A stretch of 64,000 bases of DNA from Lachnospiraceae bacterium. Lineage in GTDB: Bacteria > Bacillota > Clostridia > Lachnospirales > Lachnospiraceae. The number at the start of each line of letters is the position of its first letter. The first letter of the stretch is position 1. This document shows positions 1 through 64,000 of this stretch, one piece after another. Position numbers and translations under genes: made by a program. Location of the stretch: positions 93,757 through 157,756 of the forward strand of contig JAAWEK010000013.1 in NCBI GenBank assembly GCA_022794265.1, in the 5' to 3' direction. The notes below the pieces were generated by a model, which was not told where the DNA came from, made no database searches, and worked only from the letters and a program-made list of their open reading frames with translations.

Positions 1-1
1 A

Positions 2-400
2 GTAAAGCTGTGCAGAGATGTTTTTGATATGATATATTTTGAACGGGAAAATGTAACATATATAGTTGAATATTTGGAATATGCAAGAGATTTGGCAGAA
101 GTAGCGAACTTTTTGCTCTATTTCAGCGAAGATATCATATTTAATAAATGCTTTTCAAAACGCAGATATGCAGAGATATCTGCTGAAATACTCGGATTAG
201 AAATTGAAGATGCAGAATTTATGTGGAATTTATTTAATGAACATAAAACAGAAATATCAGATATTGTGCGGGCAAGGAGATTTAATTCTATTGAGCAGAA
301 AATAATTATGCTCAATAAAAAGTTTGATATACTGCAGAAAGAACTGGAATACTATATATTGAATGAATATGATGACACATTTGATGAAGAAGATGAGTAA
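2..400 (+). CDS. Hypothetical protein, 5'-truncated by window edge
   Basis: The reading frame is open to the left edge of the window with no stop, so the gene probably starts outside; the first internal ATG is at 29 and has no convincing ribosome-binding site. The visible part is about 130 residues, mostly helical and charged, and ends in a strongly acidic tail (DDTFDEEDE). I do not recognise the family. It ends just before a perfect 18-bp hairpin that terminates the upstream transcription unit. Its position before a flagellin-glycosylation-type operon makes a motility-region gene possible, but nothing in the protein shows that. Confidence 0.6.
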   Translation, partial: VKLCRDVFDMIYFERENVTYIVEYLEYARDLAEVANFLLYFSEDIIFNKCFSKRRYAEISAEILGLEIEDAEFMWNLFNEHKTEISDIVRARRFNSIEQKIIMLNKKFDILQKELEYYILNEYDDTFDEEDE

Positions 401-420
401 AATCTATCCCTTTTCATGTT

Positions 421-476
421 TCGGCAAATATTGTATAATGATTAAGTCTTATACAATATTTGCCGATATATATTTT
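421..476 (+). terminator. Perfect 18-bp inverted repeat, likely terminator
   Basis: Arms at 421-438 and 449-466 are perfectly complementary, with a 10-nt loop (439-448), followed by an AT-rich stretch (TATATATTTT) rather than a pure T run. It lies 21 nt after the preceding stop codon, so a terminator for that gene is the simplest reading. Its right arm also contains a sigma28-like promoter, so the same DNA may serve both functions. Confidence 0.65.
443..469 (+). promoter_or_regulatory. Sigma28 (SigD/FliA)-like promoter before the pse operon
   Basis: TAAG (443-446), a 15-nt spacer, then GCCGATAT (462-469). This matches the flagellar sigma28 consensus TAAA-N15-GCCGATAT with one mismatch. It lies about 80 nt upstream of pseB and no good sigma70-type promoter is visible there. 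Flagellar-sigma control would suit an operon that decorates flagellin. Confidence 0.55.
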
Positions 477-549
477 AGTCGGTTTTATAATAAAAGTCCG
501 TAGTACTTAAAAATAATAAGGTTTCATATAAAACAAAAGGAGACAGGTC

Positions 550-1539
550 ATGTTAAACAATAAAACAATTTTAATCACAGGCGGTACAGGTTCTTTTGGT
601 AAAAAGTTTCTGGAAATGATATTTGCAGATTACAAACCGAAAAAGGTAATCATCTATTCCAGAGATGAATTTAAACAGAGTGTGATGAAAAGTGAATATA
701 CCGGTAAAGTGGATATGAGCAGGGTCAGATTCTTTATCGGTGACGTACGGGACCGGGAGCGTTTGTACAGAGCCTTTGAAGGCGTGGATTATGTTATTCA
801 TGCGGCAGCCATGAAACAGGTGCCTACCTGTGAATATAATCCGATGGAAGCCATAAAGACCAATATCCATGGTGCACAGAATGTTATTGATGCGGCATTG
901 GATAAGGGTGTTAAAAAGGTAGTTGCCTTATCGACAGATAAAGCAGTAAATCCAATTAATCTGTATGGTGGTACAAAATTAGTGTCAGATAAATTATTTA
1001 TTGCCGCCAATGCCTACAGCGGAACTTCAGGAACCGTATTTTCCGTAGTAAGATATGGAAATGTAGCCGGAAGCCGGGGCTCCGTTATTCCGATTTTTCA
1101 GAGAATTCTGGACAGGGGAGAAAAGGAACTTCCGATTACAGACCTTCGAATGACAAGATTCTGGATTACCCTGGAACAAGGGGTACAGCTGGTGTTTAAG
1201 GCATTGGAGGAATCCAAAGGCGGAGAAACCTATATATCAAAGATTCCGTCTTTCCATATCGGAGATTTGGCAAAAGCCATGTGTGCAGATTCGGTAATTA
1301 AGGAAATCGGTATCCGGGAAGGAGAAAAGCTGCATGAAGTCATGGTAACAAAAGATGATTCCCGTATGACCTATGAATATGATAAACATTATATTATATA
1401 TCCAAATTATACCTGGCATAATGAAAGTATGATATTGCCGGGAGGGGTTCCGGTAGGCGACGGATTTGAATATAATTCCGGTACAAATAAGGAATGGCTG
1501 GATGTGGAGGAACTAAAGGAAGCATTAAAGCATATGTAA
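550..1539 (+). CDS. pseB: UDP-N-acetylglucosamine 4,6-dehydratase (inverting)
   Basis: First enzyme of pseudaminic acid synthesis: it dehydrates and C5-epimerises UDP-GlcNAc to a UDP-4-keto-6-deoxy-L-altrose-type sugar using bound NADP. It is a short-chain dehydrogenase with the nucleotide motif TGGTGSFG at residues 10-17, the STDK segment at 128-131 (catalytic Asp/Lys of this family) and YxxxK at 139-143. At 329 residues the length is normal for PseB. The ATG at 550 follows AAAGGAGA. It leads a tightly spaced operon with pseC, pseG, pseI and a cytidylyltransferase, which supports the pseudaminic rather than the capsular-FlaA1 role. Confidence 0.92.
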   Translation: MLNNKTILITGGTGSFGKKFLEMIFADYKPKKVIIYSRDEFKQSVMKSEYTGKVDMSRVRFFIGDVRDRERLYRAFEGVDYVIHAAAMKQVPTCEYNPMEAIKTNIHGAQNVIDAALDKGVKKVVALSTDKAVNPINLYGGTKLVSDKLFIAANAYSGTSGTVFSVVRYGNVAGSRGSVIPIFQRILDRGEKELPITDLRMTRFWITLEQGVQLVFKALEESKGGETYISKIPSFHIGDLAKAMCADSVIKEIGIREGEKLHEVMVTKDDSRMTYEYDKHYIIYPNYTWHNESMILPGGVPVGDGFEYNSGTNKEWLDVEELKEALKHM

Positions 1540-1580
1540 GAAAATAATATATCAAATAAACGGATACGGAGAAAACGGAA

Positions 1581-2147
1581 ATGACAACATTTTATTCACC
1601 AGAAGAATTAAAAGAACTGGGAATTAAGGAATTTGGAGAAAATGTATTAATCAGCAGAAATGCGATTTTATATTCTCCAGCAACCCTGACTATTGGACAT
1701 GATGTCAGAATTGATGATTTCTGCATTTTAAGTGGAACCGTTATTCTGCATAATTTTATTCATATTGCCCAGTTTTGCGGATTGTATGGAGGAGACAGCG
1801 GAGTGGAAATGATGGATTATACTTCGCTTTCATCAAAATGTTCCATTTATGCGGTTTCAGACGATTATAGCGGAGACTCCATGACGAATCCAATGATACC
1901 AATGAAGTATAAACCAGGGTCTATTGACAGTAAGGTTACGATTGGGAAATATGTTGCGATAGGTGCCTCTTCCGTCGTACTTCCGGGAGTAAATCTGGCC
2001 GAGGGCAGTTCCTTTACGGCCATGAGCCTGTGTGCAAGAGATTCGGTGGAATGGACGGTAAATGCCGGAGTTCCGGCAAGGCGTGTGAAAGACAGAAGCA
2101 GGAAGCTGTTGGAGCTGGAACAGGAGTTTTTGAAAGAAAGAGGATAA
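1581..2147 (+). CDS. Left-handed beta-helix (hexapeptide repeat) acetyltransferase
   Basis: A 188-residue protein with the isoleucine-rich hexapeptide periodicity of LbH acyltransferases (NAILYSPATLTIGHDVRIDD near residues 27-46 and VTIGKYVAIGASSVVLPGV near 117-135) and a C-terminal VPARRVKDR segment typical of sugar O- or N-acetyltransferases. No GNAT-type PseH is present in the operon. This enzyme may therefore acetylate the 4-amino group of the PseC product, or O-acetylate the finished nonulosonic acid; the sequence does not decide between them. It sits 41 nt after pseB. Confidence 0.8.
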   Translation: MTTFYSPEELKELGIKEFGENVLISRNAILYSPATLTIGHDVRIDDFCILSGTVILHNFIHIAQFCGLYGGDSGVEMMDYTSLSSKCSIYAVSDDYSGDSMTNPMIPMKYKPGSIDSKVTIGKYVAIGASSVVLPGVNLAEGSSFTAMSLCARDSVEWTVNAGVPARRVKDRSRKLLELEQEFLKERG

Positions 2148-2172
2148 ACCTGCGATATGCGGAGGTATATAA

Positions 2173-3885
2173 ATGCAGTTTTCAGATTATCTAAAATCTT
2201 ATCGACAATGTATAAAGGAAATGCCACAGAAGAAAATTCAGGTGGCATTTCTTTCCATGTTTACCATAAAGGGGTTAAAGGAAGTATTAACGGTAAAAGC
2301 TTTTAAAGAAGGAATCGGTATAGACTGTTATGAGGGAGCCTACCGGCAGGTAATACAGGAAGCTCTTGGTTGGAACGAGCAATTCGTTATACCGGATATT
2401 ACCTTCCTGTTATGGGATGCAGAAAGCCTTCTGGGAGATTATTATATAGATGCATACAAATATACGGTTTCAGAACGGAGAAATTATATAGAAGACAAAT
2501 GGAAAGAATTTCGGCAATATGTAAATCTTTTGGAACAAAATATTCCGGGGATTCTGGTAATACATAATTTTGCATATCCGGCCTTTTCGCCCTTGGGAAT
2601 CATGGAGACGAAACAGGAATTCGGACTGATGGAAAGCATTGAATATTTGAATCATAGTCTGGCGGAGTACTGCAGGGATAAGACTTCGGTCTATATATTT
2701 GATTATGCCGGTTTTCAAAGCCGTTTTGGAGCGGCAGCTCTAAAGGATAATAAGATGTATTATCTGGGGGACATGAAATTATCCATGGACGGATTAATTT
2801 TATTGGCAGATGGATATTTATCATTCATCCGGGCATTGGCAGGAAAAAGCAGAAAGTGTCTGGTGTTGGATTTGGATAATACGCTTTGGGGTGGAATTGT
2901 TGGGGAAGACGGCATTGACCATATTAAGCTGGGACTGGATTATGAAGGAAAGGCATATCGTGAATTTCAGATTTATATTAAAAGTCTGTTGCATCGTGGT
3001 GTGATTTTGGCTGTTAATAGTAAGAACAATTATGAAGATGCCATGGAGGTCATTGAAAATCACAATTATATGGTACTTCAGAAACAGGATTTTGCGGCTT
3101 TTAAAATTAACTGGCAGGATAAGGTCAGCAATATGAAAGAACTGGCAGAGGAACTGAATATCGGACTGGATAGTATGGTATTTATAGATGATGACGAGGT
3201 TAACTGCGAAATGATGAGGACAAACCTGCCGATGGTAAAAACCATTCATCTGAACGGAAATCCGGTTACTTATGTAGATGAAATAAAACGATTAACGGAT
3301 TTTAATACCTTATCATTTACAGAAGAAGACAGAAAGAAAAATGAGCAGTACCGAACCCAGATACTTCGGAATGAATTGAAAAGCAATACGGCCACATTGG
3401 AGGAATTTATTCTGAGCCTGAATATCCAGACCCGGTTTGAACAACTGAACGATTCCAATATAGGACGGATTTCCCAGTTAACCATGAAAACCAATCAGTT
3501 TAATCTTACCACCCGGCGTTATACAGAAAGTGATCTGGAAACTTTAAAGAGTTCCGGTTATGAAATTGTGTGTATACATGTTTCGGACCGCTTTGGAGAT
3601 AATGGAATTTGCGGAGTACTGATTTATAAATTGGAGAAACAGGAGCTTTTTATTGATACCATGCTATTAAGCTGCCGGGTGATGGGAAGAAAAATAGAAG
3701 ATAAATATTTTGAATTTCTTGAGGAAGCAGCGGAAAAAGAACAGGCAGCGGCCATAACCGGAGAATATATACCAACATTGAAAAATAAACCGGTGGAAGG
3801 ATTGTATCAGGAAAAAGGCTTTGTCTGTATTCTTCAGGATGAAAACAGACAGATGTGGAGAAAAAATAGAAAAGGAAAGGAATAA
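2173..3885 (+). CDS. FkbH-type HAD-IIIC phosphatase/glyceryl transferase
   Basis: A 570-residue protein of the FkbH family. Members load a three-carbon unit from 1,3-bisphosphoglycerate onto an acyl carrier protein and remove the phosphate. The HAD nucleophile motif DLDNT is at residues 233-237, followed by WGGIVGEDG. A second HAD region (FIDDDEVNCEMM) follows, and a C-terminal GNAT-like half (roughly 440-560) contains MKTNQFNLTTRRY. The N-terminal third is an SGNH-like region. The next gene, 2 nt downstream, is an acyl carrier protein, its expected partner. The inferred job is to make glyceryl-ACP for decorating the sugar. Confidence 0.88.
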   Translation: MQFSDYLKSYRQCIKEMPQKKIQVAFLSMFTIKGLKEVLTVKAFKEGIGIDCYEGAYRQVIQEALGWNEQFVIPDITFLLWDAESLLGDYYIDAYKYTVSERRNYIEDKWKEFRQYVNLLEQNIPGILVIHNFAYPAFSPLGIMETKQEFGLMESIEYLNHSLAEYCRDKTSVYIFDYAGFQSRFGAAALKDNKMYYLGDMKLSMDGLILLADGYLSFIRALAGKSRKCLVLDLDNTLWGGIVGEDGIDHIKLGLDYEGKAYREFQIYIKSLLHRGVILAVNSKNNYEDAMEVIENHNYMVLQKQDFAAFKINWQDKVSNMKELAEELNIGLDSMVFIDDDEVNCEMMRTNLPMVKTIHLNGNPVTYVDEIKRLTDFNTLSFTEEDRKKNEQYRTQILRNELKSNTATLEEFILSLNIQTRFEQLNDSNIGRISQLTMKTNQFNLTTRRYTESDLETLKSSGYEIVCIHVSDRFGDNGICGVLIYKLEKQELFIDTMLLSCRVMGRKIEDKYFEFLEEAAEKEQAAAITGEYIPTLKNKPVEGLYQEKGFVCILQDENRQMWRKNRKGKE

Positions 3886-3887
3886 GT

Positions 3888-4103
3888 ATGGAACAGATTA
3901 TTGAAATATTAAAAAATGCATTAGGAACACTGAACATTAGTGAAGATACCACAAAAGAAAATTGTGAGGAATGGGATTCTTTTAATCATCTGGTAGTTGT
4001 TGCAGATTTGGAACGGGAACTTTCTTTGGAATTTACCATTGAGGAAACTGAAAGAATGGACAGTGTAAAAGATATTTTTGAAATAGTCAAAGCAAAGGCT
4101 TAA
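3888..4103 (+). CDS. Acyl carrier protein
   Basis: A 71-residue, acidic, four-helix carrier protein. The phosphopantetheine attachment serine is S31 in the motif EEWDSFNHL. It follows the FkbH gene by 2 nt, so the two are translationally linked. It is distinct from fatty-acid AcpP (which carries DSLD) and resembles carriers dedicated to glyceryl or short-acyl transfer in glycosylation clusters. Confidence 0.88.
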   Translation: MEQIIEILKNALGTLNISEDTTKENCEEWDSFNHLVVVADLERELSLEFTIEETERMDSVKDIFEIVKAKA

Positions 4104-4133
4104 AATGTACAGTGCCGAACATCGGAGGATATT

Positions 4134-4511
4134 ATGAAATTACATCATATTGGAATTGCCACTAAAGATATAAATGTTACAAGAGATTATATAAAAAACC
4201 TGTATCCGGTTTTAAAAGAGACAGATATTGTTTATGATGCAAATCAGGATGCAAAACTTTGTATGCTTACTTTGGAGGACGGTCTTGGTTTAGAGCTGAT
4301 TATGGGAGATAAAGTGAATAGTTTTGTGGATAAAAAACAATATATTTATCATTTGTGTTTTGAAGTGGAAGATATTGAAGAAGCAATTTCCGGATATCGG
4401 AAGAGCCGGGATATCATTATGACAAATCCCACGCCGGCAGTATTATTTGATAACCGGCGGGTGGCATTTGTATTTAGTAAAATAGGAATCATTGAGTTAG
4501 TAGAAAAATAA
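4134..4511 (+). CDS. VOC (glyoxalase/methylmalonyl-CoA epimerase-like) protein
   Basis: A 125-residue single vicinal-oxygen-chelate domain: MKLHHIGIATKDI at the start, CMLTLEDGLGLELI near residue 43, YHLCFEVEDIEEAI near 70-85, and an acidic ligand near the C-terminus (IGIIELVE). Family members are metal enzymes such as epimerases or lyases. It lies between the acyl carrier protein and a glycosyltransferase, so it may process an acyl or sugar intermediate of this pathway. The substrate is unknown. Confidence 0.7.
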   Translation: MKLHHIGIATKDINVTRDYIKNLYPVLKETDIVYDANQDAKLCMLTLEDGLGLELIMGDKVNSFVDKKQYIYHLCFEVEDIEEAISGYRKSRDIIMTNPTPAVLFDNRRVAFVFSKIGIIELVEK

Positions 4512-4528
4512 AGGAACAGGAATAATAT

Positions 4529-7273
4529 ATGATCAATAAAGAAGATGGAAAAGAAGTAATTGTAATCTATAAGGGCGATTCCAAATATGATACCATGTGT
4601 GTATTTTCAGACGAACTGGGAAGTTCTTTTGAAAGACTTGGTTTTCAGGTAGTAACTGTTGATTTAAATGATGAAAGGGATACTAATCAAAAAATTAATA
4701 TGCTTGCCAGTATTCAGGTTAAGGCGTTTATCGGGTTCAACGGAGTTGGGGCGGGGGTACAGCTCAGTGACGGAGCATATCTGCAGGACATTTTAAACGG
4801 GCCGTATTATGGTTTTTTTGTGGACCATCCCGTATATCAGTATAACCGGCTTGTAACGCCTATTCGGAATATGAATGCATTTGTTGTGGATGAATCCCAT
4901 GTTGATTATATTCGTCTGCATCATCCGGGCATTAAGAAAGTTCAGATGATTCCCCATGGCGGAATTATTCCGGCAGAGGTACAGTCTTATGAGAAACGGA
5001 AAAAGGATGTAGTATTTTTTGGTTCCTTTGTCAGACCGGAGAAAATTCTTGAGCAGATTGACCAGCTTCCAGAGCCGGGATTAACGGATATTGTTTATAA
5101 TGTGATTGAGCGTATGCTGACAGATTTTCAGATAACCATTGATATGGCCTTTGATGCCATGCTGCAGGAAAATCATCTGAATCTCAGTCCTGAGGATTAC
5201 CATTCCTTTATGTCTTATATCCGTCTGGCAGATACCTATGTGAGACAGTATTTCCGTTATCTGATTGTTAAAACCATTGCAGAAGCAGGAATAAAAATAG
5301 AATTGTATGGAGAGGGATGGAGTGACTTCCAATGTGGTGCAAAGGAAAATCTGATTATTCATGAACCGGTTTCCTTTCGGGAAAGCAGCGATATTATGGG
5401 CCACAGTAAAATCGTATTAAATGTGATGCCATGGTTTAAAAAGGGAAGCCATGAGAGGATATTTATGACCATGTTATCCGGGGCGGTTTGTATTACAGAT
5501 AATAGTACATATATTGATTGCGAATTTACGGATAATGTTGAGATAATCACATACTCTTTAAACCGGCTGGCAGAATTACCAGTGAAGATAAAATATCTTC
5601 TTCAGGATGCCGACGCCGCCAGGAATATTGCCGAAGCAGGAAGAAGAAAAGCGGAAGAATTTCATACATGGGATAACCGGGCAGAAAAAATGCTGGAATA
5701 CATGGAGCAGGATTCAGCGAAATCATATATGACAGAGATAACGGAAATCCTTGCTTCATTGGATAATACAAAATATAATCTGTTAAAGTATAACAAACTG
5801 CAGGAGTTATTTAATTGTCTGAAACAGATGTATCAGATGTTGCAGGATACAGACAGGAAAAAAGTATTTTCGGTATTGGAGAACAGACAGAAAAGCAATT
5901 CACCGGCGGCGTTGGCATTAAATTCCTTTGCAATGAAATTTTTTGGAGAACCGGAATATACCATAAAACTTATAGATATGGTAAGCGAAAGTGGAAAATA
6001 CCATTGGGAAACGAAACTGACCGTATATTGGTATATTGTACAATATTCTTTTACCAGGGGTTTAATTATGAATGCTGAAGCGGGCAGAAAACTTCGAAAA
6101 TTATATATGAATGTTGTTTATGATATTAAAAATGAATGCCATCTACAGTATGAATTTAGGAATAAGGAGAAACGGAATTCCAACCGGGTGGTAGTTCTGA
6201 TTTCACAGTTTCTTACGATGGAGCATGGGCCTACCAAGACAGTTCTGGACAGATGTCAGTGTCTGATAGAAGACTACGGTATGGAAATTGTATTAATCAA
6301 TACGGCGGAATTTATGTATAACGATAAAATACTTTGTTTGTATGATATGAAAGGCGGTTCATATAACGCCAGTCTTTCTGATACAAAAGAAATAGAGTAT
6401 ATGGGATACAAAATTCCGTTTTATCAGTGTTCTGAGAATATGCCGTATACAGAGGAAATATGCAGAATTGCGGAACAAATATATGAGATAAATCCTTTCT
6501 TTATATTAAATATCGGCGGAAACAGCCCGATGACGGATATCTGCAGTGATTTTTGCCCTACGCTGACAATTTCTACGGTACCCTCTTCTTTGGCAACCAC
6601 ACTGGGACAGTTTCAGGCAATCGGGAGGCAGATAACGGATTTTGACAGGGAAATCTTAAAATACTATGGGAAATCCGATAATCATATTATAGAGAGCCGG
6701 TTTACCATGTCGGTAAAACCTCAGGAATCAACGCTTTCCAGAAAAGAACTGGGATTGCCGGAGGATAAGTTTGTAGTAATCCTGATTGGCGGCAGACTGA
6801 CGGAAGAGCTGGAAGATGAATTGCTGGACAGGTTGTTGCATGATACGGATACTGGCACGGTAATAGCACTGGCGGGCTGTTATGATACATATGAGAAAAA
6901 AGCGGCAGAGATTCAGGGATTTACCGATAAAATTGTAAATCTGGGTTTCCAGAATGATATGCTGGCAGTGCTGGACTGCTGTGACCTGTATATTAATCCG
7001 AAACGGAAAGGCGGTGGAACCTCGGCGTTTGAGGCCATGTATAAGGGAATTCCCCTGGTTACGCTTCCGGTGGGAGATGTAGGTCTGGCAGCAGGAGCAG
7101 ATTTTCATGTGCCGGATTATGATGAAATGATTCAAAGAATTATAAAATATAAGTCAGACAGGGAATATTATGAAATGCAGTCCCGGAAGGCAAGAAAACG
7201 TAGCGAAGAACTGATGGATACGTCAAAAGAATTTGGAAAAATAATTGATGAAATGATAAAGCGGATGGAATAA
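4529..7273 (+). CDS. Two-domain glycosyltransferase (CgeB-like + GT-B)
   Basis: A 914-residue protein with two glycosyltransferase-like halves. The first (about residues 1-400) resembles CgeB/GT1_2 proteins and carries GSHERIFMTMLSGAVCITD near 306-324. The second (about 545-914) is a GT-B fold ending in the nucleotide-sugar site INPKRKGGGTSAFEAMYKG near 822-840. A helical linker of about 140 residues joins them. Large double-domain transferases in nonulosonic acid operons are plausible flagellin glycosyltransferases. No Maf-type transferase is visible in the window, so this protein and the one at 11407 are the candidates. The acceptor is unproven. Confidence 0.75.
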   Translation: MINKEDGKEVIVIYKGDSKYDTMCVFSDELGSSFERLGFQVVTVDLNDERDTNQKINMLASIQVKAFIGFNGVGAGVQLSDGAYLQDILNGPYYGFFVDHPVYQYNRLVTPIRNMNAFVVDESHVDYIRLHHPGIKKVQMIPHGGIIPAEVQSYEKRKKDVVFFGSFVRPEKILEQIDQLPEPGLTDIVYNVIERMLTDFQITIDMAFDAMLQENHLNLSPEDYHSFMSYIRLADTYVRQYFRYLIVKTIAEAGIKIELYGEGWSDFQCGAKENLIIHEPVSFRESSDIMGHSKIVLNVMPWFKKGSHERIFMTMLSGAVCITDNSTYIDCEFTDNVEIITYSLNRLAELPVKIKYLLQDADAARNIAEAGRRKAEEFHTWDNRAEKMLEYMEQDSAKSYMTEITEILASLDNTKYNLLKYNKLQELFNCLKQMYQMLQDTDRKKVFSVLENRQKSNSPAALALNSFAMKFFGEPEYTIKLIDMVSESGKYHWETKLTVYWYIVQYSFTRGLIMNAEAGRKLRKLYMNVVYDIKNECHLQYEFRNKEKRNSNRVVVLISQFLTMEHGPTKTVLDRCQCLIEDYGMEIVLINTAEFMYNDKILCLYDMKGGSYNASLSDTKEIEYMGYKIPFYQCSENMPYTEEICRIAEQIYEINPFFILNIGGNSPMTDICSDFCPTLTISTVPSSLATTLGQFQAIGRQITDFDREILKYYGKSDNHIIESRFTMSVKPQESTLSRKELGLPEDKFVVILIGGRLTEELEDELLDRLLHDTDTGTVIALAGCYDTYEKKAAEIQGFTDKIVNLGFQNDMLAVLDCCDLYINPKRKGGGTSAFEAMYKGIPLVTLPVGDVGLAAGADFHVPDYDEMIQRIIKYKSDREYYEMQSRKARKRSEELMDTSKEFGKIIDEMIKRME

Positions 7274-7293
7274 GTACCAGACTGGAGGCTATT

Positions 7294-8028
7294 ATGAAAA
7301 TATTATGTATTATACAGGCGAGAATGGGGTCCGAGCGTCTGAGAGGTAAGGTAATGAGGGAAATTCTGGGAAAACCCATGATTACTTATACTTTGGACCG
7401 GACGTTAAAGAGCCGTTATATTGACCAGGTGGTTCTGGCCACATCGGATAAAGACACGGAAACCCCAATGGTGGAATATCTGACAGACCATGGCTACAAT
7501 GTATTCCGTGGAGATGAAAATAATGTGCTGAGCCGTTATGTGGAGGCGGAGAAAGCCTATGACGGAGATATTATCATGCGGATTACCGGCGACTGTCCGT
7601 TGATTGATCCGGTGGTCATTGATGAGGTAATCACTTATTTTCTGGCCCATAATTTTGATTATGTCCGGGTGGATGTACCAGACAGTTTTATCCGGGGATT
7701 TGATGTGGAGATATTTACAAAATCCGCCCTGAAGCGGGTATATGAGATAACCGGGGAAATTCCCGGAGACTCTCCGTATAAGGAACATGTCACTCTGTAT
7801 ATGTATCGTCATCCCGAAGAATTTTGTGTCAGTACTTTTCGGGGAAGCGAATTGTATAACAGAAACTACCGTTTGTGTGTGGATACGACAGAGGATTTTC
7901 AACTTGTGACCCGGATATATGAACATTTTGGGGATAGGTTTGTAAATGGAAAAGATGTTATTCGTTTTCTGGACGAACATCCGGAAATCGCCGGGATTAA
8001 TCAGAACATTGAACAGAAACATGTTTAA
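7294..8028 (+). CDS. pseF: Cytidylyltransferase for nonulosonic acid (SpsF/PseF-like)
   Basis: A 244-residue nucleotidyltransferase with the N-terminal CTP site ARMGSERLRGKVM (residues 9-21), GKPMI, and the metal-binding RITGDCPLIDP near residue 97. This resembles the SpsF/NeuA/KdsB group, which activates sugar acids to CMP-sugars. Within an operon holding pseB, pseC, pseG and pseI it would perform the CMP-activation step. The annotation SpsF is equally fair, since the sequence is closer to SpsF-type proteins than to classical PseF. Confidence 0.78.
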   Translation: MKILCIIQARMGSERLRGKVMREILGKPMITYTLDRTLKSRYIDQVVLATSDKDTETPMVEYLTDHGYNVFRGDENNVLSRYVEAEKAYDGDIIMRITGDCPLIDPVVIDEVITYFLAHNFDYVRVDVPDSFIRGFDVEIFTKSALKRVYEITGEIPGDSPYKEHVTLYMYRHPEEFCVSTFRGSELYNRNYRLCVDTTEDFQLVTRIYEHFGDRFVNGKDVIRFLDEHPEIAGINQNIEQKHV

Positions 8029-8075
8029 AATAAAGGATGTGCTGTAAAAACAGACTGAAAAGGAATTGGTTTGAA

Positions 8076-9146
8076 ATGAAAAAAAATATTGTGATTGGAA
8101 ATACGGTAATCGGTCCGAATGAAAAAACATTTATTATAGCGGAAATGTCTGCTAATCATCTGATGGATTATGAACGGGCGGTCCGAATTATGGAGGCGGC
8201 GAAAGAATCCGGTGCGGATGCCGTTAAAATTCAGACCTATACGCCGGATACCATTACAGTGGACTCCGATAAACCCTGGTTTCAAATTACACAGGGAACC
8301 ATATGGGATGGGGTAACGCTTCATAAGTTATATGAAACCGCCTATACGCCGTGGGAATGGCAGCCGAAACTGAAAGAGGAAGCACAGCGTCTGAATCTGG
8401 AGTTTTTTTCGTCTCCTTTTGATTTGACTGCCGTGAATTTTCTGGAAGAGATGAATATCAGTGCATATAAGATTGCCTCCTTTGAAATTACGGATATTCC
8501 ATTGATTCGGAAGGTGGCGGAAACCGGAAAACCGGTTATCATCTCTACAGGCATCGCTTACAGAGAAGATATAGAGGAAGCGCTGAAAACCTGTGAGGAA
8601 GCCGGAAACCGGCAGGTAATTCTTTTGAAATGTTCATCGGCTTATCCGTCTCCATATGAGGATATTAATTTAAAAAGTATTGAAAAAATTGCAGAGGATT
8701 TTCAATGTATCACGGGGCTTTCCGATCACACCATGGGTTCGGCGGTGGCAGTGGCAGGAGTGGCCCTGGGCGCCAAAGTGGTTGAAAAACATTTAACATT
8801 GAGCAGGGCAGATGGCGGGCCTGACGGGGCGTTTTCTATGGAACCCCGGGAATTTAAAGAAATGGTTGACAATATCCGTATGACGGAAAAAGCAATAGGA
8901 ACAGCCACATATGACTTGACCGAAAAACAGAAAAACAGCCGGGAACATTCCCGTTCTCTTTTTGTGGTACAGGACATGAAAAAAGGAGATGTTATTACCG
9001 CTGAGAATGTACGCTCCATACGCCCGTCCTGTGGTCTTCATACCCGGTATTATGAAGGGATACTTGGAAAAAGGGTCAATCGGGATTTGGAACTGGGTAC
9101 TCCGATGTCCTTGGATTATCTGGAGGAGAAACCAGAGATTTTATAA
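8076..9146 (+). CDS. pseI: Pseudaminic acid synthase
   Basis: Condenses phosphoenolpyruvate with 2,4-diacetamido-2,4,6-trideoxy-L-altrose to form pseudaminic acid. It is a NeuB-family TIM barrel (IIAEMSANH near residue 20, KIQTYTPDTIT, ASFEITDIPLI, LKCSSAYPSP, GLSDHTMG, VVEKHLTLSR) followed by a C-terminal SAF antifreeze-like domain (RSLFVVQDMKKGDVIT). I prefer the ATG at 8076, with AAGGA upstream, over the in-frame ATG at 8037, because the protein then begins MKKNIVIGN like its homologues. The length is then 356 residues. Confidence 0.9.
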   Translation: MKKNIVIGNTVIGPNEKTFIIAEMSANHLMDYERAVRIMEAAKESGADAVKIQTYTPDTITVDSDKPWFQITQGTIWDGVTLHKLYETAYTPWEWQPKLKEEAQRLNLEFFSSPFDLTAVNFLEEMNISAYKIASFEITDIPLIRKVAETGKPVIISTGIAYREDIEEALKTCEEAGNRQVILLKCSSAYPSPYEDINLKSIEKIAEDFQCITGLSDHTMGSAVAVAGVALGAKVVEKHLTLSRADGGPDGAFSMEPREFKEMVDNIRMTEKAIGTATYDLTEKQKNSREHSRSLFVVQDMKKGDVITAENVRSIRPSCGLHTRYYEGILGKRVNRDLELGTPMSLDYLEEKPEIL

Positions 9147-9175
9147 TATTCAGAAGCGGCAGGAGAGGTTATGTT

Positions 9176-10201
9176 ATGCTGTATATAAGAGTGGATGGGA
9201 ATGAAAAAATTGCCACCGGACATGTGATGCGGTGTCTGTCCATAGCAAAAGCCCTAAGAAGTCTGGGGGAGGAATCCGTATTTATACTGGCAGAATCCTA
9301 TGGGGTGCCAATCATAGAAAAAGAAGGATTTAAGGCCGTCTGTATCAACGGAAGCTATGATAAAATTACGGAAGAAACAGAGAAGATGGATGAGATGATT
9401 GCCAGCCACCGGATTCAAAAATTACTGGTGGATTCCTATTTTATAGATGAAACCTATTTGGAACATTTGCGTCGGAACACTTCATTAATTTATATTGACG
9501 ATATAGGCGGGAAGATTTATCCCGCTGATATATTGATTAATTATTGTAATTATTATGACAGGTTCCGCTATAAAGAACGGTATGGGAACACAGACACAAA
9601 ACTGCTGTTGGGCTGTTCCTATGCTCCACTGCGGGAGGAATTTTCCCACCGCCGGGAACGGCAGTTTGATGAATTTCGGGAAATTCTTATAACTACCGGA
9701 GGAACAGATGGTTATAATATGGCATACAGGATTGGGGTTGCCATGGCAGAATGTTCAACTCTTCGGAATATAAAGATTCATATTGTGTCCGGACGGTTCA
9801 ATACCCATCTTTCTGAACTGCGGGAACTGGAGAGCAGGGCCGGAAATATTGTAATACATCACAATGCCGGAAACATGGCAGAATTAATGATGAATTGTGA
9901 TGCGGCGGTATCGGCAGGCGGGACTACCTTGTATGAAATCTGTTACTGTGGACTCCCCACGGTCTGTTTTGCTTTTGCGGATAATCAGCTGGACGGAACA
10001 GGAAGATTTGGAGAAGAGGAAGTTATGATCAATGCAGGCGATATCCGAAAGAATCCGGATCGGGCAGTCAGGCGGATTGTGGATAACATATGCCGTCTGG
10101 CGGAGGATTCTGGTTTGCGCAGGAGATTTTCGGATAAGATGTGGAAACTGGTAGACGGAAACGGCGCCCTTCGTATAGCCAAGGAGATACAGGCATTATA
10201 G
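9176..10201 (+). CDS. pseG: UDP-2,4-diacetamido-trideoxy-L-altropyranose hydrolase
   Basis: Removes UDP before the PseI condensation. It is a 341-residue GT-B-like (MurG-related) fold: RVDGNEKIATGHVMRCLSIAKAL at the N-terminus contains the conserved G-H-x-x-R segment, and the C-terminal half has ITTGGTDGYNM and the UDP-binding AAVSAGGTTLYEICYCGLP. Position between pseI and pseC supports the call. It starts 29 nt after pseI, with an AGGAGAGG ribosome-binding site. Confidence 0.88.
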   Translation: MLYIRVDGNEKIATGHVMRCLSIAKALRSLGEESVFILAESYGVPIIEKEGFKAVCINGSYDKITEETEKMDEMIASHRIQKLLVDSYFIDETYLEHLRRNTSLIYIDDIGGKIYPADILINYCNYYDRFRYKERYGNTDTKLLLGCSYAPLREEFSHRRERQFDEFREILITTGGTDGYNMAYRIGVAMAECSTLRNIKIHIVSGRFNTHLSELRELESRAGNIVIHHNAGNMAELMMNCDAAVSAGGTTLYEICYCGLPTVCFAFADNQLDGTGRFGEEEVMINAGDIRKNPDRAVRRIVDNICRLAEDSGLRRRFSDKMWKLVDGNGALRIAKEIQAL

Positions 10202-10234
10202 GGCGGAATGAGGAAAGAAAGGAATAAGGATATT

Positions 10235-11374
10235 ATGAGTCAGACAAAATATATTCCCTATGGAAGGCAGTGTATTAATGAAGAAGATATTCAGGCAGTG
10301 ATTGAGACGCTGAGATCGGATTATCTGACCACAGGGCCGAAGATAGAGGAATTTGAGCAGAAAGTTGCCAGCTATTGCGGCGCCCGGTATGGGGTGGCGG
10401 TATCCAATGGAACGGCGGCATTACATATTGCCTGTATGGCGGCAGGAATCGGTCCGGGGGATGAAGTGATTACCACGCCGGTAACTTTTGTAGCCTCCGC
10501 CAATTGCGTGTTATATTGCGGCGGAACTCCTGTATTTGCAGATATCGATGCTGAAACCTATAATATTGATCCGGAAGATATCCGCAGGAAAATCACGGAC
10601 AGGACCAAGGCCATTGTGGCTGTCCATTTTACCGGACAACCCTGCGAGATGGATGAAATACGCCTGATTGCAAAAGAGCATAACCTGATTGTGATAGAGG
10701 ATGGCGCTCATGCACTGGGAGCGGACTACAAAGGGAAGAAGATTGGAAGTATTTCAGATATGACAACCCTGAGTTTTCACCCAGTGAAGCATATTACTAC
10801 CGCAGAGGGTGGAATGGTGCTGACTGATAATGAGGAATTATACAGGAAACTCTGTTTGGCCAGAACTCACGGAATTACCAGGGATACGGCTCTGATGGAA
10901 TCCGGCAGGTCCGATGAACCGTGGTATTATGAGCAGATTTCTCTGGGCTATAATTATCGTATAACCGACATACAGTGTGCTTTGGGAATTTCCCAGATGA
11001 ACCGGCTGGATGAATTTGTGGAAAAAAGACGGAGACTGGTTCAGCGGTATAATGAAGCGTTTCAGAATGTTTCGGGAATCATTACGCCGTATCAGAGGGA
11101 AGGCTGTTACAACAGCTATCATCTGTATGTGATACAGATTACGGAGGGGTCGAGAAAAGAAGTATTTCAGGCGCTTCGTTCCGCAGGAATCGGTGTCAAT
11201 GTGCATTATATACCGGTATATACCCAGCCGTATTACAGAAGTCACGGATATGCCGATGTATGCTGTCCGAATGCCGAGCGGTATTATCAGCGGGCCATTA
11301 GTCTGCCGCTGTATCCGGAACTTACCTATGAAGAGCAGGATTATGTGATTGAACAGGTATTACGGTGCGTCTGA
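10235..11374 (+). CDS. pseC: UDP-4-amino-4,6-dideoxy-L-AltNAc transaminase
   Basis: PLP-dependent aminotransferase of the DegT/DnrJ/EryC1 family that puts the 4-amino group on the PseB product. The PLP lysine is K185 in the motif FHPVKHITTAEGG, numbered from ATG 10235; SNGTAALH (57-64) and IEDGAHALGA (154-163) hold the cofactor. The ATG at 10235, behind AAGGATATT, is preferred to the in-frame ATG at 10208, which lacks a spaced ribosome-binding site. The length is 379 residues, normal for PseC. Confidence 0.9.
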   Translation: MSQTKYIPYGRQCINEEDIQAVIETLRSDYLTTGPKIEEFEQKVASYCGARYGVAVSNGTAALHIACMAAGIGPGDEVITTPVTFVASANCVLYCGGTPVFADIDAETYNIDPEDIRRKITDRTKAIVAVHFTGQPCEMDEIRLIAKEHNLIVIEDGAHALGADYKGKKIGSISDMTTLSFHPVKHITTAEGGMVLTDNEELYRKLCLARTHGITRDTALMESGRSDEPWYYEQISLGYNYRITDIQCALGISQMNRLDEFVEKRRRLVQRYNEAFQNVSGIITPYQREGCYNSYHLYVIQITEGSRKEVFQALRSAGIGVNVHYIPVYTQPYYRSHGYADVCCPNAERYYQRAISLPLYPELTYEEQDYVIEQVLRCV

Positions 11375-11406
11375 AAACGGTTGGGGTAAAGAAAAGGAGA
11401 ACTGTT

Positions 11407-12582
11407 ATGAACAGTGCAAAAAAGCATATTCTGATATATGATTATAAACATTACGGTGTTTTGGATATACGGGAAGCATTTGAAAAAAAAGGATTTCAGA
11501 CTGACATCTTCAGTCAGCCGCTGAAGGATAATCTGAAAGACAATGAATTTGACCAGGCTTTGGAACAGGCTGTTGCAGTCAGCCGGCCGCTATTTATGTT
11601 TTCATTTAACTTTTATCCGATTATTTCCAATATCTGTAAAAGGAAAGGGATTCCTTATGTCTGCTGGGTTTATGACAGTCCGTTGGTTTCGCTGTATTCC
11701 TATACAGTCATTAATGATAATAATTATATTTTTCTTTTTGACAGTGAGCAGTATAACGACCTGAGAAGAAAGGGGATATCTACGGTTTATTATCTGCCGC
11801 TGGCCGCTAATGTGGCCCGGCTTGACGGATATCAGTCCATGGAACAGAAATTTGTATCCGATATTTCCTTTGTGGGTTCCATGTATGATGAGGAAAAACA
11901 TGCATTATACAAGCGGCTCTATGAGGGATTAAGCGAATACGGCAGAGGGTATTTGGACGGAGTGATTCAGATACAGAAAAATATATACGGAACTTCCATT
12001 CTGGAAAGTGCCATTACACCTGAAATATTACAGATTATGCAGGCGGCGCTTTATGTTACCACAAATCCCGACGGTGTGGAATCGCCGGCATATACATATG
12101 CCAATTATTTTCTGGCAAGGCGCGTAACGGAACTGGAACGGCGGGATGCAGTGCAGCGTCTCGGAAGACTGGGGAATTTTAAACTGTATACCCGGAATCC
12201 TTCGTTTCAGCTACCAGGTATAATAAATATGGGGCCGGTAGATTATTATAATGATATGCCACATGTATTTAAACATTCAAAGATTAATCTGAACATTACA
12301 CTCCGCAGCATTGTTTCGGGAATTCCGCTAAGGGTATTTGACATTATGGGATGTGGCGGTTTTGTACTGACCAGCTATCAGCAGGATATGTTTGAGTATT
12401 TTGTACCGGAAGAGGATTTTGTATTTTATTCTGATATGGAGGAGTTATCGGACAAATGTAAATTTTTTTTGGAACATGAGGATATACGAAAGAAAATTGC
12501 CGGGAATGGATATGAAAAAGTGAAAAAATATCATACCTTTGATATAAGAGTTGAAGAAATATTAAATACCATAAAAATCTGA
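11407..12582 (+). CDS. CgeB-like glycosyltransferase
   Basis: About 391 residues from the ATG at 11407 (AAGGAGA six nt upstream), preferred to the upstream in-frame start, which would overlap pseC. The fold is CgeB-like: N-terminal KHILIYDYKHYG, MFSFNFYPIISNICKRKGIPYVCW, and the C-terminal donor-site region INLNITLRSIVSGIPLRVFD near residue 292 followed by MGCGGFVLTS. It resembles the first half of the 914-residue transferase, so the operon may encode two related flagellin or glycan transferases. It is the last gene of the operon, although the next gene follows with only a short gap. Confidence 0.75.
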   Translation: MNSAKKHILIYDYKHYGVLDIREAFEKKGFQTDIFSQPLKDNLKDNEFDQALEQAVAVSRPLFMFSFNFYPIISNICKRKGIPYVCWVYDSPLVSLYSYTVINDNNYIFLFDSEQYNDLRRKGISTVYYLPLAANVARLDGYQSMEQKFVSDISFVGSMYDEEKHALYKRLYEGLSEYGRGYLDGVIQIQKNIYGTSILESAITPEILQIMQAALYVTTNPDGVESPAYTYANYFLARRVTELERRDAVQRLGRLGNFKLYTRNPSFQLPGIINMGPVDYYNDMPHVFKHSKINLNITLRSIVSGIPLRVFDIMGCGGFVLTSYQQDMFEYFVPEEDFVFYSDMEELSDKCKFFLEHEDIRKKIAGNGYEKVKKYHTFDIRVEEILNTIKI

Positions 12583-12624
12583 TAGAAAGGACGGGTGAAT
12601 ACACCCAAAAGTGAAGGTTTAAAG

Positions 12625-14028
12625 ATGAAGAAAGAAAAGAGAAATTCGTTTTCGGGTTCCGTGGGTTTTGTGCTTGCAGCAGCAGGAAGCGCGGTAGGAC
12701 TTGGAAATATCTGGAGATTTCCATATCTGGCGGCAAAGGATGGGGGAGGCCTGTATCTGCTAATATATCTCATACTGGCCCTTACATTTGGTTTTACCCT
12801 GCTTACCACGGAAGTAGCCATAGGAAGAAAGACAAAACAGAGTCCGCTGACGGCATACGGAAAATTAAAGTCCAAATGGGGATTTCTGGGGATTCTGGCA
12901 TGTCTGGTGCCAATTATTATTCTGCCATATTATTGTGTTATTGGCGGATGGGTTGTGAAATATTTTCTTGCATATCTGACTGGGGAAGGCACGGAGGCAG
13001 CCACCGATGGATATTTTACGGAGTATATATCCGGAGAATGGCAACCGGTTCTGCTTATGGTGGTGTTTCTTGTTGTTGTAGCATTTATCATATTCCGGGG
13101 AGTGAATAAGGGAATCGAGTCGTTTTCAAAAGTACTTATGCCGTTATTGTTGCTTCTGGTTGTGGGAATTGCGGTGTTTTCACTGACTATTCATTATAAA
13201 GATGATGCCGGCGTAACAAGAACGGGTCTGGAAGGCTTTAAAATATATATAGTGCCGGATCTGGATGGAATGACGATAAAGGGGTTTTTCACGGTATTGC
13301 TGGATGCCATGGGTCAGTTGTTTTTTAGTTTAAGCGTTGCCATGGGAATCATGATTGCATACGGTTCTTATGTCAGAGATGATGCCAATCTTGGAAAATC
13401 CATTAACCAGATTGAAATTTTTGATACGGTAGTTGCTTTTCTGGCCGGAGTAATGATCATTCCGGCGGTCTACACATTTATGGGAAAAGAAGGTATGGCG
13501 GCTTCCGGACCAAGTCTGATGTTTGTTTCATTGCCGAAGGTTTTTGCCTCTATGGGAAAAATCGGAACTTTGGTAGGATTTTTGTTTTTTGCGATGGTTC
13601 TGTTTGCGGCTCTGACAAGTGCGGTATCTGTTATGGAAGCGGTTGTATCCAGTTTTATGGATAAGTTTCATATGTCAAGGATTAAAGCGGCGGCTATTGA
13701 AACAGGTATTGCTCTTGCAGGTGGTATTCTGGTATGTCTGGGATATAATAAACTGTTTTTTGAAATTAAACTGCCCAACGGGGCGATGGCCCAGATTCTG
13801 GATATCATGGATTATATAAGCAACAACTGCTTTATGCCGTTGGTGGCTATCGGAACCTGTATACTGATTGGATGGGTTTTGAAACCAAAAATCATTATTG
13901 AAGAGGTGGAAAAGTCAGGATGCAAATTTGGCAGAAAGCGATTATTTATTGTAATGATTCGGTATATCGCACCGGTACTGCTGGTGATTTTATTGTTGAA
14001 ATCACTGGGAATTCTGACAATAATATAG
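12625..14028 (+). CDS. Sodium-dependent neurotransmitter:sodium symporter (NSS) family transporter
   Basis: Secondary transporter of the LeuT/MhsT/TnaT family, probably for an amino acid. The first membrane segment carries the signature AGSAVGLGNIWRFP (residues 20-33) that holds the sodium and substrate sites. Hydrophobic segments continue to the C-terminus; at 467 residues the length suits bacterial 11-12 TM members. The ATG at 12625, with GAAGG 7 nt upstream, is preferred to a GTG at 12595 that sits too close to its AAGGA. It is 42 nt after the glycosylation operon and may be read through from it. The substrate is unknown. Confidence 0.88.
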   Translation: MKKEKRNSFSGSVGFVLAAAGSAVGLGNIWRFPYLAAKDGGGLYLLIYLILALTFGFTLLTTEVAIGRKTKQSPLTAYGKLKSKWGFLGILACLVPIIILPYYCVIGGWVVKYFLAYLTGEGTEAATDGYFTEYISGEWQPVLLMVVFLVVVAFIIFRGVNKGIESFSKVLMPLLLLLVVGIAVFSLTIHYKDDAGVTRTGLEGFKIYIVPDLDGMTIKGFFTVLLDAMGQLFFSLSVAMGIMIAYGSYVRDDANLGKSINQIEIFDTVVAFLAGVMIIPAVYTFMGKEGMAASGPSLMFVSLPKVFASMGKIGTLVGFLFFAMVLFAALTSAVSVMEAVVSSFMDKFHMSRIKAAAIETGIALAGGILVCLGYNKLFFEIKLPNGAMAQILDIMDYISNNCFMPLVAIGTCILIGWVLKPKIIIEEVEKSGCKFGRKRLFIVMIRYIAPVLLVILLLKSLGILTII

Positions 14029-14090
14029 AAGTAAGATTGTCTGTGTGGCACAGCGATGCGGACAGAACATTGATTTGAAAGGGAATAGAA

Positions 14091-14129
14091 CTGCCCCGTA
14101 ACCATGAAAAGGTTATGGGGCAGTTTTTT
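14091..14129 (+). terminator. Rho-independent terminator
   Basis: A 13-bp stem (14091-14103 with 14111-14123, one G-T pair) with loop ATGAAAA, followed by six Ts. It ends the plus-strand transcription that comprises the pse operon and the symporter. It abuts the 3' end of the convergent gene, where the opposite-strand T tract is much weaker. Confidence 0.92.
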
Positions 14130-15411
14130 AAATATAGCCGTTATACATCATTCCAGTGTATATGGAAGTTACATATGGGTTTGCAAATGATTTCTTTGGA
14201 TTCGGATAGGAAATCATGACTTTTTTCACATATTTCATAGGGTTAATGGAAATATCGTCTGCCTTGGCTGCCAGACCATTCTTAAATTCCCGCAGATGGT
14301 TCAGACTTTCCGAAATGGTTCCCTCTTTGGCGGACTGCAGAATCAGGGATTCGTCAAAATCCAGATGCCCTTCTTCCGTAATATTTAATCCGATACTTTC
14401 AAGATCATTTTTATATCGCTGGGTCATTCGAAGGATTTCTTTCTGCAGGGAATGGTTTTTATCACTTTCACTGTTAGTATTATTAGCTAAATCCACGATG
14501 TTGTTGTAACTGTCGGCCATACCCTTTATGGAATCAATTATGGAAATAACGTCATCCTGATATTTAATTCTGGAAGGACTGTCATCCGGGCTGATTCCTT
14601 TTAAGGTGACTTCCAGATTTTTATTGACAGTAAATGTGTTGGTCGCAGAAGTTCTGTTCACGCCGTTTAATCGGAATTCTGCATTGGCGGAAGTCTGACT
14701 TACATTATTTAATCCCAACAGCTCAATAGTGTTATCTTCAAGCTGTTCATGTGTATTTCCAATGGAAAATAAAGTTCCGTTAAAAGAAGATCCGGTGTTT
14801 TGTGAGGTAAGTTTCAGCGCTGATTTATTTGATTCATTGGTAATGACCTGGGCTGTCAGACCAATATCGGAACGATTAATCAGACGGGCCAGTTTCTCCT
14901 GAACGGATTTGTTGGTATCCTCCGGATGAACCGAATACTGAAATTCATAGGAATAATCGCCAATATCTACTTGAAAAGCATGGTTTCCGGTGGAAATGGA
15001 AGTTCCGTTTGATTTTAAAAAATTTCCGGTATTAATCTGAGGTTTAGCAAGGGCATTCACCTGAAACTCATAAGATAATATGGATTCATTCTGTTCCGAA
15101 TCCGGTAAACCTGTGTAATTGATGGATAAAACATCTTCATCTGAGGAAATCAGTTTTTTGCGAATGCCATTGTCGGAATCGCTAAAAAATAAATCGGTCT
15201 TTGATTTGATGAAGCGAGCATTTTCTTTTAAATCAATGGCGTACCGCTGAATATTTTCAGATACATCCACCTTATATAAAGGGGATTTTTTACTGATTTT
15301 AACAATCGTATTATAAATATTACGCAGTTCACTTTTTTTATGAGTATCGGAACGTGTTGCCGGTTTACTGGCATATGTGGTTAGATAGTAGTCGTATACA
15401 CTGCCAATCAT
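14128..15411 (-). CDS. Divergent FliD-like flagellar hook-associated protein
   Basis: About 427 residues. The middle and C-terminal parts look like the FliD family: paired beta modules with NAEFRLNGVNRTSATNTFTV and LEVTLKGISP, then a helical SIKGMADSYNNIVDLANN segment near residues 300-320 and a long helical tail. The N-terminus lacks the usual FliD start and contains an extra charged helical region. I chose the ATG at 15411 (AAGAAGG 8 nt upstream) over a GTG nine nt earlier that overlaps the ribosome-binding site. It is alone on its strand, away from other flagellar genes. It may be a second cap or a specialised paralogue. Confidence 0.6.
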   Translation of the reverse strand: MIGSVYDYYLTTYASKPATRSDTHKKSELRNIYNTIVKISKKSPLYKVDVSENIQRYAIDLKENARFIKSKTDLFFSDSDNGIRKKLISSDEDVLSINYTGLPDSEQNESILSYEFQVNALAKPQINTGNFLKSNGTSISTGNHAFQVDIGDYSYEFQYSVHPEDTNKSVQEKLARLINRSDIGLTAQVITNESNKSALKLTSQNTGSSFNGTLFSIGNTHEQLEDNTIELLGLNNVSQTSANAEFRLNGVNRTSATNTFTVNKNLEVTLKGISPDDSPSRIKYQDDVISIIDSIKGMADSYNNIVDLANNTNSESDKNHSLQKEILRMTQRYKNDLESIGLNITEEGHLDFDESLILQSAKEGTISESLNHLREFKNGLAAKADDISINPMKYVKKVMISYPNPKKSFANPYVTSIYTGMMYNGYI

Positions 15412-15452
15412 AATGCTCACCTTCTTTTGAAAAAATCTTGATATTTAACATT

Positions 15453-15481
15453 ATTATATCACAATAGATTTATGTTTTAAA
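15453..15481 (-). promoter_or_regulatory. Promoter of the FliD-like gene
   Basis: Read on the minus strand: TTTAAA (15481-15476), a 17-nt spacer, then TATAAT (15458-15453) with a TGA extension immediately before it. The start codon is about 42 nt further downstream. Confidence 0.55.
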
Positions 15482-15525
15482 TAGAAAGTTTAAGAAAAAT
15501 TTATTTTTGGTTAATTCGTAATTTA

Positions 15526-15562
15526 TTGCCAAATATCACATGATTTTTACCGAATATCACAT
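15526..15562 (+). promoter_or_regulatory. 21-bp-periodic direct repeat, LytTR-type operator candidate
   Basis: Two near-identical 16-mers, TTGCCAAATATCACAT (15526-15541) and TTACCGAATATCACAT (15547-15562), differ at two positions and repeat with a 21-bp period, two helical turns. LytTR regulators such as AgrA bind direct repeats with this period. The second copy ends about 33 nt before a possible -10 element (near 15591-15601) of the secreted protease gene, the usual place for an activator. A LytTR regulator is encoded 3 kb downstream. Confidence 0.5.
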
Positions 15563-15647
15563 CTGTATTGGTTTTTCTTCCAGAAAATGGTAAGTATTAA
15601 TGGGGATAATTTATCATATATAATCCGGAACAGAAAGGAGAAAAAAA

Positions 15648-16220
15648 TTGATACGAAAGATGAAACGGATAGCTATGGGAATTATGGCAGTGATTTATCT
15701 GACGTTTCGCCCGGTATGTGTGTATGGAAAGTATACATTTACATCGATTTCCGAAAAACAGGAAAAAAGTTACTGGTGCTGGGTGGCGACAGCAAGAGGA
15801 ATTGCCAGAGGTGAAGTGTTTGTTGGAAAAACACAAACAGATGCTGTGATTGCAGTAAAAGGAGAAAATGTTAATAAAGGGGGAACGGTACAGGAACTGG
15901 AGTCCGCCGCCGAATATTTTGCCCCTGGAAAAAATTTTAGTGTACGCTATCGGGCATTTACATTTAATGAAATTGTAGAAGCCATAGAAGCAGGACATTT
16001 GGTGGGGGCCAACTGGGGCTATTATTATGGTTCCGTGAGAAACGGTGGGCATTCCATATTTATTGTGGGATATAATTCCAATAACGGACAACAGACAGTC
16101 ATATATTGTGAACCTCTGACCGGTGAGATTGTGCAGAAAAATTACAGTGATTTTGTAAGAGGTTCTGAGAAAAATTATAATGTAAGATATGAACAGAGTA
16201 TTTATGCGTCATATAAATAG
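15648..16220 (+). CDS. Secreted papain-like cysteine protease homologue (C39/C70-like)
   Basis: A 190-residue protein with a hydrophobic N-terminal export signal (about residues 5-27). The catalytic cysteine is probably in QEKSYWCWVAT near residue 44, and the histidine in NGGHSIFIVGYN near 134-145, followed by YCEPLTGE, which may carry the third active-site residue. The Q...WCW...GGH pattern resembles papain-like AvrRpt2/C39-type peptidases. The start is probably TTG 15648: AGAAAGGAG lies 7 nt upstream, whereas the ATG at 15660 is 19 nt from it. It is the first of two adjacent genes for exported proteins next to a two-component system. Confidence 0.7.
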   Translation: MIRKMKRIAMGIMAVIYLTFRPVCVYGKYTFTSISEKQEKSYWCWVATARGIARGEVFVGKTQTDAVIAVKGENVNKGGTVQELESAAEYFAPGKNFSVRYRAFTFNEIVEAIEAGHLVGANWGYYYGSVRNGGHSIFIVGYNSNNGQQTVIYCEPLTGEIVQKNYSDFVRGSEKNYNVRYEQSIYASYK

Positions 16221-16282
16221 GACGAAATGTTCAATCATTTGGGAGAAGTATTTTTTATAGAAAAACATCAGAGGGACTGATT

Positions 16283-17170
16283 ATGAATAAATTGATAAAA
16301 GTAAAGCAGGTAATATGGTTTATACTGCTGGCTAGCATGATGTTTCTGCAGACAGCTGCTGTTCATGCGGAAGATATGCCACGGCTGACAGTGGAACAGG
16401 TAAAAGAGGAAATTGAGAAGTATATAAAAAATGATCAGAAAGCTGGCATGACATTGTTTTCGCCTTATGAATATGATTTAGAGGAATTGTGCGAGCTTAA
16501 TGAATTATTTTTTATGATAAATGATTATATAGAGGGACAGGGAGTAAAGTCTATTGCAGATACGGAATCGGATAATGAAAACCAATACGCAATAAAATGG
16601 TATTTACCATTTAAAAATATGTCTGGAAAAGCAGGATATCTGATTTTTAAAGAAGAGAACGGGACAGTAAATTGGATAGAAAGCAGTCTCGGAACTTCAC
16701 AGTATTATGATATGAAGGTCAGGGAAGGAAAATATAAGGGGATTCTTTTGGAAGAAGTAGAGGATGAAATTTATTGCAACAGCGCCGCATATGGTTTTAT
16801 GTTTACTTATATTAAAATGAAGAATGGAAAAGAATATGTGATTCCGTTTATCAATGAGAACATCAGTGAATGGAATTCCATAGTTTGTAAGAAAATCTAT
16901 ACGGTTCAGGAATTTTTTACCATCATGTACCGGTATTATGATGAACCTACGCTGGAAGAACTTATCGAACAATCGGAAACTATGGATAATACCACTTCTG
17001 GCAGCTCATATTTCAGGGAAACGCCTTTGGACAGCAACACTGTTCTTCCGGGGAGTCTGCCGAAACAAACAGATCTGGCAGAAAACAATATATTTAAAGT
17101 TGCTGCTGGCAGTGTGGCGGGTATTTGTATCATAAATTTTACAATACGAAAAAAGAGGAAATCTTATTGA
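16283..17170 (+). CDS. Hypothetical exported, membrane- or wall-anchored protein
   Basis: A 295-residue protein with an N-terminal signal peptide (KQVIWFILLASMMFLQTAAVHAE). The C-terminus has a hydrophobic segment (FKVAAGSVAGICIINFTI) ending in the basic tail RKKRKSY. The sequence LPKQTD lies 37 residues from the end, which has the layout of a sortase-sorting signal but a non-standard motif. The middle part has no family I recognise. It follows the protease-like gene by 62 nt and converges on the histidine kinase gene, overlapping it by 7 nt. Confidence 0.6.
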   Translation: MNKLIKVKQVIWFILLASMMFLQTAAVHAEDMPRLTVEQVKEEIEKYIKNDQKAGMTLFSPYEYDLEELCELNELFFMINDYIEGQGVKSIADTESDNENQYAIKWYLPFKNMSGKAGYLIFKEENGTVNWIESSLGTSQYYDMKVREGKYKGILLEEVEDEIYCNSAAYGFMFTYIKMKNGKEYVIPFINENISEWNSIVCKKIYTVQEFFTIMYRYYDEPTLEELIEQSETMDNTTSGSSYFRETPLDSNTVLPGSLPKQTDLAENNIFKVAAGSVAGICIINFTIRKKRKSY

Positions 17171-18510
17171 TTCACATTTTGCTTTTTGGTCTGTTTCAGG
17201 TATAGCGTGATTGTAAAAACATTATCAGATGCTTGAATATCCATTTTTCCGTTATATTTTTCCGTAATTTCCTGTATATTTATTAATCCAAATCCGTGGT
17301 TATTTTTATCGGATTTGGAAGAAAGTAATTTAATATCCTCAGACGAAGTTTTCGTCTGGGGATATAATTCTGTATATGGGTTGGAACAGACAATGGTAAT
17401 ATGCCCGTCATAACATCCCATTGCAAAGCGGATGATTCGGAGTGATACAGGGTTGATTTTCATACAGGCTTCAATTGCATTGTCCAGCAGATTTCCCAGC
17501 ATGATACTTAAATCAATGGGAGCCACAGGAATGTCCTCATATTCCAGATGATATTTAAACTGAATCTGATTCTGCTGGCAGACTGTCCTTTTATATGTTA
17601 ACAGTGCAGATACCACCGGATTTTTGGCATCGATAAATGAGTCGGTTTTGTTCAGTGATTCTTCCAGTCCTGTGATATAAGAGGAAACCTGCAGGTATTC
17701 TTTCTGACCCAGCAATTCTTTTATGGTAATCAGATGATTTTTATAATCATGACGGATTTTTTTGATTTCTTTTAAATTTCTGCCGGAATCTTCATATAGT
17801 TTTGCCTGATATTTATGATATTCTAATTGGTGATTCATATTCAGGGTTTGATGATAAACGGCAATACTTTTTTCGTACATCATACAGATACAGAAAAAAA
17901 TCAGAGCAGAAAATGCATAAACAAACTGTTGCTTGTTAAACAAATTTTTATCTGTTGAGATTTTGCTGATATAAGAAAAGTAGTAATGCATCATAAATTG
18001 AAACATCAGGATTAGAAATATAATTGAGAAGAAGCAGTTGACAGCAGAGTATTTTTTATACCGGCTGTATTCCTCCATGATTAAAATGATTGAATAAGAA
18101 AGTATTAATACCGTAAAAAAATTGATATAGGTATTGTTTTCGTATATGTCCAGGTTGTCCGGCAGACCGATAATACCATTCAGAACGCTTAAAATTGAAA
18201 TCTCTGCGGCAGGTATAAAAACGGTAATTAATATATATAATATTATTTTTTTTATGATAGTTCCCCGGAATAACAGAAAAATAAAAATAATATCTAATAC
18301 TATTTCGAAAGCAGAGGTTAAAAAGGAACTGTCTATGTTGAAGCTGCGGTTGCTTATAATCCTGCCGGCAACACAAAGCAGACAGTAAAAAGAAATGACC
18401 AAAATTAGCCGGAAGCCTTTTAATCTGCATTCCAGAAAGAAATGGAACCATTTAAATAATAGTATAAAAAATAATATGATTGACAGAAAAATGATTAAAA
18501 AACGTTCCAT
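17164..18510 (-). CDS. AgrC/GHKL-type sensor histidine kinase
   Basis: Membrane sensor of the AgrC group: about seven hydrophobic segments fill the first 220 residues, then a dimerisation helix with the phospho-accepting histidine in KKIRHDYKNHLITIK, and a GHKL ATP-binding domain with LGNLLDNAIEACMKI and NNHGFGLINIQEI. The ATG at 18510 (AAAGGA 8 nt upstream on the minus strand) is preferred to a start 12 codons earlier, giving 448 residues. It is divergent from a LytTR regulator, its likely partner. AgrC kinases usually sense peptides; no AgrD-like peptide gene was found nearby. Confidence 0.85.
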   Translation of the reverse strand: MERFLIIFLSIILFFILLFKWFHFFLECRLKGFRLILVISFYCLLCVAGRIISNRSFNIDSSFLTSAFEIVLDIIFIFLLFRGTIIKKIILYILITVFIPAAEISILSVLNGIIGLPDNLDIYENNTYINFFTVLILSYSIILIMEEYSRYKKYSAVNCFFSIIFLILMFQFMMHYYFSYISKISTDKNLFNKQQFVYAFSALIFFCICMMYEKSIAVYHQTLNMNHQLEYHKYQAKLYEDSGRNLKEIKKIRHDYKNHLITIKELLGQKEYLQVSSYITGLEESLNKTDSFIDAKNPVVSALLTYKRTVCQQNQIQFKYHLEYEDIPVAPIDLSIMLGNLLDNAIEACMKINPVSLRIIRFAMGCYDGHITIVCSNPYTELYPQTKTSSEDIKLLSSKSDKNNHGFGLINIQEITEKYNGKMDIQASDNVFTITLYLKQTKKQNVNQ

Positions 18511-18643
18511 TATTTTTTCCTTTGCAGACCAATATAATTTATACATATTATATCATAGAAAAAAAATAAATAAAATAAGGAATTGTTTAACATGAAAACA
18601 GGTGATAAAATATATATCATTGAATTACGGGAGCGATGATTTT

Positions 18644-19402
18644 ATGACATATCGAATCGCTTTATGCGAAGATGAAGAATTTTACCGGAAAGAACTGGAA
18701 CAAATGTTAAACAGGTATTCAAAGGACAATCAGGATTGTTTTGAACTATATTCCTTTCACAGCGGAGAAGAATTGCTGGACCGGTATTCGGAAGTTTATT
18801 TTAATATTCTGTTTCTCGATGTGGAGATGGAGGAATTATCGGGAATCGGTGTTGCGGAAAAAATCAGGGAACAAGATGAAAATGTAGTGATAATTTTTGT
18901 AACTGCATATGAAGATTTTGCTTTGGAGGCATTTCGTGTATCTGCCTTTCAATATTTAGTGAAACCGGTAAATTATGAAAAACTGAGCCTGATTTTAAAC
19001 CGGGTACTCAATCAAATCAGGGTTAATACTATACATAATGAATTAACGGAACAGTTTATTTCCGTAGATTCGACGGATGGTATCATTCAGCTTAACATAG
19101 ATGATATAAAATATATTGAAAAGATAAAGAACCGGATTGACTACTATACGACACAGGGCATATTTCAAAGCTATGATACGGTAAAATCGCTGGTAAAACG
19201 GTTGAATCCTGTGGATTTTGTACAGATTAATCAGGGAGAAATTGTGAATTGGAAGAAAGTGAAGGATATTTCAGACAGTACAATTTTAGTGGATGATGTG
19301 GAACTGCAGATAAGCCGGAAGAACAAGAAGAAATTGAAGGAAAGATATGACAGGGATGTTATGAAAATGATGGCAAAGAGACTGATGGATAAGATGGATT
19401 GA
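18644..19402 (+). CDS. LytTR-family response regulator
   Basis: A 252-residue AgrA/LytR-type regulator. The receiver domain has the acidic pair at residues 10-11, phosphorylation site D59 in LFLDVEMEELSG, and the conserved lysine in LVKPVN near residue 107. A LytTR DNA-binding domain fills about 145-245 (DDIKYIEKIKN, FVQINQGEIVNWKKV, ISRKNKKKLKERY). The start is ATG 18644 with GGGAG 10 nt upstream; a GTG at 18602 lacks a ribosome-binding site. The kinase gene diverges 133 nt upstream. Possible targets are genes with 21-bp-periodic repeats such as those at 15526. Confidence 0.9.
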   Translation: MTYRIALCEDEEFYRKELEQMLNRYSKDNQDCFELYSFHSGEELLDRYSEVYFNILFLDVEMEELSGIGVAEKIREQDENVVIIFVTAYEDFALEAFRVSAFQYLVKPVNYEKLSLILNRVLNQIRVNTIHNELTEQFISVDSTDGIIQLNIDDIKYIEKIKNRIDYYTTQGIFQSYDTVKSLVKRLNPVDFVQINQGEIVNWKKVKDISDSTILVDDVELQISRKNKKKLKERYDRDVMKMMAKRLMDKMD

Positions 19403-19551
19403 ATATTCAGGCAGAGCTGTTGCAGGACATTGTAAAACTTTGTGTTTTTGCAGCAGGACGCTGCCGCCGGAAATCCGGCAGAACGGTTCCGGGGGTTTCT
19501 GTGCCGGTTGTTCTTTGATTAAACTGCCGGATTTTGTCTGACAAAAAAATG

Positions 19552-19580
19552 TTGACTTACCATGATTTGTATGCTATATT
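19552..19580 (+). promoter_or_regulatory. Promoter of rpmG-secE-nusG
   Basis: TTGACT (19552-19557), a 17-nt spacer, then TATATT (19575-19580). It starts transcription about 90 nt before the rpmG start codon. The preceding stretch from 19403 holds a GC-rich inverted repeat (near 19461-19481) without a T tract and no gene I can support. Confidence 0.75.
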
Positions 19581-19611
19581 AATGAAGCAAAGGAAGAAGT
19601 CTTTTTTTTTT

Positions 19612-19640
19612 GCTTTAAATTCCGGAAACGGATTTAAAGC
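19612..19640 (+). other. GAAA-tetraloop hairpin in the rpmG leader RNA
   Basis: A stem of about 12 bp with one bulged T (left arm 19612-19624, right arm 19629-19640) is closed by the loop GAAA. It sits just after a ten-T run and 36 nt before the start codon. No T tract follows, so it is not a terminator. It may protect the mRNA or bind a protein. Confidence 0.5.
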
Positions 19641-19676
19641 GGCACAAGCTAGAAATTGAAGTGGAGGTGGACTGTT

Positions 19677-19826
19677 GTGCGCGTAAAGATAACATTGGCA
19701 TGTACGGAGTGTAAGCAGCGTAATTATAATATGACGAAGGACAAAAAAACACATCCGGACAGAATGGAAACAAAGAAGTATTGTAAGTTTTGCAGGTCTC
19801 ACACATTACACAAGGAAACAAAGTAG
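19677..19826 (+). CDS. rpmG: 50S ribosomal protein L33
   Basis: A 49-residue protein starting at GTG 19677, with GTGGAGGTGG upstream. It begins [17 protein letters not shown] and ends [14 protein letters not shown]. The two CxxC pairs (TECKQ region as C-x-x-C-variant and YCKFC) indicate the zinc-binding form of L33. It precedes secE and nusG, the standard order in Firmicutes. Confidence 0.95.
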
Positions 19827-19853
19827 TCAGGTTTGATTAGGAAAGAGGTAACT

Positions 19854-20063
19854 ATGGGAGAAGCTAATTCAAAAGTAGCAGACAAAGCTCCGAAGACGAG
19901 CTGGTTCAAGGGCCTTAAATCTGAATTCAAAAAGATCATCTGGCCTGACAACGGTTCAATTGCCAGACAGACAACGGCAGTAGTTGTTATTTCTGTATTT
20001 TTAGGTGCGATAATCAAGGTTCTGGATATGCTCATTCAATTGGGTCTTGATTGGATAGTCTAG
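19854..20063 (+). CDS. secE: Preprotein translocase subunit SecE
   Basis: A 69-residue single-pass membrane subunit of the SecYEG translocon. It has the amphipathic helix WFKGLKSEFKKIIWPD (conserved K..WP) and one C-terminal membrane segment (AVVVISVFLGAIIKVLDMLIQ). ATG 19854 follows AGAGG; an in-frame TTG at 19833 is less likely. Confidence 0.94.
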   Translation: MGEANSKVADKAPKTSWFKGLKSEFKKIIWPDNGSIARQTTAVVVISVFLGAIIKVLDMLIQLGLDWIV

Positions 20064-20082
20064 AAGGAGAAAAGGTGATTGT

Positions 20083-20598
20083 ATGTCAGAAGCAAATTGG
20101 TATGTAGTTCATACTTATTCCGGCTATGAGAATAAGGTTAAGGCTAATATTGAAAAGACAATTGAAAACAGAAAGCTTCAGGACCAGATTTTAGAGGTTG
20201 CAGTTCCGATGCAGGATGTAGTCGAGGTTAAGAACGGTTCGAAAAAGCAGGTTTCCAAGAAACTGTTTCCGGGATATGTTCTTATCAACATGATTATGAA
20301 TGATGATACCTGGTATGTCGTTCGGAATACAAGAGGTGTCACTGGATTTGTGGGTCCGGGATCAAAACCGGTTCCGCTTACGGAAGCTGAGATGAAACCA
20401 CTTGGAATCAAGGTTGACGAAGTAGTGGTTGATTTTGATTTGGGCGATACGGTTACTGTAACAAGCGGCGTTTGGGAAAACACTATAGGCGTTATAAAAC
20501 GTATAGATCATCACAAACAAATTGTTACAATCAATGTTGACATGTTTGGCCGTGAAACACCGGTAGAGATAAGTTTCACAGACGTAAAAAAGATGTAA
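20083..20598 (+). CDS. nusG: Transcription termination/antitermination protein NusG
   Basis: A 171-residue protein with the N-terminal NGN domain (WYVVHTYSGYENKVKANIE, VKNGSKKQVSKKLFPGYVLI) and the C-terminal KOW domain (VTSGVWENTIGVIKRID). It binds RNA polymerase and couples it to ribosomes or Rho. It lies 19 nt after secE. Confidence 0.97.
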   Translation: MSEANWYVVHTYSGYENKVKANIEKTIENRKLQDQILEVAVPMQDVVEVKNGSKKQVSKKLFPGYVLINMIMNDDTWYVVRNTRGVTGFVGPGSKPVPLTEAEMKPLGIKVDEVVVDFDLGDTVTVTSGVWENTIGVIKRIDHHKQIVTINVDMFGRETPVEISFTDVKKM

Positions 20599-20628
20599 AA
20601 GTTGAATATCTGCTTATTGCAGAAGGAC

Positions 20629-20690
20629 GTGGGAGGATAAGCCTTTCGAAATCCAATATGATTTTGGATGATTTCTTCCGATAATACCAC
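20629..20690 (+). promoter_or_regulatory. Putative ribosomal protein L1 binding site (23S rRNA mimic) before rplK
   Basis: GTGGGAGGA (20629-20637) pairs across an internal hairpin (ATCCAA/TTGGAT, 20651-20669) with CTTCCGATAATACCAC (20675-20690). The 23S rRNA L1 site has GGUGGGAGG facing AAAUACCACC with the same internal-loop arrangement. The element ends 6 nt before the AGGAGG of rplK, so bound L1 would block translation. Confidence 0.75.
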
Positions 20691-20709
20691 AATATTAGGA
20701 GGTGCCATA

Positions 20710-21135
20710 ATGGCTAAGAAAGTAGAAGGATATATTAAGTTACAGATTGCAGCTGGTAAGGCAACACCAGCACCACCAGTTGGTCCTGCACTTGGACAGC
20801 ATGGTGTTAACATCGTACAGTTTACAAAGGAATTTAATGCAAGAACAGCAGACCAGGAAGGAATGATTATTCCGGTAGTCATTACTGTTTATTCGGACAG
20901 AAGCTTCAGCTTCATTACCAAAACACCACCTGCGGCAGTATTGTTAAAGAAAGCCTGCAAGATTCAGTCAGGTTCAGGCGTTCCGAATAAGAATAAAGTT
21001 GCTTCCATTACAAAGGCAGAGATTCAGAAGATTGCTGAACTTAAGATGCCGGATTTGAATGCTGCTTCTGTTGAGGCTGCCATGAGCATGATATCAGGTA
21101 CGGCCAGAAGTATGGGAATCACGGTAGTTGATTAA
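20710..21135 (+). CDS. rplK: 50S ribosomal protein L11
   Basis: A 141-residue protein: [31 protein letters not shown] at the N-terminus and the rRNA-binding C-terminal domain with [20 protein letters not shown]. It belongs to the GTPase-associated centre. ATG 20710 is chosen because AGGAGG sits 7 nt upstream; an open frame extends earlier, into the L1-type leader. Confidence 0.97.
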
Positions 21136-21157
21136 TTCTTTTTTGTAAATTATAAAA

Positions 21158-21186
21158 AGTGGGAGGAGTCTTCCGCTAATACCACT
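21158..21186 (+). promoter_or_regulatory. Second putative L1 binding site, before rplA
   Basis: AGTGGGAGGA (21158-21167) faces TTCCGCTAATACCACT (21171-21186). The sequence is almost the same as the site before rplK but shorter, without the extra internal hairpin. It abuts the AGGAGG of rplA. Two copies of the same mimic within one operon indicate L1 autoregulation at both cistrons. Confidence 0.75.
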
Positions 21187-21200
21187 AGGAGGTTTTTAGA

Positions 21201-21896
21201 ATGAAACGAGGAAAGAAATATGTAGAAGCAGCAAAGGCAATTGACCGTGCTACTTTATATGATACAGCAGATGCGGTGGCTTTGGTTAAAAAGTCAGCAG
21301 TTGCTAAATTTGATGAGACAATTGAAGCTCATATCAGAACAGGATGTGACGGACGTCATGCAGACCAGCAGATTCGTGGTGCGGTTGTACTGCCTCACGG
21401 AACAGGTAAGAAGGTAAGGGTTCTTGTATTTGCAAAAGGAGCTAAAGCTGATGAAGCAACAGCAGCAGGTGCGGAATTTGTCGGCGGTGAGGAATTAATA
21501 CCAAAGATTCAGAATGAAAACTGGTTTGAATTTGATGTTGTTGTAGCCACACCGGACATGATGGGTGTTGTGGGCCGTCTGGGACGTGTACTCGGACCAA
21601 AGGGCTTAATGCCAAATCCAAAGGCTGGAACGGTTACAATGGATGTTGCAAAAGCTGTTGCTGATATTAAAGCAGGTAAGATTGAATACAGACTTGACAA
21701 AACAAACATTATCCATGTGCCAATTGGAAAAGCTTCATTTACTGAAGAGCAGTTAGCGGACAACTTCCAGACACTTATGAATGCAATCAATAAGGCAAAA
21801 CCTAACTCATTAAAGGGCCAGTATTTAAGAAGCGTTACGCTTACCTCTACCATGGGTCCTGGCGTGAAGTTAAATGTTGCCAAACTGGCGAATTAA
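21201..21896 (+). CDS. rplA: 50S ribosomal protein L1
   Basis: A 231-residue primary rRNA-binding protein of the L1 stalk. Conserved segments include [47 protein letters not shown] and LNVAKLAN. It is probably also the translational repressor of this operon through the two rRNA-like leaders. Confidence 0.97.
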
Positions 21897-21937
21897 TCAT
21901 CAGTCATTGGGAATATTTTAAATTTGCTAAAAAGTGA

Positions 21938-21967
21938 TTGACAATATATCTATGGATATGCTAGAAT
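21938..21967 (+). promoter_or_regulatory. Promoter of rplJ-rplL
   Basis: TTGACA (21938-21943), an 18-nt spacer, then TAGAAT (21962-21967), just upstream of the L10 leader. Confidence 0.75.
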
Positions 21968-21984
21968 GCATATCGTGTAAAAAA

Positions 21985-22085
21985 GCCGAAGACAGCAGGT
22001 GCATTTGCTTAAATCATTGCCTGCCGAGGATAATTCAAAACATGAATATATGCCTCTCTGTCTGAACGGATGGAGAGGCTTTTTA
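21985..22085 (+). ncRNA. Ribosomal protein L10 leader with attenuator hairpin
   Basis: The RNA begins with GCCGAAGACAGCAGG, whose GCAGG pairs with CCTGC at 22020-22024 around the L10-L12 binding elements. It ends in a terminator-like hairpin (GCCTCTC 22052-22058 with GAGAGGC 22073-22079 and five Ts). This is the usual architecture and position of the L10 leader, which lets excess L10(L12)4 attenuate rplJL. Confidence 0.85.
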
Positions 22086-22160
22086 ATATCAGGATATTAG
22101 AATCCTGCCATATATCTGTGTTTTTTCGGCAACACTACTAATATAAGGAGGCAACAAGTC

Positions 22161-22655
22161 ATGGCTAAGGTAGAAGTGAAACAACCTATCGTTGATGAAA
22201 TTTCTGAATTACTTAATGGTGCTAAATCTGCTGTTTTAGTAGACTACCGTGGTCTTACTGTTGAACAGGATACAACTCTTCGTAAGCAGTTAAGAGAAGC
22301 CGGTGTCGTATATAAGGTTTACAAAAACACTATGATTAATTTTGCTGTTAAGGGTACGGAATTCGAAGAATTAGGAAAGCATTTGGAAGGACCTACAGCG
22401 ATAGCAATATCAAAAGAAGATGCTACGGCTCCTGCAAGAGTTTTGTATGAATTCTCTAAGGGTGCGGAAGCGCTTGAACTGAAAGCCGGTGTGGTAGAAG
22501 GCACTTACTATGATGCTGATGGAATCAAGGTTATTGCTACCATTCCTTCAAGAGAAGTGCTTATTTCCAAATTACTTGGAAGTATACAGTCACCGATTGC
22601 AAACTTTGCTCGTGTTATTAAGCAGATTGCTGAAAAAGACGAAACAGTTGCATAA
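22161..22655 (+). CDS. rplJ: 50S ribosomal protein L10
   Basis: A 164-residue stalk base protein: VLVDYRGLTVEQDTTLRKQLREAGVVYKVYKNTM at the N-terminal rRNA-binding domain, and a C-terminal helix that carries L7/L12 dimers. It is regulated by the leader directly upstream. Confidence 0.97.
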   Translation: MAKVEVKQPIVDEISELLNGAKSAVLVDYRGLTVEQDTTLRKQLREAGVVYKVYKNTMINFAVKGTEFEELGKHLEGPTAIAISKEDATAPARVLYEFSKGAEALELKAGVVEGTYYDADGIKVIATIPSREVLISKLLGSIQSPIANFARVIKQIAEKDETVA

Positions 22656-22737
22656 TGAAAGAAATTACTAATAAATAAACCAGCCCTTCTATCAATGGAT
22701 GGAATGGGAAAAAATGTAAAAATGGAGGATATTAAAG

Positions 22738-23103
22738 ATGACAACTCAGGAAATAATTGATGTAATCAAAGGTATGACAGTTTTAGAATTAAACGATTTA
22801 GTTAAAGCTTGTGAGGAAGAATTCGGTGTTTCTGCAGCAGCAGGAGTTGTAGTTGCAGCAGCAGGTGCAGGTGCGGCAGCAGCTGATGAGAAGTCTGAAT
22901 TTGATGTTGAGTTAACATCATTTGGTGAGAAGAAGATGGATGTAATCAAGCTTGCCAAGACAGTATTAGGCTTAGGCTTAAAGGAAGCTAAGGAAGTTGT
23001 TGAGTCAGCTCCAAAGGTTATCAAAGAAGCTGCTTCTAAAGAAGAAGCTGAAGAACTTAAGGCTAAGTTCGAAGAAGCTGGAGCTACTATTACATTAAAG
23101 TAA
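22738..23103 (+). CDS. rplL: 50S ribosomal protein L7/L12
   Basis: A 121-residue stalk protein with an N-terminal dimerisation part, an Ala/Gly-rich hinge (about residues 36-53) and a C-terminal factor-binding domain ([30 protein letters not shown]). AT-GGAGG precedes ATG 22738. Confidence 0.97.
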
Positions 23104-23124
23104 TCCTTATGAAATTGGTAGTGA

Positions 23125-23158
23125 GGGATTTGCCGGGACAACCGGCAAATCCCTTTTT
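23125..23158 (+). terminator. Rho-independent terminator after rplL
   Basis: A perfect 12-bp stem (GGGATTTGCCGG at 23125-23136 with CCGGCAAATCCC at 23142-23153), loop GACAA, then five Ts. It ends the rplJL unit, so rpoBC rely on their own promoter. Confidence 0.93.
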
Positions 23159-23253
23159 AAATTAAACTAACTGATATATATTCTGATAAATATTAAAATA
23201 TGAACAGGTGTTTTGATAAAAATGGATGAAAAGTAAAATAGGGTATTATTATA

Positions 23254-23281
23254 TTGTTTAATTGACATTTTATGATATAGT
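23254..23281 (+). promoter_or_regulatory. Possible promoter of the orphan gene at 23373
   Basis: TTGTTT (23254-23259), a 16-nt spacer, then TATAGT (23276-23281). A TTGACA at 23262 has no good partner -10. The intergenic stretch 23159-23372 is otherwise AT-rich and shows nothing else. Confidence 0.4.
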
Positions 23282-23372
23282 GTAAGCAATAAATGAATAT
23301 ATATATGAAATAGGGGAATATTTAAAACAATGATAAGAATATTATGAAGAATATAAAAAGAGGTGAGAAGCA

Positions 23373-23819
23373 ATGGAAAAATTCATGATGGTTGATAAAT
23401 TAGGGATGTTGGAAATTGAGACTGTATTAGTGGAAATGAATGAACCGGTTTTTTTTGTATGTAAAAACGAAAAAAAAGAGTTGTTTTTATGTTCGTGCTG
23501 CCAGGCAAACAAAAATGGCAAAAAATGGTTGATAACAAGGACGTCGCCGGATATAGTTGTTAAAATATTAAAAGATGAGATTACATTAAGGGAAGCATTT
23601 TTAGAGTTTGAAGATATACAGGTTTCGGTGTGTTCATTTGATGGTGATATAAAAATTGCAGAACATGATTCTGTGGATTGGGATTATGAAAACAGTATTC
23701 TTCTTCCCGACAAAGGAGAATATATGGATGTGGAAGAAGATGAATTTTTGGAAGAGATATCATATTATGAAGGAAAGAAAGTTGAAGCATATAAGAATAT
23801 AAAATTGGAAATTGATTAA
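23373..23819 (+). CDS. Hypothetical protein between rplL and rpoB
   Basis: A 148-residue soluble acidic protein that I do not assign to a family. It starts at ATG 23373 with AGAGGTGAG upstream. It contains a cysteine-rich patch (FLCSCCQANKNGKKWLITRT) around residues 36-55 and an acidic C-terminal third (MDVEEDEFLEEISYYEGK). It has its own possible promoter and a strong terminator 1 nt after the stop, so it is an independent unit inserted between two core operons. Confidence 0.7.
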   Translation: MEKFMMVDKLGMLEIETVLVEMNEPVFFVCKNEKKELFLCSCCQANKNGKKWLITRTSPDIVVKILKDEITLREAFLEFEDIQVSVCSFDGDIKIAEHDSVDWDYENSILLPDKGEYMDVEEDEFLEEISYYEGKKVEAYKNIKLEID

Positions 23820-23820
23820 A

Positions 23821-23847
23821 GAACCCCTTACGGCAGGGGTTCTTTTT
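23821..23847 (+). terminator. Rho-independent terminator
   Basis: GAACCCC (23821-23827) pairs with GGGGTTC (23836-23842), followed by five Ts, directly after the preceding stop codon. Confidence 0.88.
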
Positions 23848-23882
23848 CAGTGAAAAATTATTACAATAAATCCAAATTTTTC

Positions 23883-23911
23883 TTGACATAAAATTTGCAA
23901 AATGGTACAAT
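23883..23911 (+). promoter_or_regulatory. Promoter of rpoB-rpoC
   Basis: TTGACA (23883-23888), a 17-nt spacer, then TACAAT (23906-23911), a near-consensus housekeeping promoter. The leader is about 105 nt. Confidence 0.85.
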
Positions 23912-24024
23912 GGACAATGCACTATTGTGTGAGATAGGTGAATTGTGCCTAAAAACAGATACCTTTGGGAATGGGGAAATCCTGCCCCATTCTTAATATA
24001 TTATGATGCAAGGGGTGAATGTCG

Positions 24025-27000
24025 ATGGAGCAAAACAGAATGCGTCCGGTTAAATCAGGAAAAAGTGTTAGAATGAGCTATTCGAGACAGAAAGAGGTTC
24101 TCGGGATGCCTAACCTTATTGAAATCCAAAAGGATTCCTACCACTGGTTTTTGACTGACGGACTGAAAGAAGTGTTTAACGACATCTCACCAATTGAAGA
24201 CTTTACAGAGCATTTGAGCTTGGAGTTCGTAGATTTTCAGTTGTGTGAAGATGAAGCAAAGTATTCTATTGAGGAATGCAAGGAAAGAGATGCAACTTAC
24301 GCTGCGCCGCTGAAGGTAAAGGTGAGACTCAATAAAAAAGAAACCGGAGAAATCAGTGAACATGAGATATTCATGGGTGATTTGCCATTGATGACCGCTA
24401 CTGGTACATTCGTGATTAACGGCGCCGAGCGTGTAATCGTTAGTCAGTTAGTTCGTTCCCCTGGCATCTATTATGGTATAGCACATGATAAGATCGGTAA
24501 AGAATTATACTCATGCACGGTAATTCCTAACAGAGGAGCATGGCTGGAATATGAAACGGATTCCAATGATGTATTTTATGTTCGGGTGGATAGGACAAGA
24601 AAAGTTCCGGTTACGGTATTGATTCGTGCATTGGGATATGGAACAAATGCTGAAATTATTGATTTGTTTGGAGAAGAGCCGAAGATTTTGGCGAGTTTTG
24701 CGAAAGACACTTCTGATAACTATCAGGATGGTCTTTTGGAATTATATAAAAAAATCCGACCAGGCGAGCCGTTAGCTGTTGAAAGCGCGGAAAGCCTTAT
24801 TTCCAGTATGTTTTTTGATGCCAGACGTTATGACCTGGCGAAGGTGGGACGTTATAAATTTAATAAGAAGCTTGCACTTAAAAACAGAATAAAAAATCAG
24901 ATACTGGCGGAATCCGTAGTTGATGCAGAGACCGGCGAAATACTTGCGGAAGCAGGCACTAAAATAACCGAAGAACTGGCAACAGCGATTCAAAATGCGG
25001 CAGTACCTTTCGTATGGATTCAGACGGAAGAAAGAAATGTAAAAGTCATCTCTAATATGATGGTTGACATCAGTTCCTATGTGGATTTTGACTGTAGGGA
25101 TTTAGGGATAACGGAACTGGTATTTTATCCGGTATTATCACAGATTCTGGCTGAGAATACGGAGGAAGAAGATTTAAAGACAGCGATTAAAAAGAATATT
25201 GCCGAACTGATTCCGAAACATATAACAAAGGAAGATATTATTGCTTCCATTAACTATAATATGCATCTGGAAGCTGGCATTGGTAATTCCGATGATATTG
25301 ACCACTTAGGCAACAGACGTATCCGTGCGGTAGGTGAATTATTGCAGAATCAGTACAGAATTGGCTTATCCAGAATGGAGCGAGTAGTTCGTGAACGAAT
25401 GACCACTCAGGATATGTCGGATGTATCTCCGCAGGGGCTGATCAACATTAAACCAGTAACGGCGGCGGTGAAGGAGTTTTTCGGAAGTTCCCAGCTGTCC
25501 CAGTTTATGGATCAGAATAATCCGTTGGGTGAGTTGACGCATAAGAGGCGTTTATCTGCATTGGGACCAGGCGGTCTGTCCAGAGACAGAGCCGGATTTG
25601 AGGTCCGGGATGTACATTATTCCCACTATGGAAGAATGTGTCCGATTGAAACCCCGGAAGGTCCGAACATCGGTCTGATTAATTCACTGGCTACCTATGC
25701 AAGAATTAATGAATACGGATTTATTGAAGCACCGTATCGTGTGGTAGATAAGACCATTGACCCAAAGAATCCTGTTGTTACCGATGAAATCTGGTATTTA
25801 ACAGCAGATGAAGAGGATAATTATATTGTTGCTCAGGCAAACGAGCCATTGGACGAAGAGGGACATTTTGTAAATGCCAATGTATCCGGCCGTTACAAAG
25901 AAGAAACTTCCGAATTCCAGAGACAGAATGTTGATCTGATGGACGTTTCACCGAAGATGGTATTCTCAGTAGCAACATCCATGATCCCGTTCCTGGAAAA
26001 TGATGATGCAAACCGTGCACTTATGGGTTCCAACATGCAGCGTCAGGCTGTGCCGCTTCTGACTACAGAAGCACCTGTGGTGGGTACCGGTATTGAGCAT
26101 AAAGCTGCGGTGGATTCTGGTGTATGCGTATGTGCGAAAAAAGCGGGTGTGGTGGAACGTTCCACATCAAAAGAAATATCCATCCGTTATGATGACGATA
26201 AACAGTTAGAGACTTATAAATTGATTAAGTTTGCAAGAAGTAACCAGAGTAACTGTTATAACCAGAAACCTATCGTATTTAAAGGCGAGCATGTGGAAGC
26301 CGGACAGGTGATTGCAGACGGAGCATCTACTTCAAACGGAGAGATTGCCCTGGGTAAGAATCCATTAATCGGATTTATGACCTGGGAAGGTTATAACTAT
26401 GAAGATGCGGTACTTTTAAGTGAAAAACTTGTTCAGAATGATGTATATACTTCAGTTCATATTGAAGAATACGAAGCGGAATCCAGAGATACCAAACTTG
26501 GACCGGAAGAGATAACCAGAGATGTTCCGGGGGTAGGCGACGATGCCCTTAAGAATCTGGATGAGAGAGGAATCATCCGAATCGGTGCGGAAGTAAGAGC
26601 CGGAGATATTTTGGTGGGAAAGGTTACTCCGAAGGGAGAAACCGAACTGACAGCCGAAGAGAGACTGTTAAGAGCTATATTTGGTGAAAAAGCCAGAGAA
26701 GTCAGAGATACATCACTGAAAGTTCCTCACGGTGAATATGGTATCGTTGTGGATGCCAAGGTATTTACAAGGGAAAACGGTGACGAACTGGCCCCAGGTG
26801 TAAATCAGACCGTCCGTATCTATATTGCCCAGAAGAGAAAGATTTCTGTGGGTGATAAGATGGCCGGCCGTCACGGTAACAAGGGTGTGGTTTCCCGCGT
26901 GTTGCCAGTAGAAGATATGCCGTTTCTACCGAATGGTCGTCCGCTGGATATTGTTCTGAACCCGTTGGGCGTGCCTTCCCGTATGAATATCGGACAGGTG

Positions 27001-27891
27001 TTGGAAATTCACTTAAGTCTTGCTGCAAAAGCCCTTGGATTTAATGTGGCGACCCCTGTATTTGACGGCGCAAAGGAAAATGACATTATGGATACCCTGG
27101 ATTTGGCGAACGATTATGTCAATACACCATGGGAAGAATTTGAAGAAAAGTATAAAGATATTTTGAATCCTGAGATTATGCAGTATCTGTCAGACAACAG
27201 AGAACATAGAAAAGAGTGGGCAGGCGTACCAATTACCAGAGACGGAAAAGTTCAGCTCAGGGACGGTCGTACCGGTGAATTTTTTGACGGCAAAGTTACC
27301 ATTGGACATATGCACTACTTAAAGCTTCATCATTTGGTTGATGATAAGATTCATGCACGTTCCACAGGCCCTTACTCACTGGTTACCCAGCAGCCGCTGG
27401 GCGGTAAAGCGCAGTTCGGTGGTCAGAGATTCGGCGAAATGGAAGTATGGGCGTTGGAGGCATATGGTGCTTCTTATACGTTGCAGGAGATTCTGACGGT
27501 TAAATCCGATGACGTGGTGGGTCGTGTGAAGACCTATGAAGCTATTATAAAAGGACGTAATATACCGGAACCGGGTATACCGGAATCCTTTAAGGTATTG
27601 TTAAAGGAACTGCAGTCTCTGGCACTGGATGTAAAAGTACTTCGGGAAGACAATACCGAAGTTGACATGAAGGAAAATATTGATGAAGCAACTATTTCAT
27701 ATAATTCCGTAATGTCAGAAGATAAGAATTATAACCAGAACAATAATGAAGATTTTGGAAAACTTGGATATCAGACACAGCAGATTTCAGAGGACGGATT
27801 CGAAGATGTAGCACCGGAAGAAGATTTGGACGGTGAATTTGAGGAAGAATTAATCTTGGATGAATCCTATGATGATTCAATTGAAGAATAG
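24025..27891 (+). CDS. rpoB: DNA-directed RNA polymerase beta subunit
   Basis: About 1288 residues. The rifampicin-binding region reads [29 protein letters not shown] with the wild-type residues at the usual resistance positions (D, H and S). Later blocks include [21 protein letters not shown] and the C-terminal [19 protein letters not shown] prefer ATG 24025 to ATG 24019, because the AAGGGGTGA ribosome-binding site ends just before the first ATG. The acidic C-terminal tail ([16 protein letters not shown]) is of the type seen in Clostridia. Confidence 0.97.
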
Positions 27892-27906
27892 AAGGGAGTG
27901 TCTTGG

Positions 27907-30900
27907 ATGCCTGAAACAAATAATGAAACATATCAGCAGATGACATTTGATAAAATCAGAATCGGTCTCGCATCTCCTGATAAGATCAGAGAATGGTCTT
28001 ATGGTGAGGTAAAAAAACCGGAAACCATTAATTACAGAACATTGAAACCGGAACGGGATGGTTTGTTTTGTGAGAAAATTTTCGGACCAAGCAAGGACTG
28101 GGAATGTCACTGTGGAAAATATAAGAAAATCAGATATAAAGGCGTGATTTGTGACAGATGTGGTGTAGAAGTTACAAAGGCCAGCGTGAGAAGAGAGCGT
28201 ATGGGTTCCATTGAGCTTGCGGCTCCGGTATCGCATATCTGGTATTTCAAGGGAATTCCCAGCCGTATGGGTCTGATTCTTGACCTGTCCCCGCGTACAC
28301 TGGAGAAGGTATTATACTTTGCTTCCTATATCGTACTGGATGCCGGTGAAACCGAGCTGATGTATAAGCAGGTGCTCTCTGAAAAGGAATACCGGGAGGC
28401 ATATGATAAATATGGTTCTGCTTTTAAAGTGGGAATGGGTGCGGAAGCAGTGCTGGAACTACTTCAGGCTATAGATCTGGATAAGGAATCCGAAGAACTG
28501 AAAGGTGCATTAGAGGAATCTACCGGTCAGAAACGTGCAAAAATTATAAAGAGACTGGAAGTTGTTGAGGCATTTAAGGCATCTGGTAATAAACCGGAGT
28601 GGATGATACTTCAGGTTATTCCGGTAATTCCGCCTGATTTAAGACCTATGGTTCAGCTGGACGGTGGCCGTTTTGCTACTTCCGACCTGAATGACTTATA
28701 TAGAAGAATCATTAACAGAAACAACCGTCTGGAACGGTTATTGGAATTGGGTGCTCCTGAAATTATCGTAAGAAACGAAAAGAGAATGCTGCAGGAAGCG
28801 GTAGATGCCCTGATTGATAACGGTCGCCGGGGACGTCCGGTAACAGGACCGGGAAATCGTGCATTGAAGTCTCTTTCCGATATGTTAAAAGGTAAACAGG
28901 GACGTTTCCGACAGAACCTGCTGGGTAAACGTGTGGATTATTCCGGACGTTCGGTTATCGTAGTCGGACCGGAACTTAAAATATATCAATGCGGTCTGCC
29001 GAAGGAAATGGCTATTGAGCTGTTTAAACCATTTGTTATCCGTCAGCTGACTGCTAACGGAACAGCCCACAATGTTAAGAGTGCCAAGAAGATGGTAGAG
29101 CGTTTGCAGACGGAAGTATGGGATGTACTGGAAGATGTAATCAAAGAACACCCAGTGATGTTAAATCGTGCGCCTACACTGCACAGGCTTGGTATTCAGG
29201 CATTTGAGCCGATTCTGGTAGAAGGTAAGGCAATTAAACTGCATCCGTTGGTATGTACTGCATTTAACGCCGACTTTGACGGTGACCAGATGGCTGTACA
29301 TCTTCCGTTATCTGTGGAAGCACAGGCAGAATGCCGGTTTTTATTACTTTCACCAAATAACCTGTTGAAACCGTCCGACGGTGGTCCGGTAGCGGTTCCG
29401 TCTCAGGATATGGTACTGGGCATTTATTATCTGACACAGGAAAGACCAGGTGTGAAAGGTGAAGGGAAGATATTTAAGAGTGTAAACGAAGCGATACTTG
29501 CATACGAAAACGGTGCAATAACCCTTCATTCTAAAATATTTGTAAGAGTGACCAAGATAACTCCGGATGGAGAAGAGGTTACCGGAATTATCAATTCCAC
29601 ATTGGGAAGATGCATCTTTAATGAAATTCTTCCTCAGGATTTAGGACTTACAAAGCGGGAAAACAAAGAAGACTATTTAAAACTGGAAGTTGATTACCAT
29701 GTAGGTAAGAAACAGTTAAAAGGAATTCTTGAAAAAGTTATTAATATTCATGGTGCAACCAAGACGGCAGAGGTTTTGGACGATATTAAAGCAATGGGAT
29801 ATAAATATTCTACCCGTGCGGCCATGACGGTTTCCATTTCCGATATGACTATTCCGGAAGAGAAAGCTCCGCTTCTGAAAGAAGCAGAAGAAACCGTGGA
29901 AAAAATTACAAAGAATTTCCGTCGTGGATTTATTACTGATGAAGAGCGTTACAAAGAAGTCATTAAGACATGGCAGACAGCTGATGATAAGATTCAGAAG
30001 GCGCTGATGGCAGGTCTTGACCCGTATAATAACATCTATATGATGGCGGATTCCGGTGCCCGTGGTTCAGATAAGCAGATTAAGCAGCTTGCCGGTATGC
30101 GTGGTCTGATGGCAGATACTACTGGAAAGACCATTGAATTGCCGATTACCTCTAATTTCCGTGAAGGTCTGGACGTACTGGAATATTTTATTTCGGCACA
30201 CGGAGCCAGAAAAGGTTTGTCGGATACGGCGCTTCGTACTGCCGATTCCGGTTATCTGACCAGACGTCTGGTTGACGTATCCCAGGATTTGATTATCCGT
30301 GAAGTTGACTGTTGTGAAGGAAAAGAGATTCCGTTTATGGAAATCGGCGGCTTTCAGGAAGGTGCAGAAATAACTGAAAGTCTGGAAGAGAGAATTACGG
30401 GTCGTTATGCGGCTGAAACCATTACCGATGCCGAAGGCAATGTAATCGTTAAGGCAAATCATATGATCACACCGAAGCGTGCCGCTAAGGTTGTGGCAAC
30501 CGGCAGGGAAAGGGTTAAGATTCGTACCATTTTATCCTGCAAATCCCATATCGGAGTTTGTGCGAAGTGTTACGGCGCTAACATGGCAACCGGTCAGGCA
30601 GTGCAGGTTGGTGAAGCCGTGGGTATTATTGCGGCCCAGTCCATTGGTGAGCCGGGTACACAGCTTACCATGCGTACTTTCCATACCGGTGGTGTTGCCG
30701 GCGGCGATATCACACAGGGTCTTCCTCGTGTGGAGGAGCTTTTTGAGGCAAGAAAACCGAAAGGACTTGCAATTATCGCTGAATTTGGTGGAAAGGTGGA
30801 AGTCAGGGATACTAAGAAGAAGAGGGAAATCATTATTACCAATGAGGAGACCGGAGAACAGAAGGCATACCTCATTCCGTATGGTTCCAGAATTAAGGCC

Positions 30901-31575
30901 CGCATTCAGGACGGAGTTGTTCTGGAGGCCGGAGATGAACTGACGGAAGGTAGTGTAAATCCTCATGATATTCTTAGAATCAAAGGCGTTCGTGCTGTTC
31001 AGGATTATATGATCCGTGAGGTTCAGAGAGTATACCGTCTTCAGGGTGTGGAAATCAATGATAAGCATATTGAAGTAATCGTACGTCAAATGTTGAAGAA
31101 AGTCCGTATAGAGGATAATGGTGATTCTGAATTTTTACCTGGCTCTCAGGTAGATGTTCTTGACTTCAATGAAATCAATGAGAAACTGATTGAAGAAGGA
31201 AAAGAGCCGGCAGAAGGCAAGCAGATTATGCTGGGTATCACAAAGGCCTCACTGGCAACCAATTCCTTCCTGTCGGCAGCTTCCTTCCAGGAGACTACCA
31301 AGGTTCTTACGGAAGCCGCTATTAACGGTAAAGAAGACCCGCTGATTGGTCTGAAGGAAAATGTAATCATTGGTAAGCTGATTCCTGCCGGAACTGGTAT
31401 GAAGAGATATCGGAGTGTCAAACTGGATACTGATATGAATGAGATACAGGTATCGGAGGAAGATGATTTTATGGTACCGGAGGACGATATGTTCTCAGTA
31501 GCAGAAGAAGAGGATATTATGATATCTGAAGAGGATACAGAGGAAGCTGAAGCTATCAGCGACCTTTTGGAATAG
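27907..31575 (+). CDS. rpoC: DNA-directed RNA polymerase beta' subunit
   Basis: About 1222 residues. The N-terminal zinc ribbon has CHCGKYK and CDRCGVEV, the catalytic magnesium motif is [12 protein letters not shown], and the trigger-loop region contains [22 protein letters not shown] 27907 is chosen over GTG 27898 for ribosome-binding-site spacing. It follows rpoB by 15 nt. The last 45 residues are strongly acidic, like the tail of RpoB. Confidence 0.97.
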
Positions 31576-31591
31576 AGGATATATTAAAAAA

Positions 31592-31631
31592 GAAGAAATG
31601 GACTGCCGGAAGAGCAGTTCATTTCTTTTTT
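31592..31631. terminator. Bidirectional terminator between rpoC and a NarL-type regulator
   Basis: A roughly 13-14 bp stem (left arm ending GGACTGC, right arm starting GCAGTTC, one wobble) is flanked by A-runs on the left and a T-run on the right. It can therefore stop transcription from rpoC and from the converging two-component operon. Confidence 0.88.
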
Positions 31632-31663
31632 TGTGAAAAACCTGGTGGGCGTGAATATGGATG

Positions 31664-32290
31664 CTACATGTTCTTATAATAAAATATTGCAATCTGGGTC
31701 CGGTCCCTGAGGTTTAGTTTTTCCAGTATCACACTGATATAGTTCCGGACGGTTCCCTCACTTAAAAACAGTATATCTGCAATTTCCTTGTTACTCAGTC
31801 CATCTGCAATCTTTGTGATTACCTGAATTTCACGTTCGCTTAAATCATATTTTTTGAAAGAAGGAGCAGTAGAATATAGGGAAGGCAGTTTATTTATGAT
31901 ATTATCCCCAAATACACGCTGACCGTTCATAACAGCATCGATGGAAGGTAAGATACAGTCAAAATTTTGTTTTAGGATATAACCTTTCGCTCCCAGTTTC
32001 AATGCCCTGGCAATATATTCATCATCTTCAAAAGTGGTTAAAAATAATATTTTTGCCTTCGGAAAGCTGTTTAAAATGTTTTCTGCAGCATCCAGTCCGG
32101 TAAATTCGCCCATACGGATATCCAGAAGCATTAAATCCGGCTGGTACTGCCCATAGAGCCGGACGGCTTCATGTCCGTCATGTCCCAGCGCCGGAATCTC
32201 GATTTTATTGCTGGATTTCAGGATCATTTCCAGTGCGGTGCAGACCAGATTATCATCATCGGCTATAATAACTTTATATTTTTCTGACAT
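31664..32290 (-). CDS. NarL/LuxR-family response regulator
   Basis: A 208-residue protein. The receiver domain has D11-D13 acidic residues, phosphorylation site D57 (LMLLDIRMGEFTG) and K near residue 104 (LKLGAKGYILK). A C-terminal LuxR-type helix-turn-helix (LSEREIQVITKIADGLSNKEIADILFLSEGTVRNYIS) covers about residues 146-185. It lies 15 nt after its kinase gene. By analogy with LnrK/YfiK of Bacillus it probably controls the divergent ABC exporter. Confidence 0.92.
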   Translation of the reverse strand: MSEKYKVIIADDDNLVCTALEMILKSSNKIEIPALGHDGHEAVRLYGQYQPDLMLLDIRMGEFTGLDAAENILNSFPKAKILFLTTFEDDEYIARALKLGAKGYILKQNFDCILPSIDAVMNGQRVFGDNIINKLPSLYSTAPSFKKYDLSEREIQVITKIADGLSNKEIADILFLSEGTVRNYISVILEKLNLRDRTQIAIFYYKNM

Positions 32291-32305
32291 TTTTAAACTC
32301 CTTTT

Positions 32306-33391
32306 CTATTTTTGCCCGGTAATTTTCGTTTCGACAGGAATTGTAATATATATGCGGTATCCATTGTTCTTAGTTATATTTATGGTTCCTCCCAGAGAAT
32401 TGATCCTGTCGTACATGCTTACGGTTCCCATTCCGGCTGCAACGGAGGAAGAAGAAAAAGCAGTGCCGTTATCATGGATGATAATTTTATAAAAACCGGG
32501 TAATTCAGATATGTTCAGTGACACATGGGTCGCATTGGAATATTTCATTATATTGGTCAGGGATTCTCTGACAATATAGATTAAAGCATATTTAGCTTTG
32601 GAAGAAAAATCCTGCTCCACATCATAGATATAATCAATGGGGCAGAAATCAAAGGAATTTACCATTTCCCTGATTTTCAGGTTTAAGTCAACAGATTCCT
32701 CATGAATATTGTGGATACTGGCCCGTATGCTGTTCATGCCGTCTGTCAGGCGGTCATTGACCTCTTTTAAATGGGAGGCAATCTGTTCGTCTCTGACTAC
32801 AGCGGTCAGAGCGGCAAGCTGAAGGATGGAACTGGACAGGGTATGTCCGATGGAATCGTGAATCTCTCTGGCAATCCGATTCCGCTCATTTAAGGTGGCA
32901 TTGGTAACTTCGTAATCCTGCTTTTCGATTAATTCTCTGTTTTTTAAATTTAAGTTGGTATTATAGTCCTTCAGATTCTGTCGGATTTCTTCAAAGTGTC
33001 TGTGATCTTCCAGATAACTGTCTGTGCGGATTTTTAAAATAAAAGACAGAACGGATAACAGAAGGACGGAGGCGGCAGCAAGAATATTCAGTTCATCATT
33101 ATGAAGATATAAAACGAATACCGCCGGAACACATACATAGGTATATGAAGTATGGAAAAAGGGATAACAGAATAAGGGAATATAGTAGGTCAGGGTATTG
33201 CTGAGCAGGACCAGAAGTAAAACGGCTATAAACAAAAACAGATTTATAATGAATTTGTCAAAATAAATCGTCAGACAGGCATAGATAATGGATATACAGA
33301 TACTTGCTATCACGGCTTTGCTGGTACCAAAAGAAAACAGAAAAACCGAGCAGCAAATAAAGATAATAATATTGTCTAAGATACGTTCCAT
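32306..33391 (-). CDS. HisKA_3-type sensor histidine kinase
   Basis: A 361-residue protein with about five or six membrane segments in the first 120 residues and little extracellular sequence, typical of intramembrane-sensing kinases. The phospho-acceptor is H178 in NRIAREIHDSIGHTLSSS. The ATPase domain has ESLTNIMKYSNATHV and GMGTVSMYDRINSLGG. It is co-transcribed with the NarL-type regulator and divergent from an ABC-2 exporter, an arrangement linked in Firmicutes to resistance against membrane-active antibiotics. Confidence 0.92.
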   Translation of the reverse strand: MERILDNIIIFICCSVFLFSFGTSKAVIASICISIIYACLTIYFDKFIINLFLFIAVLLLVLLSNTLTYYIPLFCYPFFHTSYTYVCVPAVFVLYLHNDELNILAAASVLLLSVLSFILKIRTDSYLEDHRHFEEIRQNLKDYNTNLNLKNRELIEKQDYEVTNATLNERNRIAREIHDSIGHTLSSSILQLAALTAVVRDEQIASHLKEVNDRLTDGMNSIRASIHNIHEESVDLNLKIREMVNSFDFCPIDYIYDVEQDFSSKAKYALIYIVRESLTNIMKYSNATHVSLNISELPGFYKIIIHDNGTAFSSSSVAAGMGTVSMYDRINSLGGTINITKNNGYRIYITIPVETKITGQK

Positions 33392-33493
33392 GTTTTCACC
33401 ACTGATCTGTATATTTTTTTAAAATTATTATATAAAGTATACATGAATTAATAAAATGAATCAAGTAAAAGAGGATTATAACTGAAACGGGAT

Positions 33494-33558
33494 ATGACAA
33501 ATGTCATTCTATCTGATTTCAAAAGTCACTACACAGCAGAAAAAAAGAATATTATAAT
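33494..33558 (+). promoter_or_regulatory. Operator dyad and -10 element before the ABC exporter
   Basis: The dyad ATGACA-AA-TGTCAT (33494-33507) lies about 46 nt upstream of TATAAT (33553-33558). There is no recognisable -35, as expected for an activated promoter. The dyad is a reasonable site for the NarL-type regulator. The whole divergent spacer 33392-33634 shows no other feature. Confidence 0.5.
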
Positions 33559-33634
33559 TTATTTATACTCAGGGTTTATTTAGGGGCAATTGGGAACCAC
33601 ATAGTCAAGAAAAAGTATGAAAGGAAAATTTAGT

Positions 33635-34624
33635 ATGAGCAATAAGAAAGTAAATAGGTCAGATGTTGCAGTTGTCAATAATATAGTTGAAATTAAAAAC
33701 CTGACGAAAGATTACGGTGAATTGACGGCGGTAGATAATCTGAGTTTAAATATCCGGGAGGGAGAGGTTTTCGGTCTGCTGGGACCCAATGGTTCTGGTA
33801 AGACCACTACAATAAACTGTTTGTTATCTTTGATTAATTACAACAGAGGAAATATAAAAATATTTGGAAAGGAAATGTCAGCCAAGGCTTACGACATTAA
33901 AAAAGATATTGGAATTGTACTGCAGGATGTGGCCGTATTCGAGGAGCTGACGGTAGAAGAAAATATCCGTTATTTTTGCGGATTGTATGTAATGGACAAA
34001 ATTGAACTGGACCGCTGCGTGGAAGAGGCGTTACGGTTTGTGGAACTGTCGGATTTCAGAAAATTCCGTCCCAAAAAACTGAGCGGCGGTCTGTTGAGAA
34101 GACTGAATATAGCCTGCGGAATTGCCCATAAGCCGAAGCTAATCATACTGGATGAGCCTACGGTTGCCGTAGACCCCCAGAGCAGAAATAATATACTGGA
34201 GGGAATCGAGGAACTGAACCGGAGGGGAGCAACCATTTTGTATACTTCTCATTATATGGATGAAATAGAACAGTTGTGTACGGATATTGCCATTATGGAC
34301 AGAGGAAAGGTCATTGCCAGAGGAAGCAAAGAGGAAATAAAGGGAATGATAGGAATCGAAGAAAAGATAGAAATCCATATCGCAGGATGTGAGGATAAGG
34401 AGGCGCTGGTTCAGGCATTAAAGGAAATGCCGGCAGTTAAAAATGCGGAGTTCAGGGAGCAAACCCTCTATGTGGTATCCAGAAGAGGAAAATATTGTCT
34501 TACAAAAGTTCTGGGAGTTTTGGAAGAAAAAAATATAAGGGTAAAGAAGGTAACGTCAAAGGAACCAACACTTAATGATGTATTTTTAGAGATTACAGGT
34601 AAGGAGTTAAGAGACAATGTTTAG
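33635..34624 (+). CDS. ABC transporter ATP-binding protein (LnrL-like)
   Basis: About 329 residues from ATG 33635 (AAAGGA upstream; the earlier ATG at 33617 has no ribosome-binding site). Walker A is GPNGSGKT (50-57), the signature is LSGGLLRRLNIA and Walker B is LIILDEPT. The C-terminal 80 residues form the accessory domain typical of drug-export ATPases (VTSKEPTLNDVFLEITGKEL). It overlaps the next gene by 8 nt. It powers two ABC-2 permeases encoded next, probably exporting or clearing amphipathic antibiotics or lipids. Confidence 0.92.
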   Translation: MSNKKVNRSDVAVVNNIVEIKNLTKDYGELTAVDNLSLNIREGEVFGLLGPNGSGKTTTINCLLSLINYNRGNIKIFGKEMSAKAYDIKKDIGIVLQDVAVFEELTVEENIRYFCGLYVMDKIELDRCVEEALRFVELSDFRKFRPKKLSGGLLRRLNIACGIAHKPKLIILDEPTVAVDPQSRNNILEGIEELNRRGATILYTSHYMDEIEQLCTDIAIMDRGKVIARGSKEEIKGMIGIEEKIEIHIAGCEDKEALVQALKEMPAVKNAEFREQTLYVVSRRGKYCLTKVLGVLEEKNIRVKKVTSKEPTLNDVFLEITGKELRDNV

Positions 34625-35801
34625 CAGAATATTTAAGTACAGGATACTGACGCTCCTGCATTCCAATGACAACATCTTCTGGCTGCTACTGTTTCCCATT
34701 CTGTTGTCCGTGTTATTTAATCTGGCGCTGAAAGATACCATGACGGGTGAGGCATTTGAGAATATACCAATCGCTGTGATTGATGATGAAAATTTCAGAA
34801 ACGAAGTGGTGATGAAAAGCATTTTGGAAACAGTATCGGTAACTGATGAGGCGGCAGCAGATGAGAAAACCATGTTTACGGTGCGTTATGTGGGAACAAC
34901 GGAAGCGGAAGAGTTATTAGAAACCGGGAAAATTGATGGATATATTTATTTTTTGCAGGGCAGCCATCTGGTAATCAGGGAAAATGGAATCAGCCAGACG
35001 ATTATTAAAACATTTCTGGATATTACAGAGCAGAAAAAAGATATTTACCAGACTATGCTGGAGAATAACAATGGAAGTATCAGTTGGGAACTGATGGAAT
35101 CTCTTTCTGAGTCAAAGGAATATATTTTAGATGTGTCCAATGGCAGGGATAAAGCAGATACTTCATTACCATTTTTCTACAGTATTCTGGGTATGGCTTG
35201 TTTGTATTCAGCTTCCATCGGCTGTCTGGGTTTGTCAAATATTCAGATTAATCAGTCGCCGGTTGCGAAGAGGAACTGTATGGCGCCAGTTAAAAAAATA
35301 AAACTGATGCTCAGTGATTTTGCTGCCTATGGCGTACTGTGCAATATTATTATACTGATTATTTTTTTATTTATTTCAGAGGTGATTGGGATTGACTTTG
35401 GGAACCGGTATGGCCTGATTTTGCTGACCAGCCTGACAGGTTCTTATACTGGCCTGAGTTTTGGTTACTTTATCGGAGCGGTGGTCAAAAGTAATATGAA
35501 CATAAAATTTTATCTGGTAACAGCTGTTTCCATGCTGTGGTCATTTATGGCGGGCATGATGTCAAACACCATAAAATATATGATTAACCAGCATGTATGG
35601 ATTCTGAACCGGCTGAATCCGGTGAATTTAATAACTGAAAGTTATTATAAGCTCTATTATTACAAAGATTTGGATAAATATTATGAAAATATGATTATTT
35701 TACTTGGAATGATAATCTTCTTTCTGGCAGGAACGGCTCTGGTATTGCGGTATCAGGAACAGAATATTGTACGGAAAGGCAGAAAAGAGGTGGCAGCATG
35801 A
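34617..35801 (+). CDS. ABC-2 type permease (LnrM-like)
   Basis: A 394-residue membrane protein: one N-terminal membrane segment (LLLFPILLSVLFNLAL), an external domain of about 150 residues, then about five C-terminal segments. This is the ABC2_membrane_3 layout. It overlaps its ATPase by 8 nt and the next permease by 4 nt (ATGA), so the three proteins are made together and probably form one heteromeric exporter. Confidence 0.88.
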   Translation: MFSRIFKYRILTLLHSNDNIFWLLLFPILLSVLFNLALKDTMTGEAFENIPIAVIDDENFRNEVVMKSILETVSVTDEAAADEKTMFTVRYVGTTEAEELLETGKIDGYIYFLQGSHLVIRENGISQTIIKTFLDITEQKKDIYQTMLENNNGSISWELMESLSESKEYILDVSNGRDKADTSLPFFYSILGMACLYSASIGCLGLSNIQINQSPVAKRNCMAPVKKIKLMLSDFAAYGVLCNIIILIIFLFISEVIGIDFGNRYGLILLTSLTGSYTGLSFGYFIGAVVKSNMNIKFYLVTAVSMLWSFMAGMMSNTIKYMINQHVWILNRLNPVNLITESYYKLYYYKDLDKYYENMIILLGMIIFFLAGTALVLRYQEQNIVRKGRKEVAA

Positions 35802-36964
35802 TGGATTTCAGGATGTTTTTAAAGATATTAAAAAGTAAAATTGTAATAATCATTGTATATGTGGGTATATTTACAATCATGATGGCTGCCAGTATTAATG
35901 ATGATAATAAAAAGGGAGGAATTTCTTATTCTGCTTATGATTTTAATATAGCGGTCATTGATTATGATAACAGCGCTTTTTCAAGAGCTATTACGTCCTA
36001 TATAGAAAAGAATATGTCACTGACGGATATCATAAGAACGGAGGAAGGAATGGAAGATGCCCTGTTTGAGCGTATCGTTGAGTATATTCTGATTATACCG
36101 GAACATTATCAGGAAGATTTGATGGCAGGAAAGACTCCGGTAATGGAGAGTAAAAAAGTTCCGGATGCCTATGGGGCTAAATTTGCCGAAACCATCATCA
36201 GTCAGTATGTGAATACTTTTTATGTATATCAGAAACAGTTTGAAAGTATGGATGAGCATACCATAAGAACCATACTGGAACGAACTGATCAGAGTGTAGA
36301 AAAGGGAACCGATGTAACCGTGAAAACTCAGAGCATTTCATCTGAGAAAAAACATATGATTGTTTCCTTTAACTTTGCAGCTTATACAATTTTAGCCTGT
36401 GTAATCTGGGTGGTGGGAGAAATATTTTCCATTTATTTTGAAAAGAATATCAGCAGGCGGATGAGTGTATCGCCGATATCTCCGCTGAAACAGAATGCAG
36501 CCCTGATTGTCTACAGTTCGGTAACCATGCTGATTGTCTGGGGAATTTCAATGGCGGTCAATCTGGCGTTGCTGGGAAAATCCTTATGGAGTTTGTCCGG
36601 ATTGCTGATGACGGTTAATATGTTTCTGATTTCTCTGATTGCACTGGCTTGTGGATTTGCGGTTGCGGCGATTTTCAGGTCGAAAAATGCCAGAAATGCA
36701 GCGGCAAACGTAATCGCTCTGGCATTTAGTTTTATCAGTGGTATTTTTGTACCATTATCCATGCTCAGCAGCGAGGTGAAAAGTGTAGCTGCATTTACAC
36801 CCACATACTGGTATGCCCTGGCTAATGAAAAAATTGGGGAAATAAATGAATTATCTCTGCACCAGTGTAAAGATATTTATCAAATATTCGGAATAGAATT
36901 ATTGTTTTTTGTTATGGTAATATCTGTAGGACTGGTTTCAAAGAGACAGGGACAGAAGGATTAA
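35798..36964 (+). CDS. ABC-2 type permease (LnrN-like)
   Basis: A 388-residue protein with the same one-plus-five membrane layout as its neighbour: first segment KIVIIIVYVGIFTIMMAA, then an external domain, then segments from about residue 185 onward (FAAYTILACVIWVVGEIF, LIVYSSVTMLIVWGISMAVNLALL, VIALAFSFISGIFVPLS). It is the second permease of the exporter and the last gene of the operon; no clear terminator follows. Confidence 0.88.
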   Translation: MMDFRMFLKILKSKIVIIIVYVGIFTIMMAASINDDNKKGGISYSAYDFNIAVIDYDNSAFSRAITSYIEKNMSLTDIIRTEEGMEDALFERIVEYILIIPEHYQEDLMAGKTPVMESKKVPDAYGAKFAETIISQYVNTFYVYQKQFESMDEHTIRTILERTDQSVEKGTDVTVKTQSISSEKKHMIVSFNFAAYTILACVIWVVGEIFSIYFEKNISRRMSVSPISPLKQNAALIVYSSVTMLIVWGISMAVNLALLGKSLWSLSGLLMTVNMFLISLIALACGFAVAAIFRSKNARNAAANVIALAFSFISGIFVPLSMLSSEVKSVAAFTPTYWYALANEKIGEINELSLHQCKDIYQIFGIELLFFVMVISVGLVSKRQGQKD

Positions 36965-37024
36965 AGTATGCTAAAAAATTTATATCAGCCATCTGTTGAC
37001 GGTAAGTAATTTTTAAACACACTC

Positions 37025-37054
37025 TAGACAATTTGCCGCACAAGATGTTATTAT
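37025..37054 (+). promoter_or_regulatory. Probable promoter of the L,D-transpeptidase-like gene
   Basis: TAGACA (37025-37030), an 18-nt spacer, then TATTAT (37049-37054). An alternative pair is TTGCCG (37033) and TGTAAT (37055). Confidence 0.45.
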
Positions 37055-37088
37055 TGTAATAAGAATTCTTACAAAGTCAGGTGACGAT

Positions 37089-38123
37089 ATGAGAGATATT
37101 TTCAGGATAAAAAAAATAAAATTTTATATGTGTATTGCACTTATATTATTTGAGATAGTCTTACCCAGGAATCTGTTATATGCGGCTCCTCCAGAGGAAG
37201 GAGATGTCCCGTATCTGATTTCTGTCAACCGGGCACAAAATTGTGTGACCATATACAAAGGGAATGAAGCAGGGGAATTTCGGGAGGCAATCCGCTCCAT
37301 GGTATGTTCCACGGCTGCAGACGGAGTTAGTACGCCTTTGGGCTCCTTTACACTGAAAGACAGAAGAGACTGGGGCGTATTAACAGACGGCGTATATTCA
37401 CCGTATATCACCAGAATAGAAAGCAGTGTGTTATTTGTGGGTTCAGCATATTTTTCGGTAGGGAATTTTCCAGAGGGAAAGTCGGAACTGGATGTGGAAA
37501 CATATAACCGTCTAGGGGAAGCAGTTACCGGAAATGGCTGTATCCGGCTGACAGATGCAGATGCAAAATGGATTTATGACAACTGTCCGGCAGGAACCCG
37601 TGTGGAAATTTATGATGATGCGGAAAAGGCGGAACCATTGGGAAAACCCAAGGCAATTAAAATACCGCCGGAGCATATGTTTGCTAACTGGGACCCGACG
37701 AACCCGGATATCAATAATCCGTGGCTGCAGATGAACGCACGGATTGAAGGAATCTCAGATGTGGAGGTGGAAGCGGGAGTTGAATTCAGTCTGCTTTCCG
37801 GTGTGACTGCATATGATACCTGTGGAAATGATATTACATCAAGTATTGTTCTGATGGGAGAATATGATTTTGAGAAGCCGGGAATATATACGATAACCTA
37901 TATTGTGGAAGATGCGGTGGGTTCACGGTTTAGTGAAGATATTACGGTTACGGTTAAAAACAGGGATCAGACTCCGACAACAACGCAGGAGCCTGAATCA
38001 GTCATAAACCAGAAAAAGACGGAGGCAAAGGAAAAAAAGAATAAGCTTAGTTCGGTTCTGGCGCTGGGATTTGTAACGCTATTAATGGCGCTTACACTGC
38101 TTCATTGGTCGAAACGGGACTGA
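37089..38123 (+). CDS. L,D-transpeptidase (YkuD) homologue, probably inactive
   Basis: A 344-residue exported protein: signal peptide (about 10-33), YkuD-like domain (about 42-175), an Ig-like domain (about 225-295: VEVEAGVEFSLLSGVTAYD), and a C-terminal membrane anchor (LSSVLALGFVTLLMALTLLHW). Active enzymes have a histidine about 15 residues before an S/T-H-G-C motif. Here the cysteine is kept (C151, in GNGCIRL), but the SHGC histidine is N149 and the upstream histidine position reads FVGSAYFS. It may be a substrate-binding or regulatory wall protein. The following YDNCPAGTRVEIYD matches the family. Confidence 0.8.
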   Translation: MRDIFRIKKIKFYMCIALILFEIVLPRNLLYAAPPEEGDVPYLISVNRAQNCVTIYKGNEAGEFREAIRSMVCSTAADGVSTPLGSFTLKDRRDWGVLTDGVYSPYITRIESSVLFVGSAYFSVGNFPEGKSELDVETYNRLGEAVTGNGCIRLTDADAKWIYDNCPAGTRVEIYDDAEKAEPLGKPKAIKIPPEHMFANWDPTNPDINNPWLQMNARIEGISDVEVEAGVEFSLLSGVTAYDTCGNDITSSIVLMGEYDFEKPGIYTITYIVEDAVGSRFSEDITVTVKNRDQTPTTTQEPESVINQKKTEAKEKKNKLSSVLALGFVTLLMALTLLHWSKRD

Positions 38124-38169
38124 AATATGGCTTATGGCACTGGTTTTTGTTTAATTTTAGAAAAATATC

Positions 38170-38198
38170 TTGACATTGGGTTTACTCAAATATATAAT
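38170..38198 (+). promoter_or_regulatory. Promoter of the str operon
   Basis: TTGACA (38170-38175), a 17-nt spacer, then TATAAT (38193-38198), a full consensus. The leader of about 100 nt contains a small GCCTG/CAGGC hairpin (38244-38257). Confidence 0.9.
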
Positions 38199-38308
38199 GA
38201 GAAAGCATGCATACGGAGATATTCTGTCTTTGTGTGCGATTTGGCCTGTAAACAGGCATAGGCATAGAGAAAATCTATAAACAATATTCTAATCAGGAGG
38301 TGAAAATA

Positions 38309-38728
38309 ATGCCTACATTTAACCAGTTAGTAAGAAAAGGAAGAAAGTCTGCCGAAAAGAAGTCAACTGCACCAGCTCTTTTAAAGGGTTACAACTCTTT
38401 ACAGAAAAAGGCTACGGACACAGCTTCTCCACAGAAGAGAGGAGTTTGTACAGCAGTAAAGACAGCTACTCCTAAGAAGCCTAACTCAGCTCTTAGAAAG
38501 ATTGCCAGAGTTCGTCTTTCCAATGGTATCGAAGTAACAAGTTATATTCCGGGTGAAGGTCATAACCTTCAGGAGCATAGCGTTGTTCTTATCCGCGGCG
38601 GCAGGGTAAAAGACTTGCCGGGTACGAGATATCATATCGTAAGAGGTACACTTGATACAGCAGGTGTTGCAAAGAGACGCCAGGCTCGTTCTAAATATGG
38701 CGCTAAGAAGCCAAAGGACGCAAAATAG
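38309..38728 (+). CDS. rpsL: 30S ribosomal protein S12
   Basis: A 139-residue decoding-centre protein: [31 protein letters not shown] (streptomycin-site lysine present, so no resistance change), and [24 protein letters not shown] 38309 is chosen with AGGAGGTG 7 nt upstream, not the GTG at 38300 inside that site. Confidence 0.97.
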
Positions 38729-38886
38729 GAAGTAAATCACAGGTTGAATGGATTTAGTGCCGGGAATTAGAAATATTGTTTATAAGTTAATCATATATGG
38801 ATTTAATTACGACAATAACTTGTTACCGCACGAAACACAACATAAGTGAGTACCGATGAATTAAACAGATGGCAGCAAAGAGCTGA

Positions 38887-39384
<498 letters not shown>

Positions 39385-39410
39385 TAGAACGATGGTTAGG
39401 AGGAAGAACC

Positions 39411-41528
39411 TTGGCTGGAAGAGAATATCCATTAGACAGAACGAGAAACATTGGTATTATGGCTCATATCGATGCTGGTAAGACAACATTAACAGAGCGT
39501 ATTCTTTTTTATACCGGTGTAAATCATAAGATAGGTGATACACACGAAGGTACTGCTACCATGGACTGGATGGCTCAGGAGCAGGAAAGAGGTATCACAA
39601 TTACTTCAGCAGCTACAACCTGCCATTGGACACTTGAAGAAAATGGTAAGAAGAAGGCTGGAGAACCGGAATATCGTATTAATATTATCGATACGCCGGG
39701 ACACGTAGACTTCACAGTTGAAGTTGAACGTTCGCTCAGAGTACTGGATGGCGCTGTAGGTGTATTTGATGCACAGAACGGTGTTGAGCCACAGTCAGAA
39801 AACGTATGGCGTCAGGCTGATAAGTATGGCGTTCCGCGTATGGCGTTTATGAATAAAATGGATAAGCTGGGTGCAGATTTCTTTGGTTCATGCGAACAGC
39901 TTATTACAAAACTTGGAAAAAATCCTGTACTTGTACAGATTCCGATTGGTAAAGAGGATTCATTCCAGGGTATTATAGACTTATTCGAAATGCAGGCATA
40001 CATTTTCAATAATGATAAGGGTGATGATATCACTATTGGTGAAATTCCGGCAGATTTAAAAGATCAGGCAGAGGAATATCGCGATAAGCTTATTGAACAG
40101 TGTGCAGAGCTGGACGAAGAGATTATGGAAAAATACCTGGAAGGAGAAGAGCTTTCCATCAAAGAACTTAAGGCTGCTTTGAGAAAAGGAACTATCTCAG
40201 GTGATGCGATTCCTTGTCTTTGTGGAACTGCATATAAGAATAAAGGTGTTCAGAAACTTCTTGATGCTGTGCTTGAGTATATGCCGGCTCCTACAGACGT
40301 ACCGGATATTACCGGACAGGATGAGGATGGAAATGAAGTAACAGTTAAGTCTTCAGATGATGAGCCGTTCTCAGCATTGGCGTTTAAGATTATGACGGAC
40401 CCATTCGTTGGTAAACTGGCATTCTTCAGAGTTTATTCCGGTACATTGAATTCAGGTTCCTATGTATTAAACTCTACAAAGAATAAGAAAGAAAGAGTTG
40501 GACGTATTCTTCAGATGCATGCCAACAACAGAAATGAAATAGATAAGGTTTATTCAGGCGATATTGCTGCGGCAGTAGGTCTTAAAGTTACCGCTACAGG
40601 TGATACAATCTGTGATGAACAGCATCCGGTAATCTTGGAGTCCATGGAATTCCCTGAACCGGTTATCGAGCTTGCTATCGAGCCGAAGACAAAGGATGCC
40701 CAGGGTAAGATGGGTGAAGCGTTGGCAAAACTTGCTGAAGAAGATCCGACATTCAAAGCTCACACCGATAAGGAAACAGGTCAGACAATCATCGCCGGTA
40801 TGGGTGAACTTCATCTGGATATCATTGTAGACAGACTTCTGAGAGAATTTAAGGTGGAAGCTAACGTAGGCGCTCCTCAGGTTGCTTACAGAGAAGCTAT
40901 CACAAAGGCAGTTGACGTTGACAGTAAGTATGCAAAACAGTCCGGTGGACGTGGACAGTATGGTCACTGTAAAGTTCATTTCGAGCCGATGGATGCAAAC
41001 GGAGAAGAATTATTCAAGTTTGAGTCCACCGTTGTGGGCGGATCTATTCCAAAGGAATATATCCCGGCAGTCGGAGAAGGTATCGAAGAAGCAACACAGT
41101 CTGGTGTACTTGCCGGATTCCCTGTTGTGGGTGTTCATGCTACGGTATTTGACGGATCATACCATGAAGTCGATTCATCAGAAATGGCATTCCATATTGC
41201 CGGATCCATGGCATTTAAGGATGCTATGCAGAAGGCTTCGCCAGTTATCCTTGAGCCTATCATGAAGGTTGAAGTAACTACACCGGAAGAATATATGGGT
41301 AACGTTATTGGTGGTCTTAACTCACGTCGTGGACGTATTGAGAGCATGGATGATATCAGTGGTGGCAAGATGGTTAAAGCATATGTTCCGTTGGCAGAAA
41401 TGTTCGGATATGCCACAGTACTTCGTTCGGATACACAGGGACGTGGTAACTACTCTATGTTCTTTGAGAAGTATGAGCAGGCTCCAAAGAATGTTCAGGA
41501 AAGCGTTATCTCAGCAAGAGGAAGATAA
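39411..41528 (+). CDS. fusA: Elongation factor G
   Basis: A 705-residue translocase GTPase with G1 [10 protein letters not shown]2 and switch region [20 protein letters not shown]3 DTPGHVDF and G4 NKMD. The start codon is TTG 39411, supported by TTAGGAGGAA 7-8 nt upstream and by the N-terminus [20 protein letters not shown]. The length is typical for Clostridia. Confidence 0.97.
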
Positions 41529-41585
41529 CAGATAAAAACAGTTTTACAGGCAGTTGCAATTTGAGATAAATTGCTAAATTAATGC

Positions 41586-41614
41586 TTGAAAATATTGTAT
41601 TGATGCAATATAAT
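41586..41614 (+). promoter_or_regulatory. Promoter of tuf
   Basis: TTGAAA (41586-41591), a 17-nt spacer, then TATAAT (41609-41614). A second TATAAT lies at 41616-41621. tuf can therefore be transcribed independently of fusA. Confidence 0.7.
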
Positions 41615-41677
41615 TTATAATAGCCTAGCCCGAATCGGGCATAAAAAATATGGATTTGTAAGGAGGATTTACGCAAA

Positions 41678-42871
41678 ATGGCTAAAGCTAAATTTGAAAG
41701 AACTAAACCACATGCAAATATTGGTACTATCGGTCACGTTGACCATGGTAAAACAACATTAACAGCAGCTATCACAAAAACACTTTCTGAAAGAGTTGCT
41801 GGTAATGCTGCCGTAGATTTTGAAAATATCGATAAGGCTCCGGAAGAAAGAGAAAGAGGTATTACAATTTCTACAGCTCACGTTGAGTATGAAACTGATA
41901 AGAGACATTATGCTCACGTTGACTGTCCGGGACATGCTGACTACGTTAAGAACATGATTACCGGTGCTGCACAGATGGATGGTGCTATCCTTGTTGTTGC
42001 TGCTACAGATGGTGTTATGGCTCAGACAAAGGAGCATATCTTACTTTCCCGTCAGGTTGGTGTTCCTTATATCGTAGTATTTATGAATAAGTGTGATATG
42101 GTTGATGATGACGAATTACTTGAATTAGTAGAAATGGACATCAGAGACTTGTTAAATGAATATGAATTCCCAGGAGATGATACTCCTATTATCCAGGGTT
42201 CAGCTCTGAAAGCTCTTGAAGATCCTACAGGAGAATGGGGAGACAAGATCATGGAACTTATGGCAGCAGTTGATGCATGGATTCCTGATCCGGAAAGAGA
42301 TACAGATAAGCCATTCTTAATGCCAGTTGAGGACGTATTCACAATTACAGGCCGTGGTACAGTTGCTACTGGTAGAGTAGAGAGAGGAACACTTCACCTG
42401 AATGATGAAGTTGAAGTTCTTGGTGTACATGAAGATGTACGTAAGACAGTTGTAACCGGTATTGAAATGTTCAGAAAGCTTCTTGATGAGGCTCAGGCTG
42501 GTGATAACATCGGTGCCCTTCTTCGTGGTGTTCAGAGAACAGATATCGAAAGAGGTCAGGTTATTGCTAAACCGGGTTCAGTAACATGCCATAAGAAATT
42601 TACAGCTCAGGTTTATGTTTTAACAAAGGATGAAGGTGGACGTCATACTCCATTCTTCAACAACTACCGTCCACAGTTCTACTTCAGAACAACAGACGTA
42701 ACAGGTGTTTGTGAATTACCAGAAGGAACAGAAATGTGTATGCCTGGTGATAACGTTGAAATGTCTGTAGAGTTAATTCATCCAATCGCTATGGAGCAGG
42801 GTCTTGGTTTCGCTATCCGTGAGGGTGGTAGAACAGTTGGATCTGGTAAGGTTGCTACTATTATTGAATAA
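41678..42871 (+). CDS. tuf: Elongation factor Tu
   Basis: A 397-residue GTPase carrying aminoacyl-tRNA. GHVDHGKTT (G1), [13 protein letters not shown] (G2), DCPGHADY (G3) and NKCD (G4) are all intact, and the C-terminus is [21 protein letters not shown] terminator follows, so the downstream accessory genes are separate. Confidence 0.98.
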
Positions 42872-42903
42872 TTTTTAAAATTCATAATATCATACAAAAG
42901 AAA

Positions 42904-42945
42904 ATACCGTATTCCTCTTATTTTGTAGAGGGGTACGGTATTTGT
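42904..42945 (+). terminator. Terminator after tuf
   Basis: ATACCGTATTCCTCT (42904-42918) pairs with AGAGGGGTACGGTAT (about 42927-42941) with two wobble or mismatch positions. The T tract is short and mixed (TTTGTATAT). Confidence 0.7.
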
Positions 42946-42996
42946 ATATATAAATTTGTTGAAAAAGAAAAAATAATATACCATTTTAATAATTTG

Positions 42997-43005
42997 TGAT
43001 ATAAT
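42997..43005 (+). promoter_or_regulatory. Extended -10 promoter of the RelA/SpoT-domain operon
   Basis: TGATATAAT (42997-43005) is an extended -10 without a clear -35. It lies 45 nt before the GTG start. A 12-codon out-of-frame mini-ORF (ATG 43022) overlaps the start and could act as a translational leader. Confidence 0.45.
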
Positions 43006-43049
43006 GTAAAAAACAAAGACTATGGGGAAAGCGAGTAACAAAGAGTATT

Positions 43050-43985
43050 GTGAAAGATAAAAACACTTTTTTGGAAATTCACAAGATAAAGGCGAAGTTG
43101 GAAAGAGTCGAGAGGGATTATCCGCAAATATGGAGTAGGCTTTGCCGGATTTATGATGATTTTGAATATATCGCCAATAACACAGAAGATGATAAAAGAA
43201 AAAAACTGACAGAATATCAAAGTTTAGTTTTAAAAGAGTTTGACAATATATCCTTTGTTTATAGAGTATGTTCACGAATTAAGGAGCCGGACAGCCTGAT
43301 TGTAAAGATTGTTAATAAAATATATGAAGGAAAAGAAATTTATACCACAATCGATGAAACAAATTATTATCAAATAGTTACAGATTTAATTGGAATCAGA
43401 ATAATACATAAATTTGTCGGTGAATGGGAGCAAATAAATGAATTGATATATGAAAAGTTTTATAAGGGTGACGAATATTTTATTGAGGATTATAATAGAG
43501 AATATTCGTGTAACAGAAAGCTCTCTTTTTTAATAGAGTGTCCCGAGATACATTATCCTTTAAATGGTAGATTGGATTTATATCAGGAGACAGAAAAACG
43601 TCTTAATATTAAATTTAAATATACGCCGAATAATAGAAATTACAGAGGAGTTCATTATTTGGTCAATTATTATGGTATATATGTTGAAATACAAGTCAGA
43701 ACGTTAAGTGATGAATTATGGGGAGAAGTTAATCATGATTTTGTTTATAAGATGAAAAGAACGGAAAAGAAGGACAAGCTGACAGCCGCTTCTGATTTAT
43801 TAAGGACAATATTACTGGCCGGAGATGCTGTTTGTATGTATATGAAGGAACATAATGATGACAATAAAGACAAAGCAGAAGAATATTTGACGGAAACACG
43901 GGATATAATTAAAAAAGCGGATCAAATGCTATTAGGGATGGATGTATGCAAAGGAGATGACGACTATGGAATATCAGGCAAGTAA
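43050..43985 (+). CDS. RelA/SpoT-domain nucleotidyltransferase (toxSAS-like)
   Basis: A 311-residue single-domain RelA/SpoT synthetase homologue without hydrolase, TGS or ACT domains. The synthetase motifs look intact: RIKEPDSL (76-83), DLIGIRII (112-119), YRGVHY (198-203), EIQVRT (213-218) and ELWGEVNHD (222-230). Members make alarmones or, in toxSAS toxins, pyrophosphorylate ATP or tRNA 3' ends. The length exceeds the small housekeeping synthetases RelP/RelQ, and the gene overlaps two small unknown genes, so a toxin is plausible. The start is GTG 43050, the only in-frame start near AAAGAG. Confidence 0.8.
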   Translation: MKDKNTFLEIHKIKAKLERVERDYPQIWSRLCRIYDDFEYIANNTEDDKRKKLTEYQSLVLKEFDNISFVYRVCSRIKEPDSLIVKIVNKIYEGKEIYTTIDETNYYQIVTDLIGIRIIHKFVGEWEQINELIYEKFYKGDEYFIEDYNREYSCNRKLSFLIECPEIHYPLNGRLDLYQETEKRLNIKFKYTPNNRNYRGVHYLVNYYGIYVEIQVRTLSDELWGEVNHDFVYKMKRTEKKDKLTAASDLLRTILLAGDAVCMYMKEHNDDNKDKAEEYLTETRDIIKKADQMLLGMDVCKGDDDYGISGK

Positions 43986-44184
43986 AAAAGGGATGGAATT
44001 AGGTAGAAATTTAGTAAATTCATTAAAACGGGGAGAGATTCGTGAGGCGGTCCGGCCGAATTCTGCTGAGAACTATACAGGTTCACCGGAAGAAATGGAT
44101 TTTCTGCAATATATTGCTTTTTTGAAGTCGTATACTTACAAAGATTTATTTGATAATGTGGAGGTAGAATATGGACGATTTTAA
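43966..44184 (+). CDS. Small hypothetical protein, candidate antitoxin 1
   Basis: A 72-residue protein starting at ATG 43966 (AAGGAG about 12 nt upstream, inside the preceding gene). It overlaps the RelA/SpoT gene by 20 nt and the next gene by 14 nt. It is charged and soluble (MELGRNLVNSLKRGEIREAVRPN, then an acidic, aromatic end). No family is recognised. Tight coupling to a RelA/SpoT-domain gene is what is seen for toxSAS antitoxins, but that role is inferred from position only. Confidence 0.6.
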   Translation: MEYQASKKGMELGRNLVNSLKRGEIREAVRPNSAENYTGSPEEMDFLQYIAFLKSYTYKDLFDNVEVEYGRF

Positions 44185-44746
44185 AAAGGTTAATATTTTG
44201 AAATTGTTTGATGGTGAAAAATATGATTATTTACTAGAAGATTTTGGAGAAAAAAAGATTACCAGTCGTTATGCATACCTGTATGATTATTTAAATAGTT
44301 TTATATCAAATAATCATATAGAAGACAAAGTTTATATTTCGGTTTCAATACTGGAACAGGTCATTGTTGATTACTTTGTAGATGTATACCGTTTGAAAAA
44401 GTTTCATCATATTACTAATATAAATGAGAATAAAATACATGCATATACTGCTTATTGGTTAGCAGTAGAAAAAGTCCTGCAGATTAAACAGGATTGCAGT
44501 GATGATAAACAGATGACTGCTGTTAATGAATGGATGGTATCTTCTTATCTGATTAGTTATTTATTTAAAGAAAAGGGTAAGAGTACAGTTTTAAATCCTA
44601 AAAACAAGAATATGATAGAAGAGTTAAAGAGCAATCTGTTATATTCCTTAAGATATCGGCAAGTAAATCCAAATATGCTGGAAACAATAATTGTGGCTTT
44701 TAAAGCAGGAATGAGCTGGCAGTATTCAATTGATTATGAAGAATAA
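44171..44746 (+). CDS. Hypothetical protein, candidate antitoxin 2
   Basis: A 191-residue soluble, helix-rich, tyrosine-rich protein (RYAYLYDYLNSFISNNH, ILEQVIVDYFVDVYRLKKFHH). ATG 44171 follows GAGG and overlaps the preceding gene by 14 nt, so the three genes form one operon closed by the terminator at 44789. I recognise no domain. It could be a second antitoxin or a substrate-handling partner of the RelA/SpoT protein. Confidence 0.6.
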   Translation: MDDFKKVNILKLFDGEKYDYLLEDFGEKKITSRYAYLYDYLNSFISNNHIEDKVYISVSILEQVIVDYFVDVYRLKKFHHITNINENKIHAYTAYWLAVEKVLQIKQDCSDDKQMTAVNEWMVSSYLISYLFKEKGKSTVLNPKNKNMIEELKSNLLYSLRYRQVNPNMLETIIVAFKAGMSWQYSIDYEE

Positions 44747-44788
44747 GCATTTTATCTAATAGATTAATAGGTTAGCAAAGGTAATAAG

Positions 44789-44821
44789 AACAGTGTACAT
44801 TTATTATGTATGCTGTTTTTG
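44789..44821 (+). terminator. Terminator of the RelA/SpoT operon
   Basis: AACAGTGTACAT (44789-44800) pairs with ATGTATGCTGTT (44806-44817) through ten Watson-Crick and two wobble pairs, followed by a T run. Confidence 0.8.
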
Positions 44822-44850
44822 TTGTAAATAAAGAACAAAAAGAGTATAAT
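44822..44850 (+). promoter_or_regulatory. Promoter of the gene at 44889
   Basis: TTGTAA (44822-44827), a 17-nt spacer, then TATAAT (44845-44850). Confidence 0.6.
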
Positions 44851-44888
44851 CAAACTATTAAGTCTGAAGTTTTTGTGGAGGTATTAAA

Positions 44889-45215
44889 ATGGAAGGCAGA
44901 ATCCTTGGTTTTATTCTATGGTGTGTTTTCAGCATTATGTTCCTGGGTTTGGCAGCATTTTCATGGTTTTCAAAGAATCCGGTGGGATTTTGGGCGAATG
45001 CAGATGTATGTGAAGTCCGGGATGTAAAAGAATATAATCATGCGTTATCCCGGCTGTTTGGTATATTTGGTATTGTTACGATAGTCTTGGGAATTCCTCT
45101 GCTTGCAGGACAAAATTCTGCCTGGGTACTACTCTCTGTTGCTGGAGTCATGATAGAAAGTATTATTGCTATGGCGGTTTATACTCTTGTAATCGAAAAA
45201 AAATATAAAAAATAA
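44889..45215 (+). CDS. Small membrane protein (DUF3784-like)
   Basis: A 108-residue protein with three membrane segments (ILGFILWCVFSIMFLGLAAFSW, LFGIFGIVTIVLGIPLLAG, VLLSVAGVMIESIIAMAVYTLV). The loop NPVGFWANADVCEVRDVKEYNHALSRL matches small DUF3784-type proteins common in Clostridia, whose function is unknown. GTGGAGG precedes ATG 44889. It has its own promoter. Confidence 0.7.
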   Translation: MEGRILGFILWCVFSIMFLGLAAFSWFSKNPVGFWANADVCEVRDVKEYNHALSRLFGIFGIVTIVLGIPLLAGQNSAWVLLSVAGVMIESIIAMAVYTLVIEKKYKK

Positions 45216-45272
45216 AAGAAAATGCCGTTATGTATTTGAGAGATATAGAATCTTAAAAAGGTGATATTGGAA

Positions 45273-45725
45273 ATGCAGAAAGAGCTTGAACAGAAAATAG
45301 ATAATATTAAATATGATATTGAAACTCTGGAAATGGAAAAAATCGGTTTAATAAGAAGATTACGTTTTTTAAAGGAAAAGCTTATTATTAATTTTATAAT
45401 TTTAATACTGATTTTTTTGTTTTTAATATTTACTATAGGGTATGAACCTTATGAACCCTATTCAATTGCGTTTACTACGGTATTGAAACCCTTATATTTT
45501 TTGTTGACAGGGGTATATATATTTTTTTTGATTCTGAAACCGATTTGGGAAATTTATTTAAATTGTAATCTTGAGGCTGGAAGAAAAGCTGCGGTAAAAT
45601 ATGGTGTCAGGTCTATAAGTGAGAATATAGAGATGTGTGATACTAAAATTTCGGCGTTGAATAGTATTCTTAGAGATTATGAAGAATCAATAATGAATGT
45701 GGATAGTATGGTCAAAGATGAATAA
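45273..45725 (+). CDS. Hypothetical coiled-coil membrane protein
   Basis: About 150 residues. An N-terminal heptad-like coiled coil (ELEQKIDNIKYDIETLEMEK) is followed by two membrane segments (about 33-55 and 75-95) and a second charged helical region (NIEMCDTKISALNSILRDYEESI). I chose ATG 45273, about 10 nt after AAGGTG; GTG 45261 overlaps that site. No family is recognised. It may share a transcript with the preceding small membrane protein. Confidence 0.6.
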   Translation: MQKELEQKIDNIKYDIETLEMEKIGLIRRLRFLKEKLIINFIILILIFLFLIFTIGYEPYEPYSIAFTTVLKPLYFLLTGVYIFFLILKPIWEIYLNCNLEAGRKAAVKYGVRSISENIEMCDTKISALNSILRDYEESIMNVDSMVKDE

Positions 45726-45823
45726 TAAATTAAAAGAAAAAAAGTAGCTGCCAAAATTGTTATTGTTGGGTATTGATAATGGAAAAAAAATATATATAGC
45801 CTAAATGAATATTCTGGAAGAAA

Positions 45824-45876
45824 GAGCTGTTGCGAAAGCAGGATATAATCTGCTTTTGCAACAGCTCAAATTTTTT
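45824..45876 (+). terminator. Long-stem rho-independent terminator
   Basis: An 18-bp stem (45824-45841 with 45850-45867, one wobble) with loop GATATAAT, then AAA and six Ts. It lies about 100 nt after the nearest upstream stop codon. Confidence 0.9.
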
Positions 45877-45935
45877 GAAGACAGGCAGCTTGCAGTAAGA
45901 TATAAATATATAATTTAAAGTACAATACAATTAAC

Positions 45936-45965
45936 TTGGCATAAAGATTTTAAGAGTGTTATAAT
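45936..45965 (+). promoter_or_regulatory. Promoter of the DUF1266-DUF2185 gene
   Basis: TTGGCA (45936-45941), an 18-nt spacer, then TATAAT (45960-45965), about 60 nt before the start codon at 46027. Confidence 0.65.
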
Positions 45966-46026
45966 GAGTATTAATTAGAATTAAAAAGTAAGCTGCTGAA
46001 AGGAATTAAAGAAAGAGAGGCAAATT

Positions 46027-47049
46027 ATGAAGAATATCGTTAAAACAATTGCTGATTTTAAAACAGAGATTGAACAGAGACAGAATCATTCTGATACAGA
46101 GCAAACGGACAGAGAAAGATTTACGCTGCTGTTGAGTGGAATTTCCAGTTGCAGAATGATGCCCGGAATACCAGAACACATGGGATATGAAGTGTTGTAT
46201 CACTGCGACAGTCCCCAGTCAAAAGAACTGGCTTTGGATCATATGAAGCGGCTATTTGGAATTGGGGATAAGGAAACACTTTTGAAGTTCTGTTATGGGG
46301 AATATTCCGGAAGCAGAGAATATCAACAGTTTATGACCTTTTGGAGTAAAGCACCCCTGTTTGATTTAAAAGAATTAACACCGGATGGGAAAGAAGGGTT
46401 TGAAAAATGCAAACGCCTGGCAGAACATTTTTACCCCCTTGTAAAAGAAAAGGGATTTTATGGGTGGGATATAAATGAAAAGATTGGTCTTTGCAGAAAA
46501 GCGGTTGCATGTGACATTATTTCAGAAGAAGAATTCTGGCAGATTACGGATGAATGGGTGCGGCAGGCACAGGTATTTTATCATTCTTTTGAAGAATATG
46601 CCGTAAGCTGTTTGTGCGGCGCTGTATATTATATGGGACGTTATGATTCTGATGTCGGCGGTTTTCTGGATATCAATCTGAAAATCGTAAGACATCTGCT
46701 GGAAGAAGGAGCATGGCGGAGTTTTCAATGGTATACGCCGAAAGAAAGGGAATGGGCAGATTTATTAGGCGGCAGTAATCCTGGTTGTCTGATAACGAAG
46801 AAAGCCCTGGAACAGAAGAATATTGCTTATATGTATAGGGAAGAGCCGGAAGGGGATGTTCCTGACAGCGGTTGGAGATTTTTTGTGGGAGATGAATCGG
46901 ATGAATATGTAAACAATGCGGATAATATCAGTGTCTGCGGATTAAATACCATTTGCAATATTCAGCCGGATATTTTAGCGTTTATTTATGCAGAGGCAGG
47001 AAGGAAATTCGGCAGGGATGAGACCGGATGGACGGAAGAATTTATTTGA
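46027..47049 (+). CDS. DUF1266-DUF2185 fusion protein
   Basis: A 340-residue soluble protein. Residues about 55-235 resemble DUF1266 (HMKRLFGIGDKETLLKF, GWDINEKIGLCRKAVACDIISEEEFW, YYMGRYDSDVGGF). Residues about 255-335 resemble DUF2185, an Imm33-type immunity fold (GCLITKKALEQKNIAYMYREEP, GWRFFVGDESDEYVNNADNISVCGLNTI). DUF2185 is often found near polymorphic toxins as an immunity or immunity-like domain. The fusion is known in Firmicutes, but its role is not. It precedes an aldo/keto reductase by 15 nt. Confidence 0.8.
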   Translation: MKNIVKTIADFKTEIEQRQNHSDTEQTDRERFTLLLSGISSCRMMPGIPEHMGYEVLYHCDSPQSKELALDHMKRLFGIGDKETLLKFCYGEYSGSREYQQFMTFWSKAPLFDLKELTPDGKEGFEKCKRLAEHFYPLVKEKGFYGWDINEKIGLCRKAVACDIISEEEFWQITDEWVRQAQVFYHSFEEYAVSCLCGAVYYMGRYDSDVGGFLDINLKIVRHLLEEGAWRSFQWYTPKEREWADLLGGSNPGCLITKKALEQKNIAYMYREEPEGDVPDSGWRFFVGDESDEYVNNADNISVCGLNTICNIQPDILAFIYAEAGRKFGRDETGWTEEFI

Positions 47050-47064
47050 CAGGAGGTAAGAAAT

Positions 47065-47991
47065 ATGAAAACAATAACGTTGGGAGCCGGAAAGCTGCAG
47101 GTTCCGGTAATAGCCTTGGGATGCATGAGAATGAATACGTTGGAAGAGGGACAGGAGAAGGGATATATAGAGAAATGTCTGGAATTAGGCATTAATTTTT
47201 TTGACCATGCGGATATATATGGGAACGGTGAATGTGAGCGGCGCTTTTCACAGGCGTTTTCTTTAAATAGCGGCGTTCGGGAAAATATCATACTTCAGTC
47301 GAAATGTGGAATCCAGCCAGGAATCAAATACGATTCTTCGAAAGAATATATTATATCCGCAACAGAGGGAATTTTAAAGCGTTTAAATACGGAATATCTG
47401 GATATTTTACTTTTGCACCGGCCGGATGCACTGATGGATCCGGAAGAAGTGGCGGCAGCTTTTGACGAACTGGAACGGGCCGGAAAGGTAAGAAATTTTG
47501 GTGTTTCCAATCACAGACCCGGCCAGATAGAATTGTTGAAAAAGTGTGTAAAGCAGGAGATTCTGGTAGACCAGCTGCAGTTCAGTCTTCCGTTTTCGAA
47601 TATGGTTGCCGGCGGACTGGAAGTGAATATGGTTACGGAGGGTTCTTTAGACAGGGACGGAAGTGTTCTGGATTATTGCCGCTTAAAAGATATTGTGGTT
47701 CAGGCATGGTCACCGTTTCAGTCGGGAAATTCAGCAGGATTTTTTATAGATAATGAAAACGGCTGTTATCCGGAATTAAACAATGTCCTGCGGGATTTGG
47801 CAGATCAATATTGCGTCAGCAAAACAACGATAGCAGCCGCATGGCTTTTACGTCATCCGGCCCGTATCCAGATAATTGCAGGAACAATGAATAAAAAACG
47901 GCTGGAAGAAATCGTGGATGCGGTTACTATTACCTTATCAAGAGAAGAATGGTATCGTCTTTACCTGGCCGCGGGGCATATTTTACCGTAG
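47065..47991 (+). CDS. Aldo/keto reductase (YdhF-like)
   Basis: A 308-residue NADPH-dependent TIM-barrel oxidoreductase. The catalytic tetrad is visible as D47, Y52 (DHADIYGNGECERRF), K80 (LQSKCGI) and H118 (LLLHRPDAL). The cofactor site includes GVSNHRPGQIELL and the C-terminal AGTMNKKRLEEIVDA. The pattern fits the YdhF/AKR subgroup with unknown physiological substrate. It starts with AGGAGG upstream and follows the DUF1266 gene by 15 nt, probably in one operon. Confidence 0.92.
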   Translation: MKTITLGAGKLQVPVIALGCMRMNTLEEGQEKGYIEKCLELGINFFDHADIYGNGECERRFSQAFSLNSGVRENIILQSKCGIQPGIKYDSSKEYIISATEGILKRLNTEYLDILLLHRPDALMDPEEVAAAFDELERAGKVRNFGVSNHRPGQIELLKKCVKQEILVDQLQFSLPFSNMVAGGLEVNMVTEGSLDRDGSVLDYCRLKDIVVQAWSPFQSGNSAGFFIDNENGCYPELNNVLRDLADQYCVSKTTIAAAWLLRHPARIQIIAGTMNKKRLEEIVDAVTITLSREEWYRLYLAAGHILP

Positions 47992-48010
47992 CTTATGTAT
48001 AATAATGACA

Positions 48011-48038
48011 AAAAATTGTATAATAATAACAATTTTTT
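48011..48038 (+). terminator. Weak AT-rich terminator after the aldo/keto reductase
   Basis: AAAAATTGT (48011-48019) pairs with ACAATTTTT (48029-48037) around a 9-nt loop, ending in six Ts. The same dyad lies immediately upstream of the amylase -35 and could instead be an operator. Confidence 0.5.
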
Positions 48039-48039
48039 G

Positions 48040-48069
48040 TTGACAAACTATATTCGTATGTATCATAAT
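48040..48069 (+). promoter_or_regulatory. Promoter of the alpha-amylase gene
   Basis: TTGACA (48040-48045), an 18-nt spacer, then CATAAT (48064-48069), about 110 nt before the start codon. No clear CcpA cre site was found in the leader. Confidence 0.6.
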
Positions 48070-48180
48070 AAAATTAATCTGTGTGGGAAGCAGATAAATT
48101 GGCGGAAGCAGAAGATGAAATATTGGTGAATGTAACCAAAATTGAATGCTGCGACACTTAAAAAAATGGAGGTTTTTACA

Positions 48181-51042
48181 ATGATGGAATTTCTATCAAA
48201 AAAGCGTAAATGGTTACGCATGACTGCAATACTTTTGGTTGCAGTATTATTTATTCCGATGTACAGACATGCTTCGGAAACCTATGCCGGAGCTGAAAAG
48301 GCAGCGGAGAAGGTGGATTATAATCTGGCGGATAACGTTCAGAACGGCGTAATCCTGCATTGTTGGAACTGGTCTTACAATAATATTAAAGATCATATGC
48401 AGGAAATCGCTCAGGCGGGTTATAGTGCGATTCAGACATCGCCAGTGCAGCAGCCGAAGGATTATACCTACGCCGGAAATGTGGACACGAATGTGGGAAC
48501 ACCTAATGGATGTGGGGCGAATGACGGACAGTGGTGGAAGCTGTATCAGCCGGTTACGTTTTCAATTTGTGATAACGGACAGACCTGGCTTGGAACCAAA
48601 GAAGAATTTACTCAGATGTGTGCAGAAGCAGAGAAATATGGAGTTAAGGTTATCGTTGATATTGTAGCAAATCATATGGGTAATAAAACCGGATGGAAGA
48701 ATTCCATGAGCGATATTACGGATCAGGTAGGAACCTATTGGAATCCGGAAATGCTTACGGACCCGTCTTACTGGCATATCAATGATTTACAGTGCTGGAT
48801 GAGCGACGGAAGGAATCATCTTACCCAGGGTACCATTGGTATGCCCGATTTAAATACCTCGGATGCCAGAGTTCAGCAGATGGTATTAAATCTTCTGAAG
48901 GAATGTGTAGACTGTGGTGCAGACGGATTTCGTTTCGATGCGGCAAAACATATTGAAACACCGGATGATTCGGCAGACCTTTCCAGTGATTTCTGGCCAA
49001 ATGTAATTAACGGTATTCGTGCATATGCAGACCATGATTTATTTATATATGGAGAAATACTGAATACAGTCGGAGATAATTTTGATATATCCAGTTATAC
49101 AAAATATATGTCTGTAACAGACAATGCTACAGGCGACAATAAAAGAAATGATGTACGTTACGGAAATGCCAGCAGTGCGGCAAATGGAAACTATGCTTAT
49201 CAGGCAGATAAGGTAGTGGTATGGAATGAATCCCATGATACTTATGTGGGCGGAGGTTCTTCCTATCTGGCAGATGACGATATGGTGAAGCAGACATGGG
49301 CAATTGTAGGCTGCAGAAAAGATGCAGCGGCATTATTCCTGGCACGCTCCTATTATTCCGATCAGTTACTGGATGAAAACGGTAATAAAAAAGATACATC
49401 CAATCTGGTTCAGACAGAAATGGGCGCTGTGGGAACTATGACCTGGTGTGACCCGTCCGTATCGGCAGTGAATAATTTTCATAATGCATTTATTGGACAA
49501 AGCGAAAGTTTATCCAGCAACGGTTCCACGGTTTATATCGAACGCGGTACGACAGGTGTTGTTATTGTGAAACTGGACGGACCGGGAGAAGTCAGCCTTC
49601 AAGCGCGCAGTATGCGGGACGGCACATATACGGACCGTGTGACAGGTAATACGTTCACCGTATCTGGCGGCGTTATCAGGGGAAAAGTAGAGAGTGAGGA
49701 TGGTATTGCCGTTGTATATAATACCAGTGCGGTTCCTTCAAATACAGTATCTGTAAAGGGTGGTACCATTACCGAAGATACGGTACAGGTTACACTGGGA
49801 TTGGCAAATGCTACTTCAGGAACATATCAGATTGACAATGGAAAAGTACATAGTTATACGGGAAGTACAACCATTACCATCGGTAAAGACGTTGCATATG
49901 GAAATTCCATAAAGTTAACATTAACGGCAACCAACGGTTCTGTAACTTATATTTCTAAACATGTTTATAATAAAAATAAGTTTGAAATTAAAGAAGAGGA
50001 AAGCACTTCCGAAAACGAATCTTTTGAAAGTCCTGAAGGAACATATAAAATATATATGAAAAATACTGCAGGATGGAAAGATGTACATTGCTATGCATGG
50101 GTAGATGACACTACTAATAATAAGTCATGGCCGGGTGTAAAGATGACATATATCGGAAACAATACATATTGTTATGCTTCTGATGTTAATTATTTAAATG
50201 TTATTTTCTCTAACAATGGCGGCAGCCAGACTGCAGACCTGAACCTGCCGGGTAATCATTATTTATATGATAACGGATCCGGTCAGTGGGAGAAATATCA
50301 GGCGGAGGAAGAGACAACCAAACCACAGGAACCGGAAACAAGTTCAGAAGAAGAGACAACAACCGAACCGCAGGAACCGGAAACAAGTTCGGAAGAAGAG
50401 ACGACCAGGCCGACACCAACCGAACCGGATACGGAAGAAGAAACAACTACTGAAAACGAACATAAGGGAATGTTACCGGTTTATGTACGCAATGATGCGG
50501 GATGGTCGGATATGTATTGTTATTCATGGCTGGATGACAATACCAATGCAGCGCCTTGGCCTGGAGTAAAAATGGAATATGAAGGCGGTAATGTCTGGAA
50601 GTACTGGGTGAATAAAGATTATAAAAATATTATTTTTAACAATGGAACAGGAACACAGACTTCAGATTTGAGTGTTCCGGGTTATGGATATATTTATAAC
50701 AATGCCAATGGAAACTGGTCAAAATATTCAGAAGAACCTACCAGCGGTGAGAAAGAACCGGAAGAAGAAACAACGTCATCATATGTAAAAGTATATTTGA
50801 AAAATAGCGCAAACTGGTCCACCGTTAACTGCTATATGTGGAACGGAAACGGAGATATTCAGTCATGGCCGGGTGTGAAGATGACATATGAAGGCAATAA
50901 TATATGGTCATATGTTGTACCGGATGGATATGATAATATCATATTTAATAATGGAGCCGGAGCACAAACAGGAGATATGACATTTAGAGGAAACGGAAGT
51001 CTCTATGACAATGGAAATGGACAATGGTCTTCTTATCGTTAA
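48181..51042 (+). CDS. Secreted alpha-amylase, GH13 with three CBM26-like modules
   Basis: A 953-residue extracellular starch hydrolase. Order: signal peptide (about 8-38); GH13 catalytic barrel with nucleophile D253 (DGFRFDAAKH), acid/base E292 (YGEIL) and D353 (NESHDTY); domain C; a surface domain; then three CBM26-like starch-binding modules (about nt 50038-50298, 50470-50730, 50780-51039), each with a W-PGVKM-Y motif. Acidic Thr/Glu/Pro linkers separate the modules. No sorting signal is seen, so it is probably released. ATG 48181 (GGAGG 6 nt upstream) is chosen over ATG 48142. It resembles amylases of Roseburia and Eubacterium rectale relatives. Confidence 0.93.
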   Translation: MMEFLSKKRKWLRMTAILLVAVLFIPMYRHASETYAGAEKAAEKVDYNLADNVQNGVILHCWNWSYNNIKDHMQEIAQAGYSAIQTSPVQQPKDYTYAGNVDTNVGTPNGCGANDGQWWKLYQPVTFSICDNGQTWLGTKEEFTQMCAEAEKYGVKVIVDIVANHMGNKTGWKNSMSDITDQVGTYWNPEMLTDPSYWHINDLQCWMSDGRNHLTQGTIGMPDLNTSDARVQQMVLNLLKECVDCGADGFRFDAAKHIETPDDSADLSSDFWPNVINGIRAYADHDLFIYGEILNTVGDNFDISSYTKYMSVTDNATGDNKRNDVRYGNASSAANGNYAYQADKVVVWNESHDTYVGGGSSYLADDDMVKQTWAIVGCRKDAAALFLARSYYSDQLLDENGNKKDTSNLVQTEMGAVGTMTWCDPSVSAVNNFHNAFIGQSESLSSNGSTVYIERGTTGVVIVKLDGPGEVSLQARSMRDGTYTDRVTGNTFTVSGGVIRGKVESEDGIAVVYNTSAVPSNTVSVKGGTITEDTVQVTLGLANATSGTYQIDNGKVHSYTGSTTITIGKDVAYGNSIKLTLTATNGSVTYISKHVYNKNKFEIKEEESTSENESFESPEGTYKIYMKNTAGWKDVHCYAWVDDTTNNKSWPGVKMTYIGNNTYCYASDVNYLNVIFSNNGGSQTADLNLPGNHYLYDNGSGQWEKYQAEEETTKPQEPETSSEEETTTEPQEPETSSEEETTRPTPTEPDTEEETTTENEHKGMLPVYVRNDAGWSDMYCYSWLDDNTNAAPWPGVKMEYEGGNVWKYWVNKDYKNIIFNNGTGTQTSDLSVPGYGYIYNNANGNWSKYSEEPTSGEKEPEEETTSSYVKVYLKNSANWSTVNCYMWNGNGDIQSWPGVKMTYEGNNIWSYVVPDGYDNIIFNNGAGAQTGDMTFRGNGSLYDNGNGQWSSYR
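50326..50400 (+). repeat. 45-bp direct repeat in the amylase linker
   Basis: Segments starting CAGGAACCGGAAACAAGTTC occur at 50326 and 50371, period 45 bp, encoding the linker unit PQEPETSSEEET. A further degenerate unit follows. Such repeats change linker length by slippage. Confidence 0.75.
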
Positions 51043-51085
51043 TTATCCCCGAAAGAACGAATATAAAATTACTCCCTTTTCGGAA

Positions 51086-51114
51086 TTGTGTACCTATTTA
51101 AAGTAAGTTATAAT
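51086..51114 (+). promoter_or_regulatory. Promoter of the 36-codon membrane peptide gene
   Basis: TTGTGT (51086-51091), a 17-nt spacer, then TATAAT (51109-51114), about 57 nt upstream of the start codon. Confidence 0.5.
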
Positions 51115-51170
51115 TCCATTGGCAAATGGGATTTTGCTTAGGAGACGAATCAAAACAGGAGAAGAATGTT

Positions 51171-51281
51171 ATGATACATCATTGGCTTGGCTGGATATCT
51201 TTAGCAGTGTGTATTCTGCTTTTGGCTAAGTATATCGGTAGGATATCCAATAGTAAAAAGGTAAATCAGCTACTGACTTAG
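51171..51281 (+). CDS. Small membrane peptide, 36 residues
   Basis: ATG 51171 follows AGGAG with good spacing. The product begins MIHHWLGWISLAVCILLLAK, a single membrane segment, then ends in a basic stretch (YIGRISNSKKVNQLLT). It has its own promoter upstream and a strong terminator 8 nt after the stop, so it is a complete transcription unit. No family is recognised. Type I toxin peptides, small regulators of membrane enzymes and chance ORFs are all possible. Confidence 0.55.
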   Translation: MIHHWLGWISLAVCILLLAKYIGRISNSKKVNQLLT

Positions 51282-51289
51282 ATTTGAGT

Positions 51290-51330
51290 CCTCCAATATC
51301 AGGTGCTTGTCTGATATTGGAGGCCTTTTT
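51290..51330 (+). terminator. Strong rho-independent terminator
   Basis: A perfect 13-bp stem (CCTCCAATATCAG at 51290-51302 with CTGATATTGGAGG at 51311-51323), an 8-nt loop, then CC and five Ts. Confidence 0.93.
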
Positions 51331-51417
51331 GCAGATTGAGTTGAAGTGCTATAATAAAGTTGTAATAGAAGTGGCTAAAAAGATATACTAAAGTCAAACA
51401 GAAAAGAGGTACTTATT

Positions 51418-51720
51418 CTGTCACAGAATTACACGCTCGAATTTAAAAAGAAAATTATCCGTCTGCGTTTGGAAGAAGGACGGACCACTACAACCAAGCT
51501 CAAGATACCGCCAAAGCCTGTCATGTCAGCCGAGGCAGCCGCCTATCCGAAGCTGTTTAAGATTTACAAGAAACTGTAACAGCAGAATGAAATCATATTT
51601 GAGGTGGAAAAGGAATGCAATGTTTGGGAACCTGAGAGTGATAACTTAAAAGGGCTTGCGAGATTTACCAAGAAAGGAGAACTGAAAAGAAGGATAAAGA
51701 AAGCATACTTAAACGGTTAA
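51418..51720 (+). pseudogene. Remnant of an IS3-type transposase orfA
   Basis: The frame from 51418 gives LSQNYTLEFKKKIIRLRLEE, which matches the start of IS3-family OrfA helix-turn-helix proteins. After about 25 residues the similarity is lost and the frame stops at 51577-51579. Downstream fragments (near 51580-51720) still encode short charged stretches (RFTKKGELKRRIKKAY) in changing frames. No OrfB or intact terminal inverted repeats were seen. This is a decayed insertion. Confidence 0.65.
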
Positions 51721-51862
51721 AGAATTCTCTAAAGATAATAACAGAGTACCAACAGCAACGGACGGTCAAGAGCAAAGATAAAATATATCCTGAACAGGTT
51801 TTTATGTTACAATATGAAAAATGCGAGGTATATCAATTAGATTAAAATGGAGATTAAAATAT

Positions 51863-52064
51863 ATGAATATTATTTTTGATATGGATGGGCTCATGTTTGA
51901 CACCGAAAAAGTTTTTATAAAGGCATGGGATTATGCAGGAGACAAAATCGGCATAGGAAAAGCTGGATTTATGGCAGCCAGACGAAGAAATAATGAAGTT
52001 TATAGTTGCCAAATATGATGATTTGGAACAGGTAAAAGTGGCTTTCGAGAATGGAGATTTGTAA
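51863..52064 (+). pseudogene. Truncated HAD-family phosphatase fragment
   Basis: ATG 51863 opens MNIIFDMDGLMFDTEKVFIKAW, the N-terminal nucleophile motif (DMDG) of beta-phosphoglucomutase-like HAD hydrolases, which normally run to about 215 residues. Here the reading frame departs after about 37 residues and stops at 52018. A short open stretch (MKFIVAKYDDLEQVKVAFEN, 51990-52064) in another frame follows. Most of the enzyme is deleted, consistent with the decayed mobile segment around it. Confidence 0.65.
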
Positions 52065-52108
52065 AATGCGCATATTGTTTGAAATATATAAAGAATGGAG
52101 ACTCAAAA

Positions 52109-52969
52109 ATGAGAAATTTAGTTGATTTATTAAGTCTTAGTAAAGAGGATATTTTTGAAATTTTTCATATAGCAGATAAAATCCAAGAAGGGAAATTTCA
52201 GGATTTTCTTAATGGAAAAAGCATTGTGTTATTTTTTTCCAATACAAGCATAAGAACTCGTGTAACATTTGAGAAAGGAATATTTCTGCTTGGAGGGCAA
52301 CCAATATTATTTCCATCAGAAACTCTAGACAAAAAAGAAAAATTGGAAGATGTATGCAGATATTTGAATAATTGGGCAGATGCTTTAATTGTAAGGCATA
52401 GAAATATGGATGTAATTAGGAAGCTTGCACAATACTCTACTGTTCCGATAATCAATGCAATGACAGATATTAACCATCCTTGTGAAATTATTTCGGATAT
52501 GTATTCACTATCTAAAATCAGAGCCGATTTTACAAAGGACAAATACCTTTTCTGTGGTAAATCTGGTAATATTGGTCTTTCCTGGAAGGAGGCGGCGGAT
52601 GTTTTAGAATTTGAATTGTCGCAATGCTGTCCAAAGGGATACGAAATGGAAGGAGTACAGACATTTAGTGATGTCAAAGAAGCTGTTAAAGGAAAAGATA
52701 TTATATGTACAGACTCAATACCGACAGACATACTCGGAGATTTTGAACACTATCAGATTACGAAAGAGATTATGGATATGGCAAATGAAAATGCTATTTT
52801 AAATCCATGTCCGCCATTCTATCGTGGCGAGGAAGTATCCGAAGATGTAATTGATTCTGATTACTTTGTCGGATATCAGTTTAAGAGATATTTGTTAGAG
52901 ATACAACAGGCTATCGTGATTTATTGCCTAATGAACGAGGGGGTGTCACATTGGAAAACGAAATGTTGA
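52109..52969 (+). CDS. Ornithine/aspartate carbamoyltransferase family protein
   Basis: A 286-residue protein. The carbamoyl-phosphate loop is SNTSIRTRVTFE (near residues 40-51), and the second motif is NHPCEIISDMYSL in place of the usual HPxQxxxD. The ornithine-site HCLP motif is replaced by NPCPPF, so ornithine is unlikely to be the substrate. ATG 52109 follows GGAG; an earlier in-frame ATG at 52079 lacks one. At 286 residues it is shorter than OTCase. Decayed genes flank it on both sides, suggesting horizontal arrival, and arginine-pathway neighbours are absent. Confidence 0.78.
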   Translation: MRNLVDLLSLSKEDIFEIFHIADKIQEGKFQDFLNGKSIVLFFSNTSIRTRVTFEKGIFLLGGQPILFPSETLDKKEKLEDVCRYLNNWADALIVRHRNMDVIRKLAQYSTVPIINAMTDINHPCEIISDMYSLSKIRADFTKDKYLFCGKSGNIGLSWKEAADVLEFELSQCCPKGYEMEGVQTFSDVKEAVKGKDIICTDSIPTDILGDFEHYQITKEIMDMANENAILNPCPPFYRGEEVSEDVIDSDYFVGYQFKRYLLEIQQAIVIYCLMNEGVSHWKTKC

Positions 52970-53298
52970 CGGAACGGAGATACAGGTCTTACAGATTGAA
53001 GAAGATGACTATATCTTTTCAATGGATGCAATCAAGATTAATCTTATTCCGCCGGAACTTACGTTGCAACAGACGGGAATATACGAATATAAATGAATTG
53101 ATATGCTTGTCAAATATGGAAAATATCATTGCAGTGCTGATTGAAGATGGGCTGAGCCAGAAAGAACGCTTAATAAAACTTAATAAAATTCATAGTTCAA
53201 GGCTGTCCTCTGCATCAATCCACGTTTGCAAGTTGCCGCCAAATGCCAATCGTGCATATGCAAGCGGTTCATCTATTGCCAAAGTATCTTTTCGCTGA
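52931..53298 (+). pseudogene. Frameshifted remnant of mobile-element gene(s)
   Basis: Two protein-like stretches lie in different frames. One, ending at 53096 with DDYIFSMDAIKINLIPPELT and a tga stop, reads like the C-terminus of an intact protein. The other, about 53110-53298, reads MENIIAVLIEDGLSQKERLI and has no good start. The single open frame across the region (52924-53298) mixes them and is unlikely to be translated. I cannot name the parent genes. Confidence 0.4.
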
Positions 53299-53409
53299 TT
53301 TATTTTGTGTTATAATTTGTTATATGTTTTTCTTTCCCTTGTTTTGCCTTTATAAGAGTTCGTAATAAACTGTGGTTTTTAGTTTTTCAAATACTATTTT
53401 TTATACAAC
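53299..53409 (+). other. AT-rich intergenic region upstream of bioB
   Basis: Nothing is supported here. The bioB regulatory region starts at 53410. Confidence 0.5.
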
Positions 53410-53463
53410 ATGTCAACTCTTTTGTGTTGATTGGTTGACATATAAAGGCGGACATTTTATACT
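53410..53463 (+). promoter_or_regulatory. bioB promoter with BirA-type operator
   Basis: ATGTCAACT (53410-53418), 14 nt, then GGTTGACAT (53433-53441) is an inverted repeat with the layout of the BirA operator, wTGTwAACC-N14/15-GGTTwACAw, with changes at the inner w and at one outer base. Its right half contains the -35 TTGACA (53435-53440), which is 17 nt from TATACT (53458-53463). Biotinylated BirA bound here would block the promoter. Confidence 0.65.
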
Positions 53464-53550
53464 ATACAAGACAATCGGAGAAAATTTACCGAATATGATA
53501 GTGATATATTGATACAAAAAACTACAATATGATAATAGAAGGAAAATGAC

Positions 53551-54528
53551 ATGGATAAGGAAATGAAAACAACAGATTATGTTACGGAATTAAAAAATAA
53601 GGTTTTAGAAGGTTATCTGATTAATAAATCAGAGGCATTAAAACTGGTAAATGCAGATTTAGAAAAGTTGTGCAGGGCGGCTGACGACATCAGAAAATAT
53701 TTCTGCGGGAATTCTTTTGATTTATGTACGATTATTAATGCCAAAAGCGGAAAGTGTTCGGAAAACTGTAAATATTGTGCCCAGTCTGCGTTTTATCATA
53801 CCATGGCGGAAGAATATCCCCTGCTGGATAAAGAGGAAATTATCAGACAGGGAAAGTACAACAGTGAACGGGGCGTTATGCGGTATTCCCTTGTGACATC
53901 GGGAAGATGTTTGAATAAAACAGAAATCGAACAGATGTGTGTGAATATATCCGATTTAAAAAAAGAAGCGGATATCGAGGTATGTGCCTCCTTTGGATTG
54001 CTGGATGAAGAGTCTTTTGAACAAATCAAAAAAGCCGGAGTGACCAGAGTACATAATAATCTTGAAACATCCCGAAGAAATTTTCCGAATGTTTGTACCA
54101 CGCACAGTTATGATGATAAAATCTCTGCTATAAAGGCAGCAAAAAGGGCAGGACTCACGGTTTGCAGCGGAGGTATTATGGGACTGGGTGAATCGATGGA
54201 GGACAGGATAGATATGGTTCTGGATATTCGTGACCTGGGAATCCGTTCCATACCTGTGAATATGCTGAACCCGATTCCGGGAACTCCTTATGAAGATAAC
54301 CAAAGGCTTACCGTATCCGATATGAGAAGGATTGTGGCAATTTTCCGATTTGTTGTACCGGACGGATTTATCCGGCTGGCCGGCGGCAGAGGGCTGATGG
54401 AGGATAAGGGCAGGCTGTGTTTTAAGAGCGGAGCCAATGCGGCAATATCCGGTGATATGCTTACTACGGCAGGAATAACCATTGAAAATGATATGAAAAT
54501 GTTGAAAGAACTGGGGTTTGAATTATAA
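53551..54528 (+). CDS. bioB: Biotin synthase
   Basis: Radical SAM enzyme that inserts sulfur into dethiobiotin. The [4Fe-4S] cysteines are C69, C73 and C76 (SGKCSENCKYCAQS). Family blocks include LVTSGR, VHNNLETSRRNFPNVCTTHS, CSGGIMGLGESMEDR and IPVNMLNPIPGTP. At 325 residues the length is normal. It stands alone: bioA, bioD, bioF and bioY are not in the window. It may work from imported dethiobiotin or from genes elsewhere. Its upstream BirA-type site suggests repression by biotin. Confidence 0.95.
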   Translation: MDKEMKTTDYVTELKNKVLEGYLINKSEALKLVNADLEKLCRAADDIRKYFCGNSFDLCTIINAKSGKCSENCKYCAQSAFYHTMAEEYPLLDKEEIIRQGKYNSERGVMRYSLVTSGRCLNKTEIEQMCVNISDLKKEADIEVCASFGLLDEESFEQIKKAGVTRVHNNLETSRRNFPNVCTTHSYDDKISAIKAAKRAGLTVCSGGIMGLGESMEDRIDMVLDIRDLGIRSIPVNMLNPIPGTPYEDNQRLTVSDMRRIVAIFRFVVPDGFIRLAGGRGLMEDKGRLCFKSGANAAISGDMLTTAGITIENDMKMLKELGFEL

Positions 54529-54594
54529 GACATTTTAGAACATTTTCAAACACACTTTGGTTAGCGGGAAATGAAAGATAAAATAATACAATTG

Positions 54595-54623
54595 TTGACA
54601 GGAGGAGTAAAATAATTTATACT
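54595..54623 (+). promoter_or_regulatory. Promoter of the VWA/DUF4474 gene
   Basis: TTGACA (54595-54600), a 17-nt spacer, then TATACT (54618-54623), 46 nt before the start codon at 54669. Confidence 0.8.
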
Positions 54624-54668
54624 ATATTTAGTAACATATGAGGTGATAACTAATTGGAGGATAATGGT

Positions 54669-57600
54669 ATGATAGGGATGAAAAAGGGAAAGGGAGATTT
54701 TTTTGTTAATAAAGGTATATATTTTATGGTTAAAAAGGGTATGTTATATATTCTTGTTCTGGCGGTTTTATTGTGCTGTATACCAATGAATTGCTTTTAT
54801 ACAAGTGTGGCGGCTTCGTCAGGTATGGTAACCGTATATTTTGTTGATAATACCCAGGAAGAATGGATTAAAAACGATAATGCGGTTATAGAATTGGTGG
54901 ATAACACAAACGGACATATTCATTATGAAATGATAAAACAGGATACAGTTACCTGGAAAGTAAAGGTGCCGGAAAGTGCATATAACATTACCTTTAACCG
55001 GTATGACGAGGAAAAAAGTACACAATGGAATTCATGGAGTGCAGGAGGCAGGTCTGCATATAATGTCTATTATGCAGATGGCAGTGAGTATGGTCATTGG
55101 GACGTTCTTGAAGAAAGGGAAGAGTATTTCCGTGCCGGAGATGTTGTTTATCTTGATATATCGGAGTTTGCCGTGTGGAAACAGGAGAATGCATTTCTGT
55201 ATGTGAATTTTACGGCAGCCACTAAGGCGGAAAATAATGGTAATGATGTCCGACTGCCGGCTTCAGAGATGTCTTTATACCAACCCAAAGAAGTTGACTG
55301 GGAAGTAAAAGAACATATTTATGCATACATAATAACAATGGAAGATGAAGGAGCAACGGCATTAAGGTTTTGGAGAGGAAACAATAATACTTTGTGGAAT
55401 TGTTCTGCTTTGCTGACTTATGAAGATTATAGGAATGGAAAAAACTGTGTGAAAGTCAGAGACTGGAATAATGAGGGTGATTCTACTGTGAGCCAGTATA
55501 CAATAGATTATGAAAAAGATAGCGACGGAGACGGCTTATCCGATTATCATGAAATTATTTTTGGATTCGATGAAAAAAGCATTGACAGTGATAATGATGG
55601 CCTCACCGATGCTCAGGAAATTTATCTTACAAAAAGTAATCCGATGAAATATGATTCTCTGGTTGACGGAAGGTCCGATGGGGAAGCGGATAATGATAAT
55701 GACGGACTGACCAATCAGGAAGAAATAAAACTTGGAACAGATCCCTGGAATGCCGATAGTGATGAAGATGGTCTGACAGATGGATATGAGGTTTTTGTTT
55801 CAGGTTCCAGTCCTGTTAATGATGATACGGACGGAGATACATTAACGGATGGTGATGAAATAGCATTAGGATTTAGTCCGTTGTTGCCGGATACGGACGA
55901 GAATGGGATTCTGGATTGCCATGAGAAGACATATCAAAATTTAAATGTGGACATATCCAATAAGGAGAAAGCAGAAGTATCCCATATAGGTGTTTCCTTT
56001 GAGGGAACAGGATATATAAATAGCACCACATCTATTGAAGATTTATACGGAAAAGATATGTTTGTATCGGAAACCGCAGGGCTGGTAGGAGTTCCGGTTG
56101 AAATAACAAGTACATCAGAGTTTGATACGGCATATATCAGCTTTTATCTGGCTGAAAGCGATATTGCATTATCAAATTTGCTGATTGTATGGTATGATGA
56201 AGAGAATGATAGATATGTGGAACAGGAAACTGTTGTTGATGAAATAAACAGAACCGTTTCGGCAGAGGTCAGTCATTTTAGCAAATATATGATTGTAGAT
56301 AAAACGGAATGGTTTGAAGCATGGAGAACGGAAATTGATTACTCTGGTACTTCAAAAAATATATATGATACCATAATAGCCATTGACTGTTCCGGTAGTA
56401 TGAGCAGAAATGATCCGAACTTTGAATATATTGTAAAGAATACCCTATATCCGGGTTCCGCTTATTCCAAGGTAACATGCTATAGAAAACTGGCAGCAGA
56501 AAACTTTGTAGAAGCCCAGAGGGGGAATGACAGAACCGGAATTGTTTTATTTGACGCAACAGCCGGTGTGGCCTGTGAATTAACGAATTCCGTATCGGAT
56601 TTAAAATCGGCTATTGAAAAAATATATTCCACTGGAGGAACCGGTTTTAATCAGGCGGTCTCCGTGTCTCTTGATTTGTTGGATGCTGCAGGACGTGATT
56701 CAGAAAAGATGATATTACTGGTAAGTGACGGACAGTCTTCCATCGATGCTTCCATAATAGAGGCGGCCAAAGCCAGAGGAGTAGTGATTAATACTGTATA
56801 TATTGGCAGTTCATCTGACAATGTATTACTGCGTAATATTGCAACGCAGACCGGAGGAGAATATTTTAAGGCAGTTACGGCAGAGCAGTTGGTTGATATA
56901 TATAATGATATAATTATTAATCAGAAGATTGACAGCCGTGACAGTGATCAGGACGGAATCCCGGATATATTTGAAATATCGGGAATGCGATTGTCTAATG
57001 GTACAATTATTTATACAGACCCGCTCAACCCGGATACCGATAATGATGGGTTACCGGATGGGGAAGAGATGAATGTGGTGCCGGCCTTTTGGCTGAATAC
57101 GGTATTTGACCAGTTTAATATACCTGTAAAAGTTAAGGCTTATATTTTTGAAATGAAGAGTAATCCGAATCAGAAAGATTCGGACGGAGACGGTTTATTG
57201 GATGGCCAGCCGGTTATGAGGGGAACGGAAAAGATTGCACCGAAGGATCCGGAACCCATGATTGTGAACGGGCCGGAAGGATTGTGGAAAGAACAAATCA
57301 GACAGGTGCGGTCAGAGAGCAGAGTGGCACATTATCTGGATTCCTGGTATGACTTTGACCCGGAAATCAGTTGGAATATTTTTGACTGGAACTGGAGCGA
57401 GATATTTACGGGAATAGGTTCGAGAGCGTTAATGTTTCGGATGGATGAAAAGGGGATTGCCGTTCATTCACAGTTTAATACATGGCAGTCAATGGGAGGG
57501 TATAATGATTTGTATGATTTAATATTTCATATTGGTACTGCTGGAAATATGAGAAAGGAAAATTTTAAATTTAATTGTAATGGTGAAGACTATGTGATTT

Positions 57601-58022
57601 GGGCATGGCGTGGAGATTATTTAAATCTGGGAAGTGGTGCGGAGATTGGGATATACACAAATCCTCATCGACTGGAAATTCCGTATACCCCTATTGGAAT
57701 GGATCACTGGGAAGTGGATAAAAGCTGTGCGTTGTCCATGAAGTTATATTTATATAATTATTACAGTTCTACGGACATTGATAACATTTTCTGCTGGGAG
57801 CCAGAGGAAGCACAATGGTGGATTACTGGTTTTAATCCGGACTTTAATAAGCCGAAAGTGGTGGATATGATTTCGATTGGAGTGATTGATTTTGAGGAGG
57901 ATACGGAAATGTATGATGCGCTTGAGGCTGCTATGAGTGAAAATGAAAATGCTAATGCAAAATATTTGATTTTTGATGAAGATGGTCATACAATTTGGTT
58001 TATGTGGGGGGATTTTTTATGA
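54669..58022 (+). CDS. Large secreted VWA protein with Ca-binding repeats and DUF4474-like domain
   Basis: About 1117 residues, no close relative recognised as a whole. Order: signal peptide (about 15-50); a beta-rich N-terminal region with carbohydrate-module-like segments (50-280); six or more thrombospondin type 3-like calcium repeats (about 284-420: DSDGDGLSD, DNDGLTD, DEDGLTDG); a linker; a von Willebrand A domain with MIDAS DCSGS near 572 (IAIDCSGSMSRNDPN); more DxDxDG repeats (about 757-850); and a C-terminal DUF4474-like domain (about 895-1080: FNTWQSMGGYNDLYDLIFHIG, WAWRGDYLNLGSGAEIGIY, QWWITGFNPDF). It has no membrane anchor. Its stop overlaps the first lipoprotein start (ATGA). ATG 54669 has GGAGG 9 nt upstream. 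Confidence 0.82.
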   Translation: MIGMKKGKGDFFVNKGIYFMVKKGMLYILVLAVLLCCIPMNCFYTSVAASSGMVTVYFVDNTQEEWIKNDNAVIELVDNTNGHIHYEMIKQDTVTWKVKVPESAYNITFNRYDEEKSTQWNSWSAGGRSAYNVYYADGSEYGHWDVLEEREEYFRAGDVVYLDISEFAVWKQENAFLYVNFTAATKAENNGNDVRLPASEMSLYQPKEVDWEVKEHIYAYIITMEDEGATALRFWRGNNNTLWNCSALLTYEDYRNGKNCVKVRDWNNEGDSTVSQYTIDYEKDSDGDGLSDYHEIIFGFDEKSIDSDNDGLTDAQEIYLTKSNPMKYDSLVDGRSDGEADNDNDGLTNQEEIKLGTDPWNADSDEDGLTDGYEVFVSGSSPVNDDTDGDTLTDGDEIALGFSPLLPDTDENGILDCHEKTYQNLNVDISNKEKAEVSHIGVSFEGTGYINSTTSIEDLYGKDMFVSETAGLVGVPVEITSTSEFDTAYISFYLAESDIALSNLLIVWYDEENDRYVEQETVVDEINRTVSAEVSHFSKYMIVDKTEWFEAWRTEIDYSGTSKNIYDTIIAIDCSGSMSRNDPNFEYIVKNTLYPGSAYSKVTCYRKLAAENFVEAQRGNDRTGIVLFDATAGVACELTNSVSDLKSAIEKIYSTGGTGFNQAVSVSLDLLDAAGRDSEKMILLVSDGQSSIDASIIEAAKARGVVINTVYIGSSSDNVLLRNIATQTGGEYFKAVTAEQLVDIYNDIIINQKIDSRDSDQDGIPDIFEISGMRLSNGTIIYTDPLNPDTDNDGLPDGEEMNVVPAFWLNTVFDQFNIPVKVKAYIFEMKSNPNQKDSDGDGLLDGQPVMRGTEKIAPKDPEPMIVNGPEGLWKEQIRQVRSESRVAHYLDSWYDFDPEISWNIFDWNWSEIFTGIGSRALMFRMDEKGIAVHSQFNTWQSMGGYNDLYDLIFHIGTAGNMRKENFKFNCNGEDYVIWAWRGDYLNLGSGAEIGIYTNPHRLEIPYTPIGMDHWEVDKSCALSMKLYLYNYYSSTDIDNIFCWEPEEAQWWITGFNPDFNKPKVVDMISIGVIDFEEDTEMYDALEAAMSENENANAKYLIFDEDGHTIWFMWGDFL

Positions 58023-58504
58023 AAAAATATTTACTTGTTGTTTTGGTTTGCCTGATTTGTATTTGTAATATAGGTTGTGCAGTAGTGGAAGCGTTGGACA
58101 ATAGAAAGGAAAATTTGAAGCATGCTGAAAAAGTCAGCAAAGAACTCATACGTTGTATTAATGAAAAAGATGTAGATGGAATAGAACAATTGTTTAATCG
58201 ATACTCTCAAAATGAGGAAAATTTACGTAGTGATATAGAAGATTTCCTTGTTCATATTGATGGTGAAATAGTGGATTATATTATTACCTGGGGGGAGACC
58301 AGTGTTTCTATAGATGATGGAAAATTGACAGAGCAGAAGACGGAAACTGAGATTGAAAATATCATAACTGATACAGGAAAAAGATATTATATTAGATTTA
58401 GGGAATATATGATATGTACAGAAGATAGAGACAAAGAAGGAATTTTACTGTTGTTATTATATGATGAGAACAAAAAAAGATTATGTCGGATATGTTATAT
58501 GTAA
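58019..58504 (+). CDS. DUF5104-like lipoprotein, copy A1
   Basis: About 161 residues from ATG 58019, which overlaps the preceding stop by 4 nt, so translation is coupled to the VWA protein. A lipoprotein signal (MKKYLLVVLVCLICICNIGC, with a non-classical residue at -3) is followed by a soluble domain with KELIRCINEKDVDGIEQLFN and DIEDFLVHIDGEIVDY, as in DUF5104 proteins. It is expected on the outer face of the membrane. A role as immunity or partner protein of the secreted VWA protein is inferred only from coupling and tandem duplication. Confidence 0.75.
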   Translation: MKKYLLVVLVCLICICNIGCAVVEALDNRKENLKHAEKVSKELIRCINEKDVDGIEQLFNRYSQNEENLRSDIEDFLVHIDGEIVDYIITWGETSVSIDDGKLTEQKTETEIENIITDTGKRYYIRFREYMICTEDRDKEGILLLLLYDENKKRLCRICYM

Positions 58505-58520
58505 ATATTTTCAGAGTAGA

Positions 58521-58552
58521 AAAGTTGAAAGAAATGGATTTTCAACTTTTTT
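58521..58552 (+). terminator. Terminator after lipoprotein copy A1
   Basis: AAAGTTGAAA (58521-58530) pairs with TTTCAACTTT (58540-58549), then a T run. A decayed copy of this hairpin lies near 59700-59735, after the third lipoprotein gene. Confidence 0.75.
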
Positions 58553-58599
58553 GTTGAGGGAGTATTTTAAGTAGGATTACGATATGGGGAGTTGTATGG

Positions 58600-59088
58600 A
58601 TGAAAAAATGTTTTTTAGTGATTTTAGCTTGTCTGTTAGGAATTAGTGGTTCAGGGTGTGCAGTGACACAAGTACTTGAAAACAAAGCAGAAAATCAGAA
58701 ACACGCTGAAGAAATTAGTAAAAAACTCATACGATACATCAATAAGAAAGATGTAGATGGTATTGAAAAATTGTTTAATCAGTATTCTCAAAATGAGGAT
58801 AAATTACGGGAAGATATAAAAGATTTTCTTGATTGTATTGATGGTGAAATTGAGGATTATAATTTTAATTATAGAGGAGACGTGAGTTCCTCAATAAGAG
58901 ATGGAAAGTGGACAAAACAGGAGACTGAGACAAAACTTGAAAATATAATAACGGATACAGAAAAAAAATATCATATTAATTTTGGAGAATATATGATATA
59001 TACAGAAGATAAGGATAAAGAAGGAATTGTGTATTTGATATTATATGATGAAAAGCAGGAATTTATATTTGGGATATGTTATGAATAA
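58600..59088 (+). CDS. DUF5104-like lipoprotein, copy B1
   Basis: A 162-residue paralogue: lipoprotein signal MKKCFLVILACLLGISGSGC, then KHAEEISKKLIRYINKKDVDG and DIKDFLDCIDGEIEDYNFNY. It is intact. GGGGAG precedes ATG 58600. It is closest to the fourth, broken copy. The terminator at 58521 separates it from the first copy, so it probably has its own promoter, though none is certain. Confidence 0.75.
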   Translation: MKKCFLVILACLLGISGSGCAVTQVLENKAENQKHAEEISKKLIRYINKKDVDGIEKLFNQYSQNEDKLREDIKDFLDCIDGEIEDYNFNYRGDVSSSIRDGKWTKQETETKLENIITDTEKKYHINFGEYMIYTEDKDKEGIVYLILYDEKQEFIFGICYE

Positions 59089-59187
59089 AATATATGAAAA
59101 TATTCTTAAGCAGGAAGCTGAGAAAAATTTTTACAATTCTGCTTAGATATTATTATAAATATAATTGAAATATGCAGAGGTCTATAA

Positions 59188-59676
59188 ATGAAAAAATGGT
59201 TTTTAGTGATTTTAGCTTGTCTTTTAGGTATAAGCAATATAGGTTGTGCAGTGTTGGATGTGTTGGACAATATGGCGGATAATCAAAAGCATGCTGAAAA
59301 AGTCAGTAAAGAACTCATACGTTGTATTAATGAAAAAGATGTAGATGGAATAGAACAATTGTTTAATCTATATTCTCAAAAAGAGGAAAAACTACGGGAA
59401 GATATAGAAGATTTTCTTGATTATATTGATAGTGAAATTGTGGATTATAATATTAATTATAGGGGGGAAGTTGGTTCGTGGATAGAGGATGGAAAATGGG
59501 TTGAACAAGAAGTTCAGACAAATCTTGAAAATATTATAACCGATACAGGAACAAAATATTTTATAGTTTTTAGAGAGTATATGATATACAAAAAAGATGA
59601 AACAAAGGAGGGGGTTTGTTTATTAACATTAAGAGATGAAAATAATCATGTATTATTTAGTATTTTTTATGACTAA
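59188..59676 (+). CDS. DUF5104-like lipoprotein, copy A2
   Basis: A 162-residue paralogue closest to copy A1 (KHAEKVSKELIRCINEKDVDG is identical in part), with signal MKKWFLVILACLLGISNIGC. It differs in its middle (GEVGSWIEDGKWVEQEVQTN), which suggests diversification of the exposed face. GCAGAGG precedes ATG 59188. Confidence 0.75.
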   Translation: MKKWFLVILACLLGISNIGCAVLDVLDNMADNQKHAEKVSKELIRCINEKDVDGIEQLFNLYSQKEEKLREDIEDFLDYIDSEIVDYNINYRGEVGSWIEDGKWVEQEVQTNLENIITDTGTKYFIVFREYMIYKKDETKEGVCLLTLRDENNHVLFSIFYD

Positions 59677-59778
59677 TCGCAACAGGCTTTAAGGTAGAAG
59701 TGTTAAAAGAAATAGGATTTTCAACGTTTTTACTTATGAAGCATTGCAAGTGGGATTACGATATGGGGAGGTGTATGA

Positions 59779-60270
59779 ATGAAAAAACGTTTTTTAGTGA
59801 TTTTAGCTTGTCTGTTAGGTATTAGTGGTTCCGGGTGTGCAGTGACTCAAGTGCTTGAAAACAAAGCAGATAATCAGAAACACGCTGAGGAAGTTAGTAA
59901 AAAACTCATACGATACATTAATGAAAAAAATATCGATGGCATTGAACAATTATTTAATCAGTATTCTCGCAATGAGGATAAATTACGGAAAGATATAGAA
60001 GATTTTCTTGATTGTGTTGATGGAGAAATTGAAGATTATGATTTTAATTATAGGGGAGAGATTAGCTCTTCAATAAGAGATGGAAAATGGACAAGGCAGA
60101 AAATCTAAACCAAACTTGAAAATATTATAACGGATAAAGGAAAAAAGTATCATCATATTGCGTTTAGTGAATATGTAATTTATACTGATGATAAAGATAA
60201 AATAGGAATAACAATTTTGACATTACATGATGAAAATAATAAGTTACTATGCAGGATAAGTTATATGTAA
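59779..60270 (+). pseudogene. DUF5104-like lipoprotein, copy B2, nonsense pseudogene
   Basis: It begins as a normal paralogue (MKKRFLVILACLLGISGSGC) and matches copy B1, but an in-frame TAA at 60106-60108 stops it at residue 109. The same frame continues unbroken after the stop (TKLENIITDKGKKYHHIAFS to CRISYM) to a second stop at 60268-60270. One codon change inactivated it recently. A truncated 109-residue lipoprotein could still be made. Confidence 0.85.
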
Positions 60271-60403
60271 ATAGTTATGTAATTAATTTCAGAGTAGAAA
60301 GGTTAAAAAATACATCTGAATCGTCCTACCCTTATAGTATTGTAAGCAGAATTGTAATATTGCAGAAATATACATAAGAAAATAAAAATAAATGAAAAAA
60401 CAC
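60271..60403 (+). other. AT-rich intergenic stretch before the S10 operon
   Basis: No gene is seen. It holds the end of the duplicated lipoprotein array and leads into the rpsJ promoter. Confidence 0.6.
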
Positions 60404-60432
60404 TTGATTTTTACAAAACTTTCATATATACT
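60404..60432 (+). promoter_or_regulatory. Promoter of the S10 operon
   Basis: TTGATT (60404-60409), a 17-nt spacer, then TATACT (60427-60432). Confidence 0.65.
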
Positions 60433-60439
60433 ATTACGT

Positions 60440-60681
60440 GCTGTGGCATTGATAGCTGTGAAGCGTGAGGTTGTTGCATATAATTGCAGGTTTTCCGTGG
60501 AGCGAATGTCAAGTTAGGAAACTGACGGCAAGTCACTGTACAAAATAATCGTCCATATCTTATGGAAACAACGTGTAGATGAAGTTCTTTCTGTAAATTT
60601 AAGAGCGACACACACGGAAGAGTGTACAGTCACCGCTTGTCGTACTGATTCGCAAAGTACGAAAAGGAGGCGACTTTTTTT
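60440..60681 (+). other. Long structured leader of rpsJ, function unknown
   Basis: About 240 nt of RNA between the promoter and the rpsJ start. It is less AT-rich than the preceding DNA and contains small hairpins (for example GTAC 60641-60644 with GTAC 60656-60659, and CACAC/GTGT near 60610-60630). There is no ORF of note. The length and position suggest an autoregulatory ribosomal-protein leader, but I cannot match it to a known class. Confidence 0.5.
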
Positions 60682-60999
60682 ATGGCAAGTCAAGTAATGA
60701 GAATCACATTGAAGGCTTATGATCACAAATTAATCGATCAGTCAGCCGGAAAAATCATCGAAACTGTAAAGAAGACAGGTGACCAGGTTAGCGGTCCGGT
60801 ACCTCTTCCTACTAAGAAGGAAGTAGTTACGATTCTGAGAGCAGTACACAAGTACAAGGACTCCAGAGAACAGTTCGAGCAGAGAACTCATAAGAGACTG
60901 ATCGATATCATTTCACCATCACCGAAGACGGTAGATGCGCTGACAAGATTAGAAATGCCAGCAGGTGTGTATATCGATGTAAAGATGAAGACAAAATAA
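60682..60999 (+). CDS. rpsJ: 30S ribosomal protein S10
   Basis: A 105-residue protein: [28 protein letters not shown], then [17 protein letters not shown] and [35 protein letters not shown] precedes ATG 60682. It is also NusE in antitermination. Confidence 0.97.
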
Positions 61000-61149
61000 T
61001 TCATCAAATTTGACAAGTATTTATCCTGAAGGGTTTAGATATAGAAGCAACACTCCAATAATATAGTGTTCCACTTATATTAAGGCTGTTCTAGGATGTT
61101 TTCGACAAACGTTGAAAACCGCTGTAGATTTAACCAGGAGGTAAAAGAA

Positions 61150-61785
61150 ATGAAGAAAGCTATATTAGCAACAAAAGTCGGAATGACTCAAATCTTCAAT
61201 GAAGACGGTGTATTAACACCGGTTACTGTACTCCAGGCAGGACCATGTGTGGTAACACAGGTGAAAACTGTGGAAAACGACGGATACAGTGCGGTTCAGG
61301 TTGGCTATGTGGATAAGAGAGAAAAATTAGTAAACAAGCCAATGAAAGGAATGTTCGACAAAGCAGGCGTTTCATACAAGAGATTCGTAAGAGAATTTAA
61401 GTTTGAAAATGCAGAAGAATATTCAGTAAAAGACGAAATCAAAGTAGATGTTTTTGAAGCCGGTGATAAGATTGACGTTACTGCAGTCTCTAAAGGTAAG
61501 GGATTCCAGGGCGCTATCAAGAGACACGGACAGTCCAGAGGACCGATGGCTCATGGTTCTAAATACCACAGACATGCAGGTTCAAACGGTGCTTGTTCTG
61601 ACCCGAGTAAGGTATTTAAAGGCAAGAAGATGCCGGGACATATGGGCGCAAAGAAGATTACAATTCAGAATCTTGAAATTGTAAGAGTAGATGCAGAAAA
61701 CAATCTTCTGTTAGTTAAAGGTGCTGTACCGGGACCTAAGAAAGCATTAGTAACAATAAAAGAAACAGTTAAATCCGGCAAATAG
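61150..61785 (+). CDS. rplC: 50S ribosomal protein L3
   Basis: A 211-residue protein: [20 protein letters not shown] at the start, [18 protein letters not shown] and [19 protein letters not shown] later. ATG 61150 (AGGAGG upstream) is used; the frame is open 18 codons further 5' without a ribosome-binding site. Confidence 0.97.
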
Positions 61786-61813
61786 GTTTTTCTAAGGAAG
61801 GAGGAACACACAG

Positions 61814-62434
61814 ATGGCAAAAGTATCTGTTTACAATATGGAAGGCAGCCAGGTTGGAGATATTGAACTTAATGATGCTGTATTTGGTGTTGAAGTAAAT
61901 GAACACTTAGTACACATGGCAGTTGTCAGCCAGCTTGCAAATAAACGTCAGGGAACACAGAAAGCCAAGACCCGTTCAGAAGTAAGCGGCGGCGGAAGAA
62001 AACCGTGGAGACAGAAGGGAACAGGTCATGCAAGACAGGGTTCAACAAGAGCTCCGCAGTGGACCGGCGGTGGTGTGGTATTTGCACCGACACCAAGAGA
62101 TTACACAATTAAGCTGAACAAGAAGGAAAGAAGACTTGCACTTAAGTCTGTACTGACTTCCAGAGTTCAGGAAAATAAATTTATCGTTGTTGATTCTATT
62201 AAAATGGATGAGATTAAGACAAAGACATTTGCAAATGCATTAAATAACCTTAAGATTAAAAAGGCATTGGTTGTATTAAATGAGAATGACCAGAACGTTG
62301 TAATGTCTGCAAAGAACATTCCGTCCATTAAGACAGCGCTGACAAACACAATTAATGTTTATGATATCTTGAAATATGATACAGTAGTAATCGATAAAGC
62401 TGCTGTAGCTACCATTGAGGAGGTGTATGCGTAA
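61814..62434 (+). CDS. rplD: 50S ribosomal protein L4
   Basis: A 206-residue protein with the exit-tunnel loop [20 protein letters not shown] and [18 protein letters not shown]. Its stop overlaps the rplW start by 1 nt (TAATG). Confidence 0.97.
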
Positions 62435-62733
62435 TGGCAAATATACAGTATTATGATGTAATCCTCAAGCCGGTTATTTCAGAAAAAAGTATGAATGACA
62501 TGGCAACAAAGAAATATACATTCCTTGTTCATACAGACGCAAACAAGACCATGATTAAAGAAGCGGTTGAAAAGATGTTTGAAGGAACAAAGGTTAAGAG
62601 CGTTAACACTATGAACTTAGAAGGCAAGAAGCGCAGAAGAGGAACCACTGTAGGCAAGACAGCCAAGAGAAAGAAAGCCATCGTTCAGTTAACGGAAGAC
62701 AGCAAAGATATTGAAATCTTTGAAGGTTTATAA
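62434..62733 (+). CDS. rplW: 50S ribosomal protein L23
   Basis: A 99-residue exit-site protein: [28 protein letters not shown] and [21 protein letters not shown]. It is translationally coupled to rplD. Confidence 0.97.
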
Positions 62734-62808
62734 GATTAAATAAATAATCAGGATAAACCGTATATACGCAGGCAAGCGTGATAATAAACATTTGAAAGGA
62801 GAAACAAA

Positions 62809-63651
62809 ATGGGAATCAAAACATATAACCCATATACACCTTCGAGAAGAAATATGACTGGTCTTGATTTTTCTGAAATCACAAAGTCAAAACCGGAGAA
62901 GTCATTGGTTGTATCTTTAAAGAAGAACTCAGGTCGTAACAACCAGGGTAAAATAACAGTCAGACATCGTGGCGGCGGTGCTAAAAGAAAATATAGAATA
63001 ATTGATTTTAAGAGAAGAAAGGATAATATTCCGGCAAAAGTTACTGCTATTGAATATGATCCAAACAGAACAGCAAATATCGCTTTAATCTGTTATGCAG
63101 ATGGACAGAAAGCATATATCATTGCTCCGAACGGATTAAAAGTTGGAATGACGATTATGAGCGGTGAAAATGCAGAAGTAAAAGTGGGTAATTGTTTACC
63201 GCTTACAAATATACCTGTTGGTACAGAAGTTCATAACATCGAGTTATATCCTGGAAAGGGCGGACAGCTTGTACGCGCAGCCGGAAATTCTGCACAGCTT
63301 ATGGCTAAGGAAGGTAAATACGCAACCCTTCGTTTACCATCCGGAGAAATGAGAATGGTACCGATTATCTGCAGAGCTACCATTGGTACAGTAGGAAATA
63401 TTGAGCATGATCTTGTAAATATCGGTAAAGCAGGACGTAAGCGTAACATGGGTATCAGACCTACCGTTCGTGGTTCCGTTATGAATCCGAATGACCATCC
63501 GCATGGTGGTGGTGAAGGTAAGACGGGAATCGGTCGTCCGGGTCCTTGTACACCTTGGGGTAAACCAGCTCTTGGTTTGAAGACAAGAAAGAAGAACAAA
63601 GCTTCTAACAAACTGATTGTAAGAAGAAGAGACGGCAAAAACATGAAATAA
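62809..63651 (+). CDS. rplB: 50S ribosomal protein L2
   Basis: A 280-residue protein: [21 protein letters not shown], then [19 protein letters not shown] and the peptidyl-transferase-proximal [32 protein letters not shown] precedes the start. Confidence 0.98.
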
Positions 63652-63665
63652 AGGAGGTTCCACCT

Positions 63666-63947
63666 ATGGCTCGATCATTAAAAAAAGGACCATTTGCAGA
63701 TGAAAGTTTATTGAAGAAGATAGACGCTATGAACGCATCCGGTGACAAGTCAGTTATTAAGACATGGTCACGTCGCTCTACAATCTTCCCGCAGATGGTT
63801 GGACATACAATTGCAGTTCATGACGGCAGAAAACACGTACCTGTTTATGTAACAGAAGATATGGTTGGACATAAACTTGGTGAGTTTGTTGCCACAAGAA
63901 CTTACAGAGGACATGGAAAAGACGAGAAGAAGAGTAAATCTCGTTAG
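63666..63947 (+). CDS. rpsS: 30S ribosomal protein S19
   Basis: A 93-residue protein: [48 protein letters not shown], and [17 protein letters not shown]. The start follows AAGGAGG, 14 nt after rplB. Confidence 0.98.
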
Positions 63948-63978
63948 TTTATAGGATATTTGAAAGGAGGTCACATCC

Positions 63979-64000
63979 ATGGCAAAAGGACATAGATCCC
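63979..64000 (+). CDS. rplV: 50S ribosomal protein L22, 3'-truncated by window edge
   Basis: ATG 63979 with AAAGGAGG upstream opens MAKGHRS before the window ends. The identity rests on the universal S10-operon order after rpsS and fits the usual L22 N-terminus. Confidence 0.8.

Follow-up and report, generated by a model that had tools for sequence, protein, structure and literature searches.

What does a small RelA/SpoT homologue (RSH) do when it is encoded in one unit with two proteins that no library names? The question is raised by an operon in the 64,000-nucleotide stretch analysed here (the window), which is part of contig C7 of a 2.88-Mb genome. The operon sits downstream of rpsL, rpsG, fusA and tuf (gene names read by eye) and is comprised of three genes on the forward strand. 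The first, RSH (43050..43985, GTG start), encodes a predicted single-domain RelA/SpoT-type pyrophosphokinase of 311 residues. It is followed by MID (43966..44184), which was aligned over 17 loci and encodes 72 residues from the ATG at 43966, or 80 residues in an alternative reading that starts at 43942, and by THIRD (44171..44746), which encodes 191 residues. RSH and MID overlap by 20 bases, and MID and THIRD by 14. A candidate extended -10 box, TGATATAAT, was read from the sequence upstream of RSH (42997..43005, forward strand), where the consensus scan has no entry. Downstream of THIRD, an intrinsic terminator hairpin of 17 pairs followed by U-rich sequence (44784..44822, forward strand) folds at -17.6 kcal/mol. 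The simple terminator scan lists none at the operon end, and the hairpin was shown by separate folding against 200 shuffles, none of which equals it (z -5.4). Coordinates, overlaps and hairpin together bear out the sequence-only reading, which had described three overlapping genes in one operon closed by a terminator.

The RSH protein matches Pfam RelA_SpoT with an E-value of 9.2e-13 (48.9 bits, cut-off 27). Among the 17 operon RSHs, the invariant or nearly invariant columns are R76, K78, K86, D112, G115, R117, Y198, E213, Q215 and R217, and these columns delimit a catalytic core from R76-x-K78 to E213-x-Q-x-R-T218 (43275..43703, forward strand). By the Pfam match and the conserved columns, the window RSH contains a SYNTH domain with its donor-site and catalytic residues present, so the earlier description of a single-domain RSH with intact motifs holds. 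The position matching FaRel2 R77 is occupied by Asn, as mapped by residue spacing and the residue list excerpted from PMC11782079 rather than by structure.

We then compared this protein with the housekeeping RelP/RelQ enzymes, outside which it had been placed. The NCBIfam RelQ model gives 27.9 bits for the window RSH, 24.9 for L075, 23.6 for L037 and 39.4 for CapRel-SJ46, whereas two further short synthetases encoded in this genome score 290 and 186 bits; the cut-off of the model, 320, is reached by none. Besides the operon RSH, the genome encodes two RelQ-like proteins and one long protein of the RSH type. A profile of the RSH family gives 288-424 bits on the 17 operon RSHs, which are its training set, 304 on L037-L039, 179 on L040 and 208-218 on four plasmid-collection proteins. 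The same profile gives 52 and 41 bits on the two short synthetases of the genome, 10 on its long RSH and 2.3 on CapRel-SJ46. The RSH tree was built from 54 of 95 collected rows; four non-RSH or unusable rows and the genome's own long RSH were dropped, 55 viral-contig rows were thinned to 19, and RelQ-like proteins and CapRel-SJ46 were chosen by us as the outgroup. In this tree L037-L039 cluster with the operon RSHs at moderate support (74/94), and a 98/89 branch splits the cluster from the RelQ-like proteins and CapRel-SJ46, with the placement of CapRel-SJ46 made unsure by its very long end branch (3.92). The window RSH, on a long branch itself (2.06), groups with L031 and L074 (99/98). Membership of the RelP/RelQ family was rejected on the 27.9 bits and the separate clade, although the modelled fold resembles these enzymes, and by family the earlier placement is therefore upheld.

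The structure model of RSH (34 rows, mean pLDDT 77.6) is nearest to SAS1/SAS2, that is RelP/RelQ, with Z to 12.7 and 24% identity over 140 residues. Long Rel, SaEAS and CapRel (10.1), Tas1 (8.3) and FaRel2 (6.4) follow, and chains of CapRel, FaRel2 and Tas1 are absent from the PDB profile matches up to E 10. Since the nearest folds are SAS1/SAS2, the model leans toward guanosine-type enzymes. The structure search that the sequence-only reading had called for thus ranks the housekeeping folds ahead of the toxSAS ones, and the earlier interpretation as a whole is partly supported. Like FaRel2-ATfaRel2, CapRel, PhRel2-PanA and FaRel with two antitoxins, the operon encodes a small RSH of one domain, its catalytic residues intact, next to conserved small partners. 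Unlike them, its RSH lies across a supported branch from CapRel-SJ46, its model is closest to RelP/RelQ, and its partners match no Panacea, hydrolase or other Pfam family, so the label is not established. This comparison covered the sequences of CapRel-SJ46, FaRel2 and Tas1. The RelP/RelQ enzymes, which share the nearest solved fold, differ from the window RSH in RelQ-model score, in clade, and in its 311 residues and its partners.

The association of the three genes is not confined to the window. The order RSH-MID-THIRD was found at 15 loci, the window and 14 further ones, among which the RSH of L033 is cut by the contig end and that of L078 has an internal stop. At L082 and L083 the order is MID-RSH-THIRD, L080 carries a decayed RSH copy, and at L032 a MID motif seen by eye, which the MID profile misses, is fused to THIRD. 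The gap from MID to THIRD is negative at 14 of 15 loci, mostly with the most upstream start taken. The recurrence of the three genes together in other genomes indicates an association beyond chance and agrees with the earlier claim of a conserved unit with two partners. That they are chance neighbours sharing a variable site after tuf, with no common function, is hardly credible: the site does differ between congeneric genomes, but the same three genes recur overlapping in varied surroundings, which contradicts this explanation. Library searches of open-licence papers listed no description of the operon.

To be specific about distribution, of 144 related genomes, the own genome included, 16 are positive in an RSH search with an E threshold of 1e-3. 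Ten have E-values of 2.5e-9 or lower; the remaining six are weak, and the three of them tested (L043, L045 and L047) look RelQ-like. THIRD was found in 8 of the 144. With the THIRD profile, the family sample yields 21 positive genomes among 397, the order sample 15 among 325, the class sample 5 among 391 and the phylum sample 2 among 329. These samples overlap and each includes the own genome, and the weakest matches are near E 1e-4. The census comprises 39 THIRD loci, fragments included, a weak match in G204 (L070) and repeat places being left out. At 20 of the 39 there is a same-strand RSH no more than 1.5 kb away, which at L041 is a fragment. MID is detected by its profile at 21 of the 39, including the 17 training loci; of the four that remain, two give weak scores, L080 with 13.2 bits and L176 with 7.4 bits.

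Neither partner belongs to a named family. MID matches none above chance in Pfam, NCBIfam, PADLOC or PHROG, and for THIRD no Pfam or NCBIfam family passes the cut-off and PADLOC and PHROGs offer no convincing match, which accords with the earlier remark that both were unrecognised. For the known antitoxin domains Panacea and hydrolase, seven MID and seven THIRD rows gave no Pfam match above cut-off, and the identification of THIRD as a DUF4065 Panacea antitoxin was rejected on this ground. No YXXY motif was seen by eye in the window MID; the pZFD/PAD1 class itself is recognised by fold. THIRD has 12 invariant residues in 20 rows, including D67, D71, R74, K88, K101, N119, E120, R163 and E171, and fewer once L175-L178 or distant rows join the alignment. 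Its AlphaFold2 model, made from two rows, is all helical with low confidence (mean pLDDT 51).

The three genes have diverged together. In L075/L076, the closest pair and the sole one close enough (dS is saturated in two other pairs tried), dN/dS is 0.024 for RSH, 0.21 for MID and 0.071 for THIRD, and all three are under purifying selection. Over the 15 loci with full rows of all three proteins (L032, L033, L078 and L080 left out), the Mantel r is 0.757 for RSH-THIRD, 0.557 for RSH-MID and 0.688 for MID-THIRD, equalled in 0 of 5000 permutations each. This distance correlation reflects joint inheritance, not binding; shared ancestry alone could yield it, and neither it nor the tail lengths given below indicate the direction of control.

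The C-terminal tail of RSH also bears on the partners. In the window it extends 93 residues past the ExQxRT motif (43704..43982, forward strand), and it is 85-113 residues in 17 of 17 operon RSHs. It is 57-76 residues in six of six comparison proteins, namely L037-L040 and the Fusobacterium and Ilyobacter proteins (L191/L192). In none of the six does the surrounding sequence examined contain MID or THIRD. The last two score 214 and 218 bits with the RSH profile and are presumably of the fpRel type, for which Atkinson 2011, in the part concerned, names Fusobacteria and Firmicutes (PMC3153485). Among the members of the operon clade, the short-tailed RSHs are the partnerless ones, and the extra stretch may be a partner docking site. 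The Geobacillus and Paracoccus RSHs have tails of 154 and 198 residues without partners; therefore a long tail alone is no sign of partners. Tails of 159-227 residues occur in four viral-contig RSHs examined. Absence of the partners from relatives that keep RSH had been named in advance as counting against the proposal, and it applies in part: L037-L039, close relatives in the same clade, have neither MID nor THIRD. Their last motif reads EIQGRT or EVQGRT instead of ExQ[VILM]RT, with E, Q and R-T kept and V changed to G, and their nested position in the operon group reads as a single partner loss, as far as the tree goes. The partnerless RSH of L037 (L037:7272-9007) has a four-base overlap with a gene that by eye resembles a WYL-type regulator. 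Many RSH relatives on viral contigs (L087-L138) are 330-500 residues long and possibly carry fused control domains; L100 matches phrog_2211, whose function is not assigned.

A feature that is novel here is that the MID-THIRD pair is separable from RSH. On a prophage-like IMG/VR contig (L086:5720-6498), MID (19.0 bits) and THIRD occur without RSH and without a recognised effector beside them, and this might be a protective or anti-defence pair. It lies upstream of genes read by eye as terminase genes. L177 likewise has MID (14.3 bits) and THIRD without RSH, and L084 has THIRD with a MID candidate too weak for the census. Other loci place THIRD beside membrane proteins. L150:6374-7470 and L151:6391-7499 contain a small gene, in which the profile detects no MID, then THIRD, then a protein of 150 residues that has two hydrophobic segments and matches SLATT weakly, below the Pfam and NCBIfam cut-offs; they are possibly a separate defence-like module. 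L175:2001-3404 and L176:5685-7065 combine, in one unit, a protein of four hydrophobic segments, a membrane-anchored protein that is MID-like at its end (P 0.0011, probability 20) and THIRD. At L178:5017-7443, a 510-residue fusion joins an unnamed 340-residue domain, a MID-like stretch (by eye) and a C-terminal THIRD; the protein encoded next has 270 residues and a membrane segment. The 340-residue domain matches phrog_23933 (function not assigned) and no library names it; we take its motifs to recall those of class III nucleotidyl cyclases.

The L178 arrangement bears on the idea that RSH makes a messenger, THIRD is its receptor or effector and MID an adaptor, as in CBASS or Pycsar, which also draws on the invariant charged residues of THIRD as a possible nucleotide site. 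We consider this improbable: beside THIRD in L150, L151, L175, L176 and L086 no nucleotide synthetase was recognised, and THIRD has no recognised effector domain. A CBASS- or Pycsar-like system of recognised synthase plus recognised effector was accordingly rejected for the window operon, in which no effector domain was recognised. The distant THIRDs (22-68 bits; L179, L182-L186) have no RSH nearby. At L179 and L183-L186 short ORFs precede THIRD, with no effector recognised among the neighbours listed, and L086 has the pair alone, as if MID and THIRD formed a toxin-antitoxin pair of their own, with RSH as an accessory from outside, such as a regulator or protector. This is quite improbable, as those short ORFs are not detectably MID by profile, RSH co-diverges with the pair, and the tail tracks partner presence among close kin.

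We favour the reading in which MID-THIRD restrains an RSH growth-arrest effector as a reusable control unit, by analogy with the sequence-unrelated PAD1-Panacea, and give it a probability of roughly 45%. RSH would be the effector pyrophosphokinase; when released, it would make a pyrophosphorylated nucleotide or modify tRNA, and growth would stop. MID and THIRD together would restrain it. MID, which is the smallest of the three and diverges fastest, may contact the synthetase, perhaps at the extended C-terminal tail, and THIRD may be a platform that binds MID and carries a trigger-sensing site among the invariant residues listed above. The pair would be modular and coupled to other effectors, membrane proteins among them. 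Binding of RSH by the partners, negative control, toxicity, product and trigger are what we infer from the operon order and overlaps, the MID-RSH-THIRD loci, the L032 fusion, co-divergence, tail length, MID-THIRD without RSH, the patchy distribution and the Panacea-like range of partners. In the parts of the cited papers concerned, ATfaRel2 blocks the ATP site of FaRel2 (PMC11782079), the partners of Panacea include toxSAS, membrane and putative cyclase toxins (PMC8832971), and a small PAD1 neutraliser, which contacts the toxin, sits on the Panacea platform (PMC10440598). Like Panacea (DUF4065, PanA) as the same parts describe it (PMC8832971, PMC10440598), THIRD is found repeatedly next to RSH, to membrane proteins and possibly to cyclase-like ones, accompanied by a small element. 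It differs in having no Pfam Panacea/DUF4065 match and an all-helical, low-confidence model, and its neutralising role is putative.

In a broader and more tentative form, MID-THIRD would be a second promiscuous control unit of immunity or toxin-antitoxin systems with a PAD1-Panacea-like role. The effectors it has captured would be RSH, membrane proteins of the SLATT-like or multi-segment kind and an enzyme resembling a cyclase, and it would be effectorless in at least one prophage, perhaps protecting the lysogen or blocking host modules. Judged from its relatives, the window operon is a real, conserved RSH-module variant with a separable partner pair. If the restraint reading is true, RSH effectors gain a new partner pair and probably a new control mode, and partner swapping is achieved by a unit other than Panacea. 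One could then ask whether the small MID sets effector specificity with THIRD as common platform or sensor, for which the partnerless short-tailed RSH clade is a natural control.

Several observations oppose restraint by MID-THIRD: the partnerless L037-L039, the RelP/RelQ-like fold, the plasmid and phage records, the surroundings and two-way loss. THIRD is absent from 72,556 plasmid and 50,697 phage records (tblastn, L031 and L151 queries). RSH relatives were confirmed on 58 viral contigs versus only one of the 50,697 phage records, and host flanks in the viral contigs may explain part of this. Many copies are flanked by housekeeping genes and do not lie in a defence island (by eye, among the loci listed), though integrase- or transposase-like genes are near L033, L034, L078 and L082. 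Loss runs both ways, with RSH broken and partners intact at L078, and RSH intact and partners absent at L037-L039. The nearest folds, the persistence of partnerless relatives and the many chromosomal, housekeeping surroundings would suit a positive sensor, in which MID-THIRD switches on a quiet synthetase of the RelP/RelQ kind in response to a particular stress or phage signal; RSH would then make (p)ppGpp and would not act as a toxin. We regard this as unlikely. The genome already has a long RSH-type and two RelQ-like proteins, THIRD stands beside membrane proteins without a visible synthetase, and the patchy distribution and variable site suit an accessory module better.

Compact overlapping genes, the patchy distribution (21/397) and a variable site are genetic traits of type II toxin-antitoxin systems that the operon shares. 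Specifically, a match of ~90% identity after tuf ends at 42877-42878 in G006, G004 and G005, and the subsequent genes differ in each; G001 and other congeners have too little sequence or no informative match there. The operon follows tuf in L080 and L082 as well. The segment after tuf (42879-47064 of the window) looks like a variable site, with different genes in the three congeneric genomes. Downstream of the operon, it also encodes an immunity-type protein of 340 residues (46027-47049) with DUF1266 and Imm33 domains (Pfam E 2.2e-17 and 1.1e-25).
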